Shown: positions 1 to 64,000 of the stretch, one piece after another
How the letters are laid out: every line of letters starts with the position of its first letter
How positions within the stretch are numbered: position 1 is the stretch's first letter
Origin: Pseudomonas sp. GD03919
Lineage (GTDB): Bacteria > Pseudomonadota > Gammaproteobacteria > Pseudomonadales > Pseudomonadaceae
DNA: 64,000 nucleotides
Assembly (NCBI RefSeq): GCF_029814935.1
Contig: NZ_CP104582.1
Span: 3,782,001-3,846,000, forward strand
Reading direction: 5' to 3'
The notes under the pieces: model-generated
Databases searched by the model: none
The model's input: the letters and a program-made list of their open reading frames with translations, nothing else
What the model was told of the DNA's origin: nothing
Made by a program: the position numbers and the translations under genes

Positions 1-260
1 GTCTCGCCGCGCTTGAAGTTCAGGCGGCCGTCGTCACCGGTCTGGGTGAAGCCGGTACCGCCATTGGACGAACCGATCAGGTCACGATCCCGTTTGGCGG
101 TCGACAAGCTCGCCCCCACCGACAGCGACGAGTCGAACTGCCCTTCGATCTCACCGATATTGAAAGTGACGCCGAATGCCGGAGCGGCAAGGGTGGAAGC
201 GAGGCTGACGGCCAACGGCAGTTTTGCCAGGCGCCAGTAGGGTTTTGTTTTTGTTGTCAT
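1..260 (-). CDS. DUF1302 family protein, N-terminal part
   Basis: The gene runs off the left edge, so only about 86 N-terminal residues are visible. They begin with a basic stretch and a signal-peptide-like hydrophobic segment ending in an AxA-like site (ASTLAAPAFG). After it comes a beta-rich region of the type found at the start of DUF1302 outer-surface proteins (FNIGEIEGQFDSSLSVGASL). A GGAG ribosome site lies about nine bases upstream of the ATG. DUF1302 proteins are secreted or outer-membrane proteins of unknown function, often linked to lipid or sterol catabolism loci. The neighbouring acyl-CoA ligase fits that theme, but the link is inference. The family call rests on the N-terminus only. 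Confidence 0.7.
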   Translation of the reverse strand, partial: MTTKTKPYWRLAKLPLAVSLASTLAAPAFGVTFNIGEIEGQFDSSLSVGASLSTAKRDRDLIGSSNGGTGFTQTGDDGRLNFKRGE

Positions 261-434
261 CGACGCTACTCCATGTGTTTTTTGTTATGGATGCTTTGAC
301 TATAGCCAGCGGCTGCTACTGCTTGATCCCTCGAAAGTGTGATTTGCAGCTTCCACCACTCTGGCTCGCAGGTTTCAGACCCTGTGTCTAGCAAGCATGG
401 ACGTGAAACAGCAATTAGCAAGCCAAACGCTTGT

Positions 435-467
435 TTGACTGGGCGGTCACTTTCGCCGCCCAGTCAA
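435..467 (-). terminator. Rho-independent-type hairpin after the acyl-CoA ligase gene
   Basis: A 12-bp perfect stem (TTGACTGGGCGG paired with CCGCCCAGTCAA) with an 8-base loop lies just past the stop codon of the leftward ligase gene. It lacks a long T-run, so termination strength is uncertain. Confidence 0.6.
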
Positions 468-475
468 TTCGCACC

Positions 476-2158
476 TCACAGCGTGGACAGGAACGCGCTG
501 CCAGCCTCCTGCCACTGGGCGATTTCGACGCGGATGCGCTTCTTGTCCAGTTTGCCGACGCTGGTCTTGGGAATTTCAGTAACAAGGGCGATCTGCGTGG
601 GAATCGCCCACTTGTTGATGTGACCTTGCTCGACGAAAGGCTTGAGGTGCTCCTTCAGCCCCCTGGCATCCAGCCCCTGCTCTTCGCGCAGCACCAGCAG
701 TGCGAACGGTCGTTCGCCCCATTGCGGATCAGGCACCCCCACCACCGCCACCTCACGCACCGCCGAGTGACGACTGATCAGGTCCTCCAGTTCCAGCGAG
801 GAAATCCACTCGCCACCGGTCTTGATCACGTCCTTGATGCGGTCACGGATTTCGATGAACCCCATACCGTCGATGGTCGCCACATCGCCAGTGTGCAGCC
901 AACCATGTGCCCAAAGCTCTTCGCCCTTCTCAGGCTCACGGAAATAGCCCTGGGTCAGCCAGGGCGCGCGCAGCACCAGCTCGCCCTGGGATTCGCCATC
1001 GCTCGGCAATAGCTTACCCTCGGCATCCATGATCGCAGCCTCCACCAGCGGCACCGGAATACCGGCCTTGATTCGATAGGTGGTGCGCTCGTCCTCGCTA
1101 CCCGCGCGCAGTTCCTCGTTGAGGTAGGCACAGGAGATCAGCGGGCAGGTCTCGGACATGCCATAAGCCGCCGTCAATTGAATACCCCGCTCTTTCGCCG
1201 CTTCGTACAGCGAGCGATTGAGCGCGCTACCGCCAATGATCATCTTCATGCCGCCGAAATCATGGCCCTGCGCACCTGGTGCGCCCAGCACCATCTGCAG
1301 AATGGTCGGCACGCAGTGGGAGAAGGTGACCTTTTCTTCCTTGATCAGGCGGCAGAGCATGTCCGGCTCATAGCGACCGGGGTACACCTGCTTGACCCCG
1401 AGCATGGTGGCCACGTACGGCACACCCCAGGCATGCACATGGAACATCGGCGTAATGGGCATGTAGACATCGTCGTTGCCCAGCAGACGGATGCTGTCGA
1501 GTCCGCCCATGGTGGTCGCCATGGACATGGTGTGCAGCACCAGTTGCCGATGAGTGAAGTACACGCCCTTGGGGTTGCCAGTGGTGCCGGTGGTATAGAA
1601 GGTGGTGGCCACCGAATTCTCGTCGAAATCGGCGAAGTCATAGTGCGGGCTGGCGGCTGACAACAGGCTCTCGTACTCGCCAACGAGGTTCGGCAACTCG
1701 GCGGTCTTGTCCTCACCATCGGTCAGCAGCAGGGTCTTTTCGACGGTGGTGAGTTGCCCGGCAATGCCGTTGTAGAGCGGCACGAACTCACTGTTGACCA
1801 GCACGAAACGGTCTTCGGCATGGTTCATGGTGTAGAGGATCTGATCCGGCGACAGGCGGATGTTGATGGTATGCAGCACCGCGCCGAGCATGGGAATGGC
1901 GAACATGCATTCGAGGTAGCGGTGACTGTCCCAATCCATCACCGCCACGGTATCGCCGGCCTTGACCCCGGCTTCGCTGAGCACATTGGCCAACCGTGCG
2001 ACACGCTCGTTGAAGGTGGCGTAGCTGTAGCGCAGCTTGTCGCGATAGACGATTTCGCGGGTTTTCTCGTAGCGACTGCCAGATAACAGCAGGCGCTTGA
2101 TCAGCAACGGATAGGCATGAGCATTGTCGGCGGGGGGAATCAGTCGGGTTTGCAGCAT
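476..2158 (-). CDS. Fatty acid--CoA ligase (medium/long chain, AMP-forming)
   Basis: A 560-residue ANL-superfamily enzyme that activates a fatty acid to its acyl-CoA with ATP. The P-loop motif is [10 protein letters not shown]. Also visible are the YGMSE motif, HTGDVATID, the hinge region ([14 protein letters not shown]) and the C-terminal catalytic-lysine motif [14 protein letters not shown]. The AlkK-like stretch [12 protein letters not shown] near residue 100 suggests a medium-chain type. I chose the ATG at 2158 because an AAGGTGA ribosome site sits just upstream; a longer start six codons earlier is open but has no such site. It is divergent from the thiolase gene, so both may serve beta-oxidation. 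Substrate chain length is not determined from sequence. Confidence 0.9.
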
Positions 2159-2349
2159 GAAATCACCTTGAGGCACGCTAGAAATTGGTATGCAGCGACT
2201 CTAGAGCGGCTCGCGCAGCACTCAATCAGCCCAAAGAATGATTTGCCATGTGACCCTATGGCCATTTTTAGTCACAGGTTAGAATCAAGCCAACCTGCCA
2301 GTCCTGAAAAAGACTGTATTCCACGACAATTTCAATTCGAGGTAACAGC

Positions 2350-3525
2350 ATGTCCGATATCGTCATCGTCAGCGGCGCACGCACCCCCATGGGTGGCTTC
2401 CAGGGCAGCCTGGCCAGCGTACCGGCTGTCGAACTGGGTGCCGCCGCCATCCGTGAAGCCGTCAAGCGTGCCGGTATCGAGCCGGCCGACGTACAGGAAG
2501 TGATCATGGGCTGCGTGCTGCCCGCCGGCCTCAAACAAGGCCCGGCCCGTCAGGCATCGCTCAATGCCGGCCTACCCGCCGCCACGGGCTGCACCACCAT
2601 CAACAAGCTGTGTGGCTCGGGCATGAAGGCGGTGATGATGGCTTTCGACTCGCTTAAAGCCGGCAGCAATCAGGTGATGATCGCCGGCGGCATGGAAAGC
2701 ATGTCCAACGCGCCTTATGTGCTGGAAAAAGCCCGTACCGGCCTGCGCATGGGCCATGGCGAGATCAAGGACCATATGTTCCTCGACGGTCTGGAGGACG
2801 CACGCACTGGCCGCCTGATGGGCTCCTTTGCTCAGGAAACGGCCGACCAGTACGGCATCACCCGCGAGGAAATGGACGCCTATGCCATCGAATCGCTACG
2901 TCGCGCGCAGGCGGCGATCAAGGACGGCTCGCTGGACGCCGAGATCGTCCCGATCACCGTTACTTCGCGCAAGGGCGAAGTGGTGGTCAAGGATGACGAA
3001 CAGCCGCTGACGGCCAACCTGGACAAAATCCCGACACTCAAACCCGCTTTCAAGAAAGACGGCACCATCACCGCCGCCAACGCCAGCTCGATTTCCGATG
3101 GCGCCAGCGCGCTGCTATTGATGACCGCTGATGAAGCCGCCAAGCGCGGTCTCAAGCCGCTGGCCAAGGTGGTTGCCCATGCTACCCAGAGCCAGGCCCC
3201 GAGCGAGTTCACCCTGGCCCCCATCGGCGCCATGGGCAACCTGCTGAAAAAAACCGGCTGGAGCAAGGACCAAGTCGATCTGTTCGAGATCAATGAAGCC
3301 TTCGCCATGGTGACCATGCTGGCCATGCGCGAACACGGCCTGGATCACGCCAAGGTCAACGTCTTCGGCGGTGCCTGCGCCCAGGGTCACCCGGTCGGTT
3401 CTACCGGCTCGCGGATCATCCTCACCCTGATCAACGCCCTGCAGAAAAAAGGCGGCAAACGCGGTATCGCCTCGCTGTGCATCGGCGGCGGCGAAGCGAC
3501 AGCAGTGGCCATTGAACTGCTGTAA
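2350..3525 (+). CDS. Acetyl-CoA C-acetyltransferase (thiolase)
   Basis: A 391-residue thiolase of normal family length. It condenses two acetyl-CoA to acetoacetyl-CoA, or cleaves 3-ketoacyl-CoA. The nucleophilic cysteine is in NKLCGSGMKA near residue 89. The NEAFA motif and the histidine motif GGACAQGHPVGSTG follow, and the second catalytic cysteine is in SLCIGGGEAT near the C-terminus. A GAGG ribosome site precedes the ATG. The gene is divergent from the acyl-CoA ligase and ends at a bidirectional terminator shared with the LysE gene. It could act in fatty-acid or amino-acid catabolism or in polyhydroxyalkanoate precursor supply; sequence does not decide. Confidence 0.93.
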   Translation: MSDIVIVSGARTPMGGFQGSLASVPAVELGAAAIREAVKRAGIEPADVQEVIMGCVLPAGLKQGPARQASLNAGLPAATGCTTINKLCGSGMKAVMMAFDSLKAGSNQVMIAGGMESMSNAPYVLEKARTGLRMGHGEIKDHMFLDGLEDARTGRLMGSFAQETADQYGITREEMDAYAIESLRRAQAAIKDGSLDAEIVPITVTSRKGEVVVKDDEQPLTANLDKIPTLKPAFKKDGTITAANASSISDGASALLLMTADEAAKRGLKPLAKVVAHATQSQAPSEFTLAPIGAMGNLLKKTGWSKDQVDLFEINEAFAMVTMLAMREHGLDHAKVNVFGGACAQGHPVGSTGSRIILTLINALQKKGGKRGIASLCIGGGEATAVAIELL

Positions 3526-3540
3526 ACCAGCCCATCACCA

Positions 3541-3570
3541 AAGAGCCCCGCAGTTGCGGGGCTCTTTCGT
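3541..3570. terminator. Bidirectional terminator, thiolase / LysE
   Basis: The hairpin AAGAGCCCCGC-AGTT-GCGGGGCTCTT, followed by T-rich bases, lies between two convergent genes and can serve both. This terminator is intact, unlike three others in the window that carry insertions. Confidence 0.9.
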
Positions 3571-4200
3571 TTAGCGCATCTCGCTCAGCGCCAGCTTCAC
3601 ACCAATCCCCACCAGCACTGCCCCCATCAGCCGATCGAACCAATGCCCCATGCGGGCAAAGCCGGCGCGCACGCGTTGCTGGCTGAACAGCCAGGCCACC
3701 AGGCAGAACCAGAACGCCGTCGCCAATGCCAAATAGAGGCCGTAACCGGCCTGCACCGCCACTGGCGTATGCGGGTTGATCACCACGGTGAACAGCGACA
3801 GGAAGAACAGCGTTGCCTTGGGGTTCAAACCATTGGTGATAAAACCCGTGACGAAGGCACCACGACCGCTGCGCTCGCCTGCTGCCAGGTTCAGCTCGGC
3901 ACTGGCCGGATCGGCCGGTCGCGCGCGCAGCGCCTTGATGCCGATATACAGCAGGTAGGCCGCCGCCAGCCATTTCAGCGCGTTGAACAGGACAATGGAC
4001 TGCGACACGATCAGGCCGATACCGAGCAACGAATAAGTGACGTGGACGAGAATCCCGCTGCCCACACCCAAAGCCGTGAACACCCCGGCACGGCGACCGA
4101 AGCCAACGCTCTCACGCACGACGATGGCGAAATCCGGCCCCGGACTGGCCACCGCCAGCAGGTGAATCAGGGCAACAGTGAGAAATTCACTCCAGTACAT
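3571..4200 (-). CDS. LysE family translocator (RhtB-type amino-acid exporter)
   Basis: A 209-residue inner-membrane protein with five to six hydrophobic segments. It carries the LysE/RhtB signature near the N-terminus (VASPGPDFAIVVRESVGFG). Family members export amino acids or their derivatives by proton antiport; the substrate here is unknown. I chose the ATG at 4200 because it gives the classic N-terminus MYWSEFLTVALIHLLAV. A frame extension of 48 codons upstream has no family resemblance and overlaps the divergent promoter region. It is divergent from the hydroxypyruvate reductase gene, with 79 bases between start codons. Confidence 0.9.
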   Translation of the reverse strand: MYWSEFLTVALIHLLAVASPGPDFAIVVRESVGFGRRAGVFTALGVGSGILVHVTYSLLGIGLIVSQSIVLFNALKWLAAAYLLYIGIKALRARPADPASAELNLAAGERSGRGAFVTGFITNGLNPKATLFFLSLFTVVINPHTPVAVQAGYGLYLALATAFWFCLVAWLFSQQRVRAGFARMGHWFDRLMGAVLVGIGVKLALSEMR

Positions 4201-4279
4201 GGCGGCTCCGCATCGACGATTAAGGTCTGGTAGGCTCGCCAATCTACTCCTGCGATCTTCCTGCGAAAAGATACAGCTG

Positions 4280-5245
4280 ATGAGCAAAAGCCCACGCGCC
4301 GTCTTCCTCGACCATGCCTCCCTCGACCTGGGTGACCTCGACATGCAACCGCTGCATCAGGCCTTCGCCGAGCTGACCCTGCACGCGAACACGCGTCCGG
4401 ATCAGGTCGCCGAACGCCTGCAAGGGGCCCAGGTCGCTATCAGTAACAAGGTGCCGTTGGACGCCACCACCTTCACTGCCTGCCCAGAGTTGAAACTGGT
4501 TCTGGTAACCGCTACCGGCACCAACAATATCGACCTGAAAGCCGCCAGTGACCATGGTGTGACCGTGTGCAACTGCCAGGGCTACGGCACGCCATCGGTG
4601 GCACAGCACACCTTGATGTTGCTGCTGGCCCTGGCCACGCGCCTGCCCGACTACCAGCGCGATATCGCTGCCGGTCGTTGGCAACAAGCCAGTCAGTTCT
4701 GCCTGCTCGATCACCCCATTGTCGAACTCGAAGGCAAGACTCTGGGCATGCTCGGCCATGGCGAACTGGGCGGCGCCGTCGCCCGCCTGGCCGAAGCCTT
4801 CGGCATGCGCGTGCTGCTCGGCCAGTTGCCCGGCCGCCCGGCGCGCGCCGATCGCCTGCCGCTGCACGAACTGTTGCCGCAAGTCGATGCGCTGACCCTG
4901 CACTGCCCACTCAACGAGCAGACGCGCAACATGATCGGCGCCGAGGAGCTGGCGCTGATGAAGCCGCGCGCGTTCCTGATCAACACCGCGCGTGGCGGCA
5001 TGGTCGACGAACAGGCCTTGGCCGATGCCCTGCGCAGCGGTCATCTGGGCGGTGCGGCCACCGACGTGCTGACGCAGGAGCCGCCGAAAGATGGCAACCC
5101 ACTACTGGCCGCCGACATCCCGCGTCTGATCATCACCCCGCACAGCGCCTGGGGCAGCCAGGAAGCGCGCCAGCGCATCGTCGGCCAGGTCGTGGAAAAC
5201 GCCGCTGGCTTCTTCGCCGGTGCGCCGTTGCGAGTGGTCGGGTAA
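4280..5245 (+). CDS. hprA: D-2-hydroxyacid dehydrogenase (glycerate dehydrogenase / hydroxypyruvate reductase)
   Basis: A 321-residue NAD(P)-dependent D-2-hydroxyacid dehydrogenase. The nucleotide-binding loop GHGELGG is at about 159-165. Catalytic residues are visible as Arg238 (NTARGG), Glu267 (LTQEPP) and His288 (TPHSAW). The cytosolic reaction is likely reduction of hydroxypyruvate or glyoxylate. In P. aeruginosa, as I recall it, hprA lies directly before rsmC and the GDT1-type gene, and that order is kept here. A REP palindrome separates it from rsmC. Substrate specificity is inferred from family and position only. Confidence 0.88.
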   Translation: MSKSPRAVFLDHASLDLGDLDMQPLHQAFAELTLHANTRPDQVAERLQGAQVAISNKVPLDATTFTACPELKLVLVTATGTNNIDLKAASDHGVTVCNCQGYGTPSVAQHTLMLLLALATRLPDYQRDIAAGRWQQASQFCLLDHPIVELEGKTLGMLGHGELGGAVARLAEAFGMRVLLGQLPGRPARADRLPLHELLPQVDALTLHCPLNEQTRNMIGAEELALMKPRAFLINTARGGMVDEQALADALRSGHLGGAATDVLTQEPPKDGNPLLAADIPRLIITPHSAWGSQEARQRIVGQVVENAAGFFAGAPLRVVG

Positions 5246-5261
5246 GCTGCGCAGCTTTCTT

Positions 5262-5328
5262 GTAGGAGCGTGCGTCGCGAGCGAACACGGTCAACAGCAA
5301 AATCTTCGCGAGCAGAGCTCGCTCCTAC
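5262..5328. repeat. REP palindrome pair (GTAGGAGCG type)
   Basis: GTAGGAGCG at the left and CGCTCCTAC at the right enclose inner arms built on GTCGCGAGCG and CTTCGCGAGC. This is the usual layout of a Pseudomonas REP doublet. It fills the gap between hprA and rsmC and may form a hairpin in the hprA 3' mRNA. Confidence 0.85.
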
Positions 5329-5362
5329 ACCGCGCGCCGTAAACAGATTCTCAGGAAATACC

Positions 5363-6358
5363 ATGGACCCGCGAAGCGAAGTTCTCCTGCGCCAGGCTGA
5401 ATTGTTCGGTGGCGAACTGCTGTTGGCCGGCCTGCCGGCTGACGACCTGCTCGGCGCACTGCCACAGGCACGCGGCTGGAACTGGCATGCGGGCGACCAG
5501 GCATCGCTTGCCGCACGTTTTGCCGGGCGCTGCCAGTTCGCCACAGGCATGCCCGAAGGTGACTTCCGCGCTGCCGTGCTGTTCCTACCCAAATCCCGCG
5601 AACTGGCCGATTACCTGCTGCAAGCGCTGGCCTCGCGCCTGGGCGGCAAGCCGCTGTACCTGGTCGGTGAAAAACGTGGCGGTATCGAACGTGCGGCAAA
5701 ACAGCTGGCAGCCTATGGCAAGCCACGCAAGCTCGACAGCGCGCGGCACTGCCAACTCTGGTGCGTCGAGGTGGAGCAGGCACCGTCTGTGCCGGATCTG
5801 CACGCCCTGGCGCAGAGCTACTCATTGCCGCTGGCCGACGGTGCCCTGGAGATCGTCACCCTGCCCGGTGTGTTCGCCCATGGCCGCCTGGATCGCGGCA
5901 GCGCATTGCTGCTCGAGCATCTGGATGACCTTCCCAGCGGCCACCTGCTCGATTTCGGTTGCGGTGCCGGCGTACTCGGCGCTGCGCTCAAAAGGCGTTA
6001 CCCAGACAGCGATCTGAGCCTGCTGGATGTTGACGCCTTCGCCCTGGAAAGCAGCCGCCTGACCCTCGCCCGCAATGGCCTGTCAGCCAACCTGATCGCC
6101 GGCACGGGGATCGAATCGGCACCCGAGGGACTCAGCGCCATCGTCAGCAACCCGCCGTTCCATCAGGGTGTGCACACCGACTACCAGGCCAGCGAGAACC
6201 TGCTGAGCCAGGCGGCTCGCCACTTAGTAAAAGGTGGCGAGCTGCGCCTGGTGGCCAACAGCTTCCTCAAGTATCCGCCTCTGATCGAGCGCCATCTCGG
6301 CCCCTGCCGCACCCTGGCCGAGGCAGACGGTTTCCGCATCTACAGCGCCCGTCGCTGA
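5363..6358 (+). CDS. rsmC: 16S rRNA (guanine-1207-N2)-methyltransferase RsmC
   Basis: A 331-residue two-domain methyltransferase that modifies G1207 of 16S rRNA in the small subunit. The N-terminal half is a degenerate methyltransferase-like domain. The C-terminal half carries the SAM-binding motif [10 protein letters not shown] (197-206) and the catalytic NPPFH motif (263-267) of base N2-methyltransferases. I chose the ATG at 5363 over an upstream in-frame start because the extension would be translated REP sequence. The paralogue rlmG (54642-55766) shares the architecture. The Mn riboswitch of the next gene starts 47 bases after the stop. Confidence 0.92.
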
Positions 6359-6404
6359 ATTGAGGTTGCTCCCAACGCGGCGCTTGGGCACAATTGCGCC
6401 CGTC

Positions 6405-6592
6405 CTAGGGGAGTAGTCTCCCGCGAGCGCCCTGCTCGCCCGGCATGCGTCAACACACTTGCTCCGCAGAGCATGGCGCATGCGACCCAAGGCCCTCATA
6501 GAGAGGCCTGAGGTTTGACAAGACCTATGACACGTACAACCTCACCCGGGGCGGGAAGGTCGTTCGTGTCATAAGCCGTGTCGACCCGCCCC
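6405..6592 (+). promoter_or_regulatory. yybP-ykoY manganese riboswitch
   Basis: The 5' landmark GGGGAGTAG at 6409 opens a long structured leader that ends with a helix pairing near CCCGGGGCGGG and GACCCGCCCC. Start codon 6606 follows after 13 bases, so the last helix can control ribosome access. The Pseudomonas form, including the TTTGACAAGACCTATGACACG segment, is familiar upstream of this gene. The family senses Mn2+ and turns on exporters such as the gene that follows. I cannot score it against a covariance model here. Confidence 0.85.
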
Positions 6593-6605
6593 TTTAGGAA
6601 ACCTG

Positions 6606-7190
6606 ATGCTGGAATCCCTGTTCGTTCCCACCCTGATCGTCGCCCTCGCCGAAATCGGTGACAAAACCCAGCTGCTCGCTCTGCTGCTGGCCGCACGTTT
6701 TCGCAAGCCCTGGCCGATCATCTGGGGCATCGTCGTCGCCACCCTGGCCAACCATTTCGCTGCCGGCGCCGTGGGTAATTGGGTTGCCGGCTTCTTCTCG
6801 CCCGCCACGCTGAGCTGGATTCTCGCTGCGAGTTTCGTCGCCGTGGCAGCCTGGACCCTGGTGCCGGACAAACTCGACGACGATGAAGCATCCGGCCTGA
6901 AGAAATACGGCCCCTTCCTCACCACGCTGATCGCCTTCTTCCTCGCCGAGATGGGCGACAAGACCCAGGTCGCGACCGTGATGCTGGCCGCGCAGTACCC
7001 GCACTTCATCCTGGTGGTCATTGGCACCACCCTGGGCATGCTGATCGCCAACGTACCGGTGGTGCTGGCGGGCAATTTCGCCGCCGATCGCCTGCCGCTG
7101 ACGCTGATCCGCCGCCTGGCCGCCTGCGCCTTCGCTGCACTGGCAATCTATGCTGGCTACCAGGCGCTGAAACTGAGCGGACTGGCCTGA
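6606..7190 (+). CDS. TMEM165/GDT1 family transporter, probable Mn2+ exporter
   Basis: A 194-residue inner-membrane protein made of two homologous halves. Each half has the family's ExGDK(T/S) motif: EIGDKTQ at 16-22 and EMGDKTQ at 115-121. These acidic motifs line the cation path. Bacterial homologues (MneA in Vibrio) export manganese. The Mn2+ riboswitch immediately upstream is independent evidence for this substrate: high Mn would relieve repression. The ATG at 6606 directly follows the riboswitch. Calcium transport, known for eukaryotic relatives, is a less likely alternative. Confidence 0.9.
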   Translation: MLESLFVPTLIVALAEIGDKTQLLALLLAARFRKPWPIIWGIVVATLANHFAAGAVGNWVAGFFSPATLSWILAASFVAVAAWTLVPDKLDDDEASGLKKYGPFLTTLIAFFLAEMGDKTQVATVMLAAQYPHFILVVIGTTLGMLIANVPVVLAGNFAADRLPLTLIRRLAACAFAALAIYAGYQALKLSGLA

Positions 7191-7296
7191 CCGATTGCCG
7201 ACGCCGACACTCGGACACCTTGGCCAATCCCAGCGTCCTGACTGCTGCTAGAGTATGTGCACGTCACGCAACTTCGGTCAGCAGTCAGGAGGCAGC

Positions 7297-7739
7297 ATGT
7301 CATTGGATGATCGCAAGAGAATGGTGTGCCAGCACATCGACCTCACCTGGAACAGGGGCCACCTGGCGCTGGCAGAACAGCTGCACAGCCGCGACTTCAT
7401 CTACAAGAGTTCATTCGTCGGCCATCCGCTGAACAGCGCCGGCTTCGTGCAACTGGTACAGAGCATACGCCTGGCGATGCCGGATCTGCAGATAGTGGTC
7501 GAAGACTGCATCGCCGAAGGCTACAAGGTGGTGACCTGGAGTACGCTGATCGGCACCATCCAGAAACCGGCACTGGACTAGGCCCGAGCGACAAGGTGCT
7601 GAGCATTTCAGCCATGGCATTCTGGACACTGAACCCCAGCAATGAGATTCAGGAAATCTGCACCATGTTCGACATGGAAAGTTTTCGTGCTCAACTGGGC
7701 ATGCAGACCCGCCCGCTTGCCGAAACCGCGCAACCCTGA
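7297..7739 (+). pseudogene. SnoaL-like / ester cyclase family gene, frameshifted
   Basis: The reading frame from the ATG at 7297 (AGGAGG-like ribosome site just upstream) gives a SnoaL-type NTF2-fold start (HIDLTWNRGHLALAEQLHS) and stops at 7581 after 94 residues. The expected remainder (GPSDKVLSISAMAFWTLN, then EIQEICTMFD) continues in the +2 frame to 7739. One missing G in the CTGGAC run near 7575 explains the break; with it restored the protein would be about 147 residues. SnoaL-like proteins are small hydrolase/cyclase-fold proteins of varied function. This may be a true pseudogene or a base-calling error in a short G-run. Confidence 0.75.
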
Positions 7740-7791
7740 AACGCCAACAGCGCGGCGTGCAGTCTCACGCCGCGCCGTTTTCATCGCGAAC

Positions 7792-8613
7792 TCAGCGCCC
7801 GGCCCTGGCCTGCTCGTAGAGTGGCATCACCTTGGGTATGGCTGCCTGTAGCGAGGCGATCCGACTGCTGGACGATGGGTGAGTGCTCATAAACTCGGGC
7901 GGTGCACCACCACCGGCGGCCTCCATCTTCTGCCACAGGCTGATGGCTGCATTGGGGTCATAGCCTGCACGAGCTGCCAGCTCCAGGCCAATCAGGTCGG
8001 CCTCGTTCTCGTTACTGCGGCTGTTGGGCAAGGTCAGGCTGTACTGCACCACGGCATCGGCCAGAGCCATGCTCGTCTCGCCCAACCCCAGCAGGGCGCT
8101 GGCCCCCTGCCTGGCGACCTGAATACCATACGCCTTGGACATCGCTTCACGGCTGTGCTCACGCAGTGCATGCGCCATCTCGTGGCCCATGATCGCGGCG
8201 ATCTCGTCATCGGTCAGCTTCAGCTTCTCGATGATGCCACTGTAGAAAATGATCTTGCCGCCCGGCCCACAGTTGGCATTGAGCTCCGGGCTCTTGATCA
8301 GGTTGACCTCCCACTGCCAGTTGGCGGCATCCGGGCGAAAGCGCGGCGCCTGCGGAATCAGGCGATCGGCGACGGCCTGCAGGCGTTTGGCGTTGTTGCT
8401 AGTCTTGTCCAGCACGCCCTTGCTCGATGCCTCGCTTAGCGTCTGCTGATAGGACTGCGCGTACATCTGATTGACTTCGTCGGCTGACAGCATGCTGAAC
8501 ATGTACTGCTTGCGCTCCACGCCAACCGCACCGCCGCTGGTGGTGTTGACGGCCTGACAGCCAGCCAGCAGCAGCGCCGCCGCCAGGCCACCCAGGGTAA
8601 GAACCTTGTTCAT
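7792..8613 (-). CDS. M48 family metalloprotease, lipoprotein
   Basis: A 273-residue zinc protease anchored as a lipoprotein. The lipobox LLLAGC puts the acylated cysteine at residue 19. The zinc motif HEMAH is at 144-148, and the third ligand is in the NENEADLIG segment near residue 204. Such Oma1/LoiP-like proteases act at the outer membrane or in the periplasm in envelope quality control. I chose the ATG at 8613 because it gives a clean signal peptide; the longer frame adds nine non-family residues. It is divergent from the chemoreceptor gene. Confidence 0.9.
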   Translation of the reverse strand: MNKVLTLGGLAAALLLAGCQAVNTTSGGAVGVERKQYMFSMLSADEVNQMYAQSYQQTLSEASSKGVLDKTSNNAKRLQAVADRLIPQAPRFRPDAANWQWEVNLIKSPELNANCGPGGKIIFYSGIIEKLKLTDDEIAAIMGHEMAHALREHSREAMSKAYGIQVARQGASALLGLGETSMALADAVVQYSLTLPNSRSNENEADLIGLELAARAGYDPNAAISLWQKMEAAGGGAPPEFMSTHPSSSSRIASLQAAIPKVMPLYEQARAGR

Positions 8614-8820
8614 CGAACGATCTCCTTTATCGACCGACATATGCTAGGCCGCCGCCTCGGCGCGAGCAACCACGCCACTTGCACGATGACCGCGGGCCAT
8701 CTTTGCCAAGCGATGAAACCGCCAAAACGCCGCCCGAGAGCTTATCCACGACAGTCCGCTAAGGTTTTCCGCCGGCGCTGCCGATAGCCTTTACAGGCCA
8801 CCTCGCGCCCCGGAGCCAAC

Positions 8821-10971
8821 ATGAAGTTCAAGTCAATCCAATTTTCCGTCGCCTTCCTCGCCGGCGCCAACGTGCTGGCCGTGGTCGTGGTCCTGGTGCT
8901 CTACGCCCTGTTCGCCAGCGGCCGCACCCAGGCGCTGGTGGAGCAACGCACCCAGGCGCTGCTCGAACAGGTCATCGAACAGCGCCTGATGGCATTGGCG
9001 CGCGCCCAGGTCAGCGAAATCCAGCGCGAGCTGGAGGCGCCGCTGCAGATCACCGCCGACCTGGCGCGGGTCAACGCCCTGCTCGGCCAAAGCGACGCCA
9101 GCGGCACCCCGCTGCTGACCGTCAGCCGCGAGGAACTGGCCAATCTGGTGCGCGAAACCACGGTGCAGAACCCCAAGCTGCTGGGCAGCTACATCGGCTG
9201 GGAACCGAACGCCTTCGACGCTAGCGACGACCTCTACGCCGGCAGTCGCGAAAACGGCTACGACGGCAGCGGCCGCTTCCTGCCCTGGTGGTATCGCAAC
9301 GCCGACGGCAGCCTGGGGCTCGACGCCATCAGCTCGATGGAAAGCGAGAAACTGCTGCCCACCGGGGTACGCGAAGGCGAGTACTACCTGTGCCCCAAGG
9401 AACGCAAGCGCCCCTGTGTGATCGACCCGGCGCCCTACGACGTCGGCGGCAAGATGACCATGCTCGCCTCCTTCACCTCGCCGATCCTGGTGAACGGCGA
9501 ATTCCGCGGCATCGCCGGCGCCGACCTGGCGGTCAACTTCATCCAGGACCTGCTGACCCAGGCCGACGCCCAGCTCTACGACGGCGCCGGCGAACTGGCA
9601 CTGATCGCCAGCAACGGCCGCCTGGTGGCCTCGACCCAGGCCCCGGATAAACTCGGCGAACCGGCCACCGCGCTGCTCAACGCCAACGAACTGAGCAACC
9701 TGAGCGGCCTGCAGCCGGGCCAGCCGAAGTACGACATCCACGTCGAGGACAACCCCGCCGACAGCCATATCGAGCTGTTTCTCAGCTTCGCCATCGGCCA
9801 GGCCGAGACCCGCTGGGTGCTGATGCTGGTGCTGCCGCTGGAGACTGTGATGGCCGACCTGCGCCAGCTGCAGAACGAGCTGGCCGCGCAGCGCGAAGCC
9901 GATACCCTGGGCATGAGCCTGGTCGGCCTGCTGATCGCCGCCCTCGGCCTGCTGGTGATCTGGTTCGTCGGCTACGGTATCGCCCGCCCGCTCAAGCAGA
10001 TGGCCGGCATGCTCGACGACATCGCCAAGGGCGACGGCGACCTGACCGTGCGCCTGCGGGTCGAGCGCAGCGACGAACTGGGGCAGATCGCCCAGGGCTT
10101 CAACGCCTTCCTGGCCAAACTGCAAAGCATGATCGCCGCCGTGGTCACGTCGGTGCAGCAGGTCAGCGACTCCTCGGAGCACACGGCGGACATCGCCATT
10201 CGCACCAACCAGGGCGTGCAGAAGCAACTGGCCGAGATCGAGCTGGTCGCCACCGCCGTGCACGAAATGACCGCCACCGCCCAGGACGTCGCGCGCAACG
10301 CCACCCATGCCGCCGAAGCCGCCAACCACGCCGACCAGGCGGCCAATCAGGGCAAGCAGGTGGTGCAGGAAACCTCGGCGGCCATCGCCGCACTGGCCAG
10401 CGAGATCGGCCGCGCCGTGGGCGTGGTACAGAACCTGGCCAAGGACAGCGAGAACATCAACGCCATCCTCGTCGCCATACGCGGCATTGCCGAGCAGACC
10501 AACCTGCTCGCCCTCAATGCCGCCATCGAGGCAGCCCGCGCCGGCGAGCAAGGCCGTGGTTTCGCCGTGGTTGCTGACGAGGTACGCAACCTGGCGCAGA
10601 AGACCCAGCAAGCCACCGAAGAAATCCAGAACATGATCCAGCAACTGCAGCAGGGCACCCGCGAAGTGGTCAAGGTGATGGAGCAGAGCCAGAGCAAGAC
10701 CGACGACAGCGTGGAGCACGCCAACCAGGCCGCTCAATCGCTGGAGTCCATCACCCAGGCGGTGTCGGTGATCAATGACATGAACACGCAGATCGCCAGC
10801 GCCGCCGAGGAGCAGAGCGCCGTGGCCGAGGACATCAACCGCAACGTCACCAATATCGGCCTGGTCGCCAACGAGGTGGCCAGCGGTGCCGACGAAGCCA
10901 GCCAGGCCAGCGCCCAACTGATCAAGCTGGCCGAACAGCAACGTAGGCTGATCAACCAGTTCAAGGTGTAA
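8821..10971 (+). CDS. Methyl-accepting chemotaxis protein with dCache sensor domain
   Basis: A 716-residue transmembrane chemoreceptor. TM1 is about 8-32, followed by a periplasmic double-Cache region (about 35-360, with the typical [14 protein letters not shown] segment). TM2 is about 364-388, followed by HAMP ([18 protein letters not shown]) and a cytoplasmic signalling hairpin. The hairpin tip [20 protein letters not shown] binds CheA/CheW. It directs swimming in response to small molecules. In P. aeruginosa the receptor at the equivalent place is, as I recall, PctD (choline and acetylcholine); transferring that ligand is inference. The terminal pentapeptide used for CheR docking is absent. 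Confidence 0.93.
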
Positions 10972-11063
10972 GGGACTTCATCAGGTAGGGTGCACCGCAT
11001 GCACCGGCTCTAGGCCAGCCGCGGCGTGCACAGCATGGACGACCCTCGAGACCCTGCGCAGGC

Positions 11064-11681
11064 TCAAGCCGGAGTCAGACACTCCGGCGCATCCAGCTGT
11101 GGATCGTTGACCAACGTTGCCAGCGCGCGCTCACGCAGCGCCATCTGCGGCTTGAGCAGCAGCGCTGCCAGTTGCTCGGGTGGCGTGTCGTTGCTCAACC
11201 ACAACGCCTGTTCGTGCTCACCCAGAATCAAGGGCCGCCGCAGCGTGGCAGCTTCCTGAGTAATCAGCGCCACGCTCAGGTATTCATGCCCGCCCACCGG
11301 ATACAGCTCCCACAACGCCGCGAAATGCATCAGCGAATCGCCATTGCTCATCCAGTACGGACGCTTGCGCGCACCACCGCGCCATTCGTAGAAACCGTTG
11401 GCCGGCAGCAGCGCGCGGCGCAGGCGAAAAGGCTCGCGAAACATCGGCTGCTCGGCCAGCGTTTCGGCGCGGGCATGGGCCGGTGTCTTGGACAGATCCT
11501 GGAGCCATGCCGGCGTCAGCCCCCAACGCGCCGCTGCCGCTTGCGGGCCTTGCTCGCCAGCACGCAGCATCAACACCTGCATACCGGGCGCCAGATTCCA
11601 GTGCGGTTTCTGGTCAGCAGGAAAGCCGGGCAGCGCTGCAAAAGCGGGCGACCAGCGAAACAGGGCATAACGTCCACACAT
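11064..11681 (-). CDS. SRAP (YedK/HMCES) family protein with altered active site
   Basis: A 205-residue member of the SOS-response-associated peptidase family, whose active members bond covalently to abasic sites in single-stranded DNA through Cys2. Cys2 is present (MCGRY), as is the glutamate of GFYEW (Glu99). The asparagine of the usual NAR(A/V)ET motif is histidine here (HARAET, residue 69). The IHDRxP region holding the conserved histidine is shortened to LRRP (147-150), with no histidine. It may be a diverged paralogue with reduced or changed activity. It is convergent with the chemoreceptor gene. Confidence 0.85.
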   Translation of the reverse strand: MCGRYALFRWSPAFAALPGFPADQKPHWNLAPGMQVLMLRAGEQGPQAAAARWGLTPAWLQDLSKTPAHARAETLAEQPMFREPFRLRRALLPANGFYEWRGGARKRPYWMSNGDSLMHFAALWELYPVGGHEYLSVALITQEAATLRRPLILGEHEQALWLSNDTPPEQLAALLLKPQMALRERALATLVNDPQLDAPECLTPA

Positions 11682-11708
11682 GAAACGACTCGACAGACAG
11701 GGGGCGCA

Positions 11709-11969
11709 TCAACAAAGCAATACGCCCTGAAAGGACTCTGGCTCGTCGCCAGGTACGGGTTGCGCCGCATTGTACTCAGCGATCAGCATCCGCGCCCGCC
11801 CTGCATCGTCATCCGCGACCACCATGCCGAGCACACCGCAGGCCGGCAGTTCACCCATCGCGCCGACCAGGTGCTGGCCGAGCAAGTGCGCCTCGATCCC
11901 TTCGCTGGCCAGCATATCCACCAACATCTGACCCTCCAGCAGATTTTCCGGCTCGTAGATTCGCTGCAT
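11709..11969 (-). CDS. DUF2007-type small protein
   Basis: An 86-residue protein starting MQRIYEPENLLEGQMLVDML, the pattern of DUF2007 'signal-transducing' small domains (ferredoxin-like fold, function unknown). The start codon overlaps the stop of the upstream zinc-ribbon gene (TGATG), so the two are translationally coupled. A longer frame reads into that gene and is not preferred. The product is predicted cytosolic. Function unknown. Confidence 0.75.
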   Translation of the reverse strand: MQRIYEPENLLEGQMLVDMLASEGIEAHLLGQHLVGAMGELPACGVLGMVVADDDAGRARMLIAEYNAAQPVPGDEPESFQGVLLC

Positions 11970-12151
11970 CAGTCGTTCTCCGCACGCACGTCCAGCTGCC
12001 AGTCGACACCGTCGGTGCGCAGCTCGAACTCGATCGGTCGGCAGCACACCGGGCAGTCCTCGATGTAAACCTGATCACCGCCGGACAGATCCAGCACGGC
12101 CTCGGCCGGCTCCCCACAGTAAGGGCAATAATACGACTCGCTTTCCAGCAT
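11969..12151 (-). CDS. CPXCG motif-containing zinc-ribbon protein
   Basis: A 60-residue acidic protein with two Cys pairs (CPYCG near the N-terminus and CPVCC about 22 residues later) that should bind one zinc. The family is conserved next to DUF2007 genes in gammaproteobacteria and has no known function. I chose the ATG at 12151 because MLESESYYCPYCGEPAEAV is the family N-terminus and the sequence before it is poorly conserved in character. It is the first gene of a two-gene coupled unit. Confidence 0.85.
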   Translation of the reverse strand: MLESESYYCPYCGEPAEAVLDLSGGDQVYIEDCPVCCRPIEFELRTDGVDWQLDVRAEND

Positions 12152-12254
12152 CGCGGCCTCCTTGTGACTTGGCGGTATAATCGCCGGCCTACTGCTCACT
12201 CTGTTAAGCAGACCTCACTTCAACCTTAGCCGTTCCAGAACACAAGAGAGCATG

Positions 12255-13415
12255 ATGGGCGCATTCGATGCCATCCGACCCTATGCCGACGCAGAAGTAC
12301 GCCCCGTGCTGGCGCGCCTGCTCGCCGATCCGGCGTTTCTCGGCACCCTTACCCGTTTTCGCTTTCCGCGCCTGGCTGGGCCTTTAGGCTGGCTGCTCAA
12401 GCCGCTGATCGCCGCGCGCCTACGCAGCGAGTTCGCCAACGTCGACTCGGTGGCCAAGCTGCAGGAGAAGATCGAACCCTATATCGATCGCATCATCGAA
12501 CATGCCAGCGATGGCATCAGCTACTCCGGCCTGGAACACCTGCAAACCGGTAAGCCGTACCTGTACCTGGCCAACCACCGCGATATCGTCATGGACCCGG
12601 CCTTCGTCAACTACGCCGTCTACCATGCCGGCCTGCAGACACCACGTATCGCCATCGGCGACAACCTGCTGCAGCGCCCCTTCGTCAGCGACCTGATGCG
12701 CCTGAACAAGAGTTTCATCGTGCACCGCTCGATCAGCGGCCGACGCGAGAAGCTGGCGGCTTATCAGCTGCTGTCGGCGTATATCAATCACTCGATCCGT
12801 GAAGACGGCGAGTCGATCTGGATCGCCCAGGCCGAAGGCCGCGCCAAGGATGGTGATGACCGCACCGACTCGGCCATCCTCAAGATGTTCCACATGAGTC
12901 GCAAGGACGAGCCGTTCGCCGAGGTCATCGACTCGCTGAATCTGATCCCGGTATCGATCAGCTACGAGTACGATCCCTGCGACCTGGCCAAGGCCCGCGA
13001 ACTCTGCGTGCGCGCCGCCACGGGCAGCTATACCAAGGCGCCGGGCGAAGACGACGCCAGTATCGCCCTGGGCATCACCGGTTACAAAGGGCGCGTGCAT
13101 CTGCACTTCAGTCCGCCTGTCGCCGGTCTGGAGGACACCAAGCAGCTTGCTCAGGAGATAGATCGTCACATTCTCGGCCAGTATCGCCTGTTCCCCGTGC
13201 ACTACCTGGCCTACGCCATGTGGGAAGGGCGCGAGGCCGGGCTGAACGTGCCAGCAGCAAGCGACGTATTCGATGCCGCGGAACTGGCCAAGGCCGAAGC
13301 GCAGTGGAACAAGCGCCTGGCCGCCTGCAGCGCCGAGGAGAAACCGTTCCTGATCCTGCAGTACGCCAATCCGGTGCGCAATCAGTACCGGATCAAGGCG
13401 GGTCTGCCTCTGTAA
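12255..13415 (+). CDS. PlsC-like acyltransferase of unknown substrate
   Basis: A 386-residue protein (one residue longer from the tandem ATG at 12252). The central block NHRDIVMDPAFVN (107-119) is the acyltransferase box. It reads H-x5-D (His108, Asp114) rather than the standard H-x4-D. A later IAQAEGRAKDG segment matches the second acyltransferase block, and ISISYEYDP-type text (LIPVSISYEYDPCD) matches the fourth. It probably moves acyl groups onto a phospholipid or related acceptor at the inner membrane face. Its terminator has been split by an inserted element. Confidence 0.8.
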   Translation: MGAFDAIRPYADAEVRPVLARLLADPAFLGTLTRFRFPRLAGPLGWLLKPLIAARLRSEFANVDSVAKLQEKIEPYIDRIIEHASDGISYSGLEHLQTGKPYLYLANHRDIVMDPAFVNYAVYHAGLQTPRIAIGDNLLQRPFVSDLMRLNKSFIVHRSISGRREKLAAYQLLSAYINHSIREDGESIWIAQAEGRAKDGDDRTDSAILKMFHMSRKDEPFAEVIDSLNLIPVSISYEYDPCDLAKARELCVRAATGSYTKAPGEDDASIALGITGYKGRVHLHFSPPVAGLEDTKQLAQEIDRHILGQYRLFPVHYLAYAMWEGREAGLNVPAASDVFDAAELAKAEAQWNKRLAACSAEEKPFLILQYANPVRNQYRIKAGLPL

Positions 13416-13429
13416 GAACCCCGCGCTAC

Positions 13430-13637
13430 AAACGAAAACGGCAGCCATCAGGCTAATGCTGATCAGATAAGTTCGTCACCACCCCCTCCTACTTGCAGTA
13501 GAGGGGGCGCTTTTCGTAGGAGCCAGCTTGCTGGCGATGCTTTTTATGGCGGACCGCCGGCAAGCCGGCTCCTACAAAGATCGAGTGCAACGGCTTAACT
13601 GACTGGCATTAGCCATCAGGCTGACGTTTTCGTTTAT
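13430..13637. terminator. Bidirectional terminator split by an inserted element (copy 1)
   Basis: The left arm AAACGAAAACGGCAGCC and right arm GGCTGACGTTTTCGTTT pair with a single mismatch. Without the intervening element they would form one strong terminator with loop ATCA. The element sits in the loop, with GCCATCAGGC repeated on both sides (13444-13453 and 13612-13621). Confidence 0.8.
13454..13611. mobile_element. Terminator-targeting element, copy 1 (158 bp)
   Basis: The left end is TAATGCTGATCAGATAAG; the right end read inward is TAATGCCAGTCAGTTAAG. It is flanked by the perfect 10-bp duplication GCCATCAGGC. The interior has a GAGGGGG/CCCCCTC hairpin and a GTAGGAGCC...GGCTCCTAC REP palindrome. 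It carries no ORF, so it must be mobilised in trans if it moves at all. Two further copies are at 17431 and 40579. Confidence 0.8.
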
Positions 13638-13647
13638 CGCTCAAGCA

Positions 13648-13923
13648 TCAAAGCCGCGTGCTGAGCCAGGACAGCAGCAGGGCTGCGCCCAGGCAGATGG
13701 CCCCGAAACGGTAGAAGAAGCGGTTGATGCGCACAGTGCGCTCATCCTGTGCTTCGCTATCGTCCAGCTCACCCTGAGCCAGCACGCGCGCCATGCCGCG
13801 CTGCTCGCGCAGGCGGGTCATCAGGCACAGCCAGGCACCGGCCACAGCGAAGAACAATGCCAGCGAATTGACCGCGCTGGCCGGATGAGCAAGGAACAGC
13901 AACCACAACACCTGCAACGACAT
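13648..13923 (-). CDS. Small membrane protein, unknown function
   Basis: A 91-residue protein from the ATG at 13923 (an in-frame ATG seven codons earlier is possible). There are two or three hydrophobic segments: one at the N-terminus (SLQVLWLLFLAH), one following (SLALFFAVAGAWLCLM) and one at the C-terminus (FGAICLGAALLLSWL). A charged cytosolic loop of about 35 residues lies before the last. It is probably an inner-membrane protein conserved in Pseudomonas; I do not recognise a function. It is convergent with the acyltransferase gene across the split terminator. Confidence 0.65.
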   Translation of the reverse strand: MSLQVLWLLFLAHPASAVNSLALFFAVAGAWLCLMTRLREQRGMARVLAQGELDDSEAQDERTVRINRFFYRFGAICLGAALLLSWLSTRL

Positions 13924-14194
13924 GCACCACCTCGAGAACAGCATGGTGCAGTGAGCGCGTCACCGCACCAGAATGGGGATTGCGACTGAAACAGATCATT
14001 TCAGCCCCCGAAAAGCCGTCGCGCAGTGTACTGAAATCCCGCTTTTATAAGGTTCGTTTCCGACGAACGCAGCCCGCTATCCCGAAATCGTCTGAAAACT
14101 GTCACATGCCTGGCCTAGGGTTTGTATATCTCAGACTGACCAAGCAGTCACGACTGTGCTGGAGCCAAACCTCAATGTCCGTGGAGGACCCGCC

Positions 14195-14401
14195 ATGCTT
14201 AATTGACAACCGCTGGTTCGCGATTACCTGATCGACTCGCTGGATGAAGTGGACGCCGTGGTCGACGAACTTTCCTTCAACGTCCAGGACCAGCACTGGC
14301 TGGTGTACTGCGCCCTCGGTGGCCATGAGCATTACGACCTGCCGGACATCGACAACCGCACCGGTATGAGCCTGCAGGAGTTCTATGCCGAAGCCGCATA
14401 A
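14195..14401 (+). pseudogene. Small conserved Pseudomonas gene with an in-frame TGA at codon 4
   Basis: The ATG at 14195 has a well-spaced GGAGG ribosome site, but the fourth codon is TGA (14204-14206). The rest of the frame is open for 64 codons and looks like a real protein (LIDSLDEVDAVVDELSFNVQ, then a GGHEHYDLPDIDN segment), followed by a strong terminator. No other ATG lies between the stop and the conserved part. A single substitution (for example CGA to TGA) would explain it. It is an acidic cytosolic protein of unknown function. It could be a recent nonsense mutation, a sequencing error, or it could use a non-ATG start. Confidence 0.6.
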
Positions 14402-14417
14402 ACCCGGTACATACGAA

Positions 14418-14445
14418 AACGCCCCGCAGTGCGGGGCGTTTTTCG
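14418..14445 (+). terminator. Rho-independent terminator
   Basis: The stem AACGCCCCGC-AGT-GCGGGGCGTT is followed by TTT, just past the small gene at 14195 and convergent with the YajG gene. Confidence 0.9.
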
Positions 14446-14460
14446 TGGCGTTATAGCCAA

Positions 14461-15051
14461 TTACTGCAGCAAAACCTGGCCAATGGTCGGGTCCTTGAAG
14501 GCGCGGGTCAGCGCATCGCTGAGCACATCACTGACCAGCTTGGTGTTGGTCTGCTGGTTCGGTGCGGTGCCGAAGCGCTGGTTCAGCGAGGCACCGTAAC
14601 GGCCGGTATAGCGGCGACTGCCGCCCTGTACGTCAGCACGAATGGAAGCGGAGATGTCCGCCTCGGTGACGTACATGCCCTCTTTCGGCGACTGATACTT
14701 CAGCTCCGCCAGGGTGATGGTCAGCTGCGGCGCGTTATAGGCATTGGGCGACGGAGTAAAACCCAGCAGACGCACGGCTGCTTCGGCCTCGGCCTGCAGC
14801 TTGGGCAGCACATGCTCAGCGCTGACACTGATCGAGCTGGTTTCCGGATACAGGCCGCCACGGGTGCCAAGCACCGGCGAAGGACGACCATCGACCACGC
14901 GCACCACCACCGGCTGGCCCTGCCCCACCGGGGTCAGCGAGCTGGTGAGTTTGGGTTGCGGGGTGAGTTGCTGAGGGCTGAGGGCGCAACCGGCCAGAGT
15001 CAGGCTGGCGGCAGCAAGCAAGGCGATCAACGCGCGGTGCAGCATGCTCAT
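14461..15051 (-). CDS. YajG family lipoprotein
   Basis: A 196-residue outer-membrane lipoprotein with a signal peptide and lipobox LTLAGC (acylated Cys at 22). The body has the YajG-type pattern (VVVRVVDGRPSPVLGTRGG; a C-terminal QTNTKLVSDVLSDALTRAF block). Its role is unknown; relatives are linked to cell-envelope assembly near ampG in enterics. A second ATG two codons downstream gives an equally good signal peptide. It is divergent from the gene at 15210. Confidence 0.85.
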   Translation of the reverse strand: MSMLHRALIALLAAASLTLAGCALSPQQLTPQPKLTSSLTPVGQGQPVVVRVVDGRPSPVLGTRGGLYPETSSISVSAEHVLPKLQAEAEAAVRLLGFTPSPNAYNAPQLTITLAELKYQSPKEGMYVTEADISASIRADVQGGSRRYTGRYGASLNQRFGTAPNQQTNTKLVSDVLSDALTRAFKDPTIGQVLLQ

Positions 15052-15209
15052 CTCTCCGAGTGAGGTAAAAGTGGCCGGCAGTATACCCAGCGCGGCCTGA
15101 GGCCGACAGTAGTGCTGGTTAAGACCGCCAGCGGGCCGGTGCGGTTCCTGTCATCAGGCTGTCACCACGCCCAGGCCTAAAGACAGCGTCACTCGCTGGA
15201 GCCTTCGCC

Positions 15210-15440
15210 ATGCTGTTGCGCCGCCTGTTCAGCCGCTCTCGTCCGATGCGCCATTTTGCCCTGATCGATGCCCAGGGACTCTGTCGCGCCCTGCGCCAGA
15301 TGCAGGAGCAACCGAGCCAAGCCGGCTGGGTGGAAGTGCGTGAGCCAAGCCTCTCCTGGCTCGGCGCTCCCCTGCCTGCTGGAGCCCGCATTACGCCGGT
15401 CGTCACACACGCACGGGCCGTTCACCCGTTGGCGGCCTGA
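15210..15440 (+). CDS. Small basic protein, unknown function
   Basis: A 76-residue arginine-rich protein (MLLRRLFSRSRPMRHFALID at the N-terminus). It has the sequence character of a genuine Pseudomonas protein: balanced codons, a GGAG-like site upstream and no competing frame. It lies upstream of mqo in the same direction but is separated from it by 462 bases, so co-transcription is doubtful. I do not recognise a domain. Confidence 0.6.
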   Translation: MLLRRLFSRSRPMRHFALIDAQGLCRALRQMQEQPSQAGWVEVREPSLSWLGAPLPAGARITPVVTHARAVHPLAA

Positions 15441-15902
15441 CCGATGGAAGAATAAAAGTCACGCAGGGGCGATCAATTCCTCTCATTCACCGTTATAATC
15501 ACGCCCCGATTATAAGGACGTCTCCTGATCGGGCCGTACGACCTCGCCGATGCAGCGTCATCGCCCCGCCCCAGAGAGTCGCCCACTTCGCGCTGCCAAG
15601 TCTGGCCAGCCGCTTTTAGCCCATATGCAGAGCCGATAGCAGCCATGCATTGCATGTTTTGCACGGGCAGAAGCGCGCCTAGGCAGTCGAGCTTTTGAGG
15701 TTCACCGCTCCAAAAGAGCGTGAAAAAACGGTTTTTACAAACTTCACAAGAGTGTGGCGAACAGATGAACAGTTTTGCGTCCGCAAACCCCAGCCTTGAC
15801 CCTCCCCTCCGAACGACAGGGCATTACGCCTGAGTCTACCGGTATCGCCCTTACAGGCCGCACGGCCGTCCATCTGGTGCAGTTTTTCTTGGAGAGAGGT
15901 TA
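15441..15902. other. Long intergenic region upstream of mqo, with inverted repeats
   Basis: No gene is visible. A perfect inverted repeat TTATAATC-ACGCCCC-GATTATAA lies at 15493-15515 and contains a TATAAT. A second small hairpin, CGCTC-CAAAA-GAGCG, lies near 15705. Either could be part of mqo control. The remainder shows nothing clear. An AGAGAGG ribosome site precedes mqo. Confidence 0.5.
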
Positions 15903-17399
15903 ATGGCGCACAACGATTCCCAAAGCGTAGATGTGGTGCTGGTTGGCGCCGGCATCATGAGCGCGACCCTGGGCGTATTGCTCAAGGAACTCAATCCCAG
16001 CCTCACGCTGGAAGTGGTAGAGCTGCGCGAGTCCGGCGCAATGGAAAGCTCCAACCCCTGGAACAACGCCGGCACCGGTCACGCCGCGCTGTGCGAGCTG
16101 AACTACACCCCGGAAGGGGCTGACGGCAGTATCGACATCAAGAAGTCGGTCAGCATCAACGCCCAGTTCGAAGAGTCCAAGCAGTTCTGGGCCTACCTGA
16201 TCGAGAAAGGTGCGATCAAGGCGCCAAAGACCTTCATCAACCCGGTGCCGCACATGAGCTTCGTGCGCGGCAACAGTGGTATTGCCTTCCTCAAGAAGCG
16301 CTTCGAGGCGCTGCGGCAACATCACGCCTTTGCCGAAATGGAATACACCGAGGATCGCGCCACCATCGCCGAATGGGCACCGCTGCTGATTCCGGGCCGT
16401 GACGCCAACGAGCCACTGGCGATGACCCGCGTACAGGCCGGCACCGACGTCAACTTCGGTGCCGTCACCGAGCAAATGCTCGCCCACCTGACCAATCAGC
16501 CCAACGCCAAGGTCACCTGCAACCAGAGAGTCACCGACCTCAAGCGTGATGGCAAAGGCTGGCTGGTGGACATCAAGGACACCCGCTCCGGCGCCACCCG
16601 CCAGCTCAGAAGCAAGTTCGTCTTCCTCGGTGCCGGCGGTGGCGCGTTGCCGCTGCTGCAGCGGTCCGGCATCCCCGAAGGTAAAGGCTTCGGCGGCTTC
16701 CCGGTGAGTGGCCAGTGGCTGCGTTGCGACAACCCGGAAATCGTCAAGCAGCACCAGGCCAAGGTCTACAGCCAGGCTGCCGTGGGTTCGCCGCCGATGT
16801 CGGTGCCGCACCTCGATACCCGCGTAGTCGATGGCAAGAAGTCCCTGCTGTTCGGCCCGTATGCCGGCTTTACCACCAAGTTCCTCAAATACGGCTCGTT
16901 CCTCGACCTGCCGCTGTCGGTACGCCCCAACAACCTCGGCCCAATGCTGGCAGTGGCGCGCGACAACATGGACCTGACTCGCTACCTGATCAAGGAAGTG
17001 ATGCAGTCCGAAGCGCAGCGCCTGGAAACCCTGCGCGGCTTCTACCCCGAAGCCAAGGCCGAGGACTGGCGCCTGGAAGTGGCCGGCCAGCGCGTGCAGA
17101 TCATCAAGAAGGATCCGAAGAAAGGCGGCATCCTGCAATTCGGCACCGAACTGGTAGCAGCTGCTGACGGCACCATCGCTGCCCTGCTTGGCGCCTCGCC
17201 GGGCGCTTCGGTGACCGTGTCGATCATGCTCGACCTGATTCGCCGCTGCTTCCCCGAGCAGGCCAAGAGCGAAGAATGGCGCAGCAAGCTGGACGAGATC
17301 TTTCCGGCCATGGCCGACGTCCTGTCGCAGGATGCTGAGCGCTTCCATGCGGTGCAGAAGCAGTCGAACCAGCGCCTGCAACTGGACATACCTAGCTGA
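15903..17399 (+). CDS. mqo: Malate:quinone oxidoreductase
   Basis: A 498-residue FAD enzyme that oxidises malate to oxaloacetate and passes electrons to quinone at the inner membrane, completing the TCA cycle without NADH. The FAD-binding motif [14 protein letters not shown] lies at about 11-24. The family segment [20 protein letters not shown] follows near 52-71. The [10 protein letters not shown] and [15 protein letters not shown] segments are characteristic of MQO, and the length is normal. It is convergent with creA; the terminator between them is split by element copy 2. Confidence 0.96.
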
Positions 17400-17411
17400 T
17401 CAGCAGGTATT

Positions 17412-17625
17412 AAAAAACCGCCCCTCGGGGTAATGCCAGTCAGTTAAGGCTGTACGCGTTTGGCTCCCCTCTACCGTTTACGGGAGAGGGGCTGGGGGAG
17501 AGGGCCGAAATACCGCGAAACGGCCATTTACCCCTCTCCGAACATGGCTCGCCAGAGGGGCGAGGGGACTGATCGTAGGCAGCCGGCGCTTAACTGATCA
17601 GCATTAGCCCCTCGGGGCGGTTTTT
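17412..17625. terminator. Bidirectional terminator split by an inserted element (copy 2)
   Basis: The arms AAAAAACCGCCCC and GGGGCGGTTTTTT pair perfectly and flank the element. They would form the shared mqo/creA terminator if the element were removed. GCCCCTCGGGG is duplicated at 17420-17430 and 17607-17617. Confidence 0.85.
17431..17606. mobile_element. Terminator-targeting element, copy 2 (176 bp)
   Basis: The ends are TAATGCCAGTCAGTTAAG on the left and CTTAACTGATCAGCATTA on the right, so it is inverted relative to copies 1 and 3. A perfect 11-bp duplication flanks it. The interior differs entirely from the other copies: purine-rich GGGAGAGGGG and CCCCTCTCC blocks that can pair into a long hairpin. 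No ORF. Confidence 0.85.
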
Positions 17626-17642
17626 TATGGGTGCCGTTCGAG

Positions 17643-18104
17643 CTACTGCTGCCCCCAGGGCAGGATCGGAATGGCCGTCACCGCATTCTGCGGGCTGCCT
17701 TCGATCACCCGGTCGCTATAGACCAGGTACACCAGGGTATTGCGCTTGGCGTCGAAGAAACGCACCACCTGCATGGTCTTGAACACCAGCGAGGTGCGCT
17801 CCTTGAACACCTCCTCACCATCCTTGAGTTTGCCCTTGAATGCAATGGGGCCGACCTGTCGGCAGGCGATGGAGGCTTCGGCACGGTCCTCGGCCAGCCC
17901 AAGACCACCCTTCACCCCGCCGGTCTTGGCCCGCGACAGGTAGCAGGTCACACCGTCCACCTTGGGGTCATCGAAGGCCTCGACGACGATCTTGTCGTTC
18001 GGCCCCACCCATTTGAACACCGTCGACACCTCGCCGATGGTTTCGGCCAGTGCCAGGCTGGGCAGCATCAGCAAACCCAAGGCAATGCCCTTAAACAGCC
18101 GCAT
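17643..18104 (-). CDS. creA: CreA family periplasmic protein
   Basis: A 153-residue protein with a signal peptide ([19 protein letters not shown], cut after ALA). The CreA-type body follows: [32 protein letters not shown] and IACRQVGPI. The two cysteines (in TCYL and IACR) may form a disulfide. The function of CreA is not established despite its name. It lies upstream of the MITE at 18116 and divergent in orientation from nothing nearby: proB reads toward it from the right in the same direction. Confidence 0.9.
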
Positions 18105-18115
18105 ACAACTCTCCT

Positions 18116-18270
18116 AGAACCTGTTCACGATTTCGCGAGCTAGAGCCATACAAGACAAAAACAGGCGAGGAAGCGGAGTGTACTTCTGTACATGAGCATT
18201 CGACCGGGCTGGCGCTCCAGCCTGTTTTTAACGCAGTAGGGCCGACGCGCGCAAATCGTGTACAGGTTCT
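18116..18270. mobile_element. MITE with AGAACCTG ends (155 bp)
   Basis: Imperfect terminal inverted repeats of about 22 bp, AGAACCTGTTCACGATTTCG and (read inward from the right) AGAACCTGTACACGATTTGC. There is no ORF. Its core (CTGTTTTTAACGCAG, and a TGTACATGAGCAT segment) is the reverse complement of the core of the MITE at 52479, although the ends are unrelated. It abuts proB: the last base of the proB TGA stop lies in its right end. No clear target duplication is visible. Confidence 0.75.
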
Positions 18271-19388
18271 CAGACGAGGATCAGATTGTCGCGATGCACC
18301 AGCTCCGGCTCATCGACATAGCCCAGCAGCTTCTCGATGGCATCGGACGGCTGGCCGATGATCTTTTGCGCTTCCAGCGCACTGTAGTTGACCAGACCAC
18401 GGGCAATCTCACGACCGTCAGGCGATACGCAGACCACCATCTCGCCACGCCGGAAGCTACCCTGCACCGCCTTCACGCCGACCGGCAGCAGGCTCTTGCG
18501 ATCCTGACTCAGCGCCTTCACTGCACCAGCGTCCAGCACCAGGGTGCCGCGGGTCTGCAGGTGGCCGGCCAGCCATTGTTTACGGGCCGCCAGCAGGCCA
18601 CGCTCGGGGGCCAGCAAAGTACCCAGGCGCTCGCCGGCCTTGAGACGAGCCAAGACCTGCTCGATGGCACCGCCGACGATCACCGTATGCGCACCGGAAC
18701 GCGCCGCCAGGCGCGAAGCGCGCAGCTTGGTCTGCATGCCGCCACGCCCCAACGCACCACCAACGCCACCGGCCACGGCATCCAGCGCCGGATCATCCGC
18801 ACGCGCTTCGAAAATCAGCTCGGCATCCGGATTGTGCCGCGGATCGGCGGTGTACATGCCGTCGCGATCGGTGAGGATTACCAGTAAATCGGCCTCCACC
18901 AGGTTGGCCACCAGCGCTGCCAAGGTATCGTTGTCGCCGAAGCGGATTTCATCGGTGACCACGGTGTCGTTCTCGTTGATCACCGGGATCACATCGAGAT
19001 TCACCAGCGTGCGCAAGGTGCTGCGTGCATTGAGGTAGCGCTTGCGGTCGGACAGGTCGTCATGGGTCAGGAGGATCTGTGCGGTGCGCATGCCATGCTC
19101 GGCGAAGCTCGACTCCCAAGCCTGCACCAGGGCCATCTGGCCAATCGCAGCAGCGGCCTGCAGCTCGTGCATCGCGCTAGGTCGGCTGATCCAGCCCAGG
19201 CGGCTCATGCCGGCCGCCACCGCACCGGAAGACACCAGCACCAGCTCGACGCCCTGCTCACGCAGCGCCACCATCTGCTTGACCCATACCGCCATGGCCG
19301 CACGATCCAGGCCACGCCCGTCAGCGGTCAGCAGCGCACTGCCGATCTTCACCACCCAGCGCCGCGCGCCGGTCACCTTGTCACGCAT
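18270..19388 (-). CDS. proB: Glutamate 5-kinase
   Basis: A 372-residue enzyme that phosphorylates glutamate, the first step of proline synthesis. The N-terminal amino-acid-kinase domain has [30 protein letters not shown] and [20 protein letters not shown]-terminal PUA domain (about 280-360) ends with [10 protein letters not shown]. Length is normal. In pseudomonads it usually lies downstream of obgE, as here, though a 110-bp repeat separates them. Its 3' end touches a MITE without loss of coding sequence. Confidence 0.95.
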
Positions 19389-19420
19389 GATCTTCCAACC
19401 TTAGCCAGAACGCCCACTTA

Positions 19421-19530
19421 GGAAACCCTGAAAAAGCCTCAGCGTCACTCCCGCGAAGGCGGGAGTCCAGGTGCTGCGATGTTTCTGGATTCCCGCTTAC
19501 GCGGGAATGACGACTGCTTCAGAGCATCCC
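19421..19530. repeat. Intergenic palindromic repeat (CCCGCG...CGCGGG type)
   Basis: A long imperfect palindrome. The inner arms are GTCACTCCCGCGAAGGCGGG (19444 on) and CCCGCTTACGCGGGAATGAC (to 19511), and the outer arms are AAACCCTGAAAAAGC-like and GCTTCAGAGCATCCC. This is the common GTCATTCCCGCG repeat of Proteobacteria. It lies between obgE and proB and may attenuate or stabilise the transcript. Confidence 0.75.
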
Positions 19531-19534
19531 TTAC

Positions 19535-19560
19535 AAAAACGCCGCAATTAAGCGGCGTTG
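19535..19560 (-). terminator. Terminator after obgE
   Basis: The hairpin AACGCCGC-TTAAT-TGCGGCGTT, with a T-run on the minus strand, lies ten bases after the obgE stop codon. Confidence 0.85.
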
Positions 19561-19569
19561 GAAATTTGC

Positions 19570-20847
<1,278 letters not shown>

Positions 20848-20883
20848 CTAGCGGATCGGGCAAGCGAACCAAAGATACATAAA

Positions 20884-20915
20884 CAAAAAAGCCCCGTCCT
20901 ACGGACAGGGCTTTT
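20884..20915 (-). terminator. Terminator after rpmA
   Basis: The minus-strand hairpin AAGCCCTGTCC-GTA-GGACGGGGCTT is followed by a T-run, between rpmA and obgE. It has one bulged or mismatched pair. Confidence 0.85.
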
Positions 20916-20930
20916 CCAGCGCGTAGGCGA

Positions 20931-21188
20931 TTAGGCCTGAACGACGCTCACGTAGCGACGGCCAAAAGCGCCCTTCACTTCGAACTTGACCACGCCTTCG
21001 ACTTTAGCGAAGAGGGTGTGATCCTTGCCCATACCCACGCCGAAACCCGGGTGGAACTCGGTGCCGCGCTGACGAACGATGATGTTACCGGCCTTGATGA
21101 CCTGACCACCGTACATTTTCACGCCAAGGCGTTTACTTTCGGAATCGCGGCCGTTACGGGTAGAACCGCCAGCTTTTTTGTGTGCCAT
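20931..21188 (-). CDS. rpmA: 50S ribosomal protein L27
   Basis: An 85-residue ribosomal protein at the peptidyl-transferase region of the large subunit. The family N-terminus [20 protein letters not shown] and the central segment [20 protein letters not shown] are intact, and length is standard. It is 36 bases downstream of rplU in the usual operon. Confidence 0.98.
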
Positions 21189-21224
21189 GAGTCAATACTC
21201 CTATAAAGGATCGGGGCCGACGAA

Positions 21225-21536
21225 TCAGGCCTGGATACCGGTGATTTTGATCTCAGTGAACCACTGACGGTGGCCCTGACGCTTCATGTGGTGCTTACGA
21301 CGGCGGAACTTGATGATGCGCACTTTGTCGTGACGGCCTTGCGACACGACTTCGGCAACCACTTTAGCGCCGTCTACGACCGGAGCGCCGATTTTAACGT
21401 CGTCGCCGTTGCCGATCAGCAGAACGCGATCGAAAGTCACGGCTTCGCCGGTGGCGACTTCGAGCTTCTCGATCTTGAGGAATTCGCCTTCGGTGACTTT
21501 GTATTGCTTGCCACCAGTAACAATTACTGCGTACAT
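21225..21536 (-). CDS. rplU: 50S ribosomal protein L21
   Basis: A 103-residue large-subunit protein that binds 23S rRNA. It starts [19 protein letters not shown] and contains the C-terminal signature [17 protein letters not shown] chose the ATG at 21536 by family N-terminus; the upstream extension is leader sequence. It is the first gene of rplU-rpmA and divergent from ispB. Confidence 0.98.
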
Positions 21537-21782
21537 GGTAAATCTCCGTTGATCCTGCTCACCCAGCGCTTTAGAAAAGTCGTTATTGGCTGGCATGGCT
21601 GCTTGGGGCCGGAAGTGACACCCTTGCAATTGCGTAAGGCAGGGAAATGCCCAGGGGAAAGTTCAGGGTGCGCGATTGTACGCAAGCGCCGAACGCCGCG
21701 CAAGGGCCGCAAGTGCTCGCCTTGACAGCCCCCACCCAGCCACCTAGCATGCCGCGCAACCTCAAAGGAGCACCAGTCGCCG

Positions 21783-22751
21783 ATGCAACCCCAGGCTTTC
21801 TACCGCGCGGTAGCGGACGATTTCACCGCCGTCGATGGCATCATTCGCCAACAGGTGGTTTCCCGCGTGCCGCTGGTGGAAAAGATCGGCGACTATATCA
21901 TCTCCGCTGGCGGCAAGCGCCTGCGCCCATTGCTGGTACTGCTCAGCGGGCGTGCATTGGGTTACCAGGCCGATGACCTGCGCCTGCTGGCCGCCACCAT
22001 CGAATTTCTGCACACCGCCACCCTGCTGCATGACGACGTGGTCGACATGTCCGACATGCGCCGTGGCCGCAGCACCGCCAATGCCCAATGGGGCAACGCA
22101 CCGAGCGTGCTGGTGGGCGACTTCCTTTATTCACGCTCGTTCGAAATGATGGTCGAGCTCGGCTCCATGCCGGTGATGAAGATTCTCTCTCACGCCACCC
22201 GCGTGATCGCCGAAGGCGAAGTGCTGCAACTGTCCAAGGTACGCGACGCCAGCACCACGGAAGAGACCTACATGGAAGTCATCCGCGGCAAGACCGCGAT
22301 GCTATTCGAGGCCTCGACCCATAGTGCCGCCGCCCTGGCCGGCGCCAACGAGGCGCAGCGCGAAGCCCTGCGCACCTTCGGTGATCACCTGGGCATCGCT
22401 TTCCAGCTGGTCGATGACCTGCTCGACTATAAGGGCGATGCAGCCGAACTGGGCAAGAACGTCGGTGACGACCTGGCCGAAGGCAAACCGACCCTGCCGC
22501 TGATCTACACCATGCGTGAAGGCACCGAGGAACAGGCCGCCTTGGTACGCCGCGCGATTCAGAAAGGCGGCATCGAAGACCTGGAAAGCATCCGCGTCGC
22601 CGTGGATGCCGCCGGCGCTCTGGAATACACCGCTCAGCTCGCTCGCGACTACGCCGAACGTGCCATTGCCTGCCTGGACGTGCTGCCGGCTGGTGAGTAT
22701 CGCGACGCGCTGATCGAGCTGAGCCGTTTCGCCGTCGCCCGCACGCACTAA
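21783..22751 (+). CDS. ispB: Octaprenyl (polyprenyl) diphosphate synthase
   Basis: A 322-residue trans-prenyltransferase that builds the side chain of ubiquinone from isopentenyl diphosphate units. The first aspartate-rich motif DDVVD is at 84-88 and the second, DDLLD, at about 211-215. GGKRLRP (43-49) binds the diphosphate. In pseudomonads the product is normally C45, so nonaprenyl synthase may be the exact activity. It is divergent from rplU. Confidence 0.95.
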   Translation: MQPQAFYRAVADDFTAVDGIIRQQVVSRVPLVEKIGDYIISAGGKRLRPLLVLLSGRALGYQADDLRLLAATIEFLHTATLLHDDVVDMSDMRRGRSTANAQWGNAPSVLVGDFLYSRSFEMMVELGSMPVMKILSHATRVIAEGEVLQLSKVRDASTTEETYMEVIRGKTAMLFEASTHSAAALAGANEAQREALRTFGDHLGIAFQLVDDLLDYKGDAAELGKNVGDDLAEGKPTLPLIYTMREGTEEQAALVRRAIQKGGIEDLESIRVAVDAAGALEYTAQLARDYAERAIACLDVLPAGEYRDALIELSRFAVARTH

Positions 22752-22754
22752 GAA

Positions 22755-22820
22755 GTAGCCCGGATGCAATCCGGGAAAGCCTTACCCCAAACGATTCGCC
22801 CCGGATTGCATCCGGGCTAC
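22755..22820. repeat. REP palindrome (GTAGCCCGGATGCAATCC type)
   Basis: GTAGCCCGGATGCAATCCGG at the left and its inverse at the right enclose a 26-base spacer, immediately after the ispB stop. The same arms recur at 37214-37275 and 49773-49833, and as a single arm near 31936. Confidence 0.85.
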
Positions 22821-22850
22821 GGGTTCGCGATACACCGCGCTGGCACAAAC

Positions 22851-22881
22851 AAAAACGCCCCGAACCAGTCGGGGCGTTTTT
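22851..22881. terminator. Bidirectional terminator, ispB / SDR gene
   Basis: The stem AAAAACGCCCCGA...TCGGGGCGTTTTT lies between convergent genes. It is intact, without an inserted element. Confidence 0.9.
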
Positions 22882-22898
22882 CGTTCAGGCCTGGTGGA

Positions 22899-23657
22899 TT
22901 ACAGACGCAGGCCGCCGTCTAGCTCCAGAATGCGACCCGTGTAGTAGTCGTTTTCCAGAATGTAGGCCACCGAATGGGCGATCTCGGCCGGCTTGCCCAT
23001 GCGCTTGAGCGGAATACCCGAAGTCATCTTCTCCAGGGCTTCCGGCTTCATGCTGGCGGTCATCTCGGTCTCGATGAAACCTGGCGCCACGCCTGCGACG
23101 CGGATGCCGTAACGCGCCAGTTCCTTGGCCCAGACCACGGTGTCGGCAGCCACGCCCGCCTTGGCTGCGGAGTAGTTGGCCTGGCCCATGTTGCCGGCAC
23201 GGGAGATCGAGGAAATGTTGACGATGGCGCCCTGGTTGCCCAGCTCGATCATCTTCGCCGCCACTTCACGGGTGCAGAGGAACACGCCGGTCAGGTTGAC
23301 ATCGATCACCGCCTGCCACTGCGCCAGGCTCATCTTGGTCATTTCGCCATCCTTCACACGGATGGTCAGGCCATCGCGCAGGATGCCGGCGTTGTTGACC
23401 AGGCCGTTGATGGCGCCGAAGTCATCGGCCACCTGGGCGACCATATGGGTCACCTGCTCTTCATCGGCCACGTTGCACAGGTAGCTGCGAGCATCGCCAC
23501 CGGCAGCCTTGCAAGCGGCCACGGCTTCGTCGAGTTTTTCCTGGTTCAGATCGACCAGCGCCAGCCTGGCGCCCTTGCCCGCCAGGTACTCACCCATGGC
23601 GCGACCCAGTCCCTGGCAACCGCCAGTGATGATGATGACTTTGTCTTTCAGTTGCAT
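22899..23657 (-). CDS. Short-chain dehydrogenase/reductase (FabG-like)
   Basis: A 252-residue classical SDR. The cofactor loop TGGCQGLG is at 11-18, NNAG at about 88-91, and the catalytic Ser150, Tyr162 and Lys166 are all present (NISSISRAG; NYSAAKAG). It probably reduces a 3-oxoacyl or similar carbonyl with NAD(P)H in the cytosol. FabG proper sits in the fab cluster, so this is one of several paralogues and its substrate is unknown. It is divergent from the HugZ-like gene. Confidence 0.88.
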   Translation of the reverse strand: MQLKDKVIIITGGCQGLGRAMGEYLAGKGARLALVDLNQEKLDEAVAACKAAGGDARSYLCNVADEEQVTHMVAQVADDFGAINGLVNNAGILRDGLTIRVKDGEMTKMSLAQWQAVIDVNLTGVFLCTREVAAKMIELGNQGAIVNISSISRAGNMGQANYSAAKAGVAADTVVWAKELARYGIRVAGVAPGFIETEMTASMKPEALEKMTSGIPLKRMGKPAEIAHSVAYILENDYYTGRILELDGGLRL

Positions 23658-23766
23658 CGCTTTATCCCCTCAAGGTGCAGCATTTACCGACCCCGCCGAT
23701 GCCCGCTAGCCGCTATGCTAGGGCGTCTGTCCGTTTCTGACGGATTCTTTGCGAGGAGTCATTAAG

Positions 23767-24501
23767 GTGAGCGTGAAAGCCGGCAAGCATGCACGAGAAT
23801 TGCTGCTCAAGGAATACCGTGGCGTGCTCAGCACCCACTCCAAGGCCATGCCGGGTTTCCCTTTTGGATCGGTGGTGCCCTACTGCCTGGACGCCGAGGG
23901 CCGGCCGCTGATCCTGATCAGCCGCATCGCCCAGCACACCCATAACCTCGGGCAGGACGCCAAATGTTCGCTATTGGTCGGCGAGCGTGGCGCAGAGGAT
24001 GTGCAGGCGGTCGGCCGCCTCACTTTGCTCGCCGAAGCACGACAGTTGCGTGACGAGGACGAAATCGAAGCGGCCGCACAGCGTTATTACCGCTTTTTCC
24101 CCCAGTCGCGCGACTACCATCGGGCGCATGATTTCGATTTTTGGCGGCTGGAGCCGGTGCGCTGGCGCTTCATCGGCGGCTTCGGCGCCATTCACTGGCT
24201 CGATCAGGTGGCCCTGGCCAATCCTTTCGCGGCGGACGGCAGCGAAGCGAGCATGGTCGAGCACATGAACGACGACCACGCCAGCGCCATCGCCCATTAC
24301 GTCGAACTGGCCGGCCTGCCGCAGCACGAACCCGCGCAGATGGTCGGTGTCGACAGTGAGGGCTTTCATCTGCGCATCGGCCAGAGTCTGTACTGGCTGC
24401 CCTTTCCTGTACTCTGCAGCAATCCCGGTGCCGTGCGCCAGGCGCTGGTACAACTGGCCAGAGCCGAGAGCTGGCCGATCAATGGCGAGTCTTCAGCTTG
24501 A
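23767..24501 (+). CDS. HugZ-type pyridoxamine 5'-phosphate oxidase-fold protein
   Basis: A 244-residue protein with an N-terminal FMN-binding split-barrel (about 1-150: GSVVPYCLDAEGRPLILISR, HTHNLGQDAKCSLLVGE) and a C-terminal DUF2470 domain (EHMNDDHASAIAHYVELAG). Relatives bind haem and take part in its degradation. The GTG at 23767 is preferred because GAGGAG lies eight bases upstream; a TTG six codons earlier overlaps that site. The haem role is family-based inference. Confidence 0.82.
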   Translation: MSVKAGKHARELLLKEYRGVLSTHSKAMPGFPFGSVVPYCLDAEGRPLILISRIAQHTHNLGQDAKCSLLVGERGAEDVQAVGRLTLLAEARQLRDEDEIEAAAQRYYRFFPQSRDYHRAHDFDFWRLEPVRWRFIGGFGAIHWLDQVALANPFAADGSEASMVEHMNDDHASAIAHYVELAGLPQHEPAQMVGVDSEGFHLRIGQSLYWLPFPVLCSNPGAVRQALVQLARAESWPINGESSA

Positions 24502-24568
24502 ATTAAGCGCGAAACGCCATACTTAACCCCTACGGGAAGTCTGTCTTCCGCCAAGGACTCTTCGACCC

Positions 24569-25018
24569 ATGCGTGCGTTTCTGTTCCTCTTTCTGCTCTT
24601 TCCCATCATCGAGCTGGCCCTGCTGATCAAGGTTGGCAGCGCCATTGGCGTGCTGCCCACGCTGTTGCTGGTGATTGGCACCGCCATCCTCGGCAGCGTG
24701 CTGCTGCGCGTCGCCGGAGTCGCCACCGCCTGGCGCGTCCGCGAAAAGCTCGCACGCGGCGAGCTGCCCGAGCAGGAAATGCTCGAAGGCCTGCTGATTG
24801 CCGTCGGTGGTGGCCTGCTGCTGCTGCCAGGCTTCATCAGCGACATCTTCGGCGTGCTCTGCCTGTTCCCCTTCACCCGCCGCCTGCTGGTCGGCAAGAT
24901 TCGGCGCCGCGCCCAGGAACAAGCCATGCGCCAGCGCGCCTTCTTCGACGACCAGGCCGCCCGCAGCGGCAAGACCAACCCCAACGTGCTCGAAGGCGAG
25001 TACGAGCGCCGCGACTGA
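24569..25018 (+). CDS. fxsA: FxsA family membrane protein
   Basis: A 149-residue inner-membrane protein with three to four hydrophobic segments and a charged C-terminal tail. The start MRAFLFLFLLFPIIELALLI and the EMLEGLLIAVGGGLLLLPGF segment are typical of FxsA, whose E. coli member relieves F-plasmid exclusion of phage T7 when overproduced. Its physiological role is unclear. It sits upstream of groES-groEL, the normal Pseudomonas order. Confidence 0.9.
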   Translation: MRAFLFLFLLFPIIELALLIKVGSAIGVLPTLLLVIGTAILGSVLLRVAGVATAWRVREKLARGELPEQEMLEGLLIAVGGGLLLLPGFISDIFGVLCLFPFTRRLLVGKIRRRAQEQAMRQRAFFDDQAARSGKTNPNVLEGEYERRD

Positions 25019-25132
25019 TCCCTACAGCTCTGGAGTCGGCTTGCCGGCGATCTCTCTCGGACTGATCACCTGCAAGCCGGCGCCTACGCAAATCCGCCCC
25101 CATCTGCAGCACAAAAAATTTCACCCCCGCCC

Positions 25133-25158
25133 CTTGAAATACCCTTGCCCGCCCACAT
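25133..25158 (+). promoter_or_regulatory. Sigma-32 (RpoH) type heat-shock promoter of groESL
   Basis: A perfect -35 CTTGAAA, a 12-base spacer and CCCACAT as the -10 match the heat-shock consensus. The site is about 150 bases before groES. No CIRCE operator is visible, which fits a gammaproteobacterium. Confidence 0.7.
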
Positions 25159-25307
25159 GTAGCAGTCACCGCAAGGTACCTGCCCACTGAGGCAGTCCAA
25201 CTTTCGCGGTACGCCCAGCGTGCCGCACCCGGCCTCGCCGGATTTTACAAACCCGCCGACCACACAGAGTCGGCAAGTTGGCCATCAATTGTTAGGAGAG
25301 ATCGACA

Positions 25308-25601
25308 ATGAAGCTTCGTCCTCTGCATGACCGCGTCGTGATCCGTCGCAGCGAAGAAGAGACCAAAACCGCAGGTGGCATCGTGCTGCCGGGTTCGGCC
25401 GCCGAGAAGCCGAACCAGGGTGAAGTCGTTGCCGTCGGTACCGGTAAGGTTCTGGATAACGGCGAAGTCCGTCCGCTGGCCGTCAAGGTTGGTGACAAGG
25501 TGGTATTCGGCCCCTACTCCGGCAGCAACACCGTCAAGGTCGACGGCGAAGACCTGCTGGTCATGGGCGAGCACGAAATCCTCGCAGTCATCGAAGCCTG
25601 A
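25308..25601 (+). CDS. groES: Co-chaperonin GroES
   Basis: A 97-residue subunit of the heptameric lid of the GroEL folding chamber. It begins [20 protein letters not shown] and has the mobile loop [15 protein letters not shown]. Length is standard. A GGAGAG ribosome site precedes the ATG. It is co-transcribed with groEL 48 bases downstream. Confidence 0.98.
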
Positions 25602-25637
25602 TTTCCACGCATCTCCGTTTAACCTTCAAGAATTTGA

Positions 25638-27296
<1,659 letters not shown>

Positions 27297-27322
27297 GCCG
27301 ACCGGCTCCCTCGCTGTACCAA

Positions 27323-27350
27323 GAACCCCGCGCTCGTCGCGGGGTTTTTT
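27323..27350 (+). terminator. groEL terminator
   Basis: GAACCCCGCG-CTCGT-CGCGGGGTTTTTT starts 26 bases after the groEL stop. It is intact. Confidence 0.92.
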
Positions 27351-27415
27351 ATGCGCGCCGTTCAGTGAAAACGTCATGTCGCCGTATCGGCTAATGGTCT
27401 GTAAGCGAACGGGCA

Positions 27416-28951
27416 TTACACCTTGCCGACGGATACCCAGTAGTGCGGCAGCAGCTCGGCCAGAGCGCTGGCCTTCTGCGTCGGCAGTCGCGTTAGCACA
27501 TCCTTGAGATAGGCATACGGATCATGCCCATTCATCCGCGCCGACTGGATCAGGCTCATGATTGCCGCCGCCCGTTTGCCGCTGCGTAGCGACCCGGCAA
27601 ACAGCCAATTGGAGCGACCTAGAGCCCACGGGCGGATCTGGTTCTCGACTTGGTTGTTGTCGATGGGCACAGCGCCATCGTCCAGGTAGCGCGTCAGCGC
27701 TACCCAGCGTTTGAGGCTGTAATCCAAAGCTTTCGCCGTGGCTGAGCCGTTGGGCACAAGATCACGCTGGGCCAGCATCCAGTCATGTAGTGCGTCGAGG
27801 AGCGGTGAAGCCTTTTCCTGCCGTATTCGCCAGCGTTCTTCATTGCTCATGTCGCGCACTTGGCGTTCGACTTCGTACAGCCCAGCGATAGAGTGCAGCG
27901 CCTGTTCGGCCAGTTGGCTTTTGTTCGCCGCGTGCAGATCGAAGAACTTGCGCCGGGCGTGAGCCATGCAGCCGATTTCGGTGATGCCTTGCACGAAGCT
28001 GGCCTTGTAGCCAGCGAAGTCGTCGCAGACCAGCTTGCCATTCCACTGGCCAAGAAAATTGCGCGCATGCTCGCCGGCACGGCTGGGGCTGAAGTCGTAG
28101 ACCACGGCCTTCAGATCGGCGAAGGGCGTGGTGCTGTAGGCCCAGACGTAGGCACGGTGGGTCTTCTTCTCGCCGGGCGCGAGCATCGAAACCGGGGTTT
28201 CGTCGGCATGGATCACGCGCTGGGCAAGCACCGCTTCGCGCAGCGCATCGACCAGGGGCTGGAGCTGCACGCCGGTTTGCCCGACCCACTGCGCCAGTGT
28301 CGAACGAGCGATGGCCAGGCCGGCACGGCCAAAGATCTTCTCCTGCCGGTACAGCGGTAGGTGGTCGGCGAACTTGGTCACCATCACGTGAGCCAGCAGG
28401 CCGGCGGTAGGGATCCCCTTGTCGATCACCTGGGCCGGCACGGGCGCCTGGATCAGCGTTTCGCATTGGCGGCAGGCCCATTTCCCACGCACGTGCTGTT
28501 CGACGGTGAACACGCCCGGCGTGTAGTCGAGCTTTTCGCTGACGTCTTCGCCGACGCGCTGAAGCTGGCAACCGCAGGCGCACTGGGTGTTCTCCGGCTC
28601 GTGACGGATCACGGTGCGCGGAAATTGCGGTGGCAGCGGTGTGCGCTTGGGTTGTTGGCGTGGTTCGGCTGGGGTAACCGGAGGATTGACGGCTTTCAGC
28701 TCGGCCTCGGTGGCGGCGATGTCGGTGTCGAGCAGGTCATCAAGCAGGCTGCCCTGATCAGGGCTTAGCTGCTCGCTGCTCTTGGCGAACTTGTGCCGTT
28801 TGAACCATGCGATTTCGTGGGTGAGCTGCTCGATGACTGTTTGATCGCGGTGGATCTTTTTGCCCATCGCAGCGACTTGCGTGAGCAACTGCGCGGCCAG
28901 TGTGCGCAGCTGGTCAGGTGTCAGTTGGTCGAGATTGGGCGAGGAAGTCAT
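27416..28951 (-). CDS. tnpC: IS66 family transposase TnpC, copy A
   Basis: A 511-residue DDE transposase. It has an N-terminal coiled region (LRTLAAQLLTQVAAMGKKI), a zinc-binding segment (CACGCQL...CRQCETLI) and the catalytic acidic residues in HADETPVSML, VCDDFAGYKASF and NNQVENQIRPWALGR. Length is normal. It lies 61 bases after tnpB. The protein of copy B is clearly related but not identical, so the two are distinct IS66 types rather than a fresh duplication. Confidence 0.95.
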   Translation of the reverse strand: MTSSPNLDQLTPDQLRTLAAQLLTQVAAMGKKIHRDQTVIEQLTHEIAWFKRHKFAKSSEQLSPDQGSLLDDLLDTDIAATEAELKAVNPPVTPAEPRQQPKRTPLPPQFPRTVIRHEPENTQCACGCQLQRVGEDVSEKLDYTPGVFTVEQHVRGKWACRQCETLIQAPVPAQVIDKGIPTAGLLAHVMVTKFADHLPLYRQEKIFGRAGLAIARSTLAQWVGQTGVQLQPLVDALREAVLAQRVIHADETPVSMLAPGEKKTHRAYVWAYSTTPFADLKAVVYDFSPSRAGEHARNFLGQWNGKLVCDDFAGYKASFVQGITEIGCMAHARRKFFDLHAANKSQLAEQALHSIAGLYEVERQVRDMSNEERWRIRQEKASPLLDALHDWMLAQRDLVPNGSATAKALDYSLKRWVALTRYLDDGAVPIDNNQVENQIRPWALGRSNWLFAGSLRSGKRAAAIMSLIQSARMNGHDPYAYLKDVLTRLPTQKASALAELLPHYWVSVGKV

Positions 28952-29012
28952 GCCGCTGATTGTGCCAGAGCAGGCGGTCAGCGGAGATAAACCGATGGGC
29001 TAATGGCAGGTG

Positions 29013-29348
29013 CTACAGCACTGTGATCGTGCCGGCTGCGCCGACTCGCTGCCAGGGCAACCCCAGTACCAAAGCCTGAAGTTGCTCGGTGTCGAGTTCG
29101 ACTTCCGAGCCGTGCCGGATGCCTGGCCAATGAAACTTGCCCTGGTGCAAGCGCCGCGCGGCGAGCCAGATACCCACGCCGTCATGCACCAGAACTTTCA
29201 TGCGGTTGGCGCGGCGATTGGCGAACAGATAGGCGCAGTGCGGCTTCGCCGCACCGAACACCGCCACCACGCGGGCCAACGCGGTTTCAGTACCCGCACG
29301 CATATCCATCGGCTCGGTGGCGAGCCAGATACTATCCACGCGGATCAC
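29013..29348 (-). CDS. tnpB: IS66 accessory protein TnpB, copy A
   Basis: A 111-residue IS66 Orf2/TnpB protein (IRVDSIWLATEPMDMRAGTE; NRRANRMKVLVHDGVGIWL; ends with LPWQRVGAAGTITVL). It starts at GTG 29348, overlapping the tnpA stop as GTGA, so the two are translationally coupled. It is needed together with TnpA for full IS66 transposition; its exact role is unclear. Confidence 0.93.
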   Translation of the reverse strand: MIRVDSIWLATEPMDMRAGTETALARVVAVFGAAKPHCAYLFANRRANRMKVLVHDGVGIWLAARRLHQGKFHWPGIRHGSEVELDTEQLQALVLGLPWQRVGAAGTITVL

Positions 29349-29662
29349 TGGGCGAGCCCACGGACAAAGCGGGCGCAACCTTCAGGATCGGAGGCTGGCC
29401 ATTTCACCGTGACCGATTGCGCGCCCAGCGGTAGCTCGATAATCACCGCTGCTTCAGCTGGTCGTTTGGGCGTAACCCTCGCAGGAACGAACGCCGGCAA
29501 CGCCGCTGGCAGTTGATCCCGATAAAGCGGTAGCCACTTGCGAATGACGTTGGCGTTGATGCCATGGCGTATGGCCACGCTGGAGACGGTCGCACCAGGT
29601 TGCAGGCACTCCTGAACAACCTGGGCCTTGAACGGTTTGGGGTAAGAGCTTCGTTGGCGCAT
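29345..29662 (-). CDS. tnpA: IS66 accessory protein TnpA, copy A
   Basis: A 105-residue protein with an N-terminal helix-turn-helix (FKAQVVQECLQPGATVSSVA, then RHGINANVIRKW) typical of IS66/IS3 OrfA proteins. It likely binds the element ends. It is intact, in contrast to the remnant in copy B. Confidence 0.92.
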   Translation of the reverse strand: MRQRSSYPKPFKAQVVQECLQPGATVSSVAIRHGINANVIRKWLPLYRDQLPAALPAFVPARVTPKRPAEAAVIIELPLGAQSVTVKWPASDPEGCARFVRGLAQ

Positions 29663-29766
29663 GGAAATCCCGGCGATAAGGGCTATCGCGTCCGCTTAAA
29701 AATACGCGGACACCATCGCCCTTAATGCGGGATTGCGGAAGGTGACTTGGCTGGACGCTTACGGCC

Positions 29767-30009
29767 TTGAGCCACGGCCTCAACGCCAATCTCGTGCACA
29801 AGTGGATTCGCCGCCAGCAGGCACAGCTGCCCGCGGTACCCTCAGGTTTTATTCCAATTCCTCTCGTCCCGAGCGTGCCGGCTACCCCGAGTGCGGCCGA
29901 CAGGGCCATCCAGATCGCCATTCCCCATCGGGCCGGCAAGCTGTCGGTGCAGTGGCCGGGCAACGACCCTGAAGGCTGCGCCCGCTTTCTGCGCGAGCTG
30001 CTGAAGTGA
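29767..30009 (+). pseudogene. tnpA: IS66 tnpA remnant, copy B
   Basis: About 80 residues match the C-terminal three quarters of TnpA (HGLNANLVHKWIRRQQ; AIPHRAGKLSVQWPGNDPEG; CARFLRELL). The first part of the helix-turn-helix and the normal start codon are gone, replaced by about 35 unrelated bases. It would need a TTG at 29767 to be translated. Confidence 0.8.
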
Positions 30010-30337
30010 TCCGCATCGAGCGCATCTGGCTCGCCACCGAGCCGCTGGACATGCGCGCCGGCACTGAAACTGCGTTGGCCCGGGTGGTGCAGGTGTTCGG
30101 ATCGGCGCAGCCGCACTGTGCCTACCTGTTCACCAACAAGCGCGCCAACCGGATGAAGGTGCTGGTGCACGATGGCTTCGGCATCTGGCTGGCCGCTCGC
30201 AGGCTGAATAAGGGGCGCTTCGTCTGGTCGGGCAATGGGCAGGGGCAGCCGTTGGAACTCAGTACCGAGCAGTTGCAGGCCCTGGTGATCGGCCCTCGCA
30301 GCGTCTTGGGCCCAATGCCGAGATCAGGCTCCTGTAG
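30006..30337 (+). pseudogene. tnpB: IS66 tnpB, copy B, frameshifted near the 3' end
   Basis: It starts at GTG 30006, overlapping the tnpA stop, and reads as TnpB through LSTEQLQALVIG. It then leaves frame: about four bases are missing where LPWQ should be encoded (near 30295). The expected ending (LGPNAEIRLL, stop at 30335-30337) is present in another frame. Translation would instead run to 30404, into the start of tnpC, giving an abnormal tail. Confidence 0.8.
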
Positions 30338-30400
30338 CCGACGTGCAATTAGGCCAATGGCCTATCGCCGAGGGCGCCGGGATTCCTCACACTCGACGCC

Positions 30401-31912
30401 ATGAACCCTGCCGCTTTCGATCACCTGACGCCTGAGCAACTGCGCCAACTGGCCGCGCAGTTGAGTCAGCGCGTCGGTCATCTGGAAACGCTCAACCAGC
30501 GGTTGAACCACGAACTCGCCGTGCTGCGGCGCCACCGCTTCGCCCGCCGCAGCGAGCAGCTCAATGCCGACCAGCTCAATCTGCTCGACGAGATGATCGA
30601 TGCCGACATCGCCGCCATCGAGGCAGAGCTTGAGGCGGTCCGACCAAAGTCCGCCAAGCGCGAGCTACGGCAGCAGCCCAAGCGAGCGCCTCTGCCGGCC
30701 GAACTGCCGCGCACGCTGATACTTCACGAGCCGGACAGCACCCAGTGTGCCTGCGGCTGCCAGCTCAAGCGCATCGGTGAAGACGTCAGCGAGAAGCTCG
30801 ACTACACCCCGGGCACCTTCACCGTCGAGCGGCATATCCGTGGCAAGTGGGTCTGCGCCCAGTGTGAAACGCTGATCCAGGCCCCAGTGCCGGCGCAGGT
30901 GATCGACAAGGGCATCCCGACTGCCGGGCTACTGGCTCAGGTCATGGTGGCCAAGTTCGCCGATCACCTGCCGCTATACCGCCAGGAAAAGATCTTCGCC
31001 CGCGCCGGGCTTGCCATCGCGCGTTCCACGCTGGCGCAATGGGTCGGCGCTTGCGGCGTCCAGCTGCAACCCCTGCTCAATGCCCTGCGCGACTGCCTGC
31101 TCCAGCAGGACGTCATCCTCGCCGACGAAACCCCGGTGCAGATGCTCGCCCCGGGCACGAAGAAGACCCAGCGGGCTTACGTCTGGGCCTATGCACCCAG
31201 CCCCTTCGCCGACCTCAAGGCCGTGGTCTACGACTTCAGGCCGAGTCGGGCTGGCGAGCACGCGCGCAGCTTCCTGGGCGACTGGCAAGGCAAACTGGTC
31301 TGCGACGACTTCGCCGGCTACAAGGCCAGCTTCGAGCAAGGCGTGACCGAGATCGGCTGCATGGCCCATGCACGGCGCAAGTTCTTCGACCTGCATGCCG
31401 CCAACCAGAGCCAACTGGCCGAGCAGGCCCTCCAGTACATCGGTCAGCTCTACGATGTGGAACGCGAAGGGCGAGAGCTACTCGCCGAACAGCGACGGCA
31501 ACTGCGCCAGGACAAAGCCAGGCCAATCATCGATGGCCTGCATAGCTGGATGCTTGGGCAGCGGCAGAAGGTGCCGGAGGGCAGCGCGATCGCCAAAGCA
31601 CTCGACTACAGCCTCAAGCGCTGGGCAGCGCTGGTGCGCTACCTGGATGACGGCAACCTACCCATCGACAACAACTGGATCGAGAACCAGATCCGCCCCT
31701 GGGCCCTGGGACGCGCCAACTGGCTGTTTGCCGGCTCGCTACGCAGTGGCCAGCGTGGCGCAGCCTTGATGACGCTGATCCAGTCAGCCCGCCTGAACGG
31801 GCATGATCCGTACGCCTACCTGAAGGACGTGCTCACGCGCCTGCCGACGCAGAAGGCCAGCGCTCTGGCCGAGCTGCTGCCGCATAACTGGGTATCCGTC
31901 GGCAAGGTGTAA
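30401..31912 (+). CDS. tnpC: IS66 family transposase TnpC, copy B
   Basis: A 503-residue DDE transposase with the catalytic residues intact (LADETPVQML, VCDDFAGYKASF, NNWIENQIRPWALGR) and the CACGCQL/CAQCETL cysteine pairs. Although its element's accessory genes are broken, this protein looks functional and could act on related ends. The C-terminal 40 residues are almost identical to copy A. Confidence 0.93.
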   Translation: MNPAAFDHLTPEQLRQLAAQLSQRVGHLETLNQRLNHELAVLRRHRFARRSEQLNADQLNLLDEMIDADIAAIEAELEAVRPKSAKRELRQQPKRAPLPAELPRTLILHEPDSTQCACGCQLKRIGEDVSEKLDYTPGTFTVERHIRGKWVCAQCETLIQAPVPAQVIDKGIPTAGLLAQVMVAKFADHLPLYRQEKIFARAGLAIARSTLAQWVGACGVQLQPLLNALRDCLLQQDVILADETPVQMLAPGTKKTQRAYVWAYAPSPFADLKAVVYDFRPSRAGEHARSFLGDWQGKLVCDDFAGYKASFEQGVTEIGCMAHARRKFFDLHAANQSQLAEQALQYIGQLYDVEREGRELLAEQRRQLRQDKARPIIDGLHSWMLGQRQKVPEGSAIAKALDYSLKRWAALVRYLDDGNLPIDNNWIENQIRPWALGRANWLFAGSLRSGQRGAALMTLIQSARLNGHDPYAYLKDVLTRLPTQKASALAELLPHNWVSVGKV

Positions 31913-31932
31913 TGCCCGTTCGCTTACGATAA

Positions 31933-32060
31933 ATCTCCCCGGATTGCATCCGGGCTACCCGCTGGCTGAAGTCGTCCACCTTGTACGAGCGCCGCCCCGG
32001 CGCGAAGCTTTTCGCCTCAGCGCTGCCTTAGAACCATTCGCCGCGGGGCGCGACTCCTAC
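31933..32060. repeat. Single REP arm and REP palindrome between IS66 and coaE
   Basis: A lone arm CCCCGGATTGCATCCGGGC (about 31937-31955) directly follows the IS66 end. Next is a GTACGAGCGCCGCCCCGG...CGACTCCTAC palindrome (31983-32060). The partner of the lone arm is missing and may have been lost in the rearrangement that placed IS66 here. Confidence 0.7.
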
Positions 32061-32143
32061 AAGGGGGCGGGGCGCATCGTGTTCGCATCACATCGAAATC
32101 CCCCTACAATCGCGCCCTTGAGCAATAACGAGGCTGCACTGGC

Positions 32144-32755
32144 GTGACGAAACCCTGGATACTCGGCCTGACCGGCGGCATCGGCAGCGGCAAGAGCGCG
32201 GTGGCGCAAGGCTTTATCGAGCGTGGCGTGCATGTGGTCGATGCCGATCATGCGGCGCGCTGGGTGGTGGAGCCGGGCCGGCCGGCGCTGACGAAGATCG
32301 TCGAGCATTTCGGTAAGAGCGTACTGCAAGCCAGTGGCGAGCTGGATCGTGCGGCACTGCGTAGGCTGGTGTTTGCCAACCCCGAACAGCGGCGCTGGCT
32401 GGAAAGCCTGCTGCATCCGCTGATCGGCCAGGAAATCGCTGAGGTACTGGCGCGCGCAGAATCGCCCTATGCCATTCTGGTGTCGCCATTGCTGATCGAG
32501 TCCGGCCAGCGGCATATGACCCAGCGTGTGCTGGTGGTCGATACACCCGCAGAGTTGCAGGTGCAACGCACCATCGCACGCGACCAGAGTTCGGAAGAGC
32601 AGGTGCGCGCCATCATGCAGGCCCAGGCCAGCCGCGAAGAGCGCCTGCGCCATGCTCACGACGTGCTGGTCAATGATCGTGATATGGCCTGGCTGGACGC
32701 GGAGGTCGAGCGCCTGCACAACTTCTATCTGACCCTGCGTGGAGGCCAGCCATGA
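32144..32755 (+). CDS. coaE: Dephospho-CoA kinase
   Basis: A 203-residue enzyme that phosphorylates dephospho-CoA, the last step of coenzyme A synthesis. The P-loop [11 protein letters not shown] is at 7-17, followed by [12 protein letters not shown]. It starts with GTG at 32144. The gene overlaps yacG by ATGA. In other pseudomonads it normally follows pilD in the pilBCD cluster; here only REP and IS66 DNA lies upstream, so its promoter context has changed. Confidence 0.95.
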
Positions 32756-32946
32756 CCATTACCGTTCAATGCCCAACCTGTAGCGCCCCCGTCGAGTGGA
32801 AAGCCGAAAACACCTACCGCCCCTTCTGCTGCGAGCGCTGCAAGCTGATTGACCTGGGCGCCTGGGCCGCTGAAGAGCATGCGATTCCCGGCAATGACCT
32901 GGAAGACGAGATGTTCAGTGGCGATCTGCCGACGCGGCCGCATTGA
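32752..32946 (+). CDS. yacG: DNA gyrase inhibitor YacG
   Basis: A 64-residue zinc-finger protein that binds GyrB and blocks DNA binding by gyrase. Zinc ligands are Cys7, Cys10, Cys26 and Cys30 (CPTC...CCERC), followed by the [14 protein letters not shown] motif. The start overlaps the coaE stop. Length is standard. Confidence 0.95.
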
Positions 32947-32959
32947 TCCATCTCGCCCT

Positions 32960-33086
32960 GTAGGAGCCCCGATCCGGGGCGAAGCTTTTTGACTTTAGCG
33001 TCGCCCCACAGCCATTCGCCGCGGGGCGAAGCGTTTGACTTTGGCGTCGCCGCCGCAGCCATTCGCCGCGGGGCGCGGCTCCCACA
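32960..33086. repeat. REP cluster (three related arms)
   Basis: GTAGGAGCCCCGATCCGGGG, then two near-direct copies of ATTCGCCGCGGGGCG, ending GGCTCCCAC. It fills the gap between yacG and the small leftward gene. Confidence 0.8.
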
Positions 33087-33104
33087 CAAGCAGAATCGGG
33101 AACG

Positions 33105-33320
33105 TCAGGGGCGCATAAAGGCGTAGTCGCGGTCATCATCGAGGTTGTCGGCGAGAAACTGCAGTTCGTGCGCCAGCTCCTGGGGATCACGCAGCGCCCT
33201 GCTCCGCAGTACGACTTCCGATAGCAGCGCACGCAATGCCACGATAGGCTCATGACCCTGCACGTCGGCGTCATGCAAATCGTCCTGAACAGTGCTTCTT
33301 GCCCAGCTGTGAACACTCAT
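33105..33320 (-). CDS. Small hypothetical protein, possibly ANR-controlled
   Basis: A 71-residue acidic protein from the ATG at 33320 (MSVHSWARSTVQDDLHDADV). Helical, leucine-rich text follows (IVALRALLSEVVLRSRALRD; ELAHELQFLADNLDDD). I do not recognise a family. An upstream in-frame ATG nine codons earlier is less likely because it overlaps the spacing of the promoter. A near-perfect ANR/FNR box is centred 61 bases before the start, suggesting expression at low oxygen. Confidence 0.65.
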   Translation of the reverse strand: MSVHSWARSTVQDDLHDADVQGHEPIVALRALLSEVVLRSRALRDPQELAHELQFLADNLDDDRDYAFMRP

Positions 33321-33374
33321 CTCAAGTCCCTCGCAGGCGTTTTTCACAGCATGGCGTCAGGCCCGCTCCGATCA

Positions 33375-33388
33375 TTGACGAGGATCAA
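33375..33388 (-). promoter_or_regulatory. Putative ANR/FNR box
   Basis: TTGACGAGGATCAA matches TTGAT-N4-ATCAA at nine of ten fixed positions and is placed upstream of the leftward gene starting at 33320. Confidence 0.55.
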
Positions 33389-33426
33389 TCTCGGCCGCGC
33401 CATTCAATCGGCCAATACAACGCCAT

Positions 33427-34116
33427 TCACTCGCCGTGATCACCCTCCTTCCAGGGCGCCTGCAGATAGCGGCTGCGATTGAAGGTTTCCAGCCAGTCCG
33501 GGTAGAACACCACCAGCGCGGTGATGATGGTGCCGTTGATAAAGGCTTCGGGGAACGCCACCAGCCACAGGTAGCCGGCGAAATCGTCGAGCCAGGGCGG
33601 CATTGGGAACAGCCCATCCATCCACAGCAGGGCAAGGCCGCCGAGCAGCGTCATCAGCGTAGCCAGTGCCGCCGGAAAAAAGCCGCAGAAGAAGATGTAG
33701 ACGAACAGGTTGCGCGGCTGCGCGCGTTCTACACGGATGGCGCACAACTCGGTGACCAACACGGGGATCAGCACCAGTAGCACGCCGTTGATACCGAGCG
33801 AAGCCAGGTCCATGCGTCCGACAGCCAGCAGACCAAGCTGCGCCGCCAGGCCCGCCAGCACGGCCAGTGGCCAGTCGAGCAGCAGGGTTACAGCCGTCAT
33901 ACCGATGAAGTGATAGGAAAGCCCGGAGTCGAAATCGCGACGCACCAGCCACAGCAGAAACAGCGCCAGCATGGTGCCGAACAGCAGATGCTGACGGCGC
34001 AGATCACTGAACAGCTCGACCCAGGGCGCCCGCGCCACCGCCCAGAGCAGAGCTAGCCCGTAGATCAACCAGCCCCCGAGCAGGGTGGAGAAGGCCAGCA
34101 GGTTGGAAGCGATCAT
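33427..34116 (-). CDS. Energy-coupling factor-type permease (CbiM-like)
   Basis: A 229-residue inner-membrane protein with six or seven hydrophobic segments. The histidine-containing stretch LSYHFIGMTAVTLLLDWPLA resembles CbiM/NikM-type substrate-capture proteins of ECF transporters. The usual N-terminal MHIPEG-type metal-binding start is absent (it begins MIASNLLAFSTLLGGW), and no ATPase gene is adjacent. The substrate is therefore unknown; cobalt is only a family-based guess. I chose the ATG at 34116 to exclude a non-hydrophobic extension. Confidence 0.75.
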   Translation of the reverse strand: MIASNLLAFSTLLGGWLIYGLALLWAVARAPWVELFSDLRRQHLLFGTMLALFLLWLVRRDFDSGLSYHFIGMTAVTLLLDWPLAVLAGLAAQLGLLAVGRMDLASLGINGVLLVLIPVLVTELCAIRVERAQPRNLFVYIFFCGFFPAALATLMTLLGGLALLWMDGLFPMPPWLDDFAGYLWLVAFPEAFINGTIITALVVFYPDWLETFNRSRYLQAPWKEGDHGE

Positions 34117-34342
34117 GCGTACGCACCCTTTTCTCATTCGTCGGCGTGCCGGGGAGTTTACACCGGCCTCGTGGCGAAGCGGACCGCCGCACAAGCAGCA
34201 CCCGGGAAACCGGCTCTGCCATTGCACGGTGCCGCATGGCTACATGCCTGATTCGTCCCTGCACGGAAGTGACGCTGGTCTTCGGTGTTCAAGCCCCGCT
34301 GAGCACTGGCACGTGATGCAGCGCTGCGGCTAAGCTTTGGCC

Positions 34343-34972
34343 ATGGACGACTCCGACTACCTGCGCCTACTCACGCATCAGGCCGAACAGGCCAACGCCT
34401 TCCTTTCCAACGCGAAGAAATGGGAGCGCGAACGCTGGGTTTGTCAGCGCCTGCTGCAGGCGCTGAACGTGCGTCATCACAACGACGACTTCATGCCCAG
34501 CGGCCAGGAGCCGCCGGACGTGCTGTTTCGCGACGCCAATTTCGAGGTGTTCTTTGTCCTCGATGAAGGGCGGCGCCTCAATGATGAATGGCGTGCCGAA
34601 CTGGAACGACGCCGCAGCGCCTTCTCCCTGAGCCAGCTGGTGCGTCGCGAGGCCCGCCCAAAACGTATTCCCGCCAGCGAAATGCAGGCGCGCCTGGCGC
34701 CGACCCTGCGCAAGAAGGCGCATAACTACCGCGAGCGCGGCATCGACCTCGGCGAACTCGATCTGGTCGCCTTCGTCAGCCTCAAGCGTGCGGTGCTCGA
34801 CTGCAACAGCCACTTCCCGCCGCCCACCGAGTACCTGCGTCAGGGCTGGCGCTCGCTGTCACTGGTTGGCCCGCGCTTCGCCCGTGTGCTGTTCGCCCAC
34901 CCGGATGCCCCGGATTTTCTGCGTCAGAACCTCGGGCGCAGCCTGCTGTTCGACATCGGAATCGGCCTGTGA
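34343..34972 (+). CDS. DUF1780 family protein (putative endonuclease fold)
   Basis: A 209-residue protein from the ATG at 34343 (MDDSDYLRLLTHQAEQANAF). The block DVLFRDANFEVFFVLDEGRR, with conserved acidic residues, is the region that led the family to be described as nuclease-like. I cannot identify a complete catalytic set. It overlaps the next gene by four bases (GTGA), indicating an operon with the MOSC gene. No good ribosome site is visible. Confidence 0.78.
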   Translation: MDDSDYLRLLTHQAEQANAFLSNAKKWERERWVCQRLLQALNVRHHNDDFMPSGQEPPDVLFRDANFEVFFVLDEGRRLNDEWRAELERRRSAFSLSQLVRREARPKRIPASEMQARLAPTLRKKAHNYRERGIDLGELDLVAFVSLKRAVLDCNSHFPPPTEYLRQGWRSLSLVGPRFARVLFAHPDAPDFLRQNLGRSLLFDIGIGL

Positions 34973-35517
34973 ATACACTGCCGCAATTGCTCGCCGACGT
35001 ACCGCAAGTTGGCCAGGTGCGCTGGCTGGGTGTACGCCCCAGACCACGCGAGGCGATGCTCGAAGTCGAGGCCGTGGAAGCCCGCCGCGAGGCCGGCCTG
35101 ACCGGCGACCACAGCCGCCCCGGAGCGCGCAATGCACGACAGGTGACCCTGATTCAGTGGGAACACCTGGCCGTGGTCGCCGCCCTGCTCGGTCGTGGTG
35201 CGCCCATGCCGCCCGGCGAGCTACGCCGCAATATCGCGGTTGCCGGCATCAACCTGTTCAGCCTCAAGGGCCGGCGCTTTCGCATCGGCCAGGCACTGCT
35301 GGAAACCACCGGTTGGTGCCAACCCTGCGCAAAACTGGAGGAACGCCTTGGGCGCGGCACCTTCCAGGCCATGCGTGGCCATGGTGGCATCACGGCACGG
35401 GTGATCGAGGGCGGCATCATCCGCCTGCACGACAGCATCAGCGTACAACCCCTGCATGCACCCCTTGACCTGCAGGACAGCAGCGCTCGCCAAGGCTGGC
35501 GACCACGCCTAGAATAA
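34969..35517 (+). CDS. MOSC domain-containing protein
   Basis: A 182-residue MOSC protein (a sulfur-carrier domain related to molybdenum-cofactor sulfurases and YiiM). It has an early GLTGDHSRPGARNARQVTLI segment, FSLKGRRFRIGQALLE, and a conserved WCQPCAKLE region whose cysteines may bind sulfur or metal. It starts at GTG 34969 inside the upstream stop. Substrate unknown. Confidence 0.88.
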   Translation: MNTLPQLLADVPQVGQVRWLGVRPRPREAMLEVEAVEARREAGLTGDHSRPGARNARQVTLIQWEHLAVVAALLGRGAPMPPGELRRNIAVAGINLFSLKGRRFRIGQALLETTGWCQPCAKLEERLGRGTFQAMRGHGGITARVIEGGIIRLHDSISVQPLHAPLDLQDSSARQGWRPRLE

Positions 35518-35542
35518 GCGCATCACTGCAGAGGCCCACCTC

Positions 35543-35716
35543 ATGACCAGCCGCCTGAGCCCCGAAGACCAGCAGAAAGTCGACCAGTACCTGAGTGCAC
35601 CGCAGCACCAGGTGGAGCGTCAGCCCTTTCGCGTCTGGCGCCTGCTCGGCGTGGTGTTGCTCATCGTCATCGGCCTGGGCCTGCTGAGCCGTTTTCTGAG
35701 TGGATTGGTGCTATGA
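35543..35716 (+). CDS. DUF3094 small membrane protein
   Basis: A 57-residue protein beginning MTSRLSPEDQQKVDQYLSAP, with one C-terminal transmembrane helix (LLGVVLLIVIGLGLLSRFL). The pattern is that of DUF3094, conserved in Pseudomonas near ndh. It likely sits in the inner membrane with a short cytosolic N-terminus. It lies between the MOSC gene and ndh, same strand. Function unknown. Confidence 0.8.
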   Translation: MTSRLSPEDQQKVDQYLSAPQHQVERQPFRVWRLLGVVLLIVIGLGLLSRFLSGLVL

Positions 35717-35779
35717 GCTGCCTTGCGCTCGCCCTCTCGCACTCACACCGTCTTTTTCAAAGCCTTGTGAGCAATATCC

Positions 35780-37081
35780 ATGTCCCATCGCATCGTGATT
35801 GTCGGCGGCGGCGCCGGCGGTTTGGAGCTGGCCACCCGTCTGGGTAGAAAACTGGGCAAGAGTGGCGCGGCCCGAATCATTCTGGTCGACGCCAACCTCA
35901 CCCACATCTGGAAGCCCCTGCTGCACGAAGTGGCCGCCGGCTCGCTGAACTCCTCGGAAGACGAACTGAACTACGTGGCCCAGGCCAAGTGGAACCATTT
36001 CGAGTTCCAGCTCGGGCGCATGTCCGGCCTCGACCGCGCCAGCAAGAGCATCACCCTGGCACCGACGCTGGATGAAGATGGCCAGGTACTGATGCCTGAA
36101 CGCCGCATCACCTACGACAGCCTGGTGATCGCTGTCGGCAGTACCACCAATGACTTCGGCACGCCTGGCGCTGCTGAGCACTGCATTTTCCTCGACACCC
36201 GCGCGCAGGCCGAGCGCTTCCACCGGCGCATGCTCAGCCACTACTTGCGGGCGCATGCCAATGAAGGCGCGGATGGCTCGCAGATCGATATCGCCATCGT
36301 CGGCGCGGGTGCTACGGGGGTCGAGCTGGCCGCCGAACTGCACCACGCTGCCAAGCAGCTGGCCGCCTATGGGCTCAATCGCATTCGCCCCGAGGACATG
36401 CGCATCACCCTCATCGAGGCCGGCCCGCGCGTGCTGCCGGCGCTACCCGAGCGCATCGCCCGCCCGGTTCATCAGACCCTGGAAAAACTCGGCGTCACCG
36501 TATTGACCGGCGCAGCCGTCAGCGAGGTGACGGCCGAAGGTTTGCATACCGCCGACGGCAATTTCATCCCGGCTAGTCTGAAAGTCTGGGCTGCCGGCAT
36601 TCGCGCCCCCGGTTTTCTCAAGGACCTCGATGGTCTGGAGAGCAACCGCATCAACCAGCTGCAAGTACGCCCAACCCTGCAAACCACGCTGGATGACGAT
36701 GTATTTGCCTTCGGTGACTGCGCAGCCTGCCCACAGCCAGGCCAGGAAGGCCGCAACGTGCCACCACGCGCCCAGGCCGCTCACCAGCAGGCATCGCTAC
36801 TGGCCAAATCGCTGCGCCTGAAGATCGCCGGCCAGGCATTGCCGGAATATCGCTATCGCGACTATGGCTCGCTGATCTCGCTGTCGAGCTTCTCGGCAGT
36901 CGGCAACCTGATGGGCAATCTGACCGGCAGCGTGATGCTCGAGGGCTGGCTGGCGCGGGTGTTCTACGTGTCGCTTTACCGCATGCACCAGATGGCCCTG
37001 TACGGCGTAGCACGTACCCTGCTGCTGATGCTCAGCGACCGCCTCGGGCGCAGCACCGAACCGCGCCTGAAGCTGCACTGA
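35780..37081 (+). CDS. ndh: Type II NADH dehydrogenase
   Basis: A 433-residue FAD enzyme that oxidises NADH and reduces quinone without pumping protons. The FAD motif VGGGAGGLEL is at 8-17. A second Rossmann motif, AIVGAGATGVELAAEL, is for NADH, and FAFGDCAACPQPG is the FAD-site motif. An amphipathic C-terminus attaches it to the inner membrane. It is 63 bases after the DUF3094 gene. Confidence 0.95.
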   Translation: MSHRIVIVGGGAGGLELATRLGRKLGKSGAARIILVDANLTHIWKPLLHEVAAGSLNSSEDELNYVAQAKWNHFEFQLGRMSGLDRASKSITLAPTLDEDGQVLMPERRITYDSLVIAVGSTTNDFGTPGAAEHCIFLDTRAQAERFHRRMLSHYLRAHANEGADGSQIDIAIVGAGATGVELAAELHHAAKQLAAYGLNRIRPEDMRITLIEAGPRVLPALPERIARPVHQTLEKLGVTVLTGAAVSEVTAEGLHTADGNFIPASLKVWAAGIRAPGFLKDLDGLESNRINQLQVRPTLQTTLDDDVFAFGDCAACPQPGQEGRNVPPRAQAAHQQASLLAKSLRLKIAGQALPEYRYRDYGSLISLSSFSAVGNLMGNLTGSVMLEGWLARVFYVSLYRMHQMALYGVARTLLLMLSDRLGRSTEPRLKLH

Positions 37082-37085
37082 CAGT

Positions 37086-37162
37086 CTCGTAGGGTGGGCC
37101 GGGCGGCGATCCGCTTCAGCCCACGTCCACCACCGCTGGCGGGCTAAAGCCCGCCCTACGAG
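37086..37162. repeat. Intergenic palindrome (CTCGTAGGGTGGGC type)
   Basis: CTCGTAGGGTGGGC at the left and GCCCGCCCTACGAG at the right, just after ndh; the inner part also pairs (GGCGGGCT-AAA-GCCCGCC). It could act as the ndh terminator structure. Confidence 0.75.
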
Positions 37163-37213
37163 CTGAAGCGCCCGCACGGAGAATGTTGGAATTGCCGCTG
37201 CAGACAGCCGGTT

Positions 37214-37275
37214 GCCCGGATGCAATCCGGGGCAATCTTTCAGCGCGAGAAAGCCCCGGATTGCATCCGGGCTAC
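37214..37275. repeat. REP palindrome (GCCCGGATGCAATCCGG type)
   Basis: Arms of about 20 bp in inverted order around CAATCTTTCAGCGCGAGAAAG. Same class as 22755-22820 and 49773-49833. Confidence 0.85.
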
Positions 37276-37291
37276 GCAAAGCCGATACGCA

Positions 37292-37328
37292 AAAACGAAA
37301 AAGCCCGCACTAGGCGGGCTTGTTCGTT
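37292..37328 (-). terminator. Terminator of the tRNA operon
   Basis: The minus-strand stem AACAAGCCCGCC-TAGTG-CGGGCTTTTTC, downstream of tRNA-Lys. Confidence 0.88.
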
Positions 37329-37332
37329 GTAG

Positions 37333-37408
37333 TGGTGGGTCGTGTAGGATTCGAACCTACGACCAATTGGTTAAAAGCCAACTGCTCTACCAACTGAGCT
37401 AACGACCC
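37333..37408 (-). tRNA. tRNA-Lys (anticodon TTT)
   Basis: 76 nt, with CCA encoded. The acceptor pairs GGGTCGT with ACGACCC, the anticodon loop is CTTTTAA, and the T loop is GTTCGAATC. Last gene of a three-tRNA transcript. Confidence 0.97.
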
Positions 37409-37413
37409 AAATA

Positions 37414-37490
37414 TGGTCGGGGTAGGGGGATTCGAACTCCCGACATCTTGCTCCCAAAGCAAGCGCGCTACCGGACTGCGCTATACCCCG
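37414..37490 (-). tRNA. tRNA-Pro (anticodon TGG)
   Basis: 77 nt, CCA encoded. The acceptor pairs CGGGGTA with TACCCCG; the anticodon is TGG in TTTGGGA; the T loop is GTTCGAATC. It is five bases from tRNA-Lys. Confidence 0.97.
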
Positions 37491-37499
37491 TTAGGAAGT

Positions 37500-37575
37500 T
37501 GGCTCCGCGACCTGGACTCGAACCAGGGACCCAATGATTAACAGTCATTTGCTCTACCGACTGAGCTATCGCGGA
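37500..37575 (-). tRNA. tRNA-Asn (anticodon GTT)
   Basis: 76 nt, CCA encoded. The acceptor pairs TCCGCGA with TCGCGGA; the anticodon loop is CTGTTAA; the T loop is GTTCGAGTC. First gene of the operon. Confidence 0.97.
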
Positions 37576-37634
37576 ACTTCGGTCTTCCAGCTCTGCTGCG
37601 TTTGGCTTTCGCTTTACTGCTTCAGAGGCGCGCC

Positions 37635-37662
37635 ATTTTACGTAGCAAAATTTCCCTGTCAA
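37635..37662 (-). promoter_or_regulatory. Sigma-70 promoter of the tRNA operon
   Basis: On the minus strand TTGACA and TAAAAT are separated by 16 bases, about 60 bases before tRNA-Asn. This is a strong near-consensus promoter, as expected for stable RNA. Confidence 0.7.
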
Positions 37663-37779
37663 CCCCTGCAAACTGCTTTTATGACAATGCTTTGCAGCCA
37701 GACTATGAACTACTATAGATGGCATCGAACTGCGGCACGACGCAGGACGCGCCAGCCGACGACGTAGCCAGGACAGTCC

Positions 37780-40095
37780 ATGAGCACCCAGGGCAAGCCA
37801 CCCTCAGACCCCAAGGTAGTCAGCCTCGCCAGCCGTGGCATACAGCCACGCTTCAGCGATCTGGTGCAGGCGTGCCGCAAGCTGGTGATGAACCGCCTGG
37901 CGGAACACCTGAGCGGTGTGTTCGGCCAGGTCGACGACACCCTGTTCGAGTGCGCGGAAAAAGCCGAGAACAACAAGGTGCAGACCCTGTTCTTCGACAG
38001 CATGCGCGAAATCCGTCGGCAGCGACCGCAGATCGAGCGCAGTTACCACCAGACCATCGCCAACAACTTTTCCGACTTCCTCGACGGCAAGCTGCAGAAT
38101 CAGACGCAGGCGGAACTGGATCCCGAGCAGCTGGCACTGGTGCAGAACGAGGATTACGAGGAGACCCTGCAGGTCACCAACATGGTCAGCCGGGTCAAGG
38201 CGCGCTGCACCCAGCCCCTGTTCGCCCTCGATCAGCGCCTGGCGCTGCTCAACAACGGCCAGAAGCTCGGCGAGGACAGCAACCCCTTCGGCCCGCAAGC
38301 CATCGCCCAGGCGTTTCGCGAAGCGTTGGCGCCCTGCCCTTTCCCGCTGCAGATCAAGACCATCCTCTACATGCTCTTCGACAAGCATGTGATGCAGAGC
38401 CTCGATTCGCTCTATGGTGCGCTCAACCAGCGCCTGATCGATGCCGGCGTGTTGCCCAATCTCAAGTACAACGCGCAGATCAATCCGAGCGTGAGCCGCC
38501 CCGCAGCCGCCAAGCCAGAGCAACCGGCGAACAAGCCGCCAGCTACGGGCACGCCCACGACCAACGCAGGCCCTGCACTGCTCGACCTGGACCTCAGCGC
38601 ACCGCCCCCGAGCGATCCGGGCGCGCTCTTCAGCGGCCTGTCCAGCCTGCTCGACGAGCATCGCCACAGTCACCCGGATGCCCCGCTGCTCGGTGGCACA
38701 CGCAGCATCGTCAGTTTCTCGCCACGCCAGGCCAGCCGCACCTACAGCGCCAGCGAACTGCTCGCCGCGCTCAACCGCATGCAGCAGCAATCCGCCCACG
38801 AGCTGGCTCAGCGCCTGCACAAGCCACAGCCGGTCGAAGGCCTCAAGGCCGACCTGCAACAGCAGCTGGAGTCGCACAGCAGCCTGCCGGGCGACAGCAA
38901 GGTGGCCGATCAGGAAGCCGACGTGATCGACCTGGTCGGCATGCTGTTCGACTTCATTCTCGATGACGAGAACCTGCCGGACGCCTGCAAGACCGCGCTC
39001 TCGCATCTGCACACGCCCTATCTGAAGATCGCTCTGCTGGACAAGGCCCTGTTCACCCAGCACCACCACCCAGCCAGACGCCTGCTCAACGCAATGGCCC
39101 AGGCCGGCGTGCTATATGGCAACGAAGGGGACGAACGCGGCCTGCTGGCCAAGATGCATTGGGTGGTCGAGCGGGTGATCCACGGTTTCAATGGCGATCT
39201 GGGGCTGTTCGACAGCCTGATCGAAGAGTTCAACGAGTACGTCGTCACCCTGCGCCACAAGGTCGAGCTGCGCGAGCGCCGCGCGGTCGAAGCGGCCAAG
39301 GGTCGGGATCGCCTGCTCGGCGCGCGCGAGCAGGCACTGGAAGTGATTCAGGGTTGCGTGGGCCAGCGCGACCTGCCGGCGATCATCCGCAACTTCCTCG
39401 AGCTGACCTGGGCCGATGTGCTGGTTTTCATGCTGCTGCGCCATGGCGAGCAGAGCGCGGAATGGCAGCGGGCCTGCGAGGTGGCCGAGCAGCTGGCCTG
39501 GAGTGGCACCCCGCTTAGTGACGACGACAAGCAGCGCCTGCAGGAAATGCGCGTGCCCATGCTCAGCGACCTGCGCAAGGGCCTGGAACTGCTCGGCGGC
39601 TACCACGAAGACGGCATCCGCCGCCTGCTGCAGGACCTGGTGGCCTGCCAGCACGCGGTGCAGGCCAAACAGCCGCAACTGGCGGCACAACTCAAGCCCA
39701 ACCTGCCGGAAAGCCCGCTGGGCGCCATGCTCGGCGAGGATGCCGACCTGGCTCGCCAGGCGCCCTCACGCAGCAAGCTCTCGCCCCGAGCACAAGCACT
39801 GACCAAGGAGCTGGCCAACGTCGAGTTCGGCACCTGGTTCGAGTTCGTCGAAGGCAACAGGAGTCGCGTGCTCAAGCTTTCCTGGTTCAGCCCGACCACA
39901 CATAACTACATGTTCGTCGACAACAGTGGCCAGCGCGTGGCGATCAAGCCGCTGACCCTGCTGGCCAGCGAAATGGAACAGGGCCTGGCCCGCATCGTCA
40001 CCCCCGAACGCGCGCCCCCGCTGGTGGATCGCGCGCTGACTGCCATCTATCGCGTGCTGCAGCGTTTCACCGGACGCACAGCCGAACCCCGCTGA
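37780..40095 (+). CDS. DUF1631 family protein
   Basis: A 771-residue largely helical cytosolic protein. The N-terminus MSTQGKPPSDPKVVSLASRG and the LADLVQACRKLV-like segment followed by LFECAEKAENNKVQTLFFDS are typical of DUF1631. A low-complexity proline/alanine linker lies near residues 235-275. The C-terminal 130 residues include GTWFEFVEGNRSRVLKLSWF, resembling a PilZ-like or ribosome-hibernation-type beta domain found at the end of the family. Older databases call relatives thymidine phosphorylase without support. A PilZ gene follows ten bases later, so they form an operon. Confidence 0.82.
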   Translation: MSTQGKPPSDPKVVSLASRGIQPRFSDLVQACRKLVMNRLAEHLSGVFGQVDDTLFECAEKAENNKVQTLFFDSMREIRRQRPQIERSYHQTIANNFSDFLDGKLQNQTQAELDPEQLALVQNEDYEETLQVTNMVSRVKARCTQPLFALDQRLALLNNGQKLGEDSNPFGPQAIAQAFREALAPCPFPLQIKTILYMLFDKHVMQSLDSLYGALNQRLIDAGVLPNLKYNAQINPSVSRPAAAKPEQPANKPPATGTPTTNAGPALLDLDLSAPPPSDPGALFSGLSSLLDEHRHSHPDAPLLGGTRSIVSFSPRQASRTYSASELLAALNRMQQQSAHELAQRLHKPQPVEGLKADLQQQLESHSSLPGDSKVADQEADVIDLVGMLFDFILDDENLPDACKTALSHLHTPYLKIALLDKALFTQHHHPARRLLNAMAQAGVLYGNEGDERGLLAKMHWVVERVIHGFNGDLGLFDSLIEEFNEYVVTLRHKVELRERRAVEAAKGRDRLLGAREQALEVIQGCVGQRDLPAIIRNFLELTWADVLVFMLLRHGEQSAEWQRACEVAEQLAWSGTPLSDDDKQRLQEMRVPMLSDLRKGLELLGGYHEDGIRRLLQDLVACQHAVQAKQPQLAAQLKPNLPESPLGAMLGEDADLARQAPSRSKLSPRAQALTKELANVEFGTWFEFVEGNRSRVLKLSWFSPTTHNYMFVDNSGQRVAIKPLTLLASEMEQGLARIVTPERAPPLVDRALTAIYRVLQRFTGRTAEPR

Positions 40096-40104
40096 GGAAT
40101 ATCC

Positions 40105-40437
40105 ATGGAAGAGCGTCGCCAACACAGCCGCCATGGCACCGAAATGCAGCTGGAGGTCTTCGACCTGAACAGCGGCCAGCGCCTGGGCCGCATCGTCGAC
40201 CTGTCCGCCGATGGTTTCATGCTGTTCAGCGATACGCCGCATACCGCCGACGCCGTGCTGGAATGCCGCCTGGTCTGCACCTCGAGCGCCACCGAGGTAC
40301 AGGAAGTACGCCTGGGTGCCGATTGCCTGTGGAGTCGCCCCGGGGCTGATGGCCAGCATTGCTGGGCAGGTTTCCATATCATCGATCTGGCCGAGGACCA
40401 GGCCAAGGCACTGGAAAGCCTGCTGGCCAGGCTTTAA
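40105..40437 (+). CDS. PilZ domain protein
   Basis: A 110-residue single PilZ domain. The c-di-GMP-binding motif RRxxxR is present (RRQHSR, 4-9), as is D/NxSxxG (DLSADG, 32-37), so it should bind c-di-GMP. It lies ten bases after the DUF1631 gene. Its partner or target is unknown. Its terminator region is interrupted by REP and by element copy 3. Confidence 0.88.
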   Translation: MEERRQHSRHGTEMQLEVFDLNSGQRLGRIVDLSADGFMLFSDTPHTADAVLECRLVCTSSATEVQEVRLGADCLWSRPGADGQHCWAGFHIIDLAEDQAKALESLLARL

Positions 40438-40465
40438 TGCGGCAGAATGCAATAAACAGCCTAGC

Positions 40466-40538
40466 GTAGGAGCCCCGCCCTGGGGCAAAGCACTTTGGGT
40501 CCGAGTCGCACCCATTCGCGGCGAGGCGCCGCTCTTAC
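40466..40538. repeat. REP palindrome (GTAGGAGCCCCGCC type)
   Basis: GTAGGAGCCCCGCCCTGGGGC at the left, and GCGGCGAGGCGCCGCTCTTAC at the right (three mismatches to a perfect arm). Follows the PilZ gene. Confidence 0.8.
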
Positions 40539-40556
40539 AGATATCCCGCGATCCTA

Positions 40557-40746
40557 ATGAAAAACGGAGCCCTGAGGCCAATGCCGATCAGATAAGCTTG
40601 CCAAAGTGGTCTTTCGTAGGAGCCCCGCCCCGGGGCGAAGCTTTTCAATCGCGTATCGCCCTGGTTCGCGGCGGGGCGCCGCTCCTAACCATTGGCAGCG
40701 GCGACGCTTAACTGACTGGCATTAGCCCGCAGGCTCCGTTTTTCAT
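40557..40746. terminator. Bidirectional terminator split by an inserted element (copy 3)
   Basis: The arms ATGAAAAACGGAGCC and GGCTCCGTTTTTCAT are perfect inverses 160 bases apart. Without the element they form a terminator shared by the PilZ gene and ettA. The loop region is duplicated as GCCCTGAGGC (40569-40578) and GCCCGCAGGC (40725-40734). Confidence 0.85.
40579..40724. mobile_element. Terminator-targeting element, copy 3 (146 bp)
   Basis: Ends CAATGCCGATCAGATAAG and, read inward from the right, TAATGCCAGTCAGTTAAG, in the same orientation as copy 1. The interior is a GTAGGAGCCCCGCCCCGG...GGCGCCGCTCCTA REP palindrome. The flanking duplication has two mismatches in ten, so this copy looks older. 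Confidence 0.8.
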
Positions 40747-40757
40747 CTAGCACGTAC

Positions 40758-42425
<1,668 letters not shown>

Positions 42426-42809
42426 GGAAAACCTGACTGGTTAGAATAAAGGCTGAAATAGAGTGGGCCCGGCGTTACGGCGCAACGCTGCAGTAATGCA
42501 GACGGCAAACCGCTGGCGTCTGCTGACCTGCCCGCCGTGACCGGCTGCGGGTAATTTTCATTGCCCTGGCAACGACACGCTGACGAAGACGGTAGCCCCT
42601 GACAGGACGAACGCCAAGTGTCGCGCGGAGCGTTCACGCGCGCGGCACCAAAGCTACCGGAATGCGCGAGGCAGGGCAAACCCACGCTCGTCGGCGCAAC
42701 TGGCACTTCACCATATTTACAGGCATTCTACGCGGCTGGCGCGCATTCATGCAGACTCGCACGCCCAACTGCTCAAGACAGCCCCGCACCGTCAGCAGGT
42801 TCACCAGAC
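42426..42809. other. Divergent intergenic region, ettA / morA
   Basis: No gene or repeat is recognised. The morA frame stays open back to 42618, so part of this stretch may be coding if an upstream GTG is used, but that extension has no domain character. Confidence 0.5.
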
Positions 42810-45800
42810 GTGTCAACTCCCTCCTCCCTGCCTTCCTCCTCCACGGGCGAATCGCGCGTGGCGTTGCGGCGCGCGCTGGTCACACTGATAATGACGATCC
42901 TGGGATTGCTGGTCTGGCAGTTGGCTCAGGAATATCGCCAGTTGCTCGACAGCCAAAGGCAATTGCATCAGGCCTATGCCACGCAACTGGCCAGACACCT
43001 GAGCCAGAGCATGTCACTCAAGGCGCAGACGGTGCAGGTCATACTCCAGAGCCGTGAGGTTGCAAGTGAGGGGTTCGATCAGCGCATCGGCAACCTGCGC
43101 GAGGTTTTTCCGACACTGAGCAGCGTGGCCTGGTTCGACAGCAACGGGCAGTTGCGGGCGGACAGCGCAGGCCCATCACGCGACCAGGCCTTTATCCGCC
43201 AACTGCTGCGGCATAACGCTTCGCACGACTATCACTACGCCTTCAGCCCCCGTGAAGGCGGCACGCTGTACCTGTTGCTGCGCCAGCCCGACGACAGTCA
43301 TCACGTGCTGCGCCTGCAGCCCCAGGTATTGGACGACTGGCTGCGTGATCAGGAGCGTGGCGAACATCAGTGGCTGCTCGAGGACAGACTGAGTCAGCGG
43401 GTCATTGCACGCGCTGACGACGCGCCACGAACAGGCTTCAGCGCCACCCCGGTTACCGCCGCAGAACAGGCGCACAGTCTGGAGGCATTCGCCCTGTCCG
43501 GTAGCGACTGGCAACTGCGCGCCCTGTTCGACGCTGAACGCGCCGGCAACCAGCTGATGCCAGCGCTGGCCGGTAAATTTCTGCTGTTCATTCTCTGCAG
43601 CCTGCTCACACTGCTGGCGCTCTATGGCCTGCAGCGCGAACAACGCCGCCTGCAACGTCTGAACACCGAATCACGCCGCTCGCTGCGCCAGGCTGCCAGC
43701 GCGCTTAGCGCCGTCGAGGAACGGATTCTGGTTACCCAAGCCGATGGCAAGGTGCGCTACCTGAATCCGCAGGCCGAGGCCCTGTTCGGTTTCAGCAGCG
43801 AAGGCGCTCGCAACCTGCATCTGCTGGAATTGCTGCCGGATCTGGATCCCCTGCTGCTCAACAGCCCGCAGCAGAGCAGCGACCTCGGCGCAGAGCTGGT
43901 CAGGGTAACCCGTGAAGGTCGCGAACGGCTGTTTGCCGTGACGCGCAGCGATATCAGCGATAACGGATACCAGGCCGGCTACGTCTGGGTGCTGCGCGAT
44001 GTGACCGATGAGCAGCAGGCCATGCGCGTACTGCAGGAAACCCGCAGGCGCTATCAGGACATCTTCGACGGCACCGGCGTAGCCCTGTGCGTCCTCGATC
44101 TCTCCGGCATGCGCAGCCTGCTGTTGCAACACAAGCTGCGCGACGAAGCCGGCCTGCAGCGCTGGCTGCGTGCCGATAGCGCACACCAGGAGCAGCTGAT
44201 CGAGCACCTGCACCTCACCGAAGCCAACCAGGTGGCGCTCAACCTGCTCGGGGTCAAGTCCACCGAACAGGCCTGGCAGCAACTGATCGACAACGGTCCG
44301 GTACAGCCCGACGATCTGTGTTACCGCCTGGCTGTGGCCGTGCTCGAAGGCCCCAATCTGGTGGAGTTGGAAACCCAGCTGGTCACCGCACAGGGCCTGC
44401 AGCGTCATGTATGGCTGGTACTGCGTCTGCCGGAAATGATTGAGGATTATCAGGCCGTCACCCTGAGCATCAGCGATATCACCAGCCGCAAGCGTATCGA
44501 GCTGTCGCTGATCGAGCGTGAGCGTTTCTGGTCCGAGGTGGTGCGCTCGGTTCCTGATCTGCTCTACGTACATGACATGCAGAACCGGCAAGTGCTGTTC
44601 AGCAACCACAGCCTGGGCCTGCAGCTGGGTTACAGCAAGGCCGAGCTGCGTGCGATGCGCGAAGACTTCTGGGTACAGGTGCTGCACCCGGACGATGCCG
44701 AATACTACTGGCGCATCCGCAATCTGCAGCAGGTGGTGGGCGACGGCGTCCTGCTCGAATCCGTGCTGCGCTGGCGTCACCGCAATGGCCAATGGCACTG
44801 GTTCAGCATCCGTGAGCAGGCTCTGGCGCGTGATGAGCGCGGTCGCGTCAGCCGGCTGATCGGCGTGGCCAAGGACATCACCGAGCAGATCGAGCGCAAC
44901 CAGTCATTGCGTGACAGTGAGCAGCGCTATCGCCTGCTGGCCGAAAGCATCAGCGATGTGATCCTCTCCACCGACAGCCTGCTCAATCTCAACCACGTCA
45001 GCCCTTCGGTCGAACCCCTGCTGGGCTATTCGGTCGACTGGGTGATGAGCAACAACATCTTCAGCCTGGCAGCCAACCCGCAACAGCTCAGCGGGCTGAA
45101 CCTGCTGCTCGAACGCATCCGCGATTCCCTGGGTGAGAGCGACCGGCTCGATCGCTTGCGCGAAGAGCTGCCGGATCAGCTCTTCGTCTTCGACTGCCTG
45201 CGCGCCGACGGCCACAAGATTCCGGTGGAGCTGCGCCTGGTGCTGATGTGGGACGAGTACGGACGCTTCGAAGGCATTCTCGCCGTGGGCCGCGATATCA
45301 GCCAGCAACGCCGCGCGGAAAAGGACCTGCGCATGGCCGCCACGGTATTCGAGCATTCCACGGCGGCGATCCTGGTAACCGACCCGGCCGGCTACATCGT
45401 GCAGGTCAACAAGGCCTTCAGCCGTGTCAGCGGTTACTCGCCGGCTCAGGTGCTCGACCAGTTGCCAGGCATGCTCACCGCCGACCGCCAGCAGGCGACC
45501 CATGTGCAGTACATCCTTGGCCAACTCAACCAGCGTGGCAGCTGGGAGGGCGAGGTATGGCTCAAGCGCAGGGGTGGCGAGAACTTCCCGGCCTGGGTCG
45601 GCATCACCGCCGTGCATGACGAGGAAGGTGATCTGGTCAGCTACGTGTGCTTCTTCAGCGACATCAGCGAGCGCAAGGCCAGCGAGCAGCGCATCCATCG
45701 CCTGGCCTACTACGATGCCCTGACCCACCTGCCCAACCGCACCCTGTTCCAGGATCGTCTGCACAGCGCCCTGCAGCATGGCGAACGGCATGACGAATGG

Positions 45801-47015
45801 GTGGTGCTGATGTTCCTCGACCTCGACCGCTTCAAGCCGATCAACGACTCACTCGGCCATGCTGCCGGCGACCGCATGCTCAAGGACGTGGCCGTGCGCC
45901 TGTCGGCCTGCGTCGATGGCGACGACACCGTGGCACGCATGGGCGGCGACGAGTTCACCCTGCTGCTGCAGCCACGTGCCAACCGCGACAGCGCACTGAA
46001 CCGCGCCATTCATGTCGCCGAGCAGATTCTTTCCAGCCTGGCTCGCCCCTTCATCCTTGAAGGTCGCGAGTTCTTCGTCACCGCCAGTATCGGCATTGCC
46101 CTCGCCCCGCAAGACGGCAACGAACTGAGCCAATTGATGAAGAACGCCGACACGGCGATGTACCACGCCAAGGAACGCGGCAAAAACAACTTCCAGTTCT
46201 ACCAGGCCGACATGAACGCCAGTGCCCTGAAGCGCCTGGAACTGGAAAGCGATCTGCGCCACGCTCAGGAGCAGGGCCAGTTCATCCTGCATTATCAGCC
46301 GCAGTTTGCCGGCGACGGCAATCGCCTCACCGGGGTCGAGGCGCTGTTGCGCTGGAGTCACCCGACACGCGGCCTGGTGCCGCCGGATGAGTTCATCCCG
46401 GTGCTGGAGGAGCTCGGTCTGGTGGTGCAGGTCGGTGAATGGGTGCTGGAGGAGGCCTGCCGGCAGCTCAAGGCCTGGCACGAGGAAAAGATCCGCATCC
46501 CCAAGATTTCGGTCAATCTGTCGGCCCGGCAGTTTGCCGAAGGCGATCTGAGCGCACGCATCGCCGCCATTCTGGACAGAACCGGAGTAGCCCCGGCCTG
46601 CCTGGAGCTGGAGCTGACCGAAAGCATACTGATGCGTGACGTCGCCAGCGCGATGCAGACTCTCGGCAACCTCAAGCGTTTGGGCCTGTGCATTGCCGTG
46701 GATGATTTCGGCACCGGCTACTCATCGCTGAACTACCTCAAGCAGTTCCCTATCGACGTCTTGAAGATCGACCGTAGCTTCGTCGACGGCCTGCCCGATG
46801 GTGAGCAGGATGCGCAGATCGCCCGCGCGATCATCGCCATGGCGCACAGCCTGAACATGATGGTGATCGCCGAGGGCGTGGAGAGCCAGGCACAACTGGA
46901 CTTCCTGCGTGAACACGACTGCGACGAAGTACAGGGCTTCCTGCTGGGCAGGCCCATGGCTGCACGTCAGCTCACCGCCCAGTTCAGCGGCGCAGCGCTG
47001 TTCATCCTCAGTTGA
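42810..47015 (+). CDS. morA: MorA-type multi-PAS GGDEF/EAL membrane protein
   Basis: About 1401 residues from the GTG at 42810. TM1 is about 21-38, a periplasmic sensor region about 40-250, and TM2 about 254-276. Several PAS/PAC units follow (about 290-960). The GGDEF domain has an intact RMGGDEFT near 1041, and the EAL domain has GVEALLRW near 1175. Both catalytic motifs look intact, so it may make and break c-di-GMP. MorA in P. aeruginosa controls flagellar timing and biofilm and lies beside glyA, as here. The start is uncertain; 42618 is also open. Confidence 0.9.
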   Translation: MSTPSSLPSSSTGESRVALRRALVTLIMTILGLLVWQLAQEYRQLLDSQRQLHQAYATQLARHLSQSMSLKAQTVQVILQSREVASEGFDQRIGNLREVFPTLSSVAWFDSNGQLRADSAGPSRDQAFIRQLLRHNASHDYHYAFSPREGGTLYLLLRQPDDSHHVLRLQPQVLDDWLRDQERGEHQWLLEDRLSQRVIARADDAPRTGFSATPVTAAEQAHSLEAFALSGSDWQLRALFDAERAGNQLMPALAGKFLLFILCSLLTLLALYGLQREQRRLQRLNTESRRSLRQAASALSAVEERILVTQADGKVRYLNPQAEALFGFSSEGARNLHLLELLPDLDPLLLNSPQQSSDLGAELVRVTREGRERLFAVTRSDISDNGYQAGYVWVLRDVTDEQQAMRVLQETRRRYQDIFDGTGVALCVLDLSGMRSLLLQHKLRDEAGLQRWLRADSAHQEQLIEHLHLTEANQVALNLLGVKSTEQAWQQLIDNGPVQPDDLCYRLAVAVLEGPNLVELETQLVTAQGLQRHVWLVLRLPEMIEDYQAVTLSISDITSRKRIELSLIERERFWSEVVRSVPDLLYVHDMQNRQVLFSNHSLGLQLGYSKAELRAMREDFWVQVLHPDDAEYYWRIRNLQQVVGDGVLLESVLRWRHRNGQWHWFSIREQALARDERGRVSRLIGVAKDITEQIERNQSLRDSEQRYRLLAESISDVILSTDSLLNLNHVSPSVEPLLGYSVDWVMSNNIFSLAANPQQLSGLNLLLERIRDSLGESDRLDRLREELPDQLFVFDCLRADGHKIPVELRLVLMWDEYGRFEGILAVGRDISQQRRAEKDLRMAATVFEHSTAAILVTDPAGYIVQVNKAFSRVSGYSPAQVLDQLPGMLTADRQQATHVQYILGQLNQRGSWEGEVWLKRRGGENFPAWVGITAVHDEEGDLVSYVCFFSDISERKASEQRIHRLAYYDALTHLPNRTLFQDRLHSALQHGERHDEWVVLMFLDLDRFKPINDSLGHAAGDRMLKDVAVRLSACVDGDDTVARMGGDEFTLLLQPRANRDSALNRAIHVAEQILSSLARPFILEGREFFVTASIGIALAPQDGNELSQLMKNADTAMYHAKERGKNNFQFYQADMNASALKRLELESDLRHAQEQGQFILHYQPQFAGDGNRLTGVEALLRWSHPTRGLVPPDEFIPVLEELGLVVQVGEWVLEEACRQLKAWHEEKIRIPKISVNLSARQFAEGDLSARIAAILDRTGVAPACLELELTESILMRDVASAMQTLGNLKRLGLCIAVDDFGTGYSSLNYLKQFPIDVLKIDRSFVDGLPDGEQDAQIARAIIAMAHSLNMMVIAEGVESQAQLDFLREHDCDEVQGFLLGRPMAARQLTAQFSGAALFILS

Positions 47016-47150
47016 CGGGCGAGCCCTGGGCCCAACTCAGCATGTAGGCCATTTGTCAGGCTCATGACCGACCTTCATATGCCTGAATGCGACCTTTGCG
47101 GTAGAATCCGCCCCCTCTTTCTACCGCCCAGCTGATTTCAGGGGACCGCC

Positions 47151-48404
<1,254 letters not shown>

Positions 48405-48419
48405 TACGCTGCCTGAAAT

Positions 48420-48453
48420 GAACAAGCCCGCCAAATTGGCGGGCTTGTTTTTG
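48420..48453. terminator. glyA terminator
   Basis: AACAAGCCCGCC-AAATT-GGCGGGCTTGTTTTT, perfect 12-bp stem. Convergent with the DUF3015 gene and intact. Confidence 0.92.
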
Positions 48454-48466
48454 CCGGGGATTAATC

Positions 48467-48973
48467 TCAGGCCGGCTGTTTCACGTAGCGCGCCAACTGC
48501 GCGTCACGGCTCATCACCTCGAGAGTGGCAGCCAGCACTTGCTCGCTGGTGGCGTCAGCTTTGCTGAAGATGCTGCCGAAATTCTCGTGGGTGACCTTGG
48601 CGAAATGCGCGCGGTCTGGCGCGGCAACGCCCAGCAGCGTGGCGTAGGCATCCAGCGCTTCACCCTGGCCCACGGCCATGTCTTCAGCGATGGAGTCGAG
48701 CATGCCATTCATTGCCAGCATGGAGCGACCGTTGTAACCCAGCGCGCCGCTGGTATCGCAGCCGTTGGTACCGGAAGTCATGCCGAAGGTGGCATTACCC
48801 GAGGTGCCGTTGGTAGTGGTGGCCAGGAAGTGCGGGGCCATGCCGCGCTGCCCTTCGAACAGCATGTTGCCCCAGCCGCAGCCATTACCGCCCGCAGCAT
48901 CGGCAAACGCACCAACACTGGCCATGCTCAACAGACCGAAGACCAAACCTTTACCCAGCAGTCGCTTGCTCAT
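48467..48973 (-). CDS. DUF3015 family secreted protein
   Basis: A 168-residue protein with a signal peptide (LLGKGLVFGLLSMASVGAFAD). The DUF3015 body follows: GGNGCGWGNMLFEGQRGMAPH, TSGTNGCD and YNGRSMLAMNGMLDSIAEDM. The paired cysteines probably form a disulfide in the periplasm. I chose the ATG at 48973 by the signal peptide; a longer frame adds 34 unrelated residues. Function unknown. Confidence 0.88.
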   Translation of the reverse strand: MSKRLLGKGLVFGLLSMASVGAFADAAGGNGCGWGNMLFEGQRGMAPHFLATTTNGTSGNATFGMTSGTNGCDTSGALGYNGRSMLAMNGMLDSIAEDMAVGQGEALDAYATLLGVAAPDRAHFAKVTHENFGSIFSKADATSEQVLAATLEVMSRDAQLARYVKQPA

Positions 48974-49138
48974 ATGTGTCGCTCCGCAATATTGAGTAAT
49001 AAAAACTACACAAGGAGCTTTGGCGAAACTTGGCCACCTGTCAAACTGGTGTGTCTCAGCTGTGCGCTGCGACACAGCGGCAAAGCACGGGGCCGTCAGC
49101 CTTGGCTATAGTGATGTAAATCCTTCAGGAGTATGGGC

Positions 49139-49510
49139 ATGAGTGAATCAGCCAACGAGCGTCGGCGCTTTCAGCGCATCGCCTTCGACGCCCCCACCGT
49201 CATCGCTCAGGGTGAGCGACAATGGTCGGCAGCTCTGCACGATATCTCTCTCAAGGGCCTGCTGATCAAGACCCCGCGCGACTGGAACGGGGACCCGAAC
49301 CAGCCCTTCGAAGCCCTTATCGAACTGGGGGACGAAGCCAAGGTGAAGATGGAAGTGGTACTGACGCGCACCCAGCCGCAGTCGCTCGGCTTCGTCTGTC
49401 GGCATATCGACCTGGAATCGATCAGCCACCTGCGCCGCCTGATCGAGCTCAATCTTGGTGATGAGCAACTGCTGGAACGTGAACTGGCGGCATTGGGCGA
49501 CGACTACTAG
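49139..49510 (+). CDS. mapZ: PilZ-domain c-di-GMP effector MapZ
   Basis: A 123-residue protein. The c-di-GMP motif RRRFQR is at 8-13 and DISLKG at 35-40. The end ([20 protein letters not shown]) closely matches PA4608, which as MapZ binds the chemotaxis methyltransferase CheR1 when loaded with c-di-GMP and so alters flagellar switching. I chose the second ATG (49139): CAGGAG lies eight bases before it, but only one base before the first ATG. It lies 2.1 kb downstream of the morA end, in the same broad c-di-GMP neighbourhood. Confidence 0.9.
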
Positions 49511-49513
49511 CAG

Positions 49514-49660
49514 TCAGTGGCGCAGGCAGGCAGCCTCTGCCTGTTCACGACGCTGGCGACGCGCCTGAATACGCTGCGCCTGACGACGCGCATCGCGCGA
49601 CTCAATGGCCTTGGCGTCGAAGTTGAAAGCCCGGGAAAAGAAATCGAAGAACAGGAACAT
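49514..49660 (-). CDS. Small arginine-rich protein, 48 residues
   Basis: Starts MFLFFDFFSRAFNFDAKAIE, then an Arg/Gln-rich helix (ARRQAQRIQARRQRREQAEA) and ends with a cysteine near the stop. An AAGGAGA ribosome site is well spaced before the ATG at 49660, and an ANR-like box lies 60 bases upstream. The stop codon is three bases beyond the convergent mapZ stop. An amphipathic aromatic N-terminus followed by a basic helix suggests membrane or nucleic-acid contact. Function unknown. Confidence 0.65.
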   Translation of the reverse strand: MFLFFDFFSRAFNFDAKAIESRDARRQAQRIQARRQRREQAEAACLRH

Positions 49661-49718
49661 GATGGCGTCTCCTTCAGTGGATACGCCTTCATGCTGCGCG
49701 TCGATAGCCTGCTACTTA

Positions 49719-49732
49719 TTGACCTCGGTCAA
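49719..49732 (-). promoter_or_regulatory. Putative ANR/DNR box
   Basis: TTGACCTCGGTCAA is a perfect palindrome of the FNR-family form TTGAC-N4-GTCAA, about 65 bases before the start of the 48-residue gene. Confidence 0.5.
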
Positions 49733-49772
49733 TTTCCACCGGCACCTGATCGCGACAGAACGCCGCAGTCCA

Positions 49773-49833
49773 GTAGCCCGGATGAAATCCGGGAAGAACA
49801 GCACCGCAAAGCCCCGGATTGCATCCGGGCTAC
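49773..49833. repeat. REP palindrome (GTAGCCCGGATGAAATCC type)
   Basis: Left arm GTAGCCCGGATGAAATCCGG and inverted right arm with GATTGCATCC; one mismatch. Lies between the small gene's promoter and radA. Confidence 0.85.
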
Positions 49834-49841
49834 GCCCTCCT

Positions 49842-51200
49842 CTATTCGAACAGCGCATCCAGCGCCTGCTCCAGGCGCGTTACGGCGATGACCTGCAACC
49901 CAGCCGGCGCTTCCTTGGGCGCGTTGCCCTTGGGCACGATGGCGCGCTTGAAGCCATGTTTGGCCGCCTCCTTGAGACGCTCCTGACCACTCGGCACCGG
50001 GCGAATTTCGCCGGACAGACCAATCTCGCCAAACACCAGCAAATCATGTTGCAGCGGCCGGTTGCGCAGGCTGGAGATTACCGCCGCCATCAGTGCCAGG
50101 TCGGACGCCGTTTCCAGCACCTTGACCCCACCGACCACGTTGAGGAACACATCCTGGTCATAGGTCGGGATGCCGCCATGGCGGTGCAATACGGCCAGCA
50201 GCATGGCCAGGCGGTTCTGATCCAGGCCCAGGGTGACGCGGCGCGGATTCGCCAGGTGGCTGGTGTCGACCAGTGCCTGCACTTCCACCAGCATCGGCCG
50301 CGAGCCTTCCCAGGTGGCCATCACCACGCTACCGGGCACCGCTTCCTGGGCGCGAGTGAGGAAGATCGCCGAGGGGTTGGAGACTTCCTTGAGGCCTTTG
50401 TCGGTCATGCCGAACACGCCCAGTTCGTTGACTGCGCCAAAACGGTTCTTCACCGCCCGCAACAGCCGCAAACGGCCATCGGACTCGCCCTCGAAATACA
50501 GCACGGTGTCGACCATGTGCTCCAGCACGCGTGGGCCGGCCAACGCGCCCTCCTTGGTGACGTGGCCGACGAGAAAGATCGCCGTGCCGCTCTGTTTGGC
50601 AAAACGCACCAGCAGCGCCGCACTCTCGCGCACCTGGGCAACGCCACCAGGAGCCGACTGCAGTTGTTCGGTGAAGATGGTCTGGATCGAGTCGATGACC
50701 ATGACCTTGGGTTTTTCCTGGCGGGCGGTGGCGATGATCGACTCGATGCAGGTTTCGGTCATCACCTTGAGCTTGTCCTGCGGCAGGTCCAGGCGTCGCG
50801 CGCGCATGGCCACCTGCTGCTGTGATTCCTCGCCGGTGACGTACAGTGCCGGGAAACGCTGGGCGATGTTGCACAGGGTCTGCAGCAGGATGGTCGACTT
50901 GCCGATGCCGGGGTCGCCGCCGATCAGCACCACCGAGCCATCGACCAGGCCACCACCGAGCACCCGGTCCAGCTCGCCGGAAGCGGTGGAAAAGCGCGGA
51001 ATTTCTTCGACACTGACCTCGGCCAGGGTCTTGATATTGGCCTTGTCGCCGGCCCAGCCAGTGCGGCCACTGGGCGTCGCGCCCTCGACCACGGTTTCCA
51101 CCAGGGTGTTCCAGGCGCCGCACTCACCACATTGCCCGGCCCATTTGGGAAAGGTGGCGCCGCACTCGGTGCAGCCGTACATGCGTTTAGCCTTGGCCAT
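49842..51200 (-). CDS. radA: DNA repair protein RadA
   Basis: A 452-residue RecA-like ATPase that drives branch migration during recombination. The zinc finger (Cys10, Cys13, Cys24, Cys27) is followed by Walker A GGDPGIGKST. The RadA-specific KNRFG motif is present (AVKNRFGAVNELGVF), and the C-terminus is Lon-protease-like (IGLSGEIRPVPSG). I chose the ATG at 51200 on MAKAKRMYGCTECG. Length is standard. Confidence 0.96.
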   Translation of the reverse strand: MAKAKRMYGCTECGATFPKWAGQCGECGAWNTLVETVVEGATPSGRTGWAGDKANIKTLAEVSVEEIPRFSTASGELDRVLGGGLVDGSVVLIGGDPGIGKSTILLQTLCNIAQRFPALYVTGEESQQQVAMRARRLDLPQDKLKVMTETCIESIIATARQEKPKVMVIDSIQTIFTEQLQSAPGGVAQVRESAALLVRFAKQSGTAIFLVGHVTKEGALAGPRVLEHMVDTVLYFEGESDGRLRLLRAVKNRFGAVNELGVFGMTDKGLKEVSNPSAIFLTRAQEAVPGSVVMATWEGSRPMLVEVQALVDTSHLANPRRVTLGLDQNRLAMLLAVLHRHGGIPTYDQDVFLNVVGGVKVLETASDLALMAAVISSLRNRPLQHDLLVFGEIGLSGEIRPVPSGQERLKEAAKHGFKRAIVPKGNAPKEAPAGLQVIAVTRLEQALDALFE

Positions 51201-51293
51201 GGGAAAATCGTCCTGCCTGTTGAGCGAAGGCTGGAACGATACCGAACTACTGGATAGATTTACAGACCACACCACACCGCGCGGAGCACATCC

Positions 51294-51788
51294 ATGCAGA
51301 TCCAACTGCTGCCCACCAGCGCCGAACAATTGCCGCTACTGGCCAACCTCTACCAGTTCTATGCCTACGAAAGCTCCGAATGGGAGCAGGAGGACGTGGA
51401 GACGGACGGCCGCTTCTACATCCATCACCCCCATCTGCAGCGCTATTGGCAGGAGCCGGGCTGGAGCGCACAGCTGATCCTGGCCGATGGCTTTATCGCC
51501 GGCTTTCTGTTGGTCGAACGCAGCGAATTGCCGGGTATCGAGGCGCCGGAATTTGCCGACCTGTTCATCCTCAAGAAGTATCGCCGCCAGGGCATTGGCC
51601 GCGCGCTGGTGCAACAGGTCATGGGCGATGGCAGCCCGTGGTTGCTGCGCTACTACCGTCAGGATGAACTGGCCTGCGCATTCTGGCAGCAGCTACTGAG
51701 CGAGTGGCCCAGGCCAGCGCGCCCCGTGTGGACGGAAGAAGAGGCGGACGGGCTGCTCACCTACCTGATCAACCCGCCCGTACATTAA
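51294..51788 (+). CDS. GNAT family N-acetyltransferase
   Basis: A 164-residue protein with the acetyl-CoA-binding motif A of GNAT enzymes (LFILKKYRRQGIGRALVQQVM). It transfers acetyl groups to an unknown amine. Divergent from radA; 93 bases separate the two starts. Substrate cannot be told from sequence. Confidence 0.85.
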   Translation: MQIQLLPTSAEQLPLLANLYQFYAYESSEWEQEDVETDGRFYIHHPHLQRYWQEPGWSAQLILADGFIAGFLLVERSELPGIEAPEFADLFILKKYRRQGIGRALVQQVMGDGSPWLLRYYRQDELACAFWQQLLSEWPRPARPVWTEEEADGLLTYLINPPVH

Positions 51789-51848
51789 TAACGCCTGAGC
51801 GCAGGAGCCCGACTGCGGGCGACCAGTCTGTACCAGGACCGCCGGCAC

Positions 51849-52127
51849 TCAGCCCTTGCAGCCATTACCGCAACCGCAGCACTGCCCGGCAGCGCGCTTG
51901 AGCTGGCGCGCCAGCTCGTCCTTCATGGCGACACGATTGAGTTTCAGCGCGCCGAGCGTGACGTCATCGAGCAGCTCGATACCGTCCTCGATGCGGCAAA
52001 TACGCTTGTCCAGCGCTTCGTATTCCTCGGCCTGGCGCGCGAAATGCTCATCACTCTGGCGCAGACGCTGCAGCTCGCTGCGCAGTTCGGGAAAGTCATG
52101 AACCAGCGGATGATGGTCGACGTGCAT
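51849..52127 (-). CDS. YdcH (DUF465) family protein with cysteine-rich tail
   Basis: A 92-residue helical-hairpin protein of the YdcH family (MHVDHHPLVHDFPELRSELQ; YEALDKRICRIEDGIELLDD; LNRVAMKDELARQLK). Unlike the usual family end, it continues into a tail with four cysteines in seven residues (CCGCGNGC), which could bind a metal or be redox-active. A perfect ANR box is centred 66 bases upstream. A sister gene, transcribed in the same direction, lies upstream. Confidence 0.82.
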   Translation of the reverse strand: MHVDHHPLVHDFPELRSELQRLRQSDEHFARQAEEYEALDKRICRIEDGIELLDDVTLGALKLNRVAMKDELARQLKRAAGQCCGCGNGCKG

Positions 52128-52185
52128 GATGAAGCCTCTGACAGGAAAGATGGCTCCAGCCTAGCGCCACAGAACAGCCGCTCAC

Positions 52186-52199
52186 TTGATCAGGATCAA
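52186..52199 (-). promoter_or_regulatory. ANR/FNR box
   Basis: TTGATCAGGATCAA is an exact match to TTGAT-N4-ATCAA, just upstream of the YdcH gene starting at 52127. It overlaps the last codons of the upstream sister gene. Confidence 0.7.
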
Positions 52200-52444
52200 G
52201 CACTGCCCGCTTGGCGCAACAGTTCGGCGATCTCGTCCTTGAGCGCCACCCGCTGCAACTTCAGGCCCTGCAGGATCAGATCATCCGCCGCCTCACGCCC
52301 CGCCTCGATGGCGTAGATGCGCCTGTCCAGCGCTTCATAGTCACTGGCCAGACGTGGAAAGTGCGGGTCGCTGTGCAGCAACCTGCGCAAGGCATCGTGC
52401 TGCTGCGGAAACTCTCGACTGAGCGGATGGTGTTCGAGCGGCAT
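52196..52444 (-). CDS. YdcH (DUF465) family protein, second copy
   Basis: An 82-residue YdcH-type helical hairpin (MPLEHHPLSREFPQQHDALR; YEALDRRIYAIEAGREAADD; LQRVALKDEIAELLRQ). It ends without a cysteine tail. It is clearly a paralogue of the gene at 51849, probably a tandem duplicate. A MITE begins 35 bases upstream of its start codon and may have displaced its promoter. Function of the family is unknown. Confidence 0.82.
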   Translation of the reverse strand: MPLEHHPLSREFPQQHDALRRLLHSDPHFPRLASDYEALDRRIYAIEAGREAADDLILQGLKLQRVALKDEIAELLRQAGSA

Positions 52445-52478
52445 GGAGGATTCTCCGGAAGGGGTTTCCTTAGCCTAG

Positions 52479-52617
52479 CAGGCCGTTGAAAAACTACCTG
52501 CGTTGCCATTGCTGCGTTAAAAACAGCCTCAAAATGCTCATTTACAACACGTAAACTGCGCTTTTTCGGCTGTTTTTGCCTTGCACTGGCTGCCTCGCCT
52601 ACGTTTTCAACGGCCTG
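52479..52617. mobile_element. MITE sharing ends with the IS5-family element (139 bp)
   Basis: Terminal inverted repeats CAGGCCGTTGAAAA, flanked on both sides by CTAG (52475-52478 and 52618-52621). The same 14-15 bp ends and CTAG flanks bound the complete IS at 60953-62283, which could therefore mobilise it. The core (CTGCGTTAAAAACAG, AATGCTCATTTACA) is unrelated to that IS but shared with the MITE at 18116. No ORF. Confidence 0.85.
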
Positions 52618-52768
52618 CTAGTCGAAGCTGCACCGAATGCTGCAGCGCAAGCAATTGCCAGCCCTGGCGTCCCTGCGCAGCCTCCTGAAATAAAATGTTG
52701 CAGCCTTGCTGCAATATCACCTGTTTTTTGCGTTAGCTTTATCGGCCGTTCGTCACTAGCCCACCTAC

Positions 52769-53794
52769 ATGACACTCCTGATAGCGTTCGCTGTCCTCTC
52801 CATTCTGGTTTCGTTCATCTGTTCCATCCTCGAAGCCGCCCTGCTCTCCCTAACTCCCAGTTACATCGCTCAGCAGAAGGTCGAAAAGCCTCAGCTGTAC
52901 GAAAGGCTGAAAGAGCTCAAAGACAAGATCGACCAGCCGCTGGCGGCCATCCTGACCCTCAATACCGTGGCACATACCGTTGGTGCGACTGGTGTCGGTG
53001 CGCAGGTGGCAATCGTCTTCGGTGACGGTTACCTGGGTATCGCCTCGGCGGTCATGACCCTGCTGATCCTGGTGCTTTCGGAAATTCTGCCGAAGACCAT
53101 CGGCGCACGTTACTGGCGCGCCCTTGCTCCCTTCCTGCCGAGCCTGCTGCGGGCAATGATCCTGCTGCTCAAGCCGTTCATCGTGCTCTCCGATCTGATC
53201 ATGCGCCTGTTCGGCGGCAAGGAGCCGGAACATGATATTCGCCAGGAAATCAAGGCACTGACCCTGCTCGGCCGCGAAGTGGGCAAGCTCGACGAAGACG
53301 AACATCGAGTGATCAGCAACATCCTAGACCTGCATGAGATTCGCCTACGCGACATCATGACGCCGCGCATTGTCTGCGAGTCGGCCGCACCGGATGAGTC
53401 GATTGCCGCATTCAAGGCACGTGCCCGGGAAAGCCAGTTCTCCCGCTATCCGGTCATTGGCGAAGACGAATCGCCGCTGGGCGTGGTGTTCCGCTACGAC
53501 GCCCTGGCCGCCGAGAACGATGCCGAGCCAATCACCCGCATCATGAAGCCGCTCAAGGTCGTGCCGGAAAGCATGAACGTGGAGAACCTGATGACCCTGA
53601 TGATGCAGGAACGTCAGCACATGTGCCTGGTGTACGACGAATTCGGCAGTTGGCGCGGCCTGGTGACCCTGGAAGACATCATGGAAACCATCATCGGCAA
53701 GCCGATCCTCGATGAGACCGATGACATTCCCAATATGCGCCGCTTCGCCAAGCGCCGCTGGGAGCACCGCATCAAGGCCATCCGCGAGGACTGA
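52769..53794 (+). CDS. CNNM/CorC-type transporter-associated protein (DUF21 + CBS pair)
   Basis: A 341-residue inner-membrane protein. The DUF21/CNNM domain with four hydrophobic segments occupies about 1-150 (LSILVSFICSILEAALLSLTP; VLSEILPKTIGARYWR). A CBS-pair domain follows (about 200-320: DIMTPRI, VYDEFGSWRGLVTLEDIMET). The C-terminal CorC_HlyC domain found in longer members is missing. Such proteins are tied to Mg/Co resistance or export; the old label haemolysin is unsupported. The stop abuts the stop of fpr. Confidence 0.88.
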   Translation: MTLLIAFAVLSILVSFICSILEAALLSLTPSYIAQQKVEKPQLYERLKELKDKIDQPLAAILTLNTVAHTVGATGVGAQVAIVFGDGYLGIASAVMTLLILVLSEILPKTIGARYWRALAPFLPSLLRAMILLLKPFIVLSDLIMRLFGGKEPEHDIRQEIKALTLLGREVGKLDEDEHRVISNILDLHEIRLRDIMTPRIVCESAAPDESIAAFKARARESQFSRYPVIGEDESPLGVVFRYDALAAENDAEPITRIMKPLKVVPESMNVENLMTLMMQERQHMCLVYDEFGSWRGLVTLEDIMETIIGKPILDETDDIPNMRRFAKRRWEHRIKAIRED

Positions 53795-54571
53795 TCACCA
53801 GTAGTTCTCCACCGCCACCTGGCCCGGCCTGCGGGTCAGGCTCAGGTTGAGGCCGCGCGCTTTCAGACGCTGGCGAATGTCATCGATCATCTGCGGGTTG
53901 CCGCAGATCATCACCCGAGAATGCTCGGGCGTCAGTTCCAGCCCGGCAGCGCGCTCCAGCTCGCCGCTGTCGAGCAGGTCGGTGATCCGCGCATGCAGGT
54001 AGCCCGGCGCCTGTTCACGGGTAACCACCGGAAAATAGGTGAGCTTGTGCGCGAACTCGGCCAAATGCTCCAGTTCAGCGAAGCTTCTGATCAGCGGCTG
54101 ATAGGCCAGCTCGGCGCTGGTGCGCGCGCTGTACACCAGCACGATGCGCGCGAAGCGCTGCCACACCTCGAAGTCCTGCAGGATCGACAAAAATGGCGCG
54201 ATGCCGGTGCCGCTGCCCAACAGCCACAGATCGCGGCCATCGACGAAGCGATCCAGGGTCAGGTAGCCGGTGGCCTGCTTCTCCACCAGCAGGCTGTCGC
54301 CAACCCGCAGGCGGCTCAGCTCGCGGGTAAATTCACCGCCAGGCACCACGATGGAGAAGAACTCGAGAAACTCGTCATGCGGCGCGGACACCAGCGAATA
54401 GGCACGCCAGACCACTGAACCATCGACTTTCTCGACACCGAGACGTACGAACTGCCCGGCGCGAAAGCGAAAGCCCGCATCCCGCGTGGTACGCAGGGTG
54501 AACAGGCTCGGCGTCAGGCTGTGAACCTCGAGCAGCGTCTGACGGGTGAACTTGTCGTCACTGACGGTCAT
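53795..54571 (-). CDS. fpr: Ferredoxin--NADP+ reductase
   Basis: A 258-residue FAD protein passing electrons between NADPH and ferredoxin or flavodoxin. The FAD-binding RAYSLVSAPHDE motif and the NADP-binding LLGSGTGIAPFLSIL motif are intact, and it ends ...GQVAVENYW with an aromatic C-terminus. Pseudomonads have two such enzymes; position suggests the second (FprB-like). Convergent with the CNNM gene with no intervening bases (TGATCA), so the two transcripts must overlap. Confidence 0.93.
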   Translation of the reverse strand: MTVSDDKFTRQTLLEVHSLTPSLFTLRTTRDAGFRFRAGQFVRLGVEKVDGSVVWRAYSLVSAPHDEFLEFFSIVVPGGEFTRELSRLRVGDSLLVEKQATGYLTLDRFVDGRDLWLLGSGTGIAPFLSILQDFEVWQRFARIVLVYSARTSAELAYQPLIRSFAELEHLAEFAHKLTYFPVVTREQAPGYLHARITDLLDSGELERAAGLELTPEHSRVMICGNPQMIDDIRQRLKARGLNLSLTRRPGQVAVENYW

Positions 54572-54641
54572 AATCTCCCCCCTTGTCCGAATCTGCTGTC
54601 AGTGTCGCTCATTGTGCGACCGGCAAACACCGACGGTTTCC

Positions 54642-55766
54642 ATGCCTATTTTTACAACCCCCTTCGCCAGCCTCGAACTCCAGCGCCAGCCGCATCAGGC
54701 CAACGAGCCGCTGCAAGCTTTCGACGCAGCCGACGAATACCTGCTCGCGCACCTGCACGAGCACGGCATCGAAGCCGGTAGCCGCGTGCTGCTGCTCAAC
54801 GACAGCTTTGGCGCCCTCGCCTGCTCACTGGCCGGGCACTGCCAGGTGACCAGCAGCAGCGATTCGCACCTGGGCTTTCTCGCCCTGCAGAAAAATCTCG
54901 CCAGCAATGGCCTGAGTGGCGACGCAGTCACTTTTTTGCCGAGTAGCGAAACGCCGCAAGGGCCGTTCGACTGGGTGCTGATCCGTGTGCCCAAGACCCT
55001 GGCGCTGCTGGAAGAACAACTGATCCGCCTGCACGGCCAACTGGCGCCGGGCGCTCGCGTGGTCGCCGGGGCGATGATTAAGCACCTGCCACGCGCCGCC
55101 GGTGACCTGCTGGAGCAATACATCGGCCCGGTGCAGGCCTCGCTGGCGGTGAAGAAAGCCCGCCTGCTCAGCGCCACGCCTGAGGTCAAGGCTGCGCCAC
55201 GCTCGCCCTACCCGAGCCGCTATCGCCTGGATAAACCGGCGCTGGAGCTGATAAACCACGCCAACGTGTTCTGCCGCGACGGCCTGGATATCGGCACCCG
55301 CGCCTTCCTGCCGCACCTGCCACGCCACCTCGACGCACGCCGCGTCGCCGATCTGGGCTGCGGCAACGGCGTGCTCGGCATCACCTATGCCCTGGGCAGC
55401 CCGCAGGCACAGCTGACCCTGGTGGACGAGTCGTATATGGCCGTGCAGTCAGCGCGGGAAAACTGGGTAGCGGCGCTGGGCGAGCGGCCGGCGACCATTC
55501 GCGCCGGCGACGGTCTGGCCGAGCAACCGGCCGGCTCGCTGGACCTGGTGCTGTGCAATCCGCCGTTTCACCAGCAGCAGGTGGTCGGTGATTTTCTCGC
55601 CTGGCGCATGTTCCAGCAGGCCCGCGCGGCGCTGGTGACCGGCGGAGAACTGTGGATAGTCGGCAACCGCCACCTGGGCTATCACGCCAAGCTGGCGCGC
55701 CTGTTCCGCGGTGTCGAGCAGGTGGCGGCCAACCCCAAGTTCGTGGTGCTCAAGGCGAGCAAGTAG
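54642..55766 (+). CDS. rlmG: 23S rRNA (guanine-1835-N2)-methyltransferase RlmG
   Basis: A 374-residue two-domain enzyme that methylates G1835 of 23S rRNA. The N-terminal pseudo-methyltransferase half precedes the active domain with DLGCGNGVLGI (about 238-248) and NPPFHQQ. Architecture and motifs match rsmC in this window. I chose the ATG at 54642 (MPIFTTPFASLELQRQ); earlier frame sequence is 5' leader overlapping the fpr promoter. Confidence 0.92.
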   Translation: MPIFTTPFASLELQRQPHQANEPLQAFDAADEYLLAHLHEHGIEAGSRVLLLNDSFGALACSLAGHCQVTSSSDSHLGFLALQKNLASNGLSGDAVTFLPSSETPQGPFDWVLIRVPKTLALLEEQLIRLHGQLAPGARVVAGAMIKHLPRAAGDLLEQYIGPVQASLAVKKARLLSATPEVKAAPRSPYPSRYRLDKPALELINHANVFCRDGLDIGTRAFLPHLPRHLDARRVADLGCGNGVLGITYALGSPQAQLTLVDESYMAVQSARENWVAALGERPATIRAGDGLAEQPAGSLDLVLCNPPFHQQQVVGDFLAWRMFQQARAALVTGGELWIVGNRHLGYHAKLARLFRGVEQVAANPKFVVLKASK

Positions 55767-55771
55767 GCCGC

Positions 55772-56656
55772 CTATAACGTCAGGGTAAAGCGCGACAGCA
55801 ATGCCCCCGGCAGCGCCATCGAGCCGGTCTGCCGGGCGCCGTAGGTGCCGCCGGGCAGCAGCAGTTCGGGCTCGCGGGTCAGGGCTTCGAGCTGCGCGCC
55901 AAGCACATCGAACAGCGAGTCGTCGAAGCGCATGGTGTTGACCGGCGCCTGGATCTGCCCATCCTCGACCCAGAAGGTGGCGAAGCGGGTCATGCCGGTC
56001 AGGCGGGCGGCCGGCAGATCGGAGAAGTTGCCGTACCACAGATTGCCAATATACAGACCGCTGCCCAGCCGCTGCAGAACGTCCTGCTCATCCAGCTCGC
56101 CACCGTGCATGCGCAGGGACAGCGGGTACTCGCCGCTGCAGGCGCCATTGGCGATCAGGCCGTACTCGGCGGCATACCAGCCGAACGCGCCCCAGGAACT
56201 GGCGAAGCCCTGATACTGCGGGCCGACGGCGAGAAAGCCGACCAGATCCAGCCCCCTGGCCGCCGCGACGATCTGCTGCGCCATGGTCGCGCCATCCAGC
56301 ACAACCGTTTCACCCATGGATTCGCTGCGCCAAGCGTCACGGTTCAGGCGCAGATAAGGGTCGTCACTCAGGGTCGGCAGCACGTCACGCAGGTGCTGCA
56401 AAGCCTGCTGCAGCAGGGGCAGATCCTCGTCTAGCCCCCCACTGAGCGCCAGCTTGCTTTCGGCATGGCGCTGCCCCTGGTACAACGACAAGGTGGCGTA
56501 CACCTGCTGCACTTGTCCGGCCTGACGCACCTGTCCCTGGTTGAAGCGGATAAAGCTGGAGACCTCGGCGCCGTAGGCCAGGGTAAAGCCCTCCTCGCCC
56601 ACGACTTGCGTCTGCAGATACTCCAGCAACGCAGTGAAATGCTGACGTGCGTCCAT
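55772..56656 (-). CDS. TldE/PmbA family protein with an internal deletion
   Basis: 294 residues, whereas partners of this family are about 440. The N-terminal part (about 1-150, to GPQYQGFASSWG) and the C-terminal part (AAEYGLIANGACSG, then LYIGNLWYGNFSDLPAARLTG and TRFATFWVEDG) both look normal. The roughly 150 residues normally between them are missing and the frame is kept. The start overlaps the TldD-like stop (TGATG), so it was the second half of a TldD/TldE pair. It may be inactive or act only as a scaffold. Confidence 0.75.
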   Translation of the reverse strand: MDARQHFTALLEYLQTQVVGEEGFTLAYGAEVSSFIRFNQGQVRQAGQVQQVYATLSLYQGQRHAESKLALSGGLDEDLPLLQQALQHLRDVLPTLSDDPYLRLNRDAWRSESMGETVVLDGATMAQQIVAAARGLDLVGFLAVGPQYQGFASSWGAFGWYAAEYGLIANGACSGEYPLSLRMHGGELDEQDVLQRLGSGLYIGNLWYGNFSDLPAARLTGMTRFATFWVEDGQIQAPVNTMRFDDSLFDVLGAQLEALTREPELLLPGGTYGARQTGSMALPGALLSRFTLTL

Positions 56657-58098
56657 CAGGCGGCCCCTCCAAACACGTCGATATCGGCGAACACACAGGC
56701 CGGCGAGGCATGCCCGACGCGGATCACCTGATTGGGTTCGCCCTTGCCGCAATAGGGCGTGCCCATTACCTCGAAGGTGCTGGCGTCACCGACCGCCTTG
56801 AGGTTGCGCCAGAAGCGCGAGCTGATGCCGCGGTAGTTGGAGTTCTTCACCACGCCCTTGAGCTCGCCGTTTTCGATCAACTGGCCCCACTCGCAGCCGA
56901 ACTGGAATTTGTTGCGCGCATCGTCGATCGACCAGGAGCGGTTGTTGCTCATCAGGATGCCGCGTTCGATACCACCGATCAGCTCGGCCAGGCTCTGCTC
57001 ACCCGGTTCCAGATTGAGGTTGGCCATGCGGTCGATGGGCGGTCGGTTCCAACTGCAGGCACGGCTGTTGGCCACACCCGGCAGGCCACTGCGCCATTGC
57101 GACAGCGCGCCGCCGAGCGGACGCTGGAGGATGCCATCGCGGATCAAGTATTCGCGCTGCGCTGGGGTGCCGTCGTCGTCATGACGGTAGCTGGCCAGCT
57201 CGCCGGGTACACCCGGATCGAAGGTCACGTTGAGCAATGACGAGCCGTATTGGTAATGACCGAAATCCTCCTGGCGAATGAAGCTGGTACCGGCGAAGTT
57301 GCGCTCGTCGCCGAGGATGCGGTCCAGCTCCAGCGGGTGGCCGATGGATTCGTGAATCTGCAGGATCATCTGATCCGGCATCAGCAGCAGATCGCGCGTA
57401 CCGCTCGGCGTGTTTGGCGCCAGCAGTAGTTGCAACGCCTCGTCGGCGATACGCGCAGCGCTGCCGATCACGCCCAACTGCTGCAGCACCTCGGCACCAC
57501 CCTGCCGCGCCAGATGGGTGCCGCCGAAGCTGCGGCTCTGACTGTCATGCGCGTCGCTGGCGGTAACGCCCACCTGCGGGAAGACATAACGCTGGGCGCG
57601 GCGCAGGCAGGCGCCGGCGCTGTTGAGGTAGATCTGCTCGTGATCGGTGAAGGTCAGCCCGATGTGGCTATCGACCAGGCGCGCATCGCGGGGAATCAGC
57701 GCCGACTCGGCCATCAGCAGCTCGAACCAATGCGCGGCCCTGGCCTGCGGCTGCTGGTAACCGAGCATCACATCGTCGCTTTGCTCGACTGGGTGTGGCA
57801 GGTCGCTGAGGTCGAGCAGGTTATGCCCAGCCAGCGCCCGCGCCATCTGCTCGGCTCGCTCCAGCGCGGCCTGCAAGCCGGCCTGGCTGAGATCGCTGGT
57901 GGCCGCATAGGCTTCGACACCGCCAATGCGTACGGTGAGCATGGCACCGCCATCGTCGACGAAAGAAGGCGCCTGCGCCACATGCCGCCTCACCCAGTAG
58001 GATTCCCGGCTCTCCTGCACATAACGCAGCGACCAGAAGTCGGCGGTGGATTTCAGCGCAGCAAAGCGACGCTGCAGGGTGTCGCTGAGGGCGAACAT
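56656..58098 (-). CDS. TldD family metallopeptidase
   Basis: A 480-residue TldD-like protease. The zinc motif HESIGH (about 249-254, in QIHESIGHPLELDRILGD) corresponds to HExxxH of TldD. TldD/TldE heterodimers degrade unfolded peptides and process modified peptides such as microcin B17. The partner gene directly downstream is internally deleted, so this subunit may lack a functional partner unless another copy exists elsewhere (the canonical tldD/pmbA pair lies at another locus in pseudomonads). Confidence 0.88.
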   Translation of the reverse strand: MFALSDTLQRRFAALKSTADFWSLRYVQESRESYWVRRHVAQAPSFVDDGGAMLTVRIGGVEAYAATSDLSQAGLQAALERAEQMARALAGHNLLDLSDLPHPVEQSDDVMLGYQQPQARAAHWFELLMAESALIPRDARLVDSHIGLTFTDHEQIYLNSAGACLRRAQRYVFPQVGVTASDAHDSQSRSFGGTHLARQGGAEVLQQLGVIGSAARIADEALQLLLAPNTPSGTRDLLLMPDQMILQIHESIGHPLELDRILGDERNFAGTSFIRQEDFGHYQYGSSLLNVTFDPGVPGELASYRHDDDGTPAQREYLIRDGILQRPLGGALSQWRSGLPGVANSRACSWNRPPIDRMANLNLEPGEQSLAELIGGIERGILMSNNRSWSIDDARNKFQFGCEWGQLIENGELKGVVKNSNYRGISSRFWRNLKAVGDASTFEVMGTPYCGKGEPNQVIRVGHASPACVFADIDVFGGAA

Positions 58099-58166
58099 CG
58101 GGCCTCCCGGATTGCGGAGAAAGGAGGCCAGTATGGGAACAAGCGGGGTGACGGATCAACCAGGGT

Positions 58167-58316
58167 TCAGCCCGGTGTACCCAACCCCGCCGCACTCATG
58201 AACTGGCGCAACAGCCAGGCCACCACGCCCAGCGTGGCGACGCTGCCGGCCCAGATCAGCACCAGCCAACCCAGGCGCTGCCATAGCGGCTTTTTCTCTT
58301 GCTCGACCTTGGTCAT
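58167..58316 (-). CDS. DUF2474 small subunit of the bd oxidase operon (CydX-like)
   Basis: A 49-residue protein with a basic N-terminus (MTKVEQEKKPLWQRLGWLVL) and one transmembrane helix (LIWAGSVATLGVVAWLL). It is ten bases downstream of cioB. Small DUF2474 proteins accompany cyanide-insensitive bd oxidases and probably stabilise the complex, like CydX. Too short for routine gene finding but well placed and with good coding character. Confidence 0.8.
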   Translation of the reverse strand: MTKVEQEKKPLWQRLGWLVLIWAGSVATLGVVAWLLRQFMSAAGLGTPG

Positions 58317-58326
58317 GACTCGCACC

Positions 58327-59334
58327 TCAATGGTAGCCATCGTTCTGGGTAACCTTGCCTCTGAACACGTAATAGCTCCAGGCGGTGTACATGAGAATGA
58401 AGGGGATGATGAACAGCGCGCCCACTAGCATGAAGCCCTGGCTCTGCGGCGGCGCGGCGGCGTCCCAGATGCTGATCGACGGCGGGATGACGTTCGGCCA
58501 CAGGCTGATGGCCAGGCCGCTGTAACCGAGGAAGATCAGCACCAGGGTAAGGATGAACGGCGCGTAGTGTGCGTTATCGGCCACGACCTTGAGCAGCGCC
58601 CAGGTACACAGCAGCACCAGTAGCGGCACCGGCATGAACCAGAACAAGTTGGGCAGGCTGAACCAGCGCTCGGCGATGTCCGGGTGAGCCAAAGGCGTCC
58701 ACAGGCTGACGATGCCGGTCACGCCCAGCAACACCAGCACCAGCGGCCGCGCCATATCGTGCATTTGCTGCTGCAGGCGCCCCTCGGTCTTCATGATCAG
58801 CCAGGTGCAGCCGAGCAGCGCGTAGGCAGCAATCAGCGCTAGGCCACAGAACACCGAGAACGGCGTGAACCAGTCGAAGGCGCCGCCGGCAAAGCGCCGG
58901 TTGACCACCTCGAAACCATCGATATAGGCGCCCAGCGCCACGCCCTGGAAGAAAGTCGCGGTCAGTGAGCCACCGATGAAGGCCTTGTCCCACAGATGGC
59001 GTTTGGCGGCCTTGGCCTTGAAGCGGAACTCGAAGGCCACCCCCCGGAAGATCAGCCCCAGCAGCATCAGGATCAGCGGCAGGTACAGCGCATCGAGCAC
59101 CACCGCGTAGGCCAGCGGGAAGGCGCCGAACAGCGCCGCGCCGCCAAGCACCAGCCAGGTCTCGTTGCCGTCCCAGACCGGCGCCACGGTATTCATCATC
59201 ACATCGCGCTCGCCCTCGTCACGGACGAAGGGAAAGAGAATGCCGATACCCAGATCGAAGCCATCCATCACCACATACATCATCACACCGAAGGCGATGA
59301 TCACCGCCCAGATCAGCGGAAGGTCGATACCCAT
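58327..59334 (-). CDS. cioB: Cytochrome bd-type ubiquinol oxidase subunit II (CioB)
   Basis: A 335-residue inner-membrane protein with eight to nine helices. The CydB start (IDLPLIWAVIIAFGVMMYVV), GFDLGIGILFPF and VWDGNETWLVLGGAALFGAF are signature segments. With CioA it reduces O2 to water using ubiquinol. It starts two bases after the cioA stop. The pair is of the cyanide-insensitive type rather than E. coli CydAB. Confidence 0.94.
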   Translation of the reverse strand: MGIDLPLIWAVIIAFGVMMYVVMDGFDLGIGILFPFVRDEGERDVMMNTVAPVWDGNETWLVLGGAALFGAFPLAYAVVLDALYLPLILMLLGLIFRGVAFEFRFKAKAAKRHLWDKAFIGGSLTATFFQGVALGAYIDGFEVVNRRFAGGAFDWFTPFSVFCGLALIAAYALLGCTWLIMKTEGRLQQQMHDMARPLVLVLLGVTGIVSLWTPLAHPDIAERWFSLPNLFWFMPVPLLVLLCTWALLKVVADNAHYAPFILTLVLIFLGYSGLAISLWPNVIPPSISIWDAAAPPQSQGFMLVGALFIIPFILMYTAWSYYVFRGKVTQNDGYH

Positions 59335-59336
59335 GT

Positions 59337-60776
59337 TCAGTTCCTCTGCGGCAAGGTGTCGGTTTCGCCATCGTCCAGGCCTTCTTCGGCAGCCGACAAC
59401 GGCCGTGCCGGCGTACGCGGCTGACCAGGGCCACCGGACGACACTTCCTTGCCCTCATCGATCTTCGGCCCCTTGCGCACCAGGCGCAGCATGTAGCCGA
59501 TACCCGCACCGAACAGGACGAAATAGACCACCACGAACAGCACCAGGGTGATGCCCAACTGCGTCGCGCTGTGCCCGGACGAAGCATCGGCGGTGCGCAT
59601 CAGGCCATGGATGATCCACGGCTGGCGGCCGATCTCGGTGGTGTACCAGCCGGCGAGGATGGCGATGATCCCGCTCGGCCCCATCCACACCGCCAGATGC
59701 AGGAACGGCCGGCAGGTATAGAGCCGGTCGCCGCGACGCAGCCAGGTGCCCCACAGGCCGACGAAGATCATCATCAGGCCCATGGCAACCATGATGCGGA
59801 AAGTCCAGAAGACGATGGTGGAGTTGGCGCGGTCTTCCGGCGGGAAGTCCTTGAGCGCCGGCACCTGCTTGTCCAGGCTGTGGGTGAGGATCAGGCTGCC
59901 GAGTGCGGGGATCTCCACCTTGAAGCGGGTTTCCTCGCGCTCCATATCCGGCCAGCCGAAGAGGATCAGCGGCGTCGGCTCGTCACCGACATTCTCCCAG
60001 TGCCCTTCGATGGCGGCGATCTTGGCCGGCTGGTACTTCAGGGTATTGAGGCCATGCAGATCGCCGATGAAGGCCTGCACCGGTGCGACGATCAGCGCCA
60101 TCCACAGTGCCATCGAGAGCATCTTGCGGATCGCCGGGTTGTCACGCCCGCGCAGCAGATGCCAGGCCGCCGAGGCGCCGACGAAGAAGGCGGTAGCCAG
60201 GAACGCCGCCGTGGCCATGTGCGCCAGGCGATAGGGGAACGAGGGGTTGAACACCACGGCGAACCAGTCCACCGGAATCACCCGCCCGTCGATGATCTCG
60301 AACCCCTGCGGTGTGTGCATCCAGCTGTTGGAGGCGAGAATCCAGAAGGTCGAAATCAGCGTGCCGATGGCCACCATCAGCGTGGAGAAGAAGTGCAGGC
60401 CCGGCCCGACGCGATTCCAGCCGAACAGCATGACGCCGAGGAAACCGGCCTCGAGGAAGAACGCGGTGAGCACTTCGTAGGTCAAGAGCGGCCCGGTGAC
60501 CGCCCCGGCAAAGTCGGAGAAGGCACTCCAGTTGGTGCCGAACTGATAGGCCATGACCAGGCCGGAAACCACGCCCATGCCGAAGTTGACCGCGAAGATC
60601 TTCGACCAGAAGTGGTAGAGATCGCGGTACAAGGTATTGCCGGTTTTCAGCCACAGCCCTTCGAGCACCGCCAGGTAGCTGGCCAGGCCGATGGTGATGG
60701 CCGGGAAGACGATGTGAAAGGAAATGGTGAAGGCAAACTGGATTCGGGCGAGATCAAGCGCCTCTAGACCGAACAT
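59337..60776 (-). CDS. cioA: Cytochrome bd-type ubiquinol oxidase subunit I (CioA)
   Basis: A 479-residue inner-membrane haem protein. The N-terminus LARIQFAFTISFHIVFPAIT carries the high-spin haem ligand His. GWYTTEIGRQPWIIHGLMRT and the GGWVVAEVGRQPW-like region are typical of CydA/CioA. The quinol-binding Q loop is of the short form, which marks cyanide-insensitive oxidases of Pseudomonas. Length 479 also fits CioA (about 488) better than E. coli CydA (522). A perfect ANR box lies 145 bases upstream, and an IS5 element starts 19 bases beyond it. Confidence 0.93.
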   Translation of the reverse strand: MFGLEALDLARIQFAFTISFHIVFPAITIGLASYLAVLEGLWLKTGNTLYRDLYHFWSKIFAVNFGMGVVSGLVMAYQFGTNWSAFSDFAGAVTGPLLTYEVLTAFFLEAGFLGVMLFGWNRVGPGLHFFSTLMVAIGTLISTFWILASNSWMHTPQGFEIIDGRVIPVDWFAVVFNPSFPYRLAHMATAAFLATAFFVGASAAWHLLRGRDNPAIRKMLSMALWMALIVAPVQAFIGDLHGLNTLKYQPAKIAAIEGHWENVGDEPTPLILFGWPDMEREETRFKVEIPALGSLILTHSLDKQVPALKDFPPEDRANSTIVFWTFRIMVAMGLMMIFVGLWGTWLRRGDRLYTCRPFLHLAVWMGPSGIIAILAGWYTTEIGRQPWIIHGLMRTADASSGHSATQLGITLVLFVVVYFVLFGAGIGYMLRLVRKGPKIDEGKEVSSGGPGQPRTPARPLSAAEEGLDDGETDTLPQRN

Positions 60777-60920
60777 GTGGTGTCCTCATTCAGGGTTATC
60801 TTGGCCCCGGCACGCAAAGCCGAGCCACAAACTCCAGGTGTTGGAGTCACACGAGCTGAAATTGTTCTTATGAAATGCCATGCAGCCGAATGACTGCGGG
60901 GTGAAGCGCAAAATGCCGTA

Positions 60921-60934
60921 TTGATTTGGATCAA
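60921..60934 (-). promoter_or_regulatory. ANR/FNR box upstream of cioAB
   Basis: TTGATTTGGATCAA is an exact match to the consensus TTGAT-N4-ATCAA. cio operons are known ANR targets in pseudomonads. The IS5-family element begins at 60953, leaving this box attached to cioA. Confidence 0.8.
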
Positions 60935-60952
60935 TGCACACTAGAAGACTAG

Positions 60953-62283
60953 CAGGCCGTTGAAAAAAGCCAGAGCCCGCGTGGCTCTGGCAAAATGGCG
61001 GCCATCCTCTTCTGCCGAAGCCAGCCCAAGCCGATGCGTGGACTCGACCTCAAACAAAACGAGCTGTTCAGTTATACGACGCTGGAGCAGCGCATCCCGA
61101 ACGATCACCCGCTGCGTCCCCTGCGAGGCCTGGTCGATACCGTTCTGGCTTCGATGGATCGGGACTTCGACGGGCTGTACTCCACCCTGGGACGGGCCTC
61201 GATTGCGCCGGAGCGGCTGCTGCGCGCCTCGTTGCTGCAGGTGATTTACACCATTCGCTCCGAGCGGCAGTTGGTCGAGCAGATTGATTTCAACCTGCTG
61301 TTTCGCTGGTTCGTCGGCTTGTCGATGGACGAGCGCATGTGGGATCACTCGACCTTCAGCCAGAACCGTGACCGCTTGTTCAACCAGGATGTAGCGCGGC
61401 TGTTCTTCCAGCGCATCAAGTCGCTGGCCGCATGGTCCGAGTACGCCAGCAACGAGCATTTCAGCGTCGATGGCACGCTGATCGACGCCTGGGCCTCGCA
61501 CAAGTCCTTTATCAAGAAGGATGGCGGCGACCCACCGGAGGATGGCACGCGCAACCCCGATGCCGACTTCAAGGGCGAGAAGCGCAGCAACGCGACCCAC
61601 CAATCGACCAGCGATCCCGAGGCCCGGCTGGCGCGCAAGAGCAATGGCGATGCCAGTCGTCTGGCGCACATGGCCCACACGATGATGGAGCACCGCAACG
61701 GTCTGATCGTGGATGTGGAATGCACCGAGTTCAATGGACGTGCCGAGGTAGAGGCGGCGCTGGAGATGCTGGAGCGCACGGCCAAGCCGGGCAGCACGGT
61801 AGGTGCAGACAAGAATTACGACCAGAAGCGTTTCGTGCAGAGGGCGCGCGAGCTGAAAGTGACACCGCATGTGGCGCAGAAGCGCAAGGGCAGCGCCATC
61901 GATGGGCGCACCACGCGGCATCCGGGGTATGCCGCCAGCCAGAAGATCCGCAAGCGGATCGAAGAAGGTTTTGGCTGGCTGAAGACGGTTGGCGGCCTGC
62001 GCAAGACCAAGCTGATCGGTCGCGCCAAGCTGAGTGCTCAGTTATTGCTGGGTTTCTCGGTCTACAACCTGATCCGACTGGGTAGCCTGTCGGGTTGGTG
62101 GCGAGGATCGCATGTATAGGGCGAGTTACGCCCAAAAAACACCGAAAGGCGTGAACGTGGTGCTGAAACCTGTCAAAAAGGCCTGAAGTCAGGCCTTGTG
62201 TGGACTCCGTTAGGCCAAAGCGCTTGAAAAAGCGCCAAACCGGACGGGTTGGGGCAGTTGAAGCCGAGTTTTTCAACGGCCTG
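60953..62283 (+). mobile_element. IS5-family insertion sequence, complete (1331 bp)
   Basis: Terminal inverted repeats CAGGCCGTTGAAAAA, flanked by CTAG on both sides (60949-60952, 62284-62287), consistent with the 4-bp duplication of the IS5 family. The direct sequence CTAGAAGA next to the left flank and AAGACTAG after the right flank make the exact duplication length ambiguous (4 or 8 bp). It contains one intact transposase gene. Confidence 0.9.
61034..62119 (+). CDS. IS5-family DDE transposase
   Basis: A 361-residue transposase from the ATG at 61034 (MRGLDLKQNELFSYTTLEQR); an earlier in-frame ATG at 60995 is possible. It has an N-terminal DUF772-type domain, then the catalytic aspartates in FSVDGTLIDAW and GADKNYDQKRF and the glutamate in RIEEGFGWLKTVGGLRKTK. 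No stop or frameshift, so it is probably active. It could also act on the related MITE at 52479. Confidence 0.95.
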   Translation: MRGLDLKQNELFSYTTLEQRIPNDHPLRPLRGLVDTVLASMDRDFDGLYSTLGRASIAPERLLRASLLQVIYTIRSERQLVEQIDFNLLFRWFVGLSMDERMWDHSTFSQNRDRLFNQDVARLFFQRIKSLAAWSEYASNEHFSVDGTLIDAWASHKSFIKKDGGDPPEDGTRNPDADFKGEKRSNATHQSTSDPEARLARKSNGDASRLAHMAHTMMEHRNGLIVDVECTEFNGRAEVEAALEMLERTAKPGSTVGADKNYDQKRFVQRARELKVTPHVAQKRKGSAIDGRTTRHPGYAASQKIRKRIEEGFGWLKTVGGLRKTKLIGRAKLSAQLLLGFSVYNLIRLGSLSGWWRGSHV

Positions 62284-62588
62284 CTAGAAGACTAGCCCCT
62301 GAAGGCGCAACTGGCGCTGTGGTGATTTGCCGCGCGACAGGCCACCACAGCCATCTGGCGATAGGGCGTTACAGCAGAAGCGTCTATTCGGGCGTGCCCG
62401 TCATTTGCGCATCGATGCCGCCTACGCTGTCGAGATTCGGGCCGCCTGCCATTAGCAATTACGCACCGAGGCAGGACGCCTGCACAGAGCAGCCCGATAG
62501 CAGGCCAACACGTGACAGCCCCGGATCACCCGCGCTTGCAGAGCAGTCCGTTCAGGCCGAAGCTATGCGGCTCGACAGGAGCCGCACC
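62284..62588. other. Intergenic region between the IS and the MazG-like gene
   Basis: No gene, repeat or clear promoter is recognised in these about 305 bases. It is the part of the former cioA upstream region displaced by the IS, plus the leader of the MazG-like gene. Short frames here have poor coding character. Confidence 0.5.
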
Positions 62589-62894
62589 ATGAACATCGCT
62601 GCACTCACCGCGCGCATGCACGCCATTCGCGACCACAACGACTGGCGCCGTTACCAGAGCCCGAAGAACCTGGCCATGGCCGCCAGCGTGGAAATGGCCG
62701 AACTGGTGGAAATCTTCCAGTGGCTGAGCGAGGAGCAATCCCGCCAGTTGCCGCCCGAACAACTCGTCCATGCCGGCCAGGAAGTGGCCGATGTGGTGCT
62801 CTATCTGCTGCAACTGTGCAGCGAGTTGGGGATCGACATGAACCAGGCGGTGCTCGACAAGCTCGCCGACAACGAACGGCGCTTCCTCACATGA
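62589..62894 (+). CDS. MazG-like nucleotide pyrophosphohydrolase
   Basis: A 101-residue all-helical protein. The metal-binding residues Glu35 and Glu38 (VEMAELVEIFQWL) and Glu65 and Asp68 (EVADVVLYLLQL) match the ExxE...ExxD pattern of MazG/dCTPase-type hydrolases that remove aberrant nucleotides. The gene overlaps cmoM by ATGA. Preferred nucleotide unknown. Confidence 0.88.
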   Translation: MNIAALTARMHAIRDHNDWRRYQSPKNLAMAASVEMAELVEIFQWLSEEQSRQLPPEQLVHAGQEVADVVLYLLQLCSELGIDMNQAVLDKLADNERRFLT

Positions 62895-63640
62895 GCGACC
62901 GCCACTTCGACGAGCTCGCCACCCGCTTCGCCGAGAAGATCTACGGCGGCGCCAAGGGTGCCATCCGCCTCGCCGTGCTGCAGGCCGACCTGGCCGAAGC
63001 GCTGCCGAATCGTCCGCTGCGCGTACTCGACGTGGGCGCCGGGCTCGGCCATATGAGCCTGTGGCTGGCCCAACGTGGCCATCAGGTCACCCTGGCTGAG
63101 CCGGCCGAACCCATGCTCGAAGCCGCGCGTCAGCGTTTCGCCGAAGCCGGTCAGCATGCCACCTTCATCCAGGCGCCCTGGCAGGAACTGCCCGGCCAGT
63201 TGCAGGAGCCCTTCGACCTGGTGCTGTGTCACGCCGTGCTGGAGTGGCTGGCCGAGCCGGCCGCCATCCTGCCGGTGCTGCACCAGTTGACGAACAAGGG
63301 CGGCTGGCTGTCGCTGGCCTTCTACAACAAGGACGCGCTGATCTACCGCAACCTGCTTAAGGGCCACTTTCGCAAGCTGCGCAAGGCGCAGTTCGCCGGC
63401 GAGAAACAGAGCCTGACGCCCCAACAGCCGCTCGACCCACGCGAATTGGCCACGCAACTCGCCGCCTACTGGCAGGTCGAAAGCCGTAGCGGCGTGCGCG
63501 TATTCCACGATTACATGCCGCAGCCATTCCAGGCCAAGGCCGAACTGATCGACCTGCTGGAAATGGAGCTGGCCCATCGGCGTCACCCCAGCTTCGAGGG
63601 GCTGGGCCGTTACCTGCACTGGATCTGCCGGCCGATCTGA
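62891..63640 (+). CDS. cmoM: tRNA 5-carboxymethoxyuridine methyltransferase CmoM
   Basis: A 249-residue SAM-dependent methyltransferase (formerly SmtA). The binding motif LDVGAGLGHMS is at about 46-56. CHAVLEWLAEP and SLAFYNKDALIYRNLLKGHF are typical of CmoM, which methylates cmo5U34 in certain tRNAs. I chose the ATG at 62891 by the overlap with the upstream stop and the family start FDELATRFAEKIYGGAKG. Confidence 0.88.
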   Translation: MSDRHFDELATRFAEKIYGGAKGAIRLAVLQADLAEALPNRPLRVLDVGAGLGHMSLWLAQRGHQVTLAEPAEPMLEAARQRFAEAGQHATFIQAPWQELPGQLQEPFDLVLCHAVLEWLAEPAAILPVLHQLTNKGGWLSLAFYNKDALIYRNLLKGHFRKLRKAQFAGEKQSLTPQQPLDPRELATQLAAYWQVESRSGVRVFHDYMPQPFQAKAELIDLLEMELAHRRHPSFEGLGRYLHWICRPI

Positions 63641-63715
63641 ACGCGTTGGACGAAGCCAGCAAGCCGGCGTAGCCTGAAACCACCCGGAATGTCGCGCGCG
63701 ACCACGGAGCCCACC

Positions 63716-64000
63716 ATGCGCACCGTCATAGCCATACTCATCCTGCCGCTGCTGGCCGCCTGTCAGAGCCAGAATCCCTATCGCGCCGAATCGCTGCCCA
63801 TGCCACCGGCCCCGCCGGAAGCGGCCACCACTTTCGACCGCAGCGCCTACCCGGCCGCACCGCGCGATTACGGCCGTTATCGCAGCTGGAGCTGGCTGGA
63901 CGGCCGGGCGCCCAGCAGTGAACTGGCCGACAGCGTCAGCGCCGGTCTCGACCAGTACGGTCTGCGCCCGGCACTCAATGGCCCCGGCGACGTGCTGGTC
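63716..64000 (+). CDS. DUF4136-type lipoprotein, N-terminal part
   Basis: The gene runs off the right edge (95 residues seen). A short signal peptide ends in the lipobox LLAAC (acylated Cys at 16). After a proline-rich linker comes a segment of the DUF4136 type ([20 protein letters not shown], with predicted Tyr/Trp-rich strand). Probably an outer-membrane lipoprotein of unknown function. It starts 75 bases after cmoM, same strand. Confidence 0.7.

Follow-up and report, generated by a model that had tools for sequence, protein, structure and literature searches.

Prokaryotic MITEs are short, non-coding elements with inverted ends and target duplications. In the parts of one review of them covered here (PMC10969869), terminators are mentioned as structures that a MITE can form or look like, and not as sites of insertion. 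For the subgroup of the IS4 family that includes Escherichia coli IS4, the 2008 survey by De Palmenaer (PMC2266710) noted a strong arm specificity, and its main text contains neither the word "terminator" nor the word "MITE". Hairpin targets have been described for IS1272 and TnSha1 of the IS1182 family, where 5 of 7 sites were RNA-seq-confirmed terminators; according to the sections of that paper used here (PMC4923244), IS1272, which belongs to another family than IS4, inserts blunt into the stem, deleting part of the target and leaving it unduplicated. ISRm22, an IS4-family member, inserts in palindromic REPs, which are often located between convergent genes, and ISPsy8, inserted where a REP hairpin has its axis of symmetry, gives a 3-bp repeat (Tobes and Pareja 2006, PMC1525189, as excerpted); for ISRm22 and the other REP-targeting ISs of that excerpt, the target is a REP, not a terminator. 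Elements of the IS4 family, MITEs and ISs that target hairpins are all known already. Searches of an open-access library did not turn up the combination described here, nor any statement that IS4-subgroup elements target terminators; subscription papers and ISfinder lay outside the search.

Here we analyzed a 64,000-nucleotide stretch (the window, bases 3782001-3846000 of the 4.66-Mb genome of Pseudomonas sp. GD03919) and followed its short inserted elements into the rest of the genome and into other bacteria. We conclude that these short elements, judged by their ends, are very probably non-autonomous relatives of a resident IS4-family IS, whose transposase likely inserts both into the tips of predicted intrinsic terminators, and that a full-length copy would put its own two predicted terminators in place of the one that it interrupts. 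The IS shares with the IS4 subgroup, as presented in the parts of PMC2266710 used here, the transposase domains, the DDE and YREK spacing, duplications of about 10 bp and a single frame; the terminator target, the terminators at both ends and the short elements are added to that description.

Results

Three short elements split predicted terminators in the window

The 18-bp ends matched the window at 6 places (at most 3 mismatches; 0.12 expected), and none of 100 shuffles reached 6. These matches bear out an earlier note on this DNA, which had described three elements with shared 18-bp ends, giving their coordinates and hairpin arms (Table 1); the left end of element 3 starts CAATG and has one mismatch. 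The two target copies were identical at 10/10 positions for element 1 (GCCATCAGGC) and at 11/11 for element 2 (GCCCCTCGGGG) and agreed at 8/10 for element 3 (GCCCTGAGGC/GCCCGCAGGC). The 10- to 11-bp duplications that had been claimed (8/10 for the third) were thus present at all three sites, and at each of them a predicted terminator was split, as expected from the claim that the elements lie in terminator loops. Their position between convergent genes was also confirmed at all three sites for the likely flanking frames, which we picked from a mechanical ORF list: 12252-13415(+)/13648-13944(-) for element 1, 15903-17399(+)/17643-18104(-) for element 2 and 40105-40437(+)/40758-42425(-) for element 3.

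Table 1. Positions of the three short elements, their target copies and the arms of the split predicted terminators in the window
Feature	Position	Strand	Remark
Short element 1	13454..13611	+	158 bp; family n = 6, 157-159 bp
Element 1, left target duplication GCCATCAGGC	13444..13453	.	Single copy in G076
Element 1, right target duplication GCCATCAGGC	13612..13621	.	
Element 1, left arm of split predicted terminator	13430..13443	.	
Element 1, right arm of split predicted terminator	13622..13635	.	One mismatch vs left arm
Short element 2	17431..17606	+	176 bp; family n = 7
Element 2, left target duplication GCCCCTCGGGG	17420..17430	.	
Element 2, right target duplication GCCCCTCGGGG	17607..17617	.	
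Element 2, left arm AAAAAACC of split predicted terminator	17412..17419	.	
Element 2, right arm CGGTTTTTT of split predicted terminator	17618..17626	.	
Short element 3	40579..40724	+	146 bp; family n = 30
Element 3, left target copy GCCCTGAGGC	40569..40578	.	Probably diverged after insertion
Element 3, right target copy GCCCGCAGGC	40725..40734	.	Same as empty sites of G012 and G008
Element 3, left arm AAAAACGGA of split predicted terminator	40560..40568	.	
Element 3, right arm TCCGTTTTT of split predicted terminator	40735..40743	.	

Orthologous sites are empty or differently occupied in relatives

We sought the orthologous regions in 115 relatives via the flanking frames (30 loci read per search, own genome included). 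Empty orthologous terminators with a single target copy were found for all three window elements, so the duplications passed the empty-site comparison that the earlier note had set for them. For element 1, the empty site of G076 was ACGGCAGCCATCAGGCTGCCGT, in which the 10-mer GCCATCAGGC occurs exactly once; for element 2, G012 and G076 carried AAAAAACCGCCCTTCGGGGCGGTTTTTTT, whose core GCCCTTCGGGG differs at one base; and for element 3, G012 and G008 carried CGGAGCCCGCAGGCTCCG. Because this last site contains GCCCGCAGGC, the right copy at element 3 is probably ancestral and the left copy probably changed. Blunt insertion of the IS1182 type, with deletion in the hairpin, does not describe these sites, which have duplications and whose empty counterparts are intact.

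That the elements instead belong to a conserved RNA structure or to a repeat of the REP type, with no insertion involved, is scarcely credible. Elements 1 and 3 do contain hairpin pairs that we take to be REP-like (13516-13575 and 40616-40688, of the type GTAGGAGCC...GGCTCCTAC), but none of the three elements overlapped an Rfam family at the gathering threshold, and the duplications, the empty sites and three unrelated interiors all mark the ends as part of an insertion, as the earlier note had supposed, rather than of a fixed RNA. Elsewhere in the window, Rfam matched a Pseudomon-groES RNA (25159-25274) and a Mn2+ riboswitch (yybP-ykoY, 6396-6516).

In G077, a full-length IS adjoins the left half of the element 1 terminator and that of the element 2 terminator, the flanks having been exchanged through rearrangement. 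In G024, the terminator orthologous to that of element 2 contains a different element, of 77 bp. Three genomes therefore hold three different elements at this one terminator, most simply explained as separate insertions. In G077, a distant terminator contains a block orthologous to 13.6-17.4 kb of the window, including the 15903-17399 frame, with an IS copy on either side, and one IS with hybrid flanks remains at the donor site (L226 and L227, G077:C1:2772000-2782000 and 780500-785000). This is an IS-bracketed translocation of a host block. The outer duplication (TCCTTCGGG plus one mismatch) makes composite transposition possible, but the single IS with hybrid flanks at the donor site is a better fit to an excision followed by re-entry, with the IS copies recombining.

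The host genome carries three short families and a full-length IS4-family IS

With no more than 3 mismatches allowed, the ends matched the host genome 123 times, and a backwards-pattern control did so 7 times. Among the matches listed, 54 stretches were fetched, seven of which yielded no element, and 49 two-ended elements were extracted: 43 short copies, five full-length IS copies and one element enlarged by a nested insertion. The short copies form three unrelated families (n = 30, 7 and 6), with lengths of 141 to 178 bp for 42 copies and 350 bp for one, and target duplications of 9 to 12 bp (at most 2 mismatches, mostly 10 bp) flank 44 of the 49 elements. In a search at no more than 1 mismatch, 14 of 38 relatives had the ends.

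The search for a full-length IS with the same ends that had been proposed thus turned up five copies, of 1,426 to 1,427 bp, belonging to the IS4 family. Four of them match the whole 443-aa transposase without stops, and the fifth matches residues 1-377 only. The transposase matched the profiles NF033592 (284.6 bits, cut-off 115), PF13006 and PF01609. Its D133 and D209, located by the VDG and FDRGF motifs, and its E314 are separated by gaps of 75 and 104, in line with the IS4 spacing D(60~110)D(100~150)E; the Y(2)R(3)E(6)K motif is present as YSQRWEIELGYREMK at 307. No relative with a solved structure was found by sequence at E ≤ 0.001.

The short elements have the features of MITEs, being short and without a transposase, with a target duplication and with inverted ends common to an autonomous IS; 17 to 22 bp of end sequence is held in common with the full-length IS by 39 of the 43. 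We considered whether they are internal deletions of the resident IS, which was not supported, as the IS interior had no match in any of the 43. Since only the ends are common to the IS, another transposase could have moved the short elements, and an IS4-type transposase of the same end specificity, now lost, would account for interiors that have nothing in common with the IS and for the Pseudomonas genome G018 (below), where short copies are numerous and no transposase matched at E ≤ 1e-50. We regard this origin as unlikely, given that in the host genome many short copies agree exactly with the IS over an 18-bp end and lie at targets of the same kind.

Two loci showed secondary events. At L054:752-2336 (G000:C1:1752651-1754235), whose host site fails the terminator scorer, an element of the 146-bp type has been enlarged to 1,585 bp by a nested insertion of about 1.4 kb near its REP-like part, with a 367-aa frame that by eye resembles an IS110-type transposase. 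At L084 (G000:C1:4521827-4522151), near-identical 157/158-bp elements stand in tandem with three copies of GGGCGCTGCC, through either tandem duplication or repeat insertion into a duplicated target.

Most copies in the host genome are centered on predicted terminators

We scored a site as a predicted terminator when it had a stem of at least 5 bp, an axis no more than 3 bp from the duplication center and a T or A tract (4 in 6). By this measure, 34 of the 49 copies were centered on predicted terminators (5/5 full-length, 29/44 others), compared with 186 of 14,572 positions (1.3%) and 22 of 483 GC-armed palindromes in the flanks under the same scorer. At a stricter stem threshold, the counts were 30/49 versus 49/14,572 positions and 9/483 GC palindromes, so that 15 of the 49 copies (19 at the stricter threshold) lay outside scorer-called terminators. 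An earlier scorer, blind to stems with pairing A/T tracts, likewise gave 34/49. Most of the other copies therefore do lie in predicted terminators, as the earlier note required. The hairpin axis was offset from the duplication center by -0.1 ± 0.58 bp. Requiring strict arm symmetry about the exact duplication center (4 of 6 pairs plus tract) recovered only 22/49 sites, because the axes are shifted by half a base to one base.

Insertion without targeting, followed by selection that spares only intergenic copies where terminators happen to be, would agree with the convergent frames at the three window sites and with the sites of E. coli IS4, 7 of 8 of which lie outside annotated genes (below). 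We consider it improbable, since terminator-like hairpins make up about 1-2% of the sampled positions and survival does not place a duplication within about 0.6 bp of a hairpin axis.

At the 26 sites with an exact 10-bp duplication, the target consensus was about AAAA-GG-GCC-N4-GGC-CC-TTTT, and a transposase that reads nothing but this pattern of A tract, GC core and T tract in the duplex would strike terminators as carriers of it. Motif-bearing insertion sites were terminators in 16 of 21 cases at the stricter threshold, however, versus 4 of 22 motif-bearing sites in the window at the looser one (27 starts, neighbors merged by hand). Moreover, arm complementarity over all 49 copies was 3.71 versus 2.67 of 6 for permuted arms (0/2,000 permutations reached it); nominal P values take no account of how closely the copies are related. 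For the 43 short copies it was 3.84 of 6 versus 2.72 with partners permuted, the largest of 2,000 permutations giving 3.26; this control used each copy's duplication length, and a fixed 10-bp version gave 2.42 rather than 2.72. Because the true arms pair better than permuted ones, the sites are real inverted repeats beyond a symmetric consensus, and reading of the duplex motif alone seems to us a rather doubtful account.

Siting extends to other genomes and to E. coli IS4, with one exception

In other genomes of the genus, we examined 27 loci and found ends in 21, for copies of 989 to 1,429 bp. Predicted terminators were the site of 8 of 10 copies with clade-A ends and of 11 of 11 with other ends; the two failing clade-A copies (L124 and L133) are those of G077 whose flanks have been exchanged. 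Arm permutation gave a weak signal for the 10 clade-A copies (9/2,000 reached it). Among the 11 copies with other ends, ten transposases were 35-38% identical to that of the host IS, and the one at L111 was 66% identical.

A short family in G018 counts against the generality of terminator siting. Its 20 stretches (L085-L104) held 17 elements of 152 to 178 bp (about 155) with near-identical ends, of which 1 lay at a predicted terminator, and the arms paired no better than permuted ones (260/2,000 reached it). Many copies had no clear duplication, three (L087, L089 and L093) had perfect 10- to 11-bp duplications outside terminators, and a loose motif placed 6 of 17 next to REP-like sequence. A search of G018 for a matching transposase gave none at E ≤ 1e-50. 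The same ends do not always mean the same target, as this family is rarely at terminators.

We then turned to named Gammaproteobacteria, where the best 80 matches gave 79 loci; 56 were tried and two had no ends, leaving 54, and the 23 loci left out were mostly contig-end cuts or partial matches. Predicted terminators held 49 of these 54 IS4-like copies, 46 with tracts on both sides (control, 526/28,609). Thaumasiovibrio contributed nine near-identical copies to the 54. Arm pairing was 4.69 versus 3.29 when permuted (largest permuted value, 3.72), and duplications of 9 to 13 bp were present in 50/54. The set includes Pseudomonas, Pokkaliibacter, Idiomarina, Vibrio, Colwellia, Thaumasiovibrio, Aliikangiella, Shewanella and Erwinia, and it overlaps partly with the genus set (L112 and L289 are the same site).

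The transposase of E. coli IS4 is 52% identical to that of the host IS. We read 17 of its copies among 2,739 matching records, which reduced to eight distinct sites, and 7 of 8 were at a predicted terminator by the scorer alone. Clear passes were adhE/tdk, fieF/ogrK, nupC/pdeA, yihL/typA, zapB/rraA and gspK/glcA; the nanX site (K-12 and B) passed weakly, and the bcsG coding site failed.

The full-length elements carry predicted inward-facing terminators at both ends

At the stop-codon end of the host IS, the inverted repeat can pair with an inverted copy next to it in an inward-facing hairpin with a T-run. The other end has a hairpin, also facing inwards, whose T-run runs into an ATG, which in the host IS is the transposase start; the T-run leads into an ATG in 27 of 30 distinct start-side stems. 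An inward-facing predicted terminator stood at each end in 54/54 named copies versus about 3/54 when base-shuffled, and the host IS and E. coli IS4 have predicted terminators at both ends too. In 53 of the 54, one terminator is the inverted repeat folded on its neighboring copy; the exception is the copy in Erwinia, whose stop-side hairpin is not made by the repeat itself. The downstream arm on the stop side scored 11.9 and 11.1 of 12 for the element's own TIR variant and 8.9 and 9.0 for the other common variant. Inner pairs of the 30 start-side stems occur as AT, TA, GC and CG, which, with stems selected partly by pairing, speaks for the variety of pairs rather than for an absence of mismatches; a strict start-side stem was absent in one of 56 elements. 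Ten distant-clade copies had the start-side terminator in 10/10, TIR fold-back in none and another stop-side hairpin (within 140 bases) in two.

The earlier note had weighed read-through between the convergent genes against replacement of the terminator by the element's hairpin. Because inward-facing predicted terminators stand at both ends, a full-length insertion would replace the terminator that it splits; for the full-length IS, replacement is thus favored and read-through less likely. At the 25 short copies in stricter-threshold terminators, the element had a terminator of its own on 4 of 50 site-strands, and the outer arms were predicted to pair on all 48 site-strands with at least 4 outer pairs. 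We also compared the short elements with other DNA in how well they keep the arms paired. Arm pairing was 0.87 for shuffled inserts versus 0.91, and 0.82 for flank DNA (2/23 below 0.5), with no sign of adaptation; since shuffled inserts were nearly as good, the pairing stems from the site and not from the element.

Discussion

Targeting of terminator tips by the resident transposase, which we favor, could work through symmetry: the twofold axis of a dimeric transposase would align with the dyad of a twofold-symmetric hairpin target, placing the insertion at the hairpin tip, and the same transposase would move the short elements in trans. Each transcript entering a full-length IS would meet a terminator within about 30-80 bp, so termination may survive there on the terminators that the IS brings, and at short copies it may survive through outer arms still able to pair round the insert. 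A T-run terminator ending on the transposase ATG would keep transposase expression low.

More tentatively, transposases of the IS4 subgroup, that of E. coli IS4 included, may recognize the terminator as a structure, either a hairpin extruded from DNA or one exposed where RNA polymerase is terminating, and exchange it for their own two terminators. They would then represent a widespread parasite that goes into sites neutral for transcription and mends the damage it causes.

Terminator targeting is a possible reason for the arm specificity noted for subgroup IS4 in 2008. It would also be a strategy for harmless insertion, in which the ends of transcription units are entered and replacement terminators are brought along, and two copies in neighboring terminators would bracket whole transcription units. 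Terminators are countable targets, and therefore both the targeting and its neutrality would be testable in E. coli with IS4.
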